27,576 nucleotides of DNA, from the IMG/VR virus record IMGVR_UViG_3300044701_002925, positions 1-27,576 of that record, one strand, 5' to 3'. The translations under genes and the position numbers were made by a program. The notes beneath the pieces were generated by a model that saw only the letters and a program-made list of their open reading frames with translations, was not told the DNA's origin and ran no database searches. Source of the stretch: a virus. Positions 1 to 27,576 of this stretch are shown one piece after another. Positions within the stretch are counted from its first letter, which is position 1. Each line of letters begins with the position of its first letter.

Positions 1-268
1 CCTTGATGTGATCTGCGATCATCTGAGCGGTCGCCGCATTAATGTTGAGGCGATTGTCGGGCGGGAAAGACCGGGGTTCTTCTTTAGCCGCTTTATCTTT
101 TACCTGAAGAGTTTTAACAGTTTTTGTTGCTGCTTCGTCAGGTTCAAGTTCTTGTTTGTAAGCGGTATAAAGGCGACCGTCCTGATCTTCGACCATGAAC
201 CAATCGCCGTTATCCCATTCACTTACAATTTTGACGCGAGCGCCAGTCTTTCTGTGCTGGTAGAGCAT
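1..268 (-). CDS. helix-hairpin-helix-like small protein (partial, 3' end outside window)
   Basis: This minus-strand frame starts at ATG 268-266 and is still open at the window edge, so only the first 89 codons are seen. The N-terminus (MLYQHRKTGARVKIVSEW) and the following 'DWFMVEDQDGRLYTAY' look like a small beta-rich domain. A charged linker follows, and the visible end 'LNINAATAQMIADHIKG' matches the helix-hairpin-helix signature of ComEA-type DNA-binding proteins ('LNINTAS..'). Similar short proteins sit beside head genes in cyanophages. The role is unproven; a neck or tail-completion function is possible from position alone. The ATG lies one base after a 10-bp hairpin, and no clear Shine-Dalgarno sequence is visible. 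Confidence 0.6.
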   Translation of the reverse strand, partial: MLYQHRKTGARVKIVSEWDNGDWFMVEDQDGRLYTAYKQELEPDEAATKTVKTLQVKDKAAKEEPRSFPPDNRLNINAATAQMIADHIK

Positions 269-269
269 A

Positions 270-294
270 AGGACCAGAAGAATATTCTGGTCCT
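270..294 (-). promoter_or_regulatory. 10-bp perfect hairpin between two late genes
   Basis: AGGACCAGAA (270-279) and TTCTGGTCCT (285-294) form a perfect 10-bp stem with a 5-nt loop. It fills the gap between the stop at 307 and the ATG at 268. No T-run follows on the minus strand, so it is not a standard intrinsic terminator. It would occlude the ribosome-binding region of the downstream gene or act as an RNA processing site. Confidence 0.6.
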
Positions 295-306
295 AGTTTA
301 CCCTAA

Positions 307-1107
307 TCAGCTAACTGTGCGACCGGTCAGATAGCCGTCGATATCTTCGTAGCCAGGAGCTTCATCCGGTTGGACGTAGCACACTTCAACCACGAGGTAA
401 CCAGTGCGGCTGGCAGATGCATCACCACTGGAGATGTAGAAACCACCGGAAGTGGTCAGGCCAGTGGTGGTGCCACGGGCGAACACCTTGAAGGTGGTAG
501 CGTCAGTCACCTGATAGTTCACCACGGAACCGGAAACGCCAGCAGCACCGGTAGCGGTGAGGAAAGCGTTGGTGCTATAAGCAGCCGAGCCACCAGCGAA
601 GAAGACTTCGCCGGGCTGGGAGCCGGAGGTGGTAGAAGCCAGGTTGGCCTGAGCCACAGATTCGCCAACGCCTGTGGAAGCCACAGGACCGCTGGAATCG
701 CGGCAGAAGCTGATCACGTTACCGGTAGCGGCATACACACCGGAAGCCACACGACCGTCGCCCCAGCCAGAAGCCACGGATACGGTAGCGCGATACACAT
801 AAGCAGGCAGGGTGGTACTACCAGAGATCACCATGCCGGTGATGTCGGGGCGGGTGTCGTCCTGGCGGTAAGGCGAAGGAACGATCACGTTGCCGGTGCC
901 GATTGCGCCGCCACCAGAGGTAGCGTTCACGGGCACATAGCCACGCTGCTGGAAGTAGCGGTAGCCAGGGATGGCCAGCACCGAAGTGGGGCCACCCTTG
1001 GAACCATCATTAACACCTGCGTAGTCGGCGTCAATGTTCTTGTACCAACCGTTCAGGGGCTCTGCCCAGTTACCGGGGTAGATTTTCTTAGCGGACAAAT
1101 AGGTCAT
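307..1107 (-). CDS. putative structural protein downstream of the major capsid gene
   Basis: A 266-aa protein directly after the major capsid gene. The start ATG (1107-1105) is preceded by AGGAAAAGATAA, a usable Shine-Dalgarno sequence. The sequence is rich in Gly, Ser, Thr, Val and Ala, with many short beta-strand-like runs, almost no Lys/Glu clusters and no signal peptide. That pattern fits a capsid decoration, minor head or fibre-like protein. Codon use is GC-rich and strongly biased like the capsid gene, which produces long antisense shadow frames and suggests high expression. The exact family is not recognised; 'head decoration or minor capsid protein' is inferred from position and composition. 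Confidence 0.7.
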   Translation of the reverse strand: MTYLSAKKIYPGNWAEPLNGWYKNIDADYAGVNDGSKGGPTSVLAIPGYRYFQQRGYVPVNATSGGGAIGTGNVIVPSPYRQDDTRPDITGMVISGSTTLPAYVYRATVSVASGWGDGRVASGVYAATGNVISFCRDSSGPVASTGVGESVAQANLASTTSGSQPGEVFFAGGSAAYSTNAFLTATGAAGVSGSVVNYQVTDATTFKVFARGTTTGLTTSGGFYISSGDASASRTGYLVVEVCYVQPDEAPGYEDIDGYLTGRTVS

Positions 1108-1143
1108 TTATCTTTTCCTAGGTATAAGGTATGTATTTAACTA

Positions 1144-2291
1144 TCAGATGTCACCATCATCTTGAACAAAGCTGTAGGCGGTAGTCACGAAGTCCTTGTT
1201 CAGGATTTCGAAGCCAGCGTACAGTTGCCAGATCAGGATGATGAAGCGGCTGAAGTCGTCGTTGTTGTTGATGAGCACCTGAGCGTTCGGGCCGCCGATG
1301 CCAACGCCGATAGCCTGAGGGCCAAAGAAGTAGCCTTGGGCAACTTCCTTAGAAGCGTAGGTGGAGCCACCGTCGAAGGAGGCGTTCACGTTCTTGATCG
1401 GGAAGTTGGTCGACTCGTAGAACTTAACGCCTTCAAACTGAACGCCGGTGGGCATCACGGGTTCACCAGCCAGGAAGTAAGCCTGACCAGCTTGGGGACC
1501 CATGTAGAAGCTGGCGTTGTTAGGCATCATGGGGTTGCCCATGTACATGCCTTGGCCAGGGTTGCCGCTGTAGCGAGCAATCTCACGGAAGTCAGGATCA
1601 CGACGCAGGTGCATCATGAAGGTAGGATCGCAGATGCAGCGATACAGACCATCAGCGAAAGTGGGGACGTTGCGCTTACGCAGGTCCTTAACCACGGTCA
1701 GCAGGTCGGTGCGCACCTGGAACTGCTGCACTTCATTGCCATACTCGGTGCCGGTGTAGGACACGCGACCAGAGGAGTCTTTGGTCTTACCACCAGCGAA
1801 ATAGTAACCGCCCTGGGTGGAGGAAGCGGCACCATTGGCTTCAGCTTTAGAGAGTTCGTCAATAAAGACGCGGTCGCGCCAACGGCGATAGTCGTCGAGC
1901 AAGGTCAGCGAACCGATGCTCTGGTGGAACATGTTCAGGTTGCCGGTGTCCAGCAGCAGGCGCTGGGCGGTAACCAGGGTTTCACGAGCAATCTTGAAGG
2001 TGCTGGGCTGGGTCGGATCGCCCGGGTCCGCAGGACCGGTGTATTCCTTCAGCACAACAAGCACCTTCTCCTTGGTGATGTTGCGGCTGTTGGCAGTACC
2101 GATGGTCTGGTCAGCAATACGCTCGCGGCTGTCCTTGGTACCAGGGGTACCCCAGAACTTGTAGCGATCCAGCTGAACGGTTTGACCGGGCTGGCGGGTG
2201 AAGTCGTGGACAACCACGGGCTCAACCGCCATTTCAGCGATGTAAGCAGGGTGGGGACGGTAGAGTTCCGCACCCAAAATCTTTGGAAAGT
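1144..2291 (-). CDS. major capsid protein, exon 2 (almost the whole protein)
   Basis: This frame encodes about 380 aa from 'FPKILGAELYRPHPAYIAEMAV' to a stop at 1144. It lies after portal and scaffold genes and has the make-up of a HK97-fold capsid protein: an N-terminal arm, 'DRYKFWGTPGTKDSRERIADQ', a long helix around 'RWRDRVFIDELSKAEANGA', and a C-terminal domain rich in Gly, Asn and Phe. It may belong to the N4-gp56/P22-like group, though I cannot confirm the family. No ATG with a ribosome-binding site opens the frame. Upstream the frame runs into a group I intron 3' end (ETRDQEN before FPKIL is intron-derived or at the junction). The 3' splice site is best placed after G2292, or alternatively after G2296. 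A TTG at 2277 is open but has no ribosome-binding sequence. Confidence 0.85.
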
Positions 2292-3116
2292 CGTTCTCCT
2301 GGTCTCTAGTTTCTTAGAGGGGTGGACTATCTCTTCATCCCTGTGGGATGCCGGACGCTAAATCTGGTATTACGTAACAAGAACGTGTTACCCCCAGTAG
2401 TCTCTGCACCTTCCAATCACGCTTGATTGGCTTGGCTCAGGATTACCCTCGTCTTTACGTTAGGGCTTCCCTGAATTCATCCGGTTTGCACTCACCAATT
2501 GCTTGATGAGGTGACAACGTTGAGCGTTCAGTTGAGGAATGCTACAGTCGTGGAAACTTGTTTATAAACAAAATGAATCCAAAACTTGTACCTGGATTTG
2601 GAAATCTTTACTTAACTGAGGAAGGAAAAGCTTTTGAAAAACAACTTGATCAAAAAAACCAAGAATATTTTGTGGAGCTTCCCATTCGTTCTACCAGTTC
2701 TTACGACCGTATTTCAGTCCTTGTAGATGGAAAAAGAGAACGTTTTCATCTTCACGTCTTGATGGCAGTTGCTTTTTTAGAGTTGGATTTACGTTCTCAT
2801 GGAACGAATAATCTTTCCCTACAAGTCGATCACATTGATAACAACAAGAGAAATAATCGAGTTGAAAATCTTGAGATCGTTACCAAACAAGAAAATTTAA
2901 CAAGGGCCTGGAAAACGGGTTGTTATAAGAACAATGGTTTTGCCAGTAAAGGAAAGCCGAAGAATTCATTGAGAAAGTTTTCTTCGGATGACGTGATTCA
3001 AATTAAAACTTTAAAAGCAGCTGGTCTTTCTTATCGAAAAATTGCTGAAAAGTTTAACTGCAATCACGTAGCTATTTACCAAATCTTGAAGGGGCAAACC
3101 TACCAGGATCTGAACT
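2292..3116 (-). ncRNA. group I intron (IA-like) in the major capsid gene, with an antisense HNH gene
   Basis: The minus strand shows the conserved group I core. The P/P4-P6 segment AATCCTGAGCCAAGCC is at 2444-2429. The R segment GGTGCAGAGACTA is at 2410-2398 and the S segment AGATAGTCC at 2332-2324; GACTA/TAGTC form P7. P3 pairs CCGGATG (2484-2478) with CGTCCGG (2357-2351). P8 is CATCCC-aca-GGGATG (2350-2336). About 40 nt between P7 and P3 can hold P7.1/P7.2, as in subgroup IA. CTCTA-agaaac-TAGAG is a P9-like hairpin, and the intron ends in G at 2292 or 2296. The 5' end is inferred near 3116-3120, which would place the HNH gene inside the intron on the opposite strand. The core is certain from sequence; the 5' boundary is not. 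Confidence 0.85.
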
Positions 3117-3118
3117 AG
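2573..3118 (+). CDS. HNH homing endonuclease (antisense to the host intron)
   Basis: A 181-aa protein opposite in direction to all neighbouring late genes. It contains an HNH_3-type nuclease core: His59/His61 in 'RFHLHVLMAVAFLE', Asp86-His87 in 'QVDHIDNNKRNNRVENLEIVT', and the conserved Asn/Glu of the last helix. The C-terminal part (about 138-178, 'FSSDDVIQIKTLKAAGLSYRKIAEKF') is a helix-turn-helix of the kind found at the end of phage homing endonucleases. These enzymes nick or cut the intron-less allele and spread the intron. The ATG at 2573 is preferred over an upstream TTG at 2558. The gene is much more AT-rich than the capsid gene around it, a sign of recent arrival. Its TAG stop (3116-3118) overlaps the proposed 5' splice site. 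Confidence 0.85.
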   Translation: MNPKLVPGFGNLYLTEEGKAFEKQLDQKNQEYFVELPIRSTSSYDRISVLVDGKRERFHLHVLMAVAFLELDLRSHGTNNLSLQVDHIDNNKRNNRVENLEIVTKQENLTRAWKTGCYKNNGFASKGKPKNSLRKFSSDDVIQIKTLKAAGLSYRKIAEKFNCNHVAIYQILKGQTYQDLN

Positions 3119-3132
3119 CTATCAATAAACAC
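3117..3132 (-). CDS. proposed exon 1 of the major capsid gene
   Basis: On the minus strand GGAGG (3147-3143) is followed after 10 nt by GTG (3132-3130), then TTT ATT GAT AGC T. Joined after T3117 to exon 2 at 2291 this reads MFIDSYFPKILGAELYRPHP in one frame. Joining after T3121 to exon 2 at 2295 gives MFIDNDFPKILGAELYRPHP, equally open. Without splicing the frame stops at once (GTG TTT ATT GAT AGC TAG), so a good ribosome-binding site would serve a 5-codon peptide. The exact 5' splice site is not settled because I could not find a convincing internal guide sequence for P1. Confidence 0.5.
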
Positions 3133-3195
3133 CTTTGTTTATCCTCCGAAATTAGGTTTTATCGGGTGAAAGACTTGGCTGTTGCCTCATCTGTA

Positions 3196-3240
3196 AAAAT
3201 TTTAACAGCCAGTAATCTATTAAGACTACTGGCTGAAAAA
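3196..3240 (-). terminator. intrinsic terminator after the scaffold gene
   Basis: On the minus strand AGCCAGTA (3234-3227 side) pairs with TACTGGCT (3214-3207) as an 8-bp stem. It is followed by GTTAAAATTTTT, giving a short T-tract. It begins just after the scaffold stop codon (3243) and precedes the capsid ribosome-binding site at 3147, so it may uncouple capsid from scaffold and portal expression. Confidence 0.6.
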
Positions 3241-3242
3241 AA

Positions 3243-4202
3243 TCACTCCATTACAAACAGTTTGTTTGCAACGGTCTGAGGCTGGGCTTGATTCAGAACA
3301 CGCCAGGCATTCTGGGGATCACGAGCCATCATCTCACTGAAATTGCCCCAGAAATTCTCGGGGGCCTGGGGAGCAGCGGCAGCCGGGGGAGCGGGCAGCT
3401 GACCCAGTTGGGGCTGAGCCACGGCTTGGGTAGGATAGCCGCGAGTCTCCAGTTGAGCTTCGTTTTCGTACACGGGATAGGGACCTTCAGGACCGAAGAA
3501 TTTCAGCGTGTAATCGCTGAGCACGTCGGGGTTGGTCAGAATTTCGTTGTAAGCCAGGTTCTCCTGGTGCTCGTTGACAGAGAACTCGGCGTAGCCTTTG
3601 ATCGTGTCAGCGGCGCGGTTTCCCCACGCGACGGCGCTGTCCAGCATTTGCTCCAGGTTTAGAGCGTAGTTGTTCAGCAGAGCCGGAGCTTCGATCCCGA
3701 ACGCGTCCATCACCTGACGGCTTTCCTGGCTCATTCCCACCAGGTCCGCGATTTGCTCCAAGGAGGGAGTCGAGGAAGTTTGGGAAGAGCTGGGCGAGGA
3801 TGCCGGGCTGGGAGACCAGGTCTGCGGAGCCGATTGTTGCGTAGCTTGGCTGCTGGGCTGTCCGTAATTGGCCGGGGTAAACTGAGTCGTCGCTGGATAC
3901 TGTTGACCCTGGAACGGGGATTGGACTGGTGCGCTCAGCAGGTTCACCACCTTGTTGAACGCCGATTCCCAAGGATTCCCCTGGGGTGCCTCCGGTTGGG
4001 ATTGGGGGGCGTACTGAATAGGGGCTGATTGGTAGCTGGGGGCCGCCTGAGGCACCGCTTGGGGGTAGCTGGTACCCACCTGATAAGCCACTGGAGCCTG
4101 CGCCGGAGCTGCCTGCGGTGCTGCCACCACGTAGCTGCTCGGAGCGACGGCCACTGGTGCTTGGCTCGTCTGTGGGATCGATTGGACGGTAGCGTCCTGC
4201 AT
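3243..4202 (-). CDS. putative scaffolding / head assembly protein
   Basis: A 319-aa protein between portal and major capsid, the usual position of a phage scaffold. The ATG (4202-4200) has a strong Shine-Dalgarno sequence (AAAAGGAGATGAGTT). Residues 1-150 are low complexity, rich in Pro, Gln, Ala and Ser. A helical region follows (about 151-235, 'SLEQIADLVGMSQESRQVMDAFGIEAPALLNNYALNLEQ' in part), then a second Pro/Ala/Gln stretch and a C-terminal tail with Trp and basic residues ('NAWRVLNQAQPQTVANKLFVME'). Disordered ends with helices in the middle suit a scaffold, but there is no motif proof. Its first 596 nt are also coding in another frame for the portal C-terminus. Confidence 0.65.
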   Translation of the reverse strand: MQDATVQSIPQTSQAPVAVAPSSYVVAAPQAAPAQAPVAYQVGTSYPQAVPQAAPSYQSAPIQYAPQSQPEAPQGNPWESAFNKVVNLLSAPVQSPFQGQQYPATTQFTPANYGQPSSQATQQSAPQTWSPSPASSPSSSQTSSTPSLEQIADLVGMSQESRQVMDAFGIEAPALLNNYALNLEQMLDSAVAWGNRAADTIKGYAEFSVNEHQENLAYNEILTNPDVLSDYTLKFFGPEGPYPVYENEAQLETRGYPTQAVAQPQLGQLPAPPAAAAPQAPENFWGNFSEMMARDPQNAWRVLNQAQPQTVANKLFVME

Positions 4203-5952
4203 AACTCATCTCCTTTTGTAAGGCTTCTAAAGTGCGATACAGATATGGGGTCAAATCCAATCGCGGGTCCGCAGCCATCGGTAAATCCGGTGATTGCGGG
4301 TGGGGGGTCTGCATCATTCCTCCCACTAAGCGAGCGAAAGCAGAGTATGCACCCTGTAATTCGTTCACCATTCTGAACGGGAACCCAGATAGCATCTCGG
4401 CCCGTTCCTCATCCGTTTTAGACGGAAAGAGGTATTTCAGTGCCTCAATGCTATCAACACCTAATTCTTGCAGATTTCGAACAACAATGGAGTTGTTGAG
4501 AATATCTTGGGTGGAATCTTCGTAAACAGGACCCAACCAACGCCATTGAACGGTGACATCACCATCGGGAATAAGGCCTAAAACACCAGGAGGAATCTGC
4601 TGGGTACGCAGACAAGCCATCATCAACTGCTTGACTTGATCTTCAAACATGCCCATGGCATCTTCGTAGGCAACAAAGTCTTCAGGCGTTGCTGTCTCTG
4701 GTAATTCCAGGGGCTTTTCAAGACCTGCAGCAGCGGCCAGGGTGTCACGGAAAAGACGTTCTTCTTGGAAAATAATCAGTTCCAAGCAACGGCAAATGCC
4801 ATAGGTATAAATAGAAATTGCTTTTTTCTTGGATGTTGCAGAAACACGTCCAAACAAAGATTTGTATTCAGTTGCAGTAACACCTGCAGAAATTGAGAGT
4901 TCATCAACGCCACCAAGGGCGGTACGGATTTCCTCTCGATACTGGCGTGCAAAAGAATTTTGGTCACCAGTGATGGCGTCAGGGACGATATAACCAACTC
5001 GGTCGTTTGGCTCCAGGTTGGCAATGATGCGTGGAACGCGGAGCTGACCATCAACACCGCGATAGACGGGATCTGCTTTGAAGCGTGACTGACTCAGGGC
5101 ACCACCGCCCATGAAACCAGAGTTAGCTGCAATAGACGGACGCTGGACAACGGTTTCGCCACCGGACTCCATTAGGTCTGTCTTGGGACGAGACGAAAGC
5201 AGTGTTGGGTTACCAAAGAACTGAACGTTCTTACGCATGGTGCGAACCATTTCGTCATGCGTACAGATGTGATTGGCTAACGCATCGAATTCACCAACGC
5301 CCTCTGTCGAGAAGCCCTTAGCGTTGTTAAAGATTTCAACGCAGGGAATAAAACCAAGAGTATTTTTAAATGTTTTTGTGCGGCCAGGGACAGATTGGTA
5401 GTTGGTGTCGAAAGAAATCTCGCCTTCAGAATGCGTTTCTTCGATTGTTTTACGTTTAATCGACAGACGGATGTAACGCTTGACGCCGCCCCGCCCCATG
5501 CCAGCCGGACCACTAAGGTTACTGACTTCAATGTCCTGCTGGAAGCCAAGGCCTTGACGAACCTTATAGCTATAAATGATGACGACTTCGTCTAGCTCAC
5601 CGTCAATATTGTAGAAACTTCTGTATTCGTGTTTACGGAAAAAGTAAAGACGGTAATTATTTTGCGTAGGACGGATGTAAAACAACCCCTGTCCATCACA
5701 AAGGAAATAATCCCAAACCGAATCAAGGCGCGTATCAAGTTGGTTGTATTTAATTACGCGATCAATAAAGTCTTTGCGTTGATTGCCAAAGTTGTCTTGG
5801 GCAGGAAAAAATTCGACACCCTGGCGGATGCCGAATAATTTCATCTGCGCAAGGTGTGCCGCAACGACGCCAGTATCGATTGAAGCTCCACCGTCTTTTT
5901 CGAGGTAGGAGTCAATGATTTCTTTAAGTCTGGCCTTTGCGTCCCCAGCCAT
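3607..5952 (-). CDS. portal protein
   Basis: A 781-aa protein of the size of P22/N4-type portals (about 725-765 aa), placed between terminase and capsid genes. The start ATG (5952-5950) overlaps the previous stop as TGATG. The first ~580 residues look like a portal: an N-terminal 'RQGVEFFPAQDNFGNQRKDFIDRVIKYN' region, a wing with many Tyr/Phe, and a helical stem region ('EEIRTALGGVDELSISAGVTATEYKSLFGR'). The last ~198 residues are Gly/Ser/Pro/Arg-rich and are read entirely inside the scaffold gene in a different frame. Because the strong scaffold ribosome-binding site lies in portal codons for QKEMSYA, both frames are open and the portal frame does not stop until 3607. The family call rests on length, context and general likeness. 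Confidence 0.75.
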   Translation of the reverse strand: MAGDAKARLKEIIDSYLEKDGGASIDTGVVAAHLAQMKLFGIRQGVEFFPAQDNFGNQRKDFIDRVIKYNQLDTRLDSVWDYFLCDGQGLFYIRPTQNNYRLYFFRKHEYRSFYNIDGELDEVVIIYSYKVRQGLGFQQDIEVSNLSGPAGMGRGGVKRYIRLSIKRKTIEETHSEGEISFDTNYQSVPGRTKTFKNTLGFIPCVEIFNNAKGFSTEGVGEFDALANHICTHDEMVRTMRKNVQFFGNPTLLSSRPKTDLMESGGETVVQRPSIAANSGFMGGGALSQSRFKADPVYRGVDGQLRVPRIIANLEPNDRVGYIVPDAITGDQNSFARQYREEIRTALGGVDELSISAGVTATEYKSLFGRVSATSKKKAISIYTYGICRCLELIIFQEERLFRDTLAAAAGLEKPLELPETATPEDFVAYEDAMGMFEDQVKQLMMACLRTQQIPPGVLGLIPDGDVTVQWRWLGPVYEDSTQDILNNSIVVRNLQELGVDSIEALKYLFPSKTDEERAEMLSGFPFRMVNELQGAYSAFARLVGGMMQTPHPQSPDLPMAADPRLDLTPYLYRTLEALQKEMSYAGRYRPIDPTDEPSTSGRRSEQLRGGSTAGSSGAGSSGLSGGYQLPPSGASGGPQLPISPYSVRPPIPTGGTPGESLGIGVQQGGEPAERTSPIPVPGSTVSSDDSVYPGQLRTAQQPSYATIGSADLVSQPGILAQLFPNFLDSLLGANRGPGGNEPGKPSGDGRVRDRSSGSAEQLRSKPGANAGQRRRVGKPRR

Positions 5953-6098
5953 CAACTATTTGCCTTTTTATCTTTATTGATCTTAGCAGCCTTCGCTTGC
6001 TTCTTCAGGCGCAACCACTTATCAAAGAATACGAGTTCGGCAGAAGAATAAAGTTCGGGATGGTTGAGCGCTTGCTTAACAAGTTTTTTAGTTTTCAT
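5952..6098 (-). CDS. small charged late protein (48 aa)
   Basis: The minus-strand ATG at 6098-6096 opens a 48-aa frame beginning MKTKKLVKQALNHPELYS. It contains 'AELVFFDKWLRLKK' and a Lys/Ala-rich tail. The stop TGA (5954-5952) overlaps the portal start as TGATG, and its own ATG overlaps the upstream gene as ATGA, so it sits in a chain of coupled genes. 'HPELYS.AEL' followed by aromatic residues recurs in small cyanophage proteins next to portal genes (from memory). It is likely a real gene because both junctions are perfect overlaps. No function can be given. Confidence 0.7.
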   Translation of the reverse strand: MKTKKLVKQALNHPELYSSAELVFFDKWLRLKKQAKAAKINKDKKANS

Positions 6099-6304
6099 TT
6101 TGACTCCTTGTAACGTTTAGCTGCGCGAGCAGCCTTGCCCGCTTTCTTAGCGGATTCCGTATTTGAAACAAATTGTTTTCCCTTGCGACTGCCGGCGCGT
6201 TTCTTCCGGTCAGTCTCCTCTCTTTCTTCTTTGGATAAAGAGGCCCATGCTTTTTCTGGCAAGTAGCGTTTTGTGTAGCCAGATTGAATTGCTTTGTCTG
6301 CCAT
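6095..6304 (-). CDS. small basic protein with a DUF5872-like C-terminal domain
   Basis: A 69-aa highly basic protein. The core 'YLPEKAWASLSKEEREETDR' and 'GSRKGKQFVSNT' is the second half of DUF5872-type proteins found in many phages and large viruses, where it normally follows a 'GGKPGQWSARKAQLL' half. Here the two halves are separate genes; the other half is at 7708-8025. The stop overlaps the next ATG by 4 nt. Its role is unknown; the charge suggests nucleic-acid binding or packaging with DNA in the head. Confidence 0.7.
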   Translation of the reverse strand: MADKAIQSGYTKRYLPEKAWASLSKEEREETDRKKRAGSRKGKQFVSNTESAKKAGKAARAAKRYKESK

Positions 6305-6307
6305 AAT

Positions 6308-7489
6308 TTACCTATTAAGATAAGGAATTTTACCTTTTAGTAATTGACCAAATGCATAACTAGCTTCATTGCCAATGGCTTTTCCTGCTCTTGCGCCCAA
6401 ATCTGTTTTGGGATTCGGTTTGACAGACGGAAGCCAAGACACGGGATTAGCAGCAGCTTTACGAGTAACAACATCACTTAAGGAACCTGATTTTCCTTGC
6501 GCAAACAATGCAGCTCCGGCTGCAACAGGGGCTGCAATCCGTGCCATAGGTTCAACCACTTTGCCAAGCATTGGTATATATCTTCCAGCCATGTTTGCGA
6601 CTGCTTCTGTGCCTGCTCCTAAAGCAATGTCTCTTGCTGCTGTAGTTGTTGCTTTTTTGTAATCATTTTTTTCAACTGATTTTGCGACTTCCGGAGTCAA
6701 AACTGAAAATGCCGCGCCAACTGTTGCGCCTGGAATATTTTCTTTTACAAGATTAACTCCGCCCTGAAAAGCACTGCCAATTGGATCGACTCCATAAAGT
6801 TGTCGTAGTTTAATAAAATCAATATCACCTGTCATTCCACGTTGGTGAAAGGGGAATCGTTTTTTTGCTTCTACAAGATACTTGGATCCTGGACGAGCCA
6901 AAACTTCGGGCTCTCCTGCCCCAGGTGTAATTAAATAGTTAAAATTGCCAGGGGAATCTGCCTGTACTTGAAACAAAGTTTTTTGTTTATTTTTTTCTAG
7001 CTCTAATTTGCTTTTGAACTCCTCCTCGCTTAAAGAAAAATCCAATGGAGCTCCTTCATTTACAAAGGGGCCTGCAATATTTACATCTGGACTAAAAGAT
7101 TTAAAACGAGAAAATGTTATTTCTTCGCCAACATTTGGTGATATATCGAGCTTAGACCCTCTGTAAAGGGGTCCTTCTTTTAAATTGTAAGAATAAATTT
7201 TATTTGGATTGGTTTGAGCTAAATTAGCCAGTTCATTAATACTATTTATAGAGGCTTCATTTTTCCAATTGGGTTCAAATTCAATGTAGTTATTTAAAAA
7301 TTCAAAAGACTGCGGATTAGCGCCTTGATTAATTAATGCGTTTTCATAAACAAAGCCATCGTCTGTTGAAAGACGATCTACAAGTTTGCTGATTTGCTCG
7401 CGACGGTATTTGGGATCTACATCTTTTTCTGAAAGATTTAAAAACTTTAATACTTCTGGAGAGCCTAGGCTGTAAGTTTGTTCTGCCAT
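6308..7489 (-). CDS. ADP-ribosyltransferase-like protein with a hydrophobic C-terminal part
   Basis: A 393-aa protein with the three-part mono-ADP-ribosyltransferase signature in order. Arg110 lies in 'GPLYRGSK'. Ser131/Ser133 lie in 'ITFSRFKSFSPDVNIAGPF', which fits the STS strand and NAD-binding region. Glu193-Pro-Glu195 lies in 'GEPEVLARPGSKYLV', the ExE motif typical of arginine-modifying enzymes. Such phage enzymes (T4 Alt, ModA, ModB) modify host proteins or attach NAD-capped RNA early in infection. Residues ~235-350 are Gly/Ala-rich and hydrophobic, like the neighbouring virion proteins, so the enzyme may be packaged and injected as T4 Alt is. The gene is clearly more AT-rich than the portal or capsid genes. 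The target is unknown. Confidence 0.75.
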   Translation of the reverse strand: MAEQTYSLGSPEVLKFLNLSEKDVDPKYRREQISKLVDRLSTDDGFVYENALINQGANPQSFEFLNNYIEFEPNWKNEASINSINELANLAQTNPNKIYSYNLKEGPLYRGSKLDISPNVGEEITFSRFKSFSPDVNIAGPFVNEGAPLDFSLSEEEFKSKLELEKNKQKTLFQVQADSPGNFNYLITPGAGEPEVLARPGSKYLVEAKKRFPFHQRGMTGDIDFIKLRQLYGVDPIGSAFQGGVNLVKENIPGATVGAAFSVLTPEVAKSVEKNDYKKATTTAARDIALGAGTEAVANMAGRYIPMLGKVVEPMARIAAPVAAGAALFAQGKSGSLSDVVTRKAAANPVSWLPSVKPNPKTDLGARAGKAIGNEASYAFGQLLKGKIPYLNR

Positions 7490-7501
7490 TACTTACTCTC
7501 T

Positions 7502-7711
7502 TTATACTTTTTGGCTACGGAATCTTCTGGAATTACTTTGAATCTCTTCCATTATTTTATCCGCACCAATCAGCATGCCTCCGGGACGCGTATTACCGGC
7601 TCGTCCAATGAAATGGGCAAGATACTCTTGAGGGTTGCCTCGAAACGAAATTGAACTTTTTGGATCAACAGCAAGATTAACTGAAAGATCTGAAATTGGT
7701 TGTTGTTTCAT
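7502..7711 (-). CDS. hypothetical protein (69 aa)
   Basis: A 69-aa frame starting MKQQPISDLSVNLAVDPKSS. It contains 'FRGNPQEYLAHFIGRAGNTRPGG' and a basic C-terminus. The ATG overlaps the stop of the preceding DUF5872-like frame as ATGA (7711-7708). This overlap matters because it indicates that translation of the interrupted gene upstream normally reaches its far end. No family recognised. Confidence 0.65.
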   Translation of the reverse strand: MKQQPISDLSVNLAVDPKSSISFRGNPQEYLAHFIGRAGNTRPGGMLIGADKIMEEIQSNSRRFRSQKV

Positions 7712-8025
7712 TTATCCTTTGTTTCTTTGTACTTCTTAGCAGCAGCTTTTGCTTTGCCCCGTTTCTCGTATTCGTCCTTAGTCATCCACTTTTCTTTGCC
7801 CCATTTCTCCAGGGATTTTTGCTTTTCCCCTTTACCACCACGATACCCGCCACCAGCCTCTTTGTACTCCTGGGCGAGGAGCTGAGCTTTTCTAGCCGAA
7901 ATAAGTAGTTAGCCTTGCGGCTACGACCATTCCCCTGGTTTGCCACCACGGCCTTCGCGCATAACTTTGTTTTTAATGCGCTCACGCAGATCTGGTTTTG
8001 TATACTTGGTTTTGTCTTCAGCCAT
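7708..8025 (-). CDS. DUF5872-like protein interrupted by a 27-nt insertion with in-frame stops
   Basis: From ATG 8025-8023 the frame reads 34 codons, from MAEDKTKYTKPDLRERIK to 'GGKPGEWS', and meets TAG (7923-7921). After a second TCG codon (7899-7897) the same frame continues 'ARKAQLLAQEYKEAGGGYRG' and on to a TGA at 7710-7708. Joining the halves across 27 nt restores the DUF5872 motif 'GGKPGxWSARKAQLL' with no residue lost (96 aa). Both stops in the insert (TAG, TAA) are in frame, so ordinary decoding yields a 34-aa fragment. The part after the insert has kept an open frame, normal composition and an ATGA overlap with the next gene. It is either a very recent pseudogene or a gene read by programmed ribosome bypass. 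Confidence 0.75.
7897..7926 (-). other. candidate translational-bypass element (take-off TCG, hairpin, landing TCG)
   Basis: Take-off codon TCG (7926-7924) is followed at once by stop TAG (7923-7921). TAG forms the first three bases of a perfect 5-bp stem, TAGCC (7923-7919) with GGCTA (7914-7910), closed by a GCAA tetraloop. Ten bases later comes a matching codon TCG (7899-7897), after which the DUF5872 frame resumes. T4 gene 60 has the same parts: matching take-off and landing codons, a UAG directly after take-off and a tetraloop stem holding that UAG. Its gap is 50 nt against 24 nt here. Function is inferred; a 24-nt insertion with a 3-bp duplication would look the same. Confidence 0.5.
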
Positions 8026-8626
8026 AACTGCCTCGCTCTTTGAGATAAGTGACTGCATTTGTCAATACATTTATATTATCACCGAATAAACCCAAAGCCC
8101 TGTTGCATTCTTTGCACAATAAACCTCTGAATTCATTGGTTTGGTGATTGTGATCCATCGCCAAAGACTGCCCATCTTTAGGAGGTTCTTGACAAATTGC
8201 ACATAAACCTTCTTGAGATTCAAAAACAATGTCGTATTGCTCTTTTGTTATTCCTCTGCGTTCATATTTTTTGTGTTGGCTATGAAGTAAATCTTGTCCT
8301 TGTTTTTTAACTTTTTCATAATGCTCTTTGTTATTGGTTACCCATTTATCCCATCCTATTTTGTTACACGCGTTGCATGAAGAATGAAGATACAGTTTTC
8401 CGTCTTGTTTTTTTCTTCTAAAACAATCCCAATTTAAATAATGAGCACATTTAGAACATTGTTTTTGGCCATCCGCGCCATACAAAAGCCTAAATCGACG
8501 ATTAACCAAGGATCTGCAATCCTTGCATACACTGTCTCTTTTTATGTTTCCAGCTGAGTTGTATCCTTTGTTTCCAAAATTTTCATGCGGCTTTCTTGTT
8601 CCGCATTCTCGGCAAAGTTTTTGCAT
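8018..8626 (-). CDS. Endonuclease VII-like (HNH/His-Me finger) homing endonuclease
   Basis: A 202-aa protein with a recombination endonuclease VII-type core at the C-terminus. Cys142-x2-Cys145, Asp158-His-Asn-His161 ('AMDHNHQTNEFRGLLC') and Cys171-x2-Cys174-Asn ('CNRALGLFGDN') form the zinc-bound His-Me nuclease. Two zinc-ribbon pairs come first (Cys5/8 with Cys34/37, Cys57/60 with Cys84/87) and probably bind DNA. It is much more AT-rich than its neighbours and lies between a truncated and an interrupted DUF5872-like gene, as expected of a freestanding homing endonuclease. Its TGA (8020-8018) overlaps the ATG of the next gene by 8 nt. It is too small and oddly placed to be the phage's own Holliday-junction resolvase, though that is not excluded. 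Confidence 0.8.
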   Translation of the reverse strand: MQKLCRECGTRKPHENFGNKGYNSAGNIKRDSVCKDCRSLVNRRFRLLYGADGQKQCSKCAHYLNWDCFRRKKQDGKLYLHSSCNACNKIGWDKWVTNNKEHYEKVKKQGQDLLHSQHKKYERRGITKEQYDIVFESQEGLCAICQEPPKDGQSLAMDHNHQTNEFRGLLCKECNRALGLFGDNINVLTNAVTYLKERGSYG

Positions 8627-8633
8627 TGTCTAG

Positions 8634-8660
8634 TTTGTGCTTTTCTTACTATAGCACAAA
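8634..8660 (-). promoter_or_regulatory. 8-bp hairpin before the homing endonuclease
   Basis: TTTGTGCT (8634-8641) pairs with AGCACAAA (8653-8660), leaving an 11-nt loop. It lies between the stop of the truncated DUF5872-like frame and the endonuclease ATG (8626). No T-tract follows. It could limit expression of the endonuclease in the late transcript, as hairpins do before T4 homing endonuclease genes. Confidence 0.5.
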
Positions 8661-8661
8661 A

Positions 8662-8760
8662 TTATTGACCGGCTTTGCCGCCTTTCTCGCCGGCCATGAT
8701 CCGATCTTTGATTCGCTCACGCAGCTCAGGTTTGGAATATTTGCTATCGTCTTGTGCCAT
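8662..8760 (-). CDS. truncated DUF5872-like N-terminal fragment (32 aa)
   Basis: The ATG (8760-8758) overlaps the previous stop as TGATG. The frame reads 32 aa, from MAQDDSKYSKPELRERIKDR to 'GEKGGKAGQ', then TAA. This is a paralogue of the start of the gene at 8025 ('KYTKPDLRERIKNKVM..GGKPGEW'). It ends where the conserved Trp of 'GGKPGQW' should be. The rest of the domain is missing, and the Endonuclease VII-like gene follows. It is probably the left-over of an ancestral gene split or converted when the endonuclease arrived. Confidence 0.65.
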   Translation of the reverse strand: MAQDDSKYSKPELRERIKDRIMAGEKGGKAGQ

Positions 8761-9245
8761 CAGGAAACAAATTTAGATTGAAAACCTGTCGGTAACCCCG
8801 CCTTGGGCATATATTGTTCACGGAAATTTGCAGGGGGAGGAGTGCCCTGCTGGAGGAGACGCGCCTTTTCTTCGGGTGTTAAAGGAACGTTGGGTGCTCC
8901 GCCATAAGGCTTTTGGCTTGGTTGCTCAGGACCTGCTTGACCAAGCTGGGGACCTTCAAAAAATTGAGCATTGGCGATACCGCCCATGTTACCTACAGCC
9001 CCAGGGAGATTACTAGAGCCAAAGGCCATGGGAAGCTGCGGCCCACTGCCGGGCATAATGCCACGACGCATCAACTCGTCATTGAGCTGTTCGTTCTGTT
9101 GGGTGCCGCCTTCATACAAACGGCGAAGCTGTTCACCTGAGCGGCCACCTAACGCACCGGGTACACGCCGAATGTCAAAGCTTGGGGCGCCTGCCAGTAA
9201 ATTACCGGGAGCGCCTGGAACGTTTGATTCACCGCCGTAAAACAT
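8760..9245 (-). CDS. hypothetical Gly/Pro-rich virion-block protein (161 aa)
   Basis: Starts at ATG 9245-9243 (MFYGGESNVPGAPGNLLAG) with AAGAGAT upstream; the open frame extends further but without a better start. It contains many 'PG', 'GG' and 'LPGA' repeats, a charged helical stretch ('EQLRRLYEGGTQQNEQLNDE') and a Pro/Gln-rich C-terminus. No signal peptide or membrane segment is present. The composition resembles the low-complexity proteins at 11495 and 3243. It is likely a minor virion or assembly protein, judged from position only. Confidence 0.6.
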   Translation of the reverse strand: MFYGGESNVPGAPGNLLAGAPSFDIRRVPGALGGRSGEQLRRLYEGGTQQNEQLNDELMRRGIMPGSGPQLPMAFGSSNLPGAVGNMGGIANAQFFEGPQLGQAGPEQPSQKPYGGAPNVPLTPEEKARLLQQGTPPPANFREQYMPKAGLPTGFQSKFVS

Positions 9246-9268
9246 GTCGTTATCTCTTTTTTCGTATT

Positions 9269-9451
9269 CTACTCTTCTATAACTTCGTAACCAGAAGAGT
9301 CGTTGACCTTGGTTAAAATAATTCCGTTGCCACGAACATCCCAATCAAGAACATCGCCCTCTTGCCAGCCAAGTTCTTCGATTAGTTCGTCAGGCAAAGT
9401 AATGAAATTTTCTCCGTTTTCGTCTTCTTCTACTTCCAGAATGTAGCTCAT
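9269..9451 (-). CDS. AbrB/MazE-like DNA-binding protein
   Basis: A 60-aa acidic protein whose middle, 'ITLPDELIEELGWQEGDVLD', followed by 'VRGNGIILTKV', fits the swapped-hairpin AbrB/MazE/SpoVT fold (strand, short helix, 'GW..GD.L' turn, two strands). Proteins of this type bind DNA as dimers. Similar single-domain proteins are common in cyanophages. No partner toxin is next to it, so antitoxin function is unlikely; a transcription regulator is possible. The ATG overlaps the upstream stop by 4 nt. Confidence 0.7.
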   Translation of the reverse strand: MSYILEVEEDENGENFITLPDELIEELGWQEGDVLDWDVRGNGIILTKVNDSSGYEVIEE

Positions 9452-9741
9452 TTTGACAAAAGCTTTTCCATTAGCTTATCAAGCTTGTCATTGATTTGTC
9501 TAAAATTATCATGCATCTCCTGGATCTCCCGGAGAAAATCAACCTTCAGCACATAGTCCAAAGGCATGCGGTTGATTTGATCTTCCAAGATGTCAATCCT
9601 TCGTTTTTGAGATCCAATGTAATCAAAAGCTTGTTGGATCCGCTCTTGATGCCTGTCTAATATTTTATTGGCAACCCACGTAGCGCCTGTAACCGCCGAT
9701 ACAAGGGCAGTGATGCCAATGGCTACGTATTCGGGTCCCAC
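9448..9741 (-). CDS. holin-like or spanin-like membrane protein with coiled coil
   Basis: A 97-aa protein that starts at GTG (9741-9739). Residues ~5-26 ('YVAIGITALVSAVTGATWVA') form one membrane helix. The rest is a long charged helix with heptads of Ile/Leu ('RRIDILEDQINRMPLDYVL' and 'FRQINDKLDKLMEKLLSK'), a clear coiled coil. Size, topology and place next to the terminase fit a class III-like holin or a small virion membrane protein, but no lysin is in the window to confirm a lysis cassette. Confidence 0.6.
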   Translation of the reverse strand: MGPEYVAIGITALVSAVTGATWVANKILDRHQERIQQAFDYIGSQKRRIDILEDQINRMPLDYVLKVDFLREIQEMHDNFRQINDKLDKLMEKLLSK

Positions 9742-9771
9742 GAATGCACTGCTTTTTTTCTAATTCTAGGA

Positions 9772-11298
9772 TTAGTAATCAATGTGCAACTGACCTTTTC
9801 TTGCAAGTCCAGTAACCAACCAAACCAACGCGTCAACGCAGTCATCATGACCACTAACGCCGAAATTTGTGAGTTCCTCGAAGAGATTTGTGAAGTTCCG
9901 GAAACGATTGAAGATTATCTTTCGATCTTCAAACATACCCATGATTCCACGGAAACGTGCCAGCTTGTCTGCACGGAAACCCTTGACTGGATGCCAAATC
10001 AAATTGTAGAGACCTTCGTTATTCAGGCAAACCCGTTTGAAGTCGGCTTCGAGAGAAGCTTGGTATTGGACGGCTTCTGACCAAATATCACATGTGGAAT
10101 AAGTCGGAAAATAATTTCCGCTATCATCACGTCCAATCACCGACCAATCGTTCAACAATTCTTTAAGAGCGTCCAGTTTTTCCAGGTTGCCCATGACGCG
10201 TATGCGCCTGTAATCGATGATATGAATGCGGTCGCCAATGCGTCCGCCAAGGATCATCACGGTGTAATCGTTCTTCTCTTTGGTGCCAGCAGAAAGGTCC
10301 ACACCAATACCGAGCGTATCAAACTCCGTTGAAATTTCCGCTTTAACAATTAGTTCTGGCGCCAGAGAAAGCTCGTTCTGTCTGACAATTTGATTCATAT
10401 ATTGAAACGAGAAAGCAATTGGCGCTTGCCGTTTCTTTTCTTTGAGGTAATCTAGTGACCACATCTCAGGCCAATAAGACTCTTCTTCTCCTGTTTTAAG
10501 GTTTGTATTAATTGCAGAAAGAACGATCTGCATCCAATTGTTCTGTTTGTTAAAAGTAGTGGCGTGAATATCATCGTGCCTAAAGCGAGTTCCAAGGCAA
10601 ATAGCACGTGCGCCTTCAAACATGGTGGGAGCAATCACCGCGTTCCAGTTCTCCTGCATTTGTTTCCGAATGTCAGGGTTGGCAATGTCAGCGGCAGATT
10701 TAATAGCGTCATCAATCATTACCAGATGAGAACGCTTGGAAGTCACCGAACCCTTAAGGCCTGCAGCGCAGAGGGTAAATTGTTCGTCACCAGTAGTGTC
10801 AATGCCAGCAAACTTATGGTCAATTGACCAATACTCATTACTGGTAACGTTCTTCATCAAACGCACCGTCGGGAAAACTTCCTGATAGCGTTTGCTTTCA
10901 ATAATGCGTTTAATTGTTGCAGACTTAGAACGTGCAATATCAACCGTGTACGACAGATAAAGAATCTGCAATGGCAACTTGGCTTGTGTATGAATACCAA
11001 TAGCCCAGGCAGTCAGCAAGCCAAGAACCGTTGATTTAGCTGATCCTCGTGGCGCAAGAAGATCAATATTGGGGCCAGCAATTTTAATTAAACAGTTGCT
11101 GTCTTCGTTAGTAACAAAGTGCCGATGCCATTCTTTGTGATGCGTAGCAGGAGGTTTATCTGCAACATACTCACAGAAATAAGCAAAGTCTTCCCGCGCA
11201 AGCTCTAGTGCTTCTGCGTTGCGCGGAATTCGGATCTGTTGGCGGCGTGCCGCAGCCTTCGCATTGCGACGATAGGCAAGATGCGTATAGCTAGGCAC
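9772..11298 (-). CDS. terL: terminase large subunit
   Basis: A 508-aa DNA packaging motor. The ATPase carries Walker A 'APRGSAKST' (82-90) and Walker B 'HLVMIDDAI' (191-199) with the catalytic acid following. The RNase H-like nuclease carries Asp334 in 'GIGVDLSAG' and a C-terminal acid cluster in 'HDDCVDAL' (484-491). It cuts concatemers and pumps DNA through the portal. The best start is GTG (11298-11296), since no in-frame ATG with a ribosome-binding site precedes 'PSYTHLAYRRNAKAAARRQ'. It follows a probable small subunit three genes upstream. Length and motifs are complete. Confidence 0.95.
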   Translation of the reverse strand: MPSYTHLAYRRNAKAAARRQQIRIPRNAEALELAREDFAYFCEYVADKPPATHHKEWHRHFVTNEDSNCLIKIAGPNIDLLAPRGSAKSTVLGLLTAWAIGIHTQAKLPLQILYLSYTVDIARSKSATIKRIIESKRYQEVFPTVRLMKNVTSNEYWSIDHKFAGIDTTGDEQFTLCAAGLKGSVTSKRSHLVMIDDAIKSAADIANPDIRKQMQENWNAVIAPTMFEGARAICLGTRFRHDDIHATTFNKQNNWMQIVLSAINTNLKTGEEESYWPEMWSLDYLKEKKRQAPIAFSFQYMNQIVRQNELSLAPELIVKAEISTEFDTLGIGVDLSAGTKEKNDYTVMILGGRIGDRIHIIDYRRIRVMGNLEKLDALKELLNDWSVIGRDDSGNYFPTYSTCDIWSEAVQYQASLEADFKRVCLNNEGLYNLIWHPVKGFRADKLARFRGIMGMFEDRKIIFNRFRNFTNLFEELTNFGVSGHDDCVDALVWLVTGLARKGQLHIDY

Positions 11299-11330
11299 AA
11301 GAATAAATCAGTTGTTAACTGAATACTATC

Positions 11331-11495
11331 TTATTTTGCTTCTTCTTTGTCTTTTTTCTGTTCTTTATATTTACGCGCTTTATCCAAGGCTGCCTTGCGT
11401 TTTTCGCTATCGCTCATCTCAGTACCATCTTCTTTCTTGGCTTCTTTCTTCTTAAAGTGCTCAAGAAGTTGAGGGGGCATCTTACCTTTAGCCAT
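11331..11495 (-). CDS. small Lys-rich protein (54 aa)
   Basis: The ATG (11495-11493) overlaps the preceding stop as TGATG. It encodes 54 aa starting MAKGKMPPQLLEHFKKKEAK and continues as an almost uninterrupted Lys/Glu/Ala helix to TAA at 11333-11331. 'MAKGKMPPQLLE.F' is a recurrent start of small phage proteins near the terminase (from memory). No function assigned. Confidence 0.7.
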   Translation of the reverse strand: MAKGKMPPQLLEHFKKKEAKKEDGTEMSDSEKRKAALDKARKYKEQKKDKEEAK

Positions 11496-11764
11496 CAGCG
11501 TTTACCCCGACGCATGCGAGCAATTGCCATTTGATACTCAGGAGAGCCAGGCTCGGGGAAGCGGTTGGCACGACCAGGACCAAACTCAATACCAGGGCGC
11601 CTGCCGGCAAACGCATTGCCCGGCTCAGTTCCCGGCGCCATCGGCGCACTGCCAGTTTGCGGAGCGGTTTCTTGACGACGAATACTGTCTTGACGCATGC
11701 GAATTCCTTCGCGTGCTAATTGACGTTGTTGAGGATCGGTAATGTCAACCTGTTTGGCGCCCAT
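11495..11764 (-). CDS. hypothetical protein (89 aa), disordered
   Basis: Chosen start is ATG 11764-11762 (MGAKQVDITDPQQRQLAREG). The frame is open further upstream, but that part overlaps the probable small terminase gene and contains unlikely residues. The protein has one helical stretch with many Gln/Arg, then a Pro/Gly-rich disordered part and an Arg/Lys tail ('YQMAIARMRRGKR'). Its stop overlaps the next gene as TGATG. Function unknown; possibly packaging-related by position. Confidence 0.6.
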   Translation of the reverse strand: MGAKQVDITDPQQRQLAREGIRMRQDSIRRQETAPQTGSAPMAPGTEPGNAFAGRRPGIEFGPGRANRFPEPGSPEYQMAIARMRRGKR

Positions 11765-11801
11765 CGGTATAATTATTTGATTTAAACCTATCCTAACTGA
11801 A

Positions 11802-12293
11802 TTATTCTTCAAGTTGCATACGTGCCCATACACTCATCGTTGCTTCTTCCAAGGGAATCTCAATAGGGTCATCTTTGAAAATAAACATTAACTCTCGAAT
11901 GGCACGATCTGCGCCGGCCATTAACAAACCCTTACGGTCTTTGGAATTGGTGAATTTTTCAATTTGATCAATATGACCTCTAATTTCTTTTTGCATGGAA
12001 GCAACGCGTGCAACACCTGCATCACGTTTGACCACACCATTCTCTACGTCTTCACGTAACTTACGAACATCCTCTTGCATCTCATCGATTTCATAGAGGA
12101 GTTTTTTGCGGTGATCGGGTTTCTTGTAGTTGTCCTTAACCCAGAGTTCACACGCAGTAATAGTCCCCTTGTAACCAAGGAAACGAGAGTAGAGATAAAT
12201 TTCAATTAACGAGTAATTTTCTGCGGCAAACGCACAAAAAGATTCTTGAGTTGATGCGTCGAGATTATCTACCCACGCATCGAATAACTCAAT
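11802..12293 (-). CDS. probable terminase small subunit (start codon unclear)
   Basis: The conserved-looking part starts at 'IELFDAWVDNLDASTQESFC' and runs to 'ATMSVWARMQLEE' (about 163 aa). It is all helix: an N-terminal helical bundle with 'LYSRFLGYKGTITACELWVK' that could bind DNA, and a long coiled coil ('DEMQEDVRKLREDVENGVV'). Position before TerL and this organisation suggest the small terminase, which recognises phage DNA. No ATG, GTG or TTG lies near the natural start. The listed start is ATT 12293-12291, which overlaps the upstream TGA. The frame is open to 12461, but that part is read in another frame by the upstream gene. An ATT start, a +1 frameshift from the upstream gene, or a long overlap are the options. 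Confidence 0.55.
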   Translation of the reverse strand: MELFDAWVDNLDASTQESFCAFAAENYSLIEIYLYSRFLGYKGTITACELWVKDNYKKPDHRKKLLYEIDEMQEDVRKLREDVENGVVKRDAGVARVASMQKEIRGHIDQIEKFTNSKDRKGLLMAGADRAIRELMFIFKDDPIEIPLEEATMSVWARMQLEE

Positions 12294-12537
12294 ATCGATA
12301 AGCTCGTTGGGCCTGGCCGTAGTCCCGGGCCTCGTCGCGCTGCTTGAATTCTTGCGACTGCTCAGCGGATGTGCGCTGCTCTTCTGCGCCTTTGCCGATG
12401 GTTTCTCGTTCTTGTTCACCAGCGGTCTCCATCTTTTGCTTGGAAAATTCATAGGCCACACCAGCAGCCTGACGGTATTTGTCTAAGTCGAACCAGTCAT
12501 CGACATCGACTTGTCCGGCGGGAACGCTGCTGGTCAT
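12289..12537 (-). CDS. small virion-block protein with N-terminal PAGQ..DD.FD motif (82 aa)
   Basis: An 82-aa protein beginning MTSSVPAGQVDVDDWFDLDK. It is rich in Glu, Gln, Arg and Ala and continues as a charged helix ('GEQERETIGKGAEEQRTSAE') to 'DYGQAQRAYRY'. Its N-terminus matches that of the next upstream small gene (MTYTAPAGQSASDDYFDINK), so the two are paralogous at least in the first 20 residues. Such a shared tag could be a docking or packaging signal for virion proteins (inference). Ends in TGA at the probable start of the next gene. Confidence 0.7.
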   Translation of the reverse strand: MTSSVPAGQVDVDDWFDLDKYRQAAGVAYEFSKQKMETAGEQERETIGKGAEEQRTSAEQSQEFKQRDEARDYGQAQRAYRY

Positions 12538-12562
12538 GGCTTACAAATCTTACAAGAAAAAA

Positions 12563-12742
12563 TCAGAAGTTGCTCATCATCGAAGCAAGACCCTGAGCGA
12601 AGATATCGCGACGGCCTTCAGTAGACTTTTGACGCTGCTGACGACCCTTGGAAGATTCCAGGCGAGAAAGCAGCTGCTCAAACTTGTTAATGTCAAAATA
12701 ATCGTCAGAGGCGCTTTGGCCTGCGGGAGCGGTGTAGGTCAT
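12563..12742 (-). CDS. small virion-block protein (59 aa) with the same N-terminal motif
   Basis: The ATG (12742-12740) opens a 59-aa frame, MTYTAPAGQSASDDYFDINK, then a charged helix ('FEQLLSRLESSKGRQQRQKS') and 'DIFAQGLASMMSNF' before TGA 12565-12563. It is supported by the N-terminal match with the 82-aa protein just downstream and by the tidy 25-nt gap between them. Function unknown. Confidence 0.7.
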   Translation of the reverse strand: MTYTAPAGQSASDDYFDINKFEQLLSRLESSKGRQQRQKSTEGRRDIFAQGLASMMSNF

Positions 12743-12784
12743 TTACGTCTTTAGGACTAAGGTAATTATATCAAGCACATTCTT

Positions 12785-13678
12785 TTAAAAACTGAATGCG
12801 CCAACAAGTTGTTGATAAACATTTCCTTGCGCTTGAATCTTGGCAACAGCAGAAGAACCTTCATTTTTAAGTTTCTGCGTTTCTTTGTCAATTTCTCCTT
12901 GGAGATTAGTCAAACCTGCACTGTACAGGTACTTGCGTGTTTCACGTACATTCTGAAGCTGCTCTTCAATTTCTGCAGGGCTGCCTTGGAACTGATCGGC
13001 AAAAGAAGGTAGTGCGACGCCAGCTCGATCTTTGGTAGTTTCTGCGTAAGTAGGGAGAAGACTCTTGTCAAAAGTAAACGTACGCTTGCCTGTCTTTTTA
13101 CCAGCTTCATCAACACCTTGCTTGCCAAACATGGTGTCGTAATAGTTATCAAGATAACTTTGATTAAATTTGTCTTGATACTCTTGACCTTTAGAAAGAG
13201 AATCACGCAGATCCTGGACAGAGCTGTAGTAGCCCTGCTGGAAACGCTCCATTGCCTTGCCTTTTTCTTCTTCCGTAGCTTGACGGCCAAGAAGTTCTTC
13301 GTATGCGGCAGAGATACCTGTCTGGCGGCGACCAGGGAGCAGCTCTTCTGTATATGTTTTGGTTAAAGAAGCAATATCCGTTTCAGGCGGCGTCAGGTCA
13401 TATTTAGCGGCGTAATCACGCAGCTGACCCGTAGCATCGGAATAACTAATTAAACCTTGACGCAGCTGCTGTTCAACACCTGTACGAAGACCAGTGAAGC
13501 CGGCTTGACCAGAAGCTTTACGAGCCGTTTCTTTAGCTGCAGCTTCTTCACGTTCTTTTGCAGCGCGTTCTTCTGCAGCAGTTTCTCTTTTCTGCTGATA
13601 CGCCAGATATTTCTCAAAGGTGTCATCCTTTGGAATCTGAGGAGATTGATATTGAACTGTGGTTCCGCCGCCGCCCAT
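12785..13678 (-). CDS. internal virion protein with a DUF4214-like segment
   Basis: A 297-aa, mostly helical protein. Residues ~25-60 are an Ala/Glu/Lys coiled coil ('EERAAKEREEAAAKETARK'). Residues ~125-185 ('AAYEELLGRQATEEEKGKAM' through 'EYQDKFNQSYLDNYYDTMFG') resemble the DUF4214 repeat: 'Y..LLGR', a spacer, a helix, then 'EY...F'. That segment also occurs in other cyanophage structural proteins. The C-terminus is another coiled coil. It lies in the block that should encode core or ejected proteins. The DUF4214 likeness is from memory and moderate. Confidence 0.65.
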   Translation of the reverse strand: MGGGGTTVQYQSPQIPKDDTFEKYLAYQQKRETAAEERAAKEREEAAAKETARKASGQAGFTGLRTGVEQQLRQGLISYSDATGQLRDYAAKYDLTPPETDIASLTKTYTEELLPGRRQTGISAAYEELLGRQATEEEKGKAMERFQQGYYSSVQDLRDSLSKGQEYQDKFNQSYLDNYYDTMFGKQGVDEAGKKTGKRTFTFDKSLLPTYAETTKDRAGVALPSFADQFQGSPAEIEEQLQNVRETRKYLYSAGLTNLQGEIDKETQKLKNEGSSAVAKIQAQGNVYQQLVGAFSF

Positions 13679-13688
13679 GATTTAACTC

Positions 13689-14267
13689 CTACACAAAAAA
13701 TGTGCCCACTTCACGTGGAGCAATACGACCAAACATGCCAGCCATTGTGGCTTCTTTTTCTGCCAAAGATTGCTTTAGGGCATCCCGATTTGCGCGTTGC
13801 TTAGCTTCACGCACCTCAGCAGAACCTTCTAGGCCAAATTGACGCCGAGCACGCTCAACATCAAGACCAAGCTGGCGTTCGCCTAAGGGACCAGCAGCAA
13901 ACATAGCGGCTTCCCGTTGACGACCAAACTCAAGATCAGGCGCAACAGTGCTTTGGAAAACGCGAGAACCGATTTCCGAACCCATTTGACCCTTGGCCGT
14001 ATCACGGGCCAACATGGTCTGCCACTTGAGCTGATCGGCTGCCGCTGCCATCTGGGCATTGGCAATACTGGCTTGCGCTTGGCGGGCTTGGCTGGCGCCA
14101 AACATGCTAGCGCCAATGTTGGCAGCACCCAGGCCTAACGTAACGGGATCAAATGCCATTCCTCCTCCTGCTTTGCTTAAATTCCCGGTTTTTTCACCAA
14201 AAGCAACTGGTGTAAAAGCATTAAACTTTGAGTTGCTAAAAATAGAAGAATAATCGGGAGCACTCAT
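13689..14267 (-). CDS. internal virion protein, T7 gp14-like architecture
   Basis: A 192-aa protein. After a short polar N-terminus comes a small hydrophobic segment ('FDPVTLGLGAANIGASMFGA'), then a long Gln/Ala/Arg-rich helix ('SQARQAQASIANAQMAAAAD'), then further helices. A weak membrane segment followed by a Gln/Ala helix is the layout of T7 gp14, which inserts into the outer membrane during DNA ejection. This is likeness of design, not proven homology. The ATG (14267-14265) has no clear ribosome-binding site and lies 8 nt from an 8-bp hairpin. Confidence 0.6.
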   Translation of the reverse strand: MSAPDYSSIFSNSKFNAFTPVAFGEKTGNLSKAGGGMAFDPVTLGLGAANIGASMFGASQARQAQASIANAQMAAAADQLKWQTMLARDTAKGQMGSEIGSRVFQSTVAPDLEFGRQREAAMFAAGPLGERQLGLDVERARRQFGLEGSAEVREAKQRANRDALKQSLAEKEATMAGMFGRIAPREVGTFFV

Positions 14268-14275
14268 GTCTACAG

Positions 14276-14296
14276 TCTAATGTCATTCACATTAGA
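14276..14296 (-). promoter_or_regulatory. 8-bp hairpin over a stop codon
   Basis: TCTAATGT (14276-14283) and ACATTAGA (14289-14296) form a perfect stem with a 5-nt loop. The stop codon of the upstream gene (14294-14292) lies in the stem, and the next ATG is 8 nt further on. No T-tract follows, so a processing site or translational block is more likely than a terminator. Confidence 0.5.
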
Positions 14297-14696
14297 AATA
14301 ACGATTTGGTGTGTAATTATAAGAACCGCGTTGATAGTCGACAAGATTTGGAATTGTAGCCCCAGCGCTTGTCATAATGTTGGCAACATTGACCCCACCT
14401 TGCGCTTCAATTGCACCGGGGATTGCGTAAGCAGCGGTAATCTGAGCGGGAAGATCAAAGAGAAGCTTGTACTTGCCGGCTTCTTTTAAACGGCGCTCAT
14501 CAAATTCAGAAGCCAGCTGAAGTTGTTGGCGCATCCGCTCAGGGTCGCTAAAACGTTCAAGAAGTCCACCAAGAGATTCAACATCGGAAGAACCCATGTT
14601 GCGATTCAAAAGTGATTGAAACGCTTTACCGCGCTCAGATTCGGGCAGTCCCTTGGTGGATTCCCAGATGGCACCTACATCAAACGTATTGGCCAT
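14292..14696 (-). CDS. hypothetical virion-block protein (134 aa)
   Basis: A 134-aa protein, MANTFDVGAIWESTKGLPES, mostly helical with 'RMRQQLQLASEFDERRLKEA' followed by a mildly hydrophobic, Ala/Gly-rich segment ('ITAAYAIPGAIEAQGG') and a Tyr/Asn-rich C-terminus. Gap to the upstream gene is 5 nt. It lies in a run of putative internal virion proteins. Family not recognised. Confidence 0.65.
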   Translation of the reverse strand: MANTFDVGAIWESTKGLPESERGKAFQSLLNRNMGSSDVESLGGLLERFSDPERMRQQLQLASEFDERRLKEAGKYKLLFDLPAQITAAYAIPGAIEAQGGVNVANIMTSAGATIPNLVDYQRGSYNYTPNRYF

Positions 14697-14701
14697 GACG
14701 A

Positions 14702-15511
14702 TCAGATCCTGTATTGGAATGCAGAAGCTGCATAAGGATTGGCTGCGGTCAAGATGCTGCGAGTGGTGGCGCCAGCTTCAGATTGAGCGCCGCCGGCAAG
14801 ATCAGCCATGAAGCGTTGCTGGTTGAGAGCACCCGTGAGCTGACCCATCTGTTGGTTCAACTGCATCTGGCGGCTCATGTCAGCGTCGCGCATGCGGTTG
14901 TATGTAGGAACAAGCTGCTCAGCAATCTTGGGCTGAAGCATGGCCAGCTGCTGAATCTCATTCATCGTCAGGCCCTCAATACCTTTCGATGTGATGCCAG
15001 GGATAACGCCTGTGGGGGATTCGCCAGCGCCCATCTGACGGCGCTCAACGCCACCAACGATGTCTTGTGCAGCCTGCGCAGCACCACCAGCGACGCCGCC
15101 GCCGATACCACCGCCAAGAATACCGCCGAGGGCGCGAATGCCAGCGCCAGCGATCTTGCCGCGAATACCAGGCATTGCTGTTTGAGCAGCAGAGGCTAAG
15201 CCACCGGTCAATTTATAACCGAGTAAACCACCAGCCAACTCACCACCGCCTTTCGCAATTTCACCTTGCATCAGGCTGCTTGCACCTGCGGCAACGGGAG
15301 CGGCCAAGCCGATTGCGCGAGTGCCGAGGGGAGTTGTTGCGGCGCCAGCGGCCTGGCGACCTGCTTCAAGACCTTTTGTACCAACACCTTTTAAGCGGTT
15401 CAGTAAATCCTGGAACCCCATGCCAGAAGTGGCAGCACCTTGGGCAGCGTACAAAGGGCTAGAAGGAGCCTGGGCCGCCGTTGACCAGGGATCCGGAATA
15501 CCGTTAGCCAT
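14702..15511 (-). CDS. Gly/Ala-rich putative DNA-ejection protein (269 aa)
   Basis: Starts MANGIPDPWSTAAQAPSSPL. Residues ~55-160 are extremely rich in Gly/Ala with alternating hydrophobic residues ('GLAAPVAAGASSLMQG', 'AGIRALGGILGGGIGGGVAG'), a glycine-zipper pattern typical of proteins that insert into membranes. The C-terminal third is a Gln/Met/Arg helix ('MSRQMQLNQQMGQLTGALNQ'). 'AAPVAAGAxxLxQG' recurs in the ADP-ribosyltransferase at 6308. It is probably ejected with DNA to form a channel (inference). No family name can be given. Confidence 0.6.
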   Translation of the reverse strand: MANGIPDPWSTAAQAPSSPLYAAQGAATSGMGFQDLLNRLKGVGTKGLEAGRQAAGAATTPLGTRAIGLAAPVAAGASSLMQGEIAKGGGELAGGLLGYKLTGGLASAAQTAMPGIRGKIAGAGIRALGGILGGGIGGGVAGGAAQAAQDIVGGVERRQMGAGESPTGVIPGITSKGIEGLTMNEIQQLAMLQPKIAEQLVPTYNRMRDADMSRQMQLNQQMGQLTGALNQQRFMADLAGGAQSEAGATTRSILTAANPYAASAFQYRI

Positions 15512-15550
15512 CTTAAAGTTATCTGCTTTTAATAAGTTAATTTTACCAGC

Positions 15551-16519
15551 CTACATGTTTTGCTGGTATTCATACGTAGAAGGAAGTTTTTCTGGATGAT
15601 TTTGTGATGATGCAATTGCTTTATTAATTAAATTGCCTGTTGCAGCACCGATCAAAGAGCCGGCCAAAGTAATACCAGCTTTTCCGCCAGTAGATAATCC
15701 AGGTTGTTTTAATGCCTGACGCATTGCGGTAGCACCACCAGCAACAGCGCCTACTGCTTGAAGACCAACAGGGAAACCAACGATTCGGGCTTCGGGATAA
15801 CCCTCAAGGTTTTCGGGGGTGAACTTAACCAAACCAAGACCAGCTAAACCGCGATCTTGATAATAATTTTGCATGTACCTGCCATAACGCTCAGGCGTTA
15901 AAGAGGGAATATCTTCTTGGGCCGTTTCATATTTTAAGGGGCGTCCTTGACGACCCAAGACAACACGTTCGACAAACTCAAGTCCTGGTTGAGCTGTTTC
16001 CCGTCGATCTTGCGAACCCTCTTCTGCATAGCTTTGTGAGAATCCCTTAGGGCGGAACAACTCGCCAGGATTTGTAAGATCCATGGTTCCAAGAGAAGCG
16101 GCAACCGGAGCGCCAACCGCTAGGCCAACCAATGCTTTTTGCGTAGGATCCAGCTCGCCATATGCTGTGCCAGCAATTTGCTCTACAGCACGATCCGCTA
16201 ATGCCATGGGATGGTTGTAGCGCCAATACACTTGGCGTGATGAATCACTACCAATATCAGTCAACACACGTGCGGCATAAGCACCCAGGAACTCACCAGG
16301 TTTTTGACCAACAGTTACACCTTTTTCTGCCAGTTGCTGGGGAAACTTGGAAGAAAAGACTGAATAACGGGTAGAAGGAGAAAGTGCCTTCTGTTCTGCC
16401 ATGGTTTCAACACCCGTGGCAAAACCTGCTTTCACCGATTGCGGAATAATTTTGCCGACAGTAGCACCAATAAATTCCGTAAGTTTTGTTGGGTTGGCAA
16501 ATTTAACTTGCGGTGCCAT
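15551..16519 (-). CDS. putative internal virion / ejection protein (322 aa)
   Basis: The ATG (16519-16517) overlaps the upstream stop as TAATG. The protein has a polar N-terminal domain ('YSVFSSKFPQQLAEKG', 'YWRYNHPMALADRAVEQIAG'), two hydrophobic Gly/Ala segments (about 125-145 'ALVGLAVGAPVAASLG' and about 255-310 'AGITLAGSLIGAATGNLI') and a charged middle. Hydrophobic segments without a signal peptide inside the virion-protein block suggest a core protein that enters the host envelope. Family unknown. Confidence 0.6.
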   Translation of the reverse strand: MAPQVKFANPTKLTEFIGATVGKIIPQSVKAGFATGVETMAEQKALSPSTRYSVFSSKFPQQLAEKGVTVGQKPGEFLGAYAARVLTDIGSDSSRQVYWRYNHPMALADRAVEQIAGTAYGELDPTQKALVGLAVGAPVAASLGTMDLTNPGELFRPKGFSQSYAEEGSQDRRETAQPGLEFVERVVLGRQGRPLKYETAQEDIPSLTPERYGRYMQNYYQDRGLAGLGLVKFTPENLEGYPEARIVGFPVGLQAVGAVAGGATAMRQALKQPGLSTGGKAGITLAGSLIGAATGNLINKAIASSQNHPEKLPSTYEYQQNM

Positions 16520-17142
16520 TACACATTTCCTCCCGAGAGCATATATGGATCAAGCTCATAAGGAACCTGCACACGCTCAGGCAAACCCTGGAGTTGGTAC
16601 ATAGTACCCGGTGATAACTGCTGTTGAGCATGCAACCTATTGATTAGATCACGCTGCAACATTTGTTGATCAGCTGTTGCGGTTTGACTTGCAACATACG
16701 GCTGTTGTGCTAGTTGATCGGCGCCAGCTTGATGGAAAAGCGGTTCAAGCATCAAGGTAGAACCAATGCTTCCGACACCCATTGCAATGTGTTGCGGTGT
16801 GCTGGGCGAATAGCGAGTAACTGCCTTGCCCCCTTGCGGAACAATGGTTTCGTAGCGCCCTGCCAATGCAGTAGCCGCTTTTGGAACCCCGGCTTTCTCT
16901 AAAGCAGTGCCTAATGTTTTGCTGCCAAGACCACGAGCAAGTGCCGAGCTCGTAACCAGGTCAGCTGCGCCAACCACTAAACCTGCCAGGGGATTTCCTG
17001 TGGACAGCGCAGATAAACCACCGGTTAACACAGCACCCGGCACCGAGGAACCAATTAACTCTTTGCCGCCACCAGCAAGAAACCGTTGAACTTGCGGCGA
17101 ACTTCTGGCTGCATTAAGAAATCTACCCGCAAGTTGAATCAT
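16519..17142 (-). CDS. putative internal virion / ejection protein (207 aa)
   Basis: A 207-aa protein starting MIQLAGRFLNAARSSPQVQR. Residues ~20-75 are Gly/Ala/Leu-rich and hydrophobic ('GAVLTGGLSALSTGNPLAGL', 'VVGAADLVTSSALARG'); the C-terminus is polar with many Gln, Tyr and Pro. It resembles its neighbours in layout but not in any sequence I recognise. The stop overlaps the next start (TAATG), so the two are translationally coupled and may act together. Confidence 0.6.
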   Translation of the reverse strand: MIQLAGRFLNAARSSPQVQRFLAGGGKELIGSSVPGAVLTGGLSALSTGNPLAGLVVGAADLVTSSALARGLGSKTLGTALEKAGVPKAATALAGRYETIVPQGGKAVTRYSPSTPQHIAMGVGSIGSTLMLEPLFHQAGADQLAQQPYVASQTATADQQMLQRDLINRLHAQQQLSPGTMYQLQGLPERVQVPYELDPYMLSGGNV

Positions 17143-17175
17143 GTTATCTCCTTGTTATTTGTATTTTATCGGTGG

Positions 17176-17829
17176 TTACCCTTGGCTTTTACCAGGAGAA
17201 ACGTTTGTTTCTACTTGTTCTGCATCAACGGTTTCTTCACCTTGCCGTTCTTCAGCTTGAGCCTGTTCTTTTTTGATAAGGCCTTGACGATCCAACAGCT
17301 GAGCAATTGACGGTTTATCCTCCGCCTCACTCTCCACACGTTTCTCAGCCATTGCCATGAGGTAACCGTTGGGATCTGGATTACGCAAACGTGGCATTGG
17401 ATTTTTTGCCATCTTGCCAGGATTAAGAGTTGGACTAATTTTGTAAGCTTCTATCCAGGTGGGATTAAAGTCTGGTTGATCTTGAGGGCGTTGGGTTGTA
17501 CGTGCACGTCCCTCATTAAAGTCATAATCTTCCGGACGGTTAAAACGACCCAAGCCTTCAAATACCTGGAAGTCTGCCCCAGAATCGGCGTCATCAAAAA
17601 ATGGGGTATTACCTACAAAGTTAAGGTCAGGGTTTAAGGTGACCTTGCGTGTCATTGAACGTTTTAAAAGGTCGCGTTCATTAAACCTTGATGGGTTCCA
17701 GGGATAGTCACCTGTTTCAGGTTTAGCCCGAAACAAGTCATCAAAATCTAGACGCTTGCCAATTTCACCGCGTCGATTAAAAGGGTTTTGAATATAACGG
17801 CCTAGATCAAGCCTGGCGTCTTTAGCCAT
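17176..17829 (-). CDS. hypothetical virion-block protein (217 aa)
   Basis: A polar 217-aa protein, MAKDARLDLGRYIQNPFNRR, rich in Asp, Arg, Asn and Pro with aromatic residues ('DFNPTWIEAYKISPTLNPGK') and an acidic Glu/Gln tail. The ATG overlaps the upstream stop as TGATG. No membrane segments, unlike its neighbours. No family recognised; probably a minor virion component by position. Confidence 0.6.
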   Translation of the reverse strand: MAKDARLDLGRYIQNPFNRRGEIGKRLDFDDLFRAKPETGDYPWNPSRFNERDLLKRSMTRKVTLNPDLNFVGNTPFFDDADSGADFQVFEGLGRFNRPEDYDFNEGRARTTQRPQDQPDFNPTWIEAYKISPTLNPGKMAKNPMPRLRNPDPNGYLMAMAEKRVESEAEDKPSIAQLLDRQGLIKKEQAQAEERQGEETVDAEQVETNVSPGKSQG

Positions 17830-18050
17830 CAGCCCTCAGACTTTTCTTTCTTTTTCTTTTTTAATCCTACCAGCGTTTGGCGAAGACGCGCTTGCTTCAC
17901 CGTTTTTTCATCGTACTTATCGGGATTGGCCAGCACGTTTTCTTGGAGCTGAGCGGTAGTAATCCCTTTCTTCTTGGCTTTGGCAGTGAAGGCCCCTTCC
18001 TTCATGTCCATGCCTTGGATCCACTTTTTTTCTTTCTTTTTTTCAGCCAT
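17829..18050 (-). CDS. small basic phage protein 'KWIQG..GA.TAKAKK' family (73 aa)
   Basis: A 73-aa, Lys-rich protein. 'KKWIQGMDMKEGAFTAKAKK' followed by 'ANPDKYDEKTVKQARLRQTL' is a pattern seen in many phage and large-virus small proteins (from memory), usually next to other small basic proteins. It is likely DNA-associated in the head, though the function has not been established for any member I know. Its stop overlaps the next ATG; only 2 nt separate it from the upstream gene. Confidence 0.7.
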   Translation of the reverse strand: MAEKKKEKKWIQGMDMKEGAFTAKAKKKGITTAQLQENVLANPDKYDEKTVKQARLRQTLVGLKKKKKEKSEG

Positions 18051-18052
18051 TT

Positions 18053-19534
18053 TTATTCACCCTTTAAGGTATCTAAAAGATCAGAGACGAGTTGTTGGGC
18101 CCGCTCACGGGGATTTGATTTATATATTCTATCTATCTCTCTGTTTAAATCCAAATTCTGGCGGCGGTTTAACATCTGTTGTGCGGCTTGTGCCTCAGCC
18201 CCTTCGCCCACCATGCTCATCATGCCCAACTCTTCGTCCGACATTTTGGCAAAGGGTGACATCACCCCCTCAGGAAAAGAGCGTTTGGAGCTAGGGGGAA
18301 GATCAGTGGGTTTGCGTGTTGCAGTCGGAGTGTACTCACCGGTTTCTTTTTTGACCGCCCCAGAAGCATAAGCAGGCTCAACACCATAAACGCCAATGCC
18401 ACCACCAAGTTCTTCAAATTCTTGTGTGCTTGGATTGCGTGTGCTCAAGTCGTAAGAAACACGAGAAATACCGCGAACAGATGTATTACTTGCACCTTGG
18501 CTGATAACGCTGGAGCGAGAGCCAGTTACGGCACCAGTCTCAAGTAATCCCATGCCTTCAGCGCCGGGTGCGCCAATGGTCGGCACAGTAATTTCTGGTG
18601 TTGGTTGAGATAATGCAACGCTTTGTTCAAAAGCTGCACGTTCTTCCGGTCTAAAAATTAAAGAACGTTCTACAGCTGGACCACGCCGCCCACGAGCCGC
18701 CGCCGCTTCCCTGCGACCTTGCATAATTTGCTGCAGACGCTCAGGGTTTAAATCTTCGTTCCGTTGGATAGCACGCGTCACAGTGCCTGTAATTTGATCT
18801 TCTGCCGATCCAATAGCGTTTGCTGCGTGTGCAGAAACATTAGAAAGATTTGCCTGTTGTTGAGACGTTAATGTTTCAAGGGAAATGCCAAGTTGTTTAG
18901 GTGCGGCAGAGAGACGCACCGACTGCCCAGGTTGATAAACAACGCTAGGTGCAACCTCTTGCGCCGCCCCCCGGATTGCCATCAGTGTTGGATTAATGCC
19001 AGGTAATGGCATTTGATACGGTTCACGCATCTTTTGTACCCGGGCAAGCAAGTTAGAAGTTGCTTGTTGCCTGCGGGCTTCTTGTACAGCGGGCGAAAGA
19101 TCTTCTCTGATGTCTGGACGGAACGCCCGATACTCTTCTTCTGCTGCAACAAGCTCAGAAACTGTGGGAAGTTTGGCTTGAACAATGCCAGTCGGACGTT
19201 CTGTCCTTGCTTGCCGCACGTATTCATTAATTTCACCCAAACGACCAACCGTTTCTTTGGCTTTGGGCGCTCCAGTAGTAGCAGCCGTTGCGGCCCGCCG
19301 AATATTTTCAGGGTTAAAAGAACTAAGATCAACGGTAGCGTTAGTTTTTAATTCTTGCGCTAATGGAACAGCACTTTTTGAACCCAATGCCTTAAGTGCT
19401 TTACCTCCTAAATACCAGCCAGCCGAAACGCCTGCAGCACCAAGGGCTAATTTGCCCAGTGCATCAAAAAACCCGCCTTGATCTTGTTGGTTTTGTTGAT
19501 TTTGTGCAGCGTAAGCGGCAAGAGTGGGGTCCAT
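18053..19534 (-). CDS. large internal virion protein, first gene of the minus block (493 aa)
   Basis: The first gene transcribed leftward. After a Gln/Asn-rich start (MDPTLAAYAAQNQQNQQDQG) comes a hydrophobic Gly/Ala segment ('ALGKLALGAAGVSAGWYLGG', about 26-46), then long helical stretches with Glu/Arg/Gln ('EINEYVRQARTERPTG', 'RRQQATSNLLARVQKMREPY') and a Ser/Thr/Pro-rich, probably disordered, C-terminal half. This could be a core or ejection protein in the same group as the genes after it. No enzyme motif found. Confidence 0.6.
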   Translation of the reverse strand: MDPTLAAYAAQNQQNQQDQGGFFDALGKLALGAAGVSAGWYLGGKALKALGSKSAVPLAQELKTNATVDLSSFNPENIRRAATAATTGAPKAKETVGRLGEINEYVRQARTERPTGIVQAKLPTVSELVAAEEEYRAFRPDIREDLSPAVQEARRQQATSNLLARVQKMREPYQMPLPGINPTLMAIRGAAQEVAPSVVYQPGQSVRLSAAPKQLGISLETLTSQQQANLSNVSAHAANAIGSAEDQITGTVTRAIQRNEDLNPERLQQIMQGRREAAAARGRRGPAVERSLIFRPEERAAFEQSVALSQPTPEITVPTIGAPGAEGMGLLETGAVTGSRSSVISQGASNTSVRGISRVSYDLSTRNPSTQEFEELGGGIGVYGVEPAYASGAVKKETGEYTPTATRKPTDLPPSSKRSFPEGVMSPFAKMSDEELGMMSMVGEGAEAQAAQQMLNRRQNLDLNREIDRIYKSNPRERAQQLVSDLLDTLKGE

Positions 19535-19636
19535 TTAGGTTTATTGCCCGATTATTTTGTCTGTCAACATTCTATTGTTGATGAATCCAAGAAATGTAGG
19601 CGTTATAGTTGAAGAATAATTCAATTTGCACCAGGG
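19535..19636. promoter_or_regulatory. divergent intergenic region between late and early blocks
   Basis: 102 nt separate the leftward and rightward blocks. It contains a 6-bp inverted repeat TCAACA (19564-19569) / TGTTGA (19576-19581). A TTGACA box lies on the minus strand at 19567-19562, with ATAAAC 17 nt downstream, which would start RNA almost at the ATG. On the plus strand TATAGT near 19614 lacks a well-spaced -35 box. Promoters are expected here but none is convincing. Confidence 0.4.
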
Positions 19637-19849
19637 ATGGAAGCTGGAACGCGCCAAAAACGTGTCGAAGCCTTGGAAAAGATTAAAGACAAGGCAATGC
19701 AAATGGCACAAGAAGGGAAAGATTCGTTTGAAGTGCGTGATTTTGTAACTTCAGCTAAAAAAGAACTGGCCTATGAGCTTCCCGACGAGGAAGCATTCCA
19801 AAAAGCAATGAGTGCAACGCTCGCATACAAGGCAAAGAAGGGAGAATAA
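19637..19849 (+). CDS. hypothetical helical protein (70 aa)
   Basis: First rightward gene, 70 aa from ATG 19637, MEAGTRQKRVEALEKIKDKA. It is almost entirely charged helix (Lys, Glu, Ala, Met) with 'ELPDEEAFQKAMSATLAYKA'. CCAGGG just before the ATG is a poor ribosome-binding site. It stands alone, bounded by the divergent gap and a strong terminator. No family recognised. Confidence 0.65.
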   Translation: MEAGTRQKRVEALEKIKDKAMQMAQEGKDSFEVRDFVTSAKKELAYELPDEEAFQKAMSATLAYKAKKGE

Positions 19850-19875
19850 TAAATTTTTCAAACTTTAAATTAACG

Positions 19876-19900
19876 CCGGGGAATAGACCCCGGTTTTTTT
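19876..19900 (+). terminator. rho-independent terminator
   Basis: CCGGGG (19876-19881), a 6-nt loop, CCCCGG (19888-19893) and seven T (19894-19900) form a textbook terminator 26 nt after the stop of the 70-aa gene. It isolates that gene from the main plus-strand block. Confidence 0.9.
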
Positions 19901-20276
19901 GTGTAAAAATTTGGGAAAAGTGGTGATATTTACTACATAAATGCATTTTTACTTAAAAGTAAGGCCCCGTTATAGCCCGAAATAGGGGACAAAATTACCT
20001 GACGCTTCTCCCACCACCTGACCGAAGCGAGTTATGGGGAGAAAAAAAAGAAGTACGTGATGGCTCCACATGATGTAGTGAAGGTCAGGTCAAATTAGAT
20101 ACTAAGAGTAGGAATTTGTCAAGTAATTTGTTGAAACTAACACAATTCGGTGGCAATTTATCGATTGATACGAATTCATATCGTGCTCGAAATTGGGGAA
20201 AGCCCCGCGCCGCAATAGCTTTCAGATAAAGACTGTAATTTAATAAGCACATTTAATTATATGTGTATTTACTTTA
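19901..20276. other. 376-nt gene-free region with nested inverted repeats
   Basis: No convincing gene is seen. The left half is highly self-complementary. ACCTGACC (20016-20023) pairs with GGTCAGGT (20083-20090); CGCTTC (20003-20008) with GAAGCG (20024-20029); TTCTCC (20007-20012) with GGAGAA (20039-20044). A further ACCTGAC is at 19997. A 19-bp palindrome-like motif is at 20165-20183 and a near-palindrome CACATTTAATTATATGTG at 20248-20265. The region could be a regulatory RNA, a promoter/operator region for the early block, or a replication origin; the sequence does not decide. Confidence 0.5.
20165..20183. repeat. TTGATACGAATTC palindrome, copy 1
   Basis: TTGATACGAATTCATATCG contains the near-palindrome GATACGAATTC(A)TATC. 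It differs from a second copy at 21473-21491 by one base. It lies upstream of the plus-strand small-gene block in gene-free DNA, so operator or promoter use is plausible. Confidence 0.6.
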
Positions 20277-20311
20277 GCTTGGCACTGCGCGTAGCGCAGG
20301 TAAGTCCAAGC
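20277..20311 (+). ncRNA. structured leader element, family A copy 1 (GGCA / GUAAGUCC)
   Basis: Outer stem GCTTGG (20277-20282) / CCAAGC (20306-20311) encloses an inner stem CTGCGC / GCGCAG with loop GTA. The two stems are separated by CA on the 5' side and GTAAGT on the 3' side. The same design with different stem bases is found at 22668-22712 and 23865-23919. It ends 28 nt before an ATG. Confidence 0.6.
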
Positions 20312-20339
20312 GATTCCAACTTAATTCCAGGAGTTCACC

Positions 20340-20477
20340 ATGCTTCGTCAACGTCTATCCCTTGCACTGATCCAAGCCGCGAATGTCGTGGCCAAGGATC
20401 AAAGCAAGGAGAAGGTACAAGCTTTCGTCAAGCAAGCTCGACGGAAGATGGCTAAGGCAATTGAGCCTAACGACTGA
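20340..20477 (+). CDS. small basic helical protein (45 aa)
   Basis: The ATG at 20340 has a good ribosome-binding site (CCAGGAG, 6 nt spacing). It encodes 45 aa, MLRQRLSLALIQAANVVAKD, then a Lys/Arg/Gln helix ('VKQARRKMAKAIEPND') and TGA 20475-20477. The first half is amphipathic and mildly hydrophobic. A longer open frame overlapping its 3' part in another register belongs to the next gene's upstream shadow. Function unknown; small host-acting protein by position. Confidence 0.65.
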   Translation: MLRQRLSLALIQAANVVAKDQSKEKVQAFVKQARRKMAKAIEPND

Positions 20478-20493
20478 CCGTACCCAGGCGGTA

Positions 20494-20542
20494 CCAGGGG
20501 TTCAATCCCCCTGGCAGTTATTACCCTCAGCGGAGATGGGTA
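20494..20542 (+). ncRNA. 49-nt two-hairpin element, family B copy 1
   Basis: A 7-bp stem CCAGGGG (20494-20500) / CCCCTGG (20508-20514) has a 7-nt loop TTCAATC like a tRNA T-loop. Linker CAGTTAT follows, then stem TACCC (20522-20526) / GGGTA (20538-20542) with an 11-nt loop ending GAGAT. A second copy of exactly the same length is at 20726-20774, with compensatory stem changes. It ends 20 nt before the next start codon. Confidence 0.6.
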
Positions 20543-20562
20543 CCGCACCAATGGAGAGATCC

Positions 20563-20718
20563 ATGTTGGCAGCAGCGATGGCTACGTTTTCTCTTGCATA
20601 CAAGCTTGGTGCTAATCAAGCTCGCCGCAAGTATGTAAACGACATCCTCATCGAACATCAACAACGCGTACTGCGTGGTGAAGTTCCTTATTCCATCGAA
20701 CCACAACTGATCCGTTGA
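20563..20718 (+). CDS. small protein (51 aa)
   Basis: The ATG at 20563 is chosen because GGAGAG lies 6 nt upstream; an ATG at 20551 would add four residues. The 51-aa product, MLAAAMATFSLAYKLGANQA, has an Ala-rich, mildly hydrophobic start followed by a basic region ('RRKYVNDILIEHQQRVLRGE'). Not recognised. It sits between two copies of the same 49-nt RNA-like element. Confidence 0.6.
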   Translation: MLAAAMATFSLAYKLGANQARRKYVNDILIEHQQRVLRGEVPYSIEPQLIR

Positions 20719-20725
20719 AGCGGAA

Positions 20726-20774
20726 GACCAGGTGCAAATCCTGGTCCAGTTATTGCCCAACGCCGAGATGGGCA
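20726..20774 (+). ncRNA. 49-nt two-hairpin element, family B copy 2
   Basis: Stem GACCAGG (20726-20732) / CCTGGTC (20740-20746) has a 7-nt loop TGCAAAT. Linker CAGTTAT follows, then stem TGCCC (20754-20758) / GGGCA (20770-20774) with an 11-nt loop ending GAGAT. Compared with copy 1, an A-T pair in the second stem became G-C and the first stem changed while still pairing, whereas CAGTTATT and GAGATGGG are invariant. Confidence 0.6.
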
Positions 20775-20795
20775 CGGCACATTCAACACCACACC

Positions 20796-20984
20796 ATGTC
20801 TAACCCTGATAAGACCCTGGCAGTTGAAACGAACCAAGCCATCTATTTCTTCTTCGTGTATACGGAGGGAAATGTGGCGCATGTAACCAAGTTGATCCGT
20901 AAGGGTCACAAGGGTTACGACCAAAGCACCAGCCTCTCACTCGCTGGTGCCCGCAAGTTGTATACACAGCTTGCTAATAGCTGA
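20796..20984 (+). CDS. hypothetical protein (62 aa)
   Basis: ATG 20796, in the context ACACCACACCATG without a Shine-Dalgarno sequence. The 62-aa product starts MSNPDKTLAVETNQAIYFFF and ends 'TSLSLAGARKLYTQLANS', a single small alpha/beta domain with 'KLIRKGHKGYDQSTSLSLAG'. It looks like a globular early phage protein; no family name is recalled. Confidence 0.65.
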   Translation: MSNPDKTLAVETNQAIYFFFVYTEGNVAHVTKLIRKGHKGYDQSTSLSLAGARKLYTQLANS

Positions 20985-20995
20985 TTCTTGCAATT

Positions 20996-21038
20996 AACCC
21001 TGAGTAACACCAGGGTTTCCTGCAGGATTCACTCCTGC
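20996..21038 (+). ncRNA. double-hairpin element, family C copy 1
   Basis: AACCCTG (20996-21002) / CAGGGTT (21011-21017) is followed after a few bases by GCAGG (21022-21026) / CCTGC (21034-21038) with a 7-nt loop. The junction GGGTTTCCTGCAG nearly equals GGGTTTTCTGCAG in copy 2 at 21463-21526, which has the same outer AACCC/GGGTT. Confidence 0.5.
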
Positions 21039-21061
21039 TAGTCCCTTACTTCACATTGATT

Positions 21062-21451
21062 ATGTTTAGCAACACAATCATCGGCAACATTGCTTACATG
21101 GAAACTGCTGTGCATGAAGGTCGCGAGTTCCTTGCGATCACCATGTATGTCAAGGACCAGTTCGATGGTGTCTGCCGCATCAAATTCAACAATGGCAACG
21201 GGCTACTCACTGCCTACAACAACGGTACGTTGGTGGTTGGTCAGCAGCTAATCCTTGTTCAGTATGATGTGCGGATCGCCAGTATTCGCACGCATTACGT
21301 CAAGGATGACCAGCTGGTAGCCCTCAAATATCCAGAGATTGCACTGACGCGAGTCCGTGCTGTCATCGGTGCATCACCGGAGGCTAAGCCTGCAGTCACA
21401 CCAGTGGCTGAATCTAAGGTTGAGCCGACGCTGGAAGAAATTCCTTTCTGA
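21062..21451 (+). CDS. SSB-like protein with acidic IPF C-terminal tip (129 aa)
   Basis: ATG 21062. The first ~100 residues are beta-rich with Gly-turns ('GREFLAITMYVKDQFDGVCR', 'FNNGNGLLTAYNNGTLVVGQ', 'LILVQYDVRIASIRTHYVKD'), compatible with an OB fold. A Pro/Ala/Glu linker follows, and the last residues are TLEEIPF. Single-stranded DNA binding proteins end in an acidic tip D/E-x-I-P-F, which recruits replication partners, so this is a good candidate for a divergent phage SSB. N-terminal homology is not certain. It is the largest protein of the first half of the small-gene block. Confidence 0.5.
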   Translation: MFSNTIIGNIAYMETAVHEGREFLAITMYVKDQFDGVCRIKFNNGNGLLTAYNNGTLVVGQQLILVQYDVRIASIRTHYVKDDQLVALKYPEIALTRVRAVIGASPEAKPAVTPVAESKVEPTLEEIPF

Positions 21452-21462
21452 CGACTGCACTT

Positions 21463-21526
21463 AACCCTTCCGTTGATACGAATTCGTATCGGCGGTGGGT
21501 TTTCTGCAGTCCTCACCCAGGACTGC
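21463..21526 (+). ncRNA. double-hairpin element, family C copy 2, with embedded palindrome
   Basis: AACCC (21463-21467) / GGGTT (21497-21501) encloses CCG/CGG and the perfect 16-bp palindrome GATACGAATTCGTATC (21475-21490), giving a long near-continuous stem. A second hairpin follows, GCAGTCC (21506-21512) / GGACTGC (21520-21526), with a 7-nt loop. No T-tract. As DNA, the palindrome could also be a protein-binding site. Confidence 0.55.
21473..21491. repeat. TTGATACGAATTC palindrome, copy 2
   Basis: TTGATACGAATTCGTATCG is identical to 20165-20183 except one base, and here the inner 16 bp are a perfect palindrome. It lies between two small genes, 61 nt before an ATG. Confidence 0.6.
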
Positions 21527-21551
21527 CTCTGTTCACTTCATTCTCATTCTA

Positions 21552-21746
21552 ATGAAACGCATTGTCTCACTTGGCAAGAATCAGTATGTTCAACTTGATT
21601 CTTACGGTTCTCGCAATGAGACGCCCGTAGCCAACTTCTTCGTTGGTGTCTTTGCTGTTGCAGTAATGGCACTAACGATTGGCGGTGCACTGGGCGTCGA
21701 CATCACCAAGATCCACTCACAGCAAACTCAACATGAAACTCGCTGA
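21552..21746 (+). CDS. small single-span membrane protein (64 aa)
   Basis: ATG 21552, MKRIVSLGKNQYVQLDSYGS. One membrane helix at about 29-51 ('VANFFVGVFAVAVMALTIGG') follows a polar N-terminus with positive charge, and there is a short polar tail. It overlaps the next gene by 14 nt. Role unknown; early phage membrane microproteins often alter host physiology or superinfection (inference). Confidence 0.65.
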   Translation: MKRIVSLGKNQYVQLDSYGSRNETPVANFFVGVFAVAVMALTIGGALGVDITKIHSQQTQHETR

Positions 21747-22089
21747 GAAAACGCAGCTCATCGAAGATCGCATCAATGCCGTCATCGATGTACTAACCAA
21801 GCGTTACTACAAGCAGTATCCACAACGTGAAGAATATCCTGACTACTTGAACCACGAGATTGTTCGTGGTACCAAGTATTACAAGATCATTCAAGTCACA
21901 AATTCTGGTGCCGGGCGTGTCGGGCGATCAGTCCATGCATTTGTCTCACGTGAGACAGGTGCAGTCTATAAGCCCGCCAGCTGGAAGGCACCAGCTCTTC
22001 ACGTCCGCTACCAACTACTGGATGACGCCTCCTACGAAGCTTGTCTCCACAATGCTGATTGGGCAGGCTCTTACCTCTACATGAGGTAG
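21733..22089 (+). CDS. hypothetical phage protein, 'VYKPASWKAP' family (118 aa)
   Basis: ATG 21733 inside the end of the previous gene. The 118-aa protein contains 'KYYKIIQVTNSGAGRVGRSV', 'HAFVSRETGAVYKPASWKAP' and 'CLHNADWAGSYLYMR'. The 'HAFVD..TG.VYKPASWKAPA' pattern followed by a Trp/Gly/Tyr C-terminus is found in many unrelated phages as a small conserved protein of unknown function (from memory). It is likely a compact alpha/beta domain. No signal or membrane segment. Confidence 0.7.
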   Translation: MKLAEKTQLIEDRINAVIDVLTKRYYKQYPQREEYPDYLNHEIVRGTKYYKIIQVTNSGAGRVGRSVHAFVSRETGAVYKPASWKAPALHVRYQLLDDASYEACLHNADWAGSYLYMR

Positions 22090-22091
22090 AA

Positions 22092-22156
22092 GGTCAGTCC
22101 CCACTCCCCCCTGCGCCACTACCGGTGGCGTGGGAGAGTGTGCTGTGGACTAGACC
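22092..22156 (+). ncRNA. 65-nt long hairpin between small genes
   Basis: Outer stem GGTC-AGTCC (22092-22100) / GGACT-A-GACC (22147-22156, one bulged A). Middle stem CACTC (22102-22106) / GAGTG (22136-22140) plus CCC/GGG. Inner stem CGCCAC (22114-22119) / GTGGCG (22125-22130) with a 5-nt loop. There is no T-tract. It lies directly after a stop codon, 56 nt before the next ATG. Confidence 0.55.
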
Positions 22157-22212
22157 TAGTACTTGCATCCAGTAACCATCCAGCTATCCTCGTACTGCAC
22201 TCCACTCAACTC

Positions 22213-22635
22213 ATGGAAGCCATCAGTCAACTCGACATCCAGAACCCTGATCACGTCTCGGTTATCACCCGAGAAGGCAAGGTCACGATCTCCGTCATAA
22301 AAGACGGAACTTCTGTGACTCTTGGTCTACCTATCCGTCAGGTTCTCAACGCCACGCCTCGGTCTGCTCTCCAGCAGGACGGTGAGATGGCATTGGTTAA
22401 GAAGATCACAAGCGGCGAATCCTCCAGGAGAATTAAGCCAGCTGCCTTCTGTAATGCCAAGCTCAGCGAGAGCGATGTCCGCGAGATCAAAGGTGTCCTT
22501 GCAACGCCTTCAATCATGAAGGAATTCAAGAGCACCAATCGTGCGTACATTGAGATCGGTAAGGCGTACGGCGTTAGCCAACACACCATCTCCAATATCC
22601 ACAAGGGCAAAGCTTGGTCTCACGTCAAGGTTTGA
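22213..22635 (+). CDS. DNA-binding protein with C-terminal helix-turn-helix (140 aa)
   Basis: ATG 22213 (MEAISQLDIQNPDHVSVITR) is preferred over an upstream start that would run through the hairpin at 22092-22156. The N-terminal half is a small beta-rich domain. The C-terminal ~57 residues ('AKLSESDVREIKGVLATPSI', 'AYIEIGKAYGVSQHTISNIH', then 'KGKAW') form a helix-turn-helix like those at the end of HNH homing endonucleases and free-standing phage regulators. The nuclease itself is absent. It could be a phage transcription regulator or a degenerated homing enzyme. Confidence 0.65.
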   Translation: MEAISQLDIQNPDHVSVITREGKVTISVIKDGTSVTLGLPIRQVLNATPRSALQQDGEMALVKKITSGESSRRIKPAAFCNAKLSESDVREIKGVLATPSIMKEFKSTNRAYIEIGKAYGVSQHTISNIHKGKAWSHVKV

Positions 22636-22667
22636 CCCACGTCCGTTAGTACGTCAGTACTACAAAT

Positions 22668-22712
22668 AGCCTGGGCAGTGCCGACGCCAACTCGGTGCGT
22701 AAGTCCCAGGCT
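22668..22712 (+). ncRNA. structured leader element, family A copy 2
   Basis: Outer stem AGCCTGGG (22668-22675) / CCCAGGCT (22705-22712). Inner stem GTGCCGA (22678-22684) / TCGGTGC (22692-22698) has two wobble pairs and a 7-nt loop. The joints are CA and GTAAGT, exactly as in copy 1. It ends 60 nt before the next ATG. Confidence 0.65.
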
Positions 22713-22715
22713 TAA

Positions 22716-22753
22716 CTACTCACGCCTTGAGTAGTACCACTCACATCCTGAGT
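22716..22753 (+). repeat. two tandem small hairpins
   Basis: CTACTC (22716-22721) / GAGTAG (22729-22734) with a 7-nt loop is followed by ACTCA (22739-22743) / TGAGT (22749-22753). The two units align as a ~22-nt imperfect tandem repeat (ACTCACgCCTtGAGTA / ACTCACaTCCtGAGTA). They lie just downstream of the family A element. Confidence 0.5.
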
Positions 22754-22772
22754 ACTTGCACCAATTCAAACT

Positions 22773-22955
22773 ATGAAGAATCCAGATGATTACGTTGTCC
22801 TTGATTTTGAGTCAGGCACGTATTTCTCTGCCGCAAACTCTGTGTTAATCAAATGGTCAAACCTTGATGAAGACCAGTTGGACACCATGGTTAATGGCAG
22901 TGATACAGAACGTATTATGCTTGCCGATCAAATTGGTGAGCCATACTTTACTTAA
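22773..22955 (+). CDS. small acidic protein (60 aa)
   Basis: ATG 22773, in the context CACCAATTCAAACTATG, without a Shine-Dalgarno sequence. The product is 60 aa, MKNPDDYVVLDFESGTYFSA, with many Asp/Glu and a 'DEDQLDTMVNGSDTERIMLA' stretch. Not recognised. The next gene has nearly the same 14-nt leader (CACCAATTCAAACC). Confidence 0.6.
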   Translation: MKNPDDYVVLDFESGTYFSAANSVLIKWSNLDEDQLDTMVNGSDTERIMLADQIGEPYFT

Positions 22956-22981
22956 ATCAATTCATTACACCAATTCAAACC

Positions 22982-23119
22982 ATGACTCAACTCGACAACA
23001 ACTACAACGCTGACTTGCTTGATGCCATGGCTGACATGGCAGAAGAACAATATCAAGCAATGACAGAATCCAATCAAGATGAGTGGGAGGGCGTCATCCA
23101 TGACGACGAAGACTCCTAG
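22982..23119 (+). CDS. very acidic small protein (45 aa)
   Basis: ATG 22982 with leader ACACCAATTCAAACC, matching the leader of the preceding gene. It encodes 45 aa, MTQLDNNYNADLLDAMADMA, then 'DEWEGVIHDDEDS' and TAG 23117-23119. Net charge is strongly negative, as in phage proteins that mimic DNA or bind host enzymes; no family is recognised and function is open. It overlaps the next start by 20 nt. Confidence 0.6.
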   Translation: MTQLDNNYNADLLDAMADMAEEQYQAMTESNQDEWEGVIHDDEDS

Positions 23120-23477
23120 TCCTCAACAAGATGACATCATCATTCATGTCATCGCACTCATCTCAATCCTCATCACGGTACTAATCTCATGCTTCACCCC
23201 GTTACCCAAGAAATTGCCGAATCTTTCGGCTACGTCCCCTTCTCAGAAGAAGACCTCGACCAACAGTACCAAGCCGAAGTCAACTACGACGGAGAGAAAG
23301 GCGAACGTCCAAGCAACGGCGATGTCTATCGCAACAAGCGAGGCATCCTCCGGTGCTACTGGATCCCACGGTACGCCGACAAAGAACTCCAAGGCTGGTA
23401 CGATGTCCCGACCAACGAGGAAATCGAAGAGTGGTCGTTCGACTCAGTCGCGTTCACACCGGACGACGACGAAGTAG
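23100..23477 (+). CDS. putative membrane protein overlapping the next gene (125 aa)
   Basis: ATG 23100, MTTKTPSPQQDDIIIHVIAL. It has one strong membrane helix at about 13-36 ('IIIHVIALISILITVLISCF'). From about residue 37 on, the frame overlaps the gene at 23189 and is a Ser/Thr/Lys/Arg-rich tail that looks like a shadow of it. The hydrophobic part lies almost entirely before the overlap, so a short membrane protein with an out-of-frame tail is credible, but the length of the real product is uncertain. Confidence 0.45.
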   Translation: MTTKTPSPQQDDIIIHVIALISILITVLISCFTPLPKKLPNLSATSPSQKKTSTNSTKPKSTTTERKANVQATAMSIATSEASSGATGSHGTPTKNSKAGTMSRPTRKSKSGRSTQSRSHRTTTK

Positions 23478-23524
23478 AGCCGGACCATCCCGATAGTTGG
23501 CTGTCAATTCTTGGACTTATTTAA
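23189..23524 (+). CDS. acidic hypothetical protein (111 aa)
   Basis: ATG 23189, MLHPVTQEIAESFGYVPFSE. This looks like a well-folded protein: 'QQYQAEVNYDGEKGERPSNG', a Trp/Tyr-rich middle ('LRCYWIPRYADKELQGWYDV') and an acidic end ('FTPDDDEVEPDHPDSW'). Codon pattern and residue mix are far more protein-like than the overlapping frame. No family recognised. Confidence 0.65.
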   Translation: MLHPVTQEIAESFGYVPFSEEDLDQQYQAEVNYDGEKGERPSNGDVYRNKRGILRCYWIPRYADKELQGWYDVPTNEEIEEWSFDSVAFTPDDDEVEPDHPDSWLSILGLI

Positions 23525-23547
23525 AGTATTGTCCAAGATTGCAAATC

Positions 23548-23572
23548 AGCCAATACTACGAATGTATTGGCT
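23548..23572 (+). terminator. 9-bp hairpin after an early gene, possible terminator
   Basis: AGCCAATAC (23548-23556) / GTATTGGCT (23564-23572) is a perfect stem with a 7-nt loop, followed by GTTTATCC. The T-tract is weak, so termination would be partial. It lies 24 nt after a stop codon. Confidence 0.5.
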
Positions 23573-23601
23573 GTTTATCCAATACAACACTGATTGTGCC
23601 A

Positions 23602-23844
23602 ATGCAAATCGACAACTCAGCACCACTCAGCCTGAGTATTAACCAACGGAATCTCTATCTGTATTACTTAAATCACAGGAGGAAACATGCAAACACTCCA
23701 TGTTTCGTACCAAAGATTCCGGTCCAAGGTAATCGAATGGCTGATTACATACGCACCATTGAAAGCCTCGAAGAGAAACGCTTAATTCGTGTGGATCGCA
23801 CCAGCGATAACTACACGGGCTGGATCATCCTTGATCCCAGGTGA
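23602..23844 (+). CDS. winged-helix-like small protein (80 aa)
   Basis: ATG 23602, MQIDNSAPLSLSINQRNLYL. Helices and a final beta-hairpin 'YIRTIESLEEKRLIRVDRTS' followed by 'YTGWIILDP' look like a winged helix: recognition helix, 'LEEKRLI.V' strand, wing, strand. Such proteins usually bind DNA. It is a candidate early regulator. The frame is open upstream but crosses the hairpin at 23548-23572, so the later ATG is preferred. Confidence 0.6.
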   Translation: MQIDNSAPLSLSINQRNLYLYYLNHRRKHANTPCFVPKIPVQGNRMADYIRTIESLEEKRLIRVDRTSDNYTGWIILDPR

Positions 23845-23864
23845 TTTCTCTGGCTACACAACAA

Positions 23865-23919
23865 GACCTGGGCATCTACAATTGAGAACTCTTCTCAATA
23901 ATAGTGTAAGTCCCAGGTC
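23865..23919 (+). ncRNA. structured leader element, family A copy 3
   Basis: Outer stem GACCTGGG (23865-23872) / CCCAGGTC (23912-23919), joints CA and GTAAGT. The inner arm has TTGAGAA (23882-23888) / TTCTCAA (23892-23898) plus CTA/TAG and an internal loop. The inner arm is longer than in the other copies, but the junction is the same. It ends 26 nt before the next ATG. Confidence 0.6.
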
Positions 23920-23945
23920 ATCCCATTCAACCTACATACCACACC

Positions 23946-24203
23946 ATGGAACAAAACGAGTATGTCCACGTGCGTCAAGCATTGACCATCCTCCAAGATG
24001 TCATGGCACGTGAAGCGAAGCGGCATCAAATGGACCAGCATCTCACTCCGTCTATCTATTGTTTACTCGAAGAGGAAATCATTCCAATGCTTGTGAATTA
24101 CCTTGATGCTGACTTTGATCCAGACGAAGTCAATGAACCGCCTTTGACTTTGGATGAAATGCATACCAATGCATGGAAAGAACATCAAGCTATGCACAGC
24201 TAA
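23946..24203 (+). CDS. hypothetical acidic helical protein (85 aa)
   Basis: ATG 23946 in the context CATACCACACCATG. The product is 85 aa, MEQNEYVHVRQALTILQDVM, with helices and an acidic stretch 'DADFDPDEVNEPPLTLDEMH'. Its stop is 4 nt before the next ATG. No family recognised; conserved spacing supports an operon. Confidence 0.65.
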   Translation: MEQNEYVHVRQALTILQDVMAREAKRHQMDQHLTPSIYCLLEEEIIPMLVNYLDADFDPDEVNEPPLTLDEMHTNAWKEHQAMHS

Positions 24204-24207
24204 CACA

Positions 24208-24414
24208 ATGATTCAACTCTTGTACGAGCAAAGTGACTTCATCCCTGTTACCAAGACAGCACGCAGTGGTAAACATGGACGTTTAATTCAATGTCCTGAT
24301 TGCCACGTTGTCTTTCGTATTTATCACTTTGCTTGGACTTCAATCCAATGCACGAACTGCAAGTGCACATCACCAAAGCTGGACTACAAAATGCACAAGA
24401 ACCCAGCTGCGTAG
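24208..24414 (+). CDS. small zinc-ribbon protein (68 aa)
   Basis: ATG 24208, MIQLLYEQSDFIPVTKTARS. Four cysteines in two pairs (Cys-Pro-Asp-Cys and Cys-Thr-Asn-Cys, separated by about 19 residues with 'VVFRIYHFAWTSIQ' between) form a zinc ribbon. A fifth Cys lies just after. Such small proteins bind nucleic acids or host transcription factors. It follows the previous gene by 4 nt. Role unknown. Confidence 0.65.
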   Translation: MIQLLYEQSDFIPVTKTARSGKHGRLIQCPDCHVVFRIYHFAWTSIQCTNCKCTSPKLDYKMHKNPAA

Positions 24415-24429
24415 CACCCCTACAACCCC

Positions 24430-24498
24430 GCAGGGAGTACCAGGGGGGAACCATTAATTCTATTAGATAAACTAATGTTTACTCCCCCTATTCCCTGC
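24430..24498 (+). ncRNA. long hairpin between small genes
   Basis: GCAGGGA (24430-24436) / TCCCTGC (24492-24498) and, inside, AGGGGG (24442-24447) / CCCCCT (24484-24489). The top of the arm holds ATTAG / CTAAT. No T-tract. It ends 31 nt before the next ATG, the same kind of position as the other intergenic structures in this block. Confidence 0.55.
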
Positions 24499-24529
24499 TA
24501 CACTCCATCAATCATTCCACTTCATTTCA

Positions 24530-24736
24530 ATGCCTGACAACACTCCCCGCATCCCAGACTCCATTGATCTCCAACGTCTATCCGCTATGCAACTCGTAGC
24601 AAAGATGAAGGAATCAGCTGACAAGTACGGAGTTGGTTTCGTTGGTGGCTTCATTTCACCCAACGGAGAGAAGTTCATGATGACCAACATGTCTGATGAA
24701 GACACTCAAATGCTCCTTCCTGATGACCTCAAATGA
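24530..24736 (+). CDS. hypothetical protein (68 aa)
   Basis: ATG 24530, MPDNTPRIPDSIDLQRLSAM. A helix ('LVAKMKESADKYGVGFVGGF') is followed by 'NGEKFMMTNMSDEDTQMLLP', compatible with a small alpha/beta fold. The TGA (24734-24736) overlaps the next ATG. Not recognised. Confidence 0.65.
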   Translation: MPDNTPRIPDSIDLQRLSAMQLVAKMKESADKYGVGFVGGFISPNGEKFMMTNMSDEDTQMLLPDDLK

Positions 24737-24804
24737 TGATCCTTCTCTGCTCCATGTTATTCCTTAGTGCAATCATTTTGTCCCTCGACATGATCTACAA
24801 CTAA
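24733..24804 (+). CDS. single-span membrane microprotein (23 aa)
   Basis: ATG 24733-24735 overlaps the preceding TGA, and the TAA (24802-24804) overlaps the next ATG. The product is MMILLCSMLFLSAIILSLDM plus IYN, almost entirely one membrane helix. Both junctions are exact stop-start overlaps, which argues for coupled translation and against chance. Too short for family assignment. Phages use such microproteins as membrane-active peptides, but no role is shown. Confidence 0.5.
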   Translation: MMILLCSMLFLSAIILSLDMIYN

Positions 24805-25100
24805 TGGACTCAAAAGAATCATTGATTGATAACGTAATTGACACGTTTGATTTTCAACGTGTTTACATTGCTATGACAGCGGTCGACTGGCAGTGGCAAA
24901 CAACTGAAGGTAATGGGCACGCAGTTCCATCCATCGCAAGACTCAAGGCAATGGCACGCCATTTGCTAAGAGAAGCCATCAAGAACACCGTTGTTGGCTC
25001 TGGTGGATTTGAAGCCCGTTACTACGCCAAAGACAAAGATCAAGATGAATACTTTCAATTGAGATTTACATTGGCCGAATCCAATTCTTGTTATGACTGA
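24804..25100 (+). CDS. hypothetical phage protein, 'W.W....VPS...L' type (98 aa)
   Basis: ATG 24804, MDSKESLIDNVIDTFDFQRV. 'DWQWQTTEGNGHAVPSIARL', 'ARHLLREAIKNTVVGSGGFE' and 'ARYYAKDKDQDEYFQLRFTL' match a compact conserved phage protein (Trp-x-Trp, VPS, Ser-Gly-Gly-Phe, then 'L.F') that I recall from diverse phages without known function. It overlaps the next gene by 8 nt. Confidence 0.65.
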   Translation: MDSKESLIDNVIDTFDFQRVYIAMTAVDWQWQTTEGNGHAVPSIARLKAMARHLLREAIKNTVVGSGGFEARYYAKDKDQDEYFQLRFTLAESNSCYD

Positions 25101-25290
25101 ACGCTCAGCCTTTAACTTCGACAAAACCATTGCCGGAGTCAACATCACAGAACGGGGCATCAAGTCGTTCACCAAATCGATACGACTTGGCCCCATCCAA
25201 TTCACATTCAACGCACGTCCGTCTGGACTGCTTGGATCGTTCTCAATTCCTGGCACAGGATTGAGCAAACGAAACATTAAATTATTCTAA
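25093..25290 (+). CDS. DUF4236-like small protein (65 aa)
   Basis: ATG 25093, MTERSAFNFDKTIAGVNITE. The end 'IRLGPIQFTFNARPSGLLGS' and 'FSIPGTGLSKR' resembles the DUF4236 pattern of short beta hairpins ('R.G.....N....G...S...PGTGLSY'). DUF4236 occurs in bacterial and phage proteins with unknown role. The likeness is moderate. Confidence 0.6.
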   Translation: MTERSAFNFDKTIAGVNITERGIKSFTKSIRLGPIQFTFNARPSGLLGSFSIPGTGLSKRNIKLF

Positions 25291-25295
25291 AGATA

Positions 25296-25322
25296 CGTCC
25301 TGGGTATGACGTTAAACTGCCT
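25296..25322 (+). ncRNA. H-type pseudoknot element, family D copy 1
   Basis: Stem CGTC (25296-25299) / GACG (25308-25311). Loop bases GGGTA (25302-25306) can pair with TGCCT (25318-25322), with TTAAAC between. A second copy at 25809-25835 has compensatory changes in both stems. The same bases read as a peptide start ATGACGTTAAACTGC (MTLNC), also shared with copy 2. Confidence 0.55.
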
Positions 25323-25344
25323 ACATTCCATTGCAATTCAACTC

Positions 25345-25542
25345 ATGAATTCAGCTCAGCTGACCGCCATGATTTGCCTCATGCAATCACATGGTGGTTC
25401 ATTTGTTTCATCGATTGCACAAGCACTGCGCGTTGCAGATCCAGTGAATCGTCAGCGTTTGCTCGACGCATTCCCTGATCTTATCGAGAAGTATGGACCA
25501 ACATCTGACTTCATGAAACCCAAGCAATTCATTCAGGTCTGA
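25345..25542 (+). CDS. hypothetical protein (65 aa)
   Basis: The ATG at 25345 (MNSAQLTAMICLMQSHGGSF) is preferred; the frame is also open from ATG 25306, which lies inside the pseudoknot element and would add MTLNCLHSIAIQL. The protein is helical ('IAQALRVADPVNRQRLLDAF', 'PDLIEKYGPTSDFM'). The stop is 3 nt before the next ATG. Not recognised. Confidence 0.6.
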   Translation: MNSAQLTAMICLMQSHGGSFVSSIAQALRVADPVNRQRLLDAFPDLIEKYGPTSDFMKPKQFIQV

Positions 25543-25545
25543 CTC

Positions 25546-25803
25546 ATGTCTGTCCTTGCTATTGAAGACACCATCATCGAAGGTACCAATGTCACAGTTA
25601 CAGCAGTGGTTGACGAAATGCGTCTGCTCTATCGGGCAACATATTTCGAACCTGAAGAATGGGCTCCAGCTCTTTGCACAGCAAGCTTTGAGCTGGATGA
25701 GGAACAACAAATCCCTACTGATGAAGATGGCTTCTGCTGCTATCTTGATCAGCTCGATCTTCACTGGCAACTCGTCGACACCTCCGATTACGATCTAGAC
25801 TGA
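25546..25803 (+). CDS. hypothetical acidic protein (85 aa)
   Basis: ATG 25546, MSVLAIEDTIIEGTNVTVTA. The sequence is beta-strand-rich with 'EMRLLYRATYFEPEEWAPAL', 'FELDEEQQIPTDEDGFCCYL' and an acidic Asp-rich end. It resembles small acidic proteins elsewhere in this block. Function unknown. Confidence 0.6.
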   Translation: MSVLAIEDTIIEGTNVTVTAVVDEMRLLYRATYFEPEEWAPALCTASFELDEEQQIPTDEDGFCCYLDQLDLHWQLVDTSDYDLD

Positions 25804-25808
25804 TCCCC

Positions 25809-25835
25809 TGTCCTGAGCATGACATTAAACTGCTC
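25809..25835 (+). ncRNA. H-type pseudoknot element, family D copy 2
   Basis: Stem TGTC (25809-25812) / GACA (25821-25824). Loop GAGCA (25815-25819) pairs with TGCTC (25831-25835); the spacer TTAAAC is invariant. It lies 29 nt before the ATG of the PcfJ-like gene. ATGACATTAAACTGC would begin a 12-codon peptide MTLNCSHTTNLL ending in TGA at 25855. Confidence 0.55.
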
Positions 25836-25864
25836 ACACACTACGAACTTACTCTGAACTAACC

Positions 25865-27571
25865 ATGCAGTTTCAATTACCCTCCAACTTGCAGACTGAG
25901 TTGATTGCCTACGATCCCAAGCTCAAAGCTTTGGTTCGTCAACAAAAGCAATCAGCTCCTTCCAAGAAAGCCAAGTATCCTCTTGGCAACATCCCACATG
26001 TCATTCCTTATGATGTGGTGCGTGAATCACTGCAGCAAGATGCAATTGATTCAATTAACACGCAGCTTGCACCAGATCGTCATCATTCATTTACCAAGCC
26101 TGTGGATGTAGCTACTCCGCAGGCCCGTCTCCAGACACGTGTAATCCTTTATCACTTTGAACAATGTTGGTACGCCGGATGGCTGCCGCCAGCTGGCCAA
26201 GAAGACAAGTATGTCTATGGCTATGCACGTGTCTTCCGTGACACTGCATCAGCACGTAAGACAATTCCACGCGATATCATCAACAACATTGATAACTACA
26301 ACAAGATTGAGATTGGCCGCTCAACATTCTTCATTGACCGTCGTCTTGTAACTCGTCAAGACATCATTGATGGCAAAGAAGATCGTGAATGGCGTGCTCG
26401 TTATCTTGGTAGCTATACCCAAAAGGGACGGAACATTGCCAAGGCTGTTGAAGAATTCAGTAAAGCCTTGCAAGAATCAATTCCCACCTGGGATGATAGC
26501 CGTTTCCTTTTTAGCCGCCTTCAATGTGCTGGCATTGCCCAAGCTCTTGAGATTCCTTCTGTCTTTGTAAGTCAAGAAGAGCAATCTACTTGGCAGCTAA
26601 CTGTTGATAACTTCTATTCACTTACTGAATTAACAACGCCTGCATACCTTGATTGGCTGCCACTACGCAATGTTAAACACATCTTTAATACACCATTCTT
26701 CCGTAAGTGGGTCCAGCAAAAACTAGATGAATCCACTGCTATTTATAAAGACAATAACAACAAATTACAAGCCAACATCAAACAACCTTTTAATCAGGCT
26801 AAGAAACTAGTTGATTCCATCAGCTATGTTCATCGCATCTGGCCTGATTGTCCTATTGATTATTATCAAAACCACATTCAAGAATTGCTAGGCATACGCA
26901 TTCGTTCGTACGCCGTGCAAGACAAGACCGTTGATTGGTTGCGTCAACACATGCCTGTTGCTTCTTTCTTTGGCATCTTTGCCAAATACCACGAAGAAGA
27001 ACAGCAACGTATACGTGCCAATGGCTACAACGTCACCATGGATCGTGACCTTGGTTTGCACGTTTATGGATTCCATGAATGGTCAGACACAATCAACATG
27101 CTTAACCGCGTGCTTGAGCACAAGGATCTAAATCCTCCTAAGCGTTGGCGCATCAATGAATTCCATGACCATGTCCAGGCAGAGTCATGGAAGATTCAAA
27201 ATCCAAACGAAAAGCTACCGCAGGATTTATTCCCTGAACCCATCAAAGTATCTGTTGATGGTGAGACTTGGTCATTCTTCCAACCACACGACACGCATCA
27301 GCTCGCCATGTGGGGTCAAGCCGTACGCAATTGCGTTGGCTCTGCTTCTGGTTACGCTGAAGGTGTTCGTAAGAAGAAGCACTTCATTGTGCTTTGTATG
27401 GTAGAAGGTAAACCCAGGTTCACCATTCAACTCAAGGTTGACGGTGGCATGATGTCCGTTGATCAAATCAAAGGTTTATCTAATCAAAACCTGACGCCTG
27501 ATCAGCGAGACCAATACACCGAAGGGTTCCATGAGGCATTGCAAACCCGCAATGAACAGCTAGCCTCTTAA
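25865..27571 (+). CDS. PcfJ-like protein (568 aa)
   Basis: ATG 25865 in the context CTAACCATG. The last ~110 residues hold the PcfJ-type signature: 'HDTHQLAMWGQAVRNCVGSA' (Asn489-Cys-Val-Gly492), 'HFIVLCMVEGKPRFTIQLKV' and 'DQIKGLSNQNL'. PcfJ-like proteins were named from enterococcal conjugative plasmids and occur in many phages; their biochemical role is not established. The N-terminal ~450 residues are helical with many Gln, His and Asp and show no recognised domain; 'VAKPVDV'-type repeats are absent. It is by far the largest gene of the plus block, and it ends 5 nt before the window end. Confidence 0.75.
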   Translation: MQFQLPSNLQTELIAYDPKLKALVRQQKQSAPSKKAKYPLGNIPHVIPYDVVRESLQQDAIDSINTQLAPDRHHSFTKPVDVATPQARLQTRVILYHFEQCWYAGWLPPAGQEDKYVYGYARVFRDTASARKTIPRDIINNIDNYNKIEIGRSTFFIDRRLVTRQDIIDGKEDREWRARYLGSYTQKGRNIAKAVEEFSKALQESIPTWDDSRFLFSRLQCAGIAQALEIPSVFVSQEEQSTWQLTVDNFYSLTELTTPAYLDWLPLRNVKHIFNTPFFRKWVQQKLDESTAIYKDNNNKLQANIKQPFNQAKKLVDSISYVHRIWPDCPIDYYQNHIQELLGIRIRSYAVQDKTVDWLRQHMPVASFFGIFAKYHEEEQQRIRANGYNVTMDRDLGLHVYGFHEWSDTINMLNRVLEHKDLNPPKRWRINEFHDHVQAESWKIQNPNEKLPQDLFPEPIKVSVDGETWSFFQPHDTHQLAMWGQAVRNCVGSASGYAEGVRKKKHFIVLCMVEGKPRFTIQLKVDGGMMSVDQIKGLSNQNLTPDQRDQYTEGFHEALQTRNEQLAS

Positions 27572-27576
27572 AGGCC

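Follow-up and report, generated by a model that had tools for sequence, protein, structure and literature searches.

How can a phage gene that is interrupted by a stop codon and a short run of extra nucleotides still give rise to one protein? The stretch of DNA analysed here, hereafter the window, is a 27.6-kb (27,576 nt) virus record (IMGVR_UViG_3300044701_002925), and its minus strand carries such a gene, divided into an N-terminal part (N-half) and a C-terminal part (C-half). An earlier note had read the arrangement as a ribosome-bypass element with TCG as both take-off and landing codon. The parts it named, from the TAG and its hairpin through the following 10 nt and second TCG to the C-half in the same frame, all lie where it placed them, and the inserted length of 27 nt is borne out in the sequence (Table 1). 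That note was silent on the HNH gene and the left-over native N-terminus that we found upstream, as well as on mobility and on gap lengths spanning three frames. The left-over N-terminus ends where the join should come (GGKAGQ, then TAA) and is 78% identical to the N-half over 54 nt. On comparative sequence evidence, we consider it very probable that the locus represents programmed translational bypass as in T4 gene 60, and that the element resides on a homing-endonuclease cassette.

Table 1. Features of the interrupted gene and the associated cassette in the window, in the order of the minus strand.
Feature	Position	Strand	Basis or remark
Left-over native N-terminus, MAQDDSKYSKPELRERIKDRIMAGEKGGKAGQ then TAA	8662..8760	-	ORF; severed from its C-half by the cassette
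Inverted repeat TTTGTGCT / AGCACAAA	8634..8660	-	Between left-over N-terminus and HNH start
HNH protein, endonuclease VII family, 202 aa	8018..8626	-	Pfam, PHROG; end overlaps ATG of N-half
N-half, 34 codons, cassette-borne, MAEDKTKYTKPDLRERIKNKVMREGRGGKPGEWS	7924..8025	-	ATG at 8025; ends in Trp and take-off Ser-TCG
Take-off codon TCG (TGG-TCG context)	7924-7926	-	Read from sequence
Hop gap, 27 nt	7897..7923	-	Hairpin, spacer and landing codon
Perfect 5-bp hairpin UAGCC-GCAA-GGCUA	7910-7923	-	Stop UAG (7923-7921) lies inside it
10-nt spacer ACUACUUAUU	7900-7909	-	Between hairpin and landing codon
Landing codon TCG	7897-7899	-	Followed by ARKAQLL...
C-half, 62 codons and stop TGA (7710-7708)	7708..7896	-	Native part of interrupted gene; TGA overlaps ATG of next gene

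The interrupted gene had been described as DUF5872-like. Its resemblance to this family (PF19197) holds, but the C-half scores 15.1 bits against a Pfam cut-off of 27.5 bits, and two intact homologues, at 21.3 and 21.4 bits, also fall below that cut-off. The terminases of the window and of Synechococcus phage S-EIV1 share 83% identity, which points to picocyanobacteria as the probable hosts. S-EIV1, a cultured isolate and the sole C-half match among named phages, carries the gene uninterrupted and without the gap. Separately, the 508-aa window terminase (9775-11298, minus strand) aligns with S-EIV1 as two separate segments across ~2.5 kb (KJ410740.1, 54080-56617), so the S-EIV1 terminase gene probably has an insert that the window is without; this would probably be an intein, an intron or another cassette.

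We assembled relatives through several searches. A C-half search of IMG/VR returned at least 599 pattern matches and at least 550 relatives, from which the best 80 of 550 were kept. Homologues without exactly these nucleotides, a comparison the earlier note had suggested, were plentiful: 74 of the best 80 relatives are uninterrupted (64 distinct), and the other 6 have a gap at the same point. A search with the hairpin pattern yielded 67 stretches, and 48 of these represent this gene; the set is selected for TCG-TAG. Searching with the HNH protein, and thus without selection on the hairpin, gave 40 loci, at 37 of which TGG-TCG-TAG is present in this gene; the remaining 3 are distant HNH genes that do not adjoin it. 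A looser pattern for other hairpins returned 79 stretches and added two loci, L236, in which the hairpin is lost, and L263, which is damaged in its N-half, gap and C-half alike (1025-1090). We excluded L263 from all counts as degraded or misread; the N-terminus of another locus from its sample, L064, contains an indel, and L263 may therefore reflect either noisy reads or decay. Taken together with the window and L236, the searches comprise 50 records, in which we count 42 distinct elements and 20 gaps that differ in sequence. An assembly error, raised previously as a way in which the reading could fail, is excluded because the 50 records show 20 different gap sequences.

Might the second half simply be dead or dying, in a gene broken by the HNH insertion? 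HNH insertions can disrupt genes, the L263 copy is damaged, and the left-over N-terminus of L132 is frameshifted. The C-half, however, is open in all 42 distinct elements over 47-62 codons (58 in L086, up to the end of its stretch), and the pile-up of frameshifts that would speak against bypass was looked for and is absent. Over the first 47 C-half codons, pN/pS is 0.231 with the gap (n = 41) and 0.230 without it (n = 64): purifying selection on the C-half is the same as it is in genes lacking the interruption. In a tree of the C-half, one group free of empty alleles takes in the 13 elements whose gaps measure 28, 29 or 33 nt (its support, 86, is under the starred level). Their C-half pS is 0.66 and pN/pS 0.18 (bootstrap 0.09-0.29), and their N-half pN/pS is 0.23; both halves are therefore under protein-level selection despite the stops between them, and in 12 of these 13 elements the halves are out of frame with each other. 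The interrupted copy also appears to be the only one, as the C-half is present once in all 18 element records searched (of 50; records may be fragments), with a single match in the window record. We regard a pseudogene as highly unlikely.

Gap length and frame constrain how the two halves could be joined. Across the 42 elements the gap measures 23 (2 elements), 24 (12), 27 (15), 28 (7), 29 (5) or 33 nt (1); its length is not a multiple of three in 14, and the halves therefore occur in all three relative frames. UAG opens the gap in every element of this pattern-selected set. Stop readthrough is rejected, as all 42 gaps carry 2-4 stops in the N-half frame. Simple frameshifting is rejected for 40 of the 42, in which a C-frame stop lies inside the gap, at most 4 codons before the landing codon. 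The exceptions are L091 and L101, with 23-nt gaps, where no C-frame stop separates the C-half from an ATG or GTG within the N-half, making frameshift or restart possible in those two.

These stops also bear on a model in which two separate proteins are made, with termination at the UAG followed by restart at a nearby non-canonical or internal codon, and in which the halves may associate. The distance past the stop is short, and candidate start sites are not lacking: beyond L091 and L101, the C-half has an ATG at codon 6 in 15 of 42 elements and a GTG at codon 7 in 3, and many 24- and 27-nt elements, the window included, place ATT or ATA just before the landing codon. For mycobacteriophage Corndog, such a restart following an HNH insertion has been considered (PMC4351075). 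Against it, in 40 of 42 elements the stretch from the C-frame stop to the C-half holds no ATG, GTG or TTG, in 9 this stop lies immediately before the landing codon, and 11 C-halves are without any ATG, GTG or TTG throughout. Restart would also leave the matched TCG codons and the spacer composition described below unexplained, and we judge it improbable.

Take-off is TCG, and landing is TCG in 40 of 42 elements and TCT, also serine, in the other 2; a tRNA-Ser could decode UCU through wobble. TCG is otherwise uncommon, occurring at this serine in 4 of 64 uninterrupted alleles and, at the other serine positions of the element genes, in 5 of 160 codons. A hairpin closed by a GNRA loop, which comes in five versions, persists in 41 of 42 elements and in 19 of 20 gap sequences; L236 has lost its hairpin and kept both halves. 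No covariation was found in the hairpin stem, which is uninformative because the stem hardly varies, and RNAalifold applied to 41 elements gave only short further pairings, one pair among them with a two-sided change. The dinucleotide UC before the landing codon is absent from all 20 gaps. Shuffled spacers had it in a mean of 7.1 of 20, and zero was reached in 0 of 20,000 shuffles, a statistic that serves as a guide only because the spacers are related to each other.

The statement that no Shine-Dalgarno (SD)-like sequence precedes the landing codon needs a qualification: the hairpin contains RAGG in 41 of 42 elements, but 9-19 nt before landing, and none lies at the T4 spacing. The RAGG-to-landing distance varies with gap length, and across the 42 elements we found no SD-like element at a fixed spacing before landing. 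On the nascent-peptide side, element N-halves have a K/N/R/Q-YTK-like stretch (in 25 of 41 it reads KYTK) that precedes the take-off serine by 24-27 residues and resembles the gene 60 signal KKYK; none contains an exact KKYK. Because YTK or YSK is common to uninterrupted genes too, this stretch is at most a pre-adaptation. As a separate observation, the residue before Trp-Ser, third from the gap, is Glu in 41 of 41 element N-halves, whereas the uninterrupted genes have Glu in 3 of 64 and Gln in 61; this Glu could belong to a nascent-peptide signal or simply reflect the ancestry of the cassette.

We then turn to what brought the gap into this gene. The HNH protein matches Pfam Endonuclease_7 (E = 1.9e-22) and PHROG endonuclease VII (E = 1.5e-33) and is presumably a homing endonuclease, with a defined insertion site, existing empty alleles and a patchy distribution. 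Its matches in 1714 named-phage records (40 among the matches listed) are all below 60% identity. F-CphI of Synechococcus phage S-PM2, annotated as a homing endonuclease, belongs to the same family (33.5% identical across 76% of the query); its annotated features show no gap under the match. On the C-half DNA tree (106 rows, 126 columns), in which many forks are unresolved, the element label requires 18 changes, 7 of them forced by well-supported branches. Elements of the 27-nt class show a synonymous divergence of 0.29 for the N-half (n = 11) and 0.40 for the HNH gene (n = 9), compared with 0.83 for the C-half once its first five codons are set aside (n = 12), and the cassette therefore looks younger than the genes hosting it.

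Left-over N-termini, detected by pattern search in 29 of 50 element records, read like the N-termini of uninterrupted alleles and not like the cassette N-half. The HNH gene is full length in 30 of the 42 elements (26 by script, 4 by eye) and runs off the end of the stretch in 3. In the other 9 it is gone or a remnant, with the hop gap and both halves intact, which further argues against a pseudogene; five of these (L087, L092, L104, L113 and L127) also have no left-over N-terminus within 1.5 kb. Most loci viewed from the HNH-based search have an inverted-repeat-like sequence upstream of the HNH gene, and the repeat in the window might control HNH expression.

Introns often accompany homing endonucleases, which raises the alternative that the gap is a tiny intron cut from the mRNA, or a relic that still splices. 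We consider such RNA-level removal very doubtful: the gap is just 23-33 nt long, window positions 7500-8900 gave no Rfam match at E<=1, and neither a stop at the take-off codon nor matched serine codons play a part in splicing.

Empty alleles, matched codons and open C-halves support the earlier proposal of a bypass element. A fused protein would be made from the two halves, as selection on both suggests indirectly. Under bypass, the ribosome would translate the N-half up to Ser-UCG and meet the UAG inside the small GNRA hairpin. Codon-anticodon contact would be lost, the ribosome would slide over 23-33 nt, and the peptidyl-tRNA-Ser would re-pair at the first UCG (UCU in two elements), after which the C-half would be read. 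The predicted product in the window phage is one protein of ~96 aa. The window itself contains no tRNA gene. The proposed cassette consists of the inverted repeat, the endonuclease VII-type HNH gene, a recoded N-half and the gap, and it would have entered uninterrupted alleles repeatedly at a Gly-Gln/Trp-Ser site. Insertion would strand the native N-terminus, for which the cassette would bring a replacement N-half, and some lineages have since lost the HNH gene while keeping the putative hop. The gap presumably stops the endonuclease from re-cutting the rebuilt site, by analogy with T4 gene 60, whose gap has been suggested to protect against a nuclease (PMC11194080, PMC5009743, PMC3014915).

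The likeness to T4 gene 60 extends further. As described for that gene (PMC3014915, PMC5009743, PMC11194080), a UAG directly follows take-off inside a small tetraloop hairpin, the landing codon matches, the gap is missing in relatives, and an HNH gene (mobA) is inserted alongside a split host gene. The T4 case nevertheless has its own features in the same sources: 50 nt, GGA codons and a topoisomerase; a KKYK nascent signal, 5' and 3' stem-loops and a GAG six nt before landing; and a gap present in T4 and not in its sequenced relatives. Here, by contrast, the gap spans 23-33 nt, the codons are TCG (landing TCT in two), the loop is of another type, the gene is small, an endonuclease VII-type HNH brings its own N-half, no SD-like element stands at a fixed spacing, and the distribution is wide (50 records with 20 gap sequences). 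The mitochondrial byps of Magnusiomyces capitatus are likewise short blocks skipped in translation, many in number (81), with take-off and landing matches that are not always perfect (PMC5009743). They belong to mitochondrial translation, occur in many genes and are reported as context-independent (PMC5009743), unlike the present elements, which concern one gene and one site in phages and are HNH-linked. Among proposed bacterial and phage hops are the Prevotella loescheii adhesin (29-nt) and the Streptomyces phage Hau3 terminase (PMC5009743), as well as tmp of mycobacteriophage Corndog, which likewise lies beside an inserted HNH gene (PMC4351075). As far as these sources describe them, they are single cases that were not followed up or are uncertain, and their descriptions contain no comparative family with frame-changing gaps (PMC5009743, PMC4351075).

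We also searched beyond this gene. A scan with pattern TAGCCGNAAGGCTAA (at least 119 stretches), combined with the loci of the earlier pattern, revealed no second host gene among the matches examined. Of 131 pattern matches examined, 102 do not follow TCG; 9 of those passed a crude two-ORF filter, and none of the 9 resembled an interrupted gene when read by eye. Beside distant endonuclease VII relatives, no comparable gap was noticed by eye in 400 nt downstream at 21 of 46 new loci. In L190-L194 a more distant endonuclease VII gene directly precedes a small basic gene with a KRAGKAKGKQFV-like end, which resembles a 69-aa gene of the window (6095-6304, minus strand); from sequence, the endonuclease VII family may target several small basic genes. 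In L195 and L218, relatives of the endonuclease directly precede a gene that, from its translation, we take to resemble a T4 gp47-type nuclease. A 186-aa ORF in the window (2558-3118, plus strand, opposite to the structural genes) presumably resembles, by its motif, another HNH homing endonuclease. In open-licence PMC titles and abstract openings, no such element is described among the matches listed, and 0 open-licence PMC papers join 'translational bypass' with 'cyanophage'.

The 2016 recoding review, where it treats these cases, notes a paucity of known occurrences before the mitochondrial ones, and that counterparts of T4 gene 60, perhaps shorter and with matched codons, had long been presumed (PMC5009743). 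We think it likely that the present elements form a class of mobile DNA for which the ribosome, and not an RNA- or protein-level process, does the 'splicing'. Its marks would be a minimal ~25-nt hop signal, of any length modulo three, with which the homing endonuclease renders its own insertion tolerable, repeated spread between phages, and a solitary gap that outlasts its nuclease. If so, they would offer dozens of natural, selected bypass variants for comparison, as a family of short phage hops that is widespread and includes 20 gap sequences found in nature. The comparison suggests that a hop needs a UAG, a GNRA hairpin, an A/U-rich spacer free of UC and a UCG landing codon, and that it does not need a fixed length, a particular frame or a fixed SD spacing. 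If the hops are real, the proposed protection of homing cassettes by bypass gaps would become testable outside T4.
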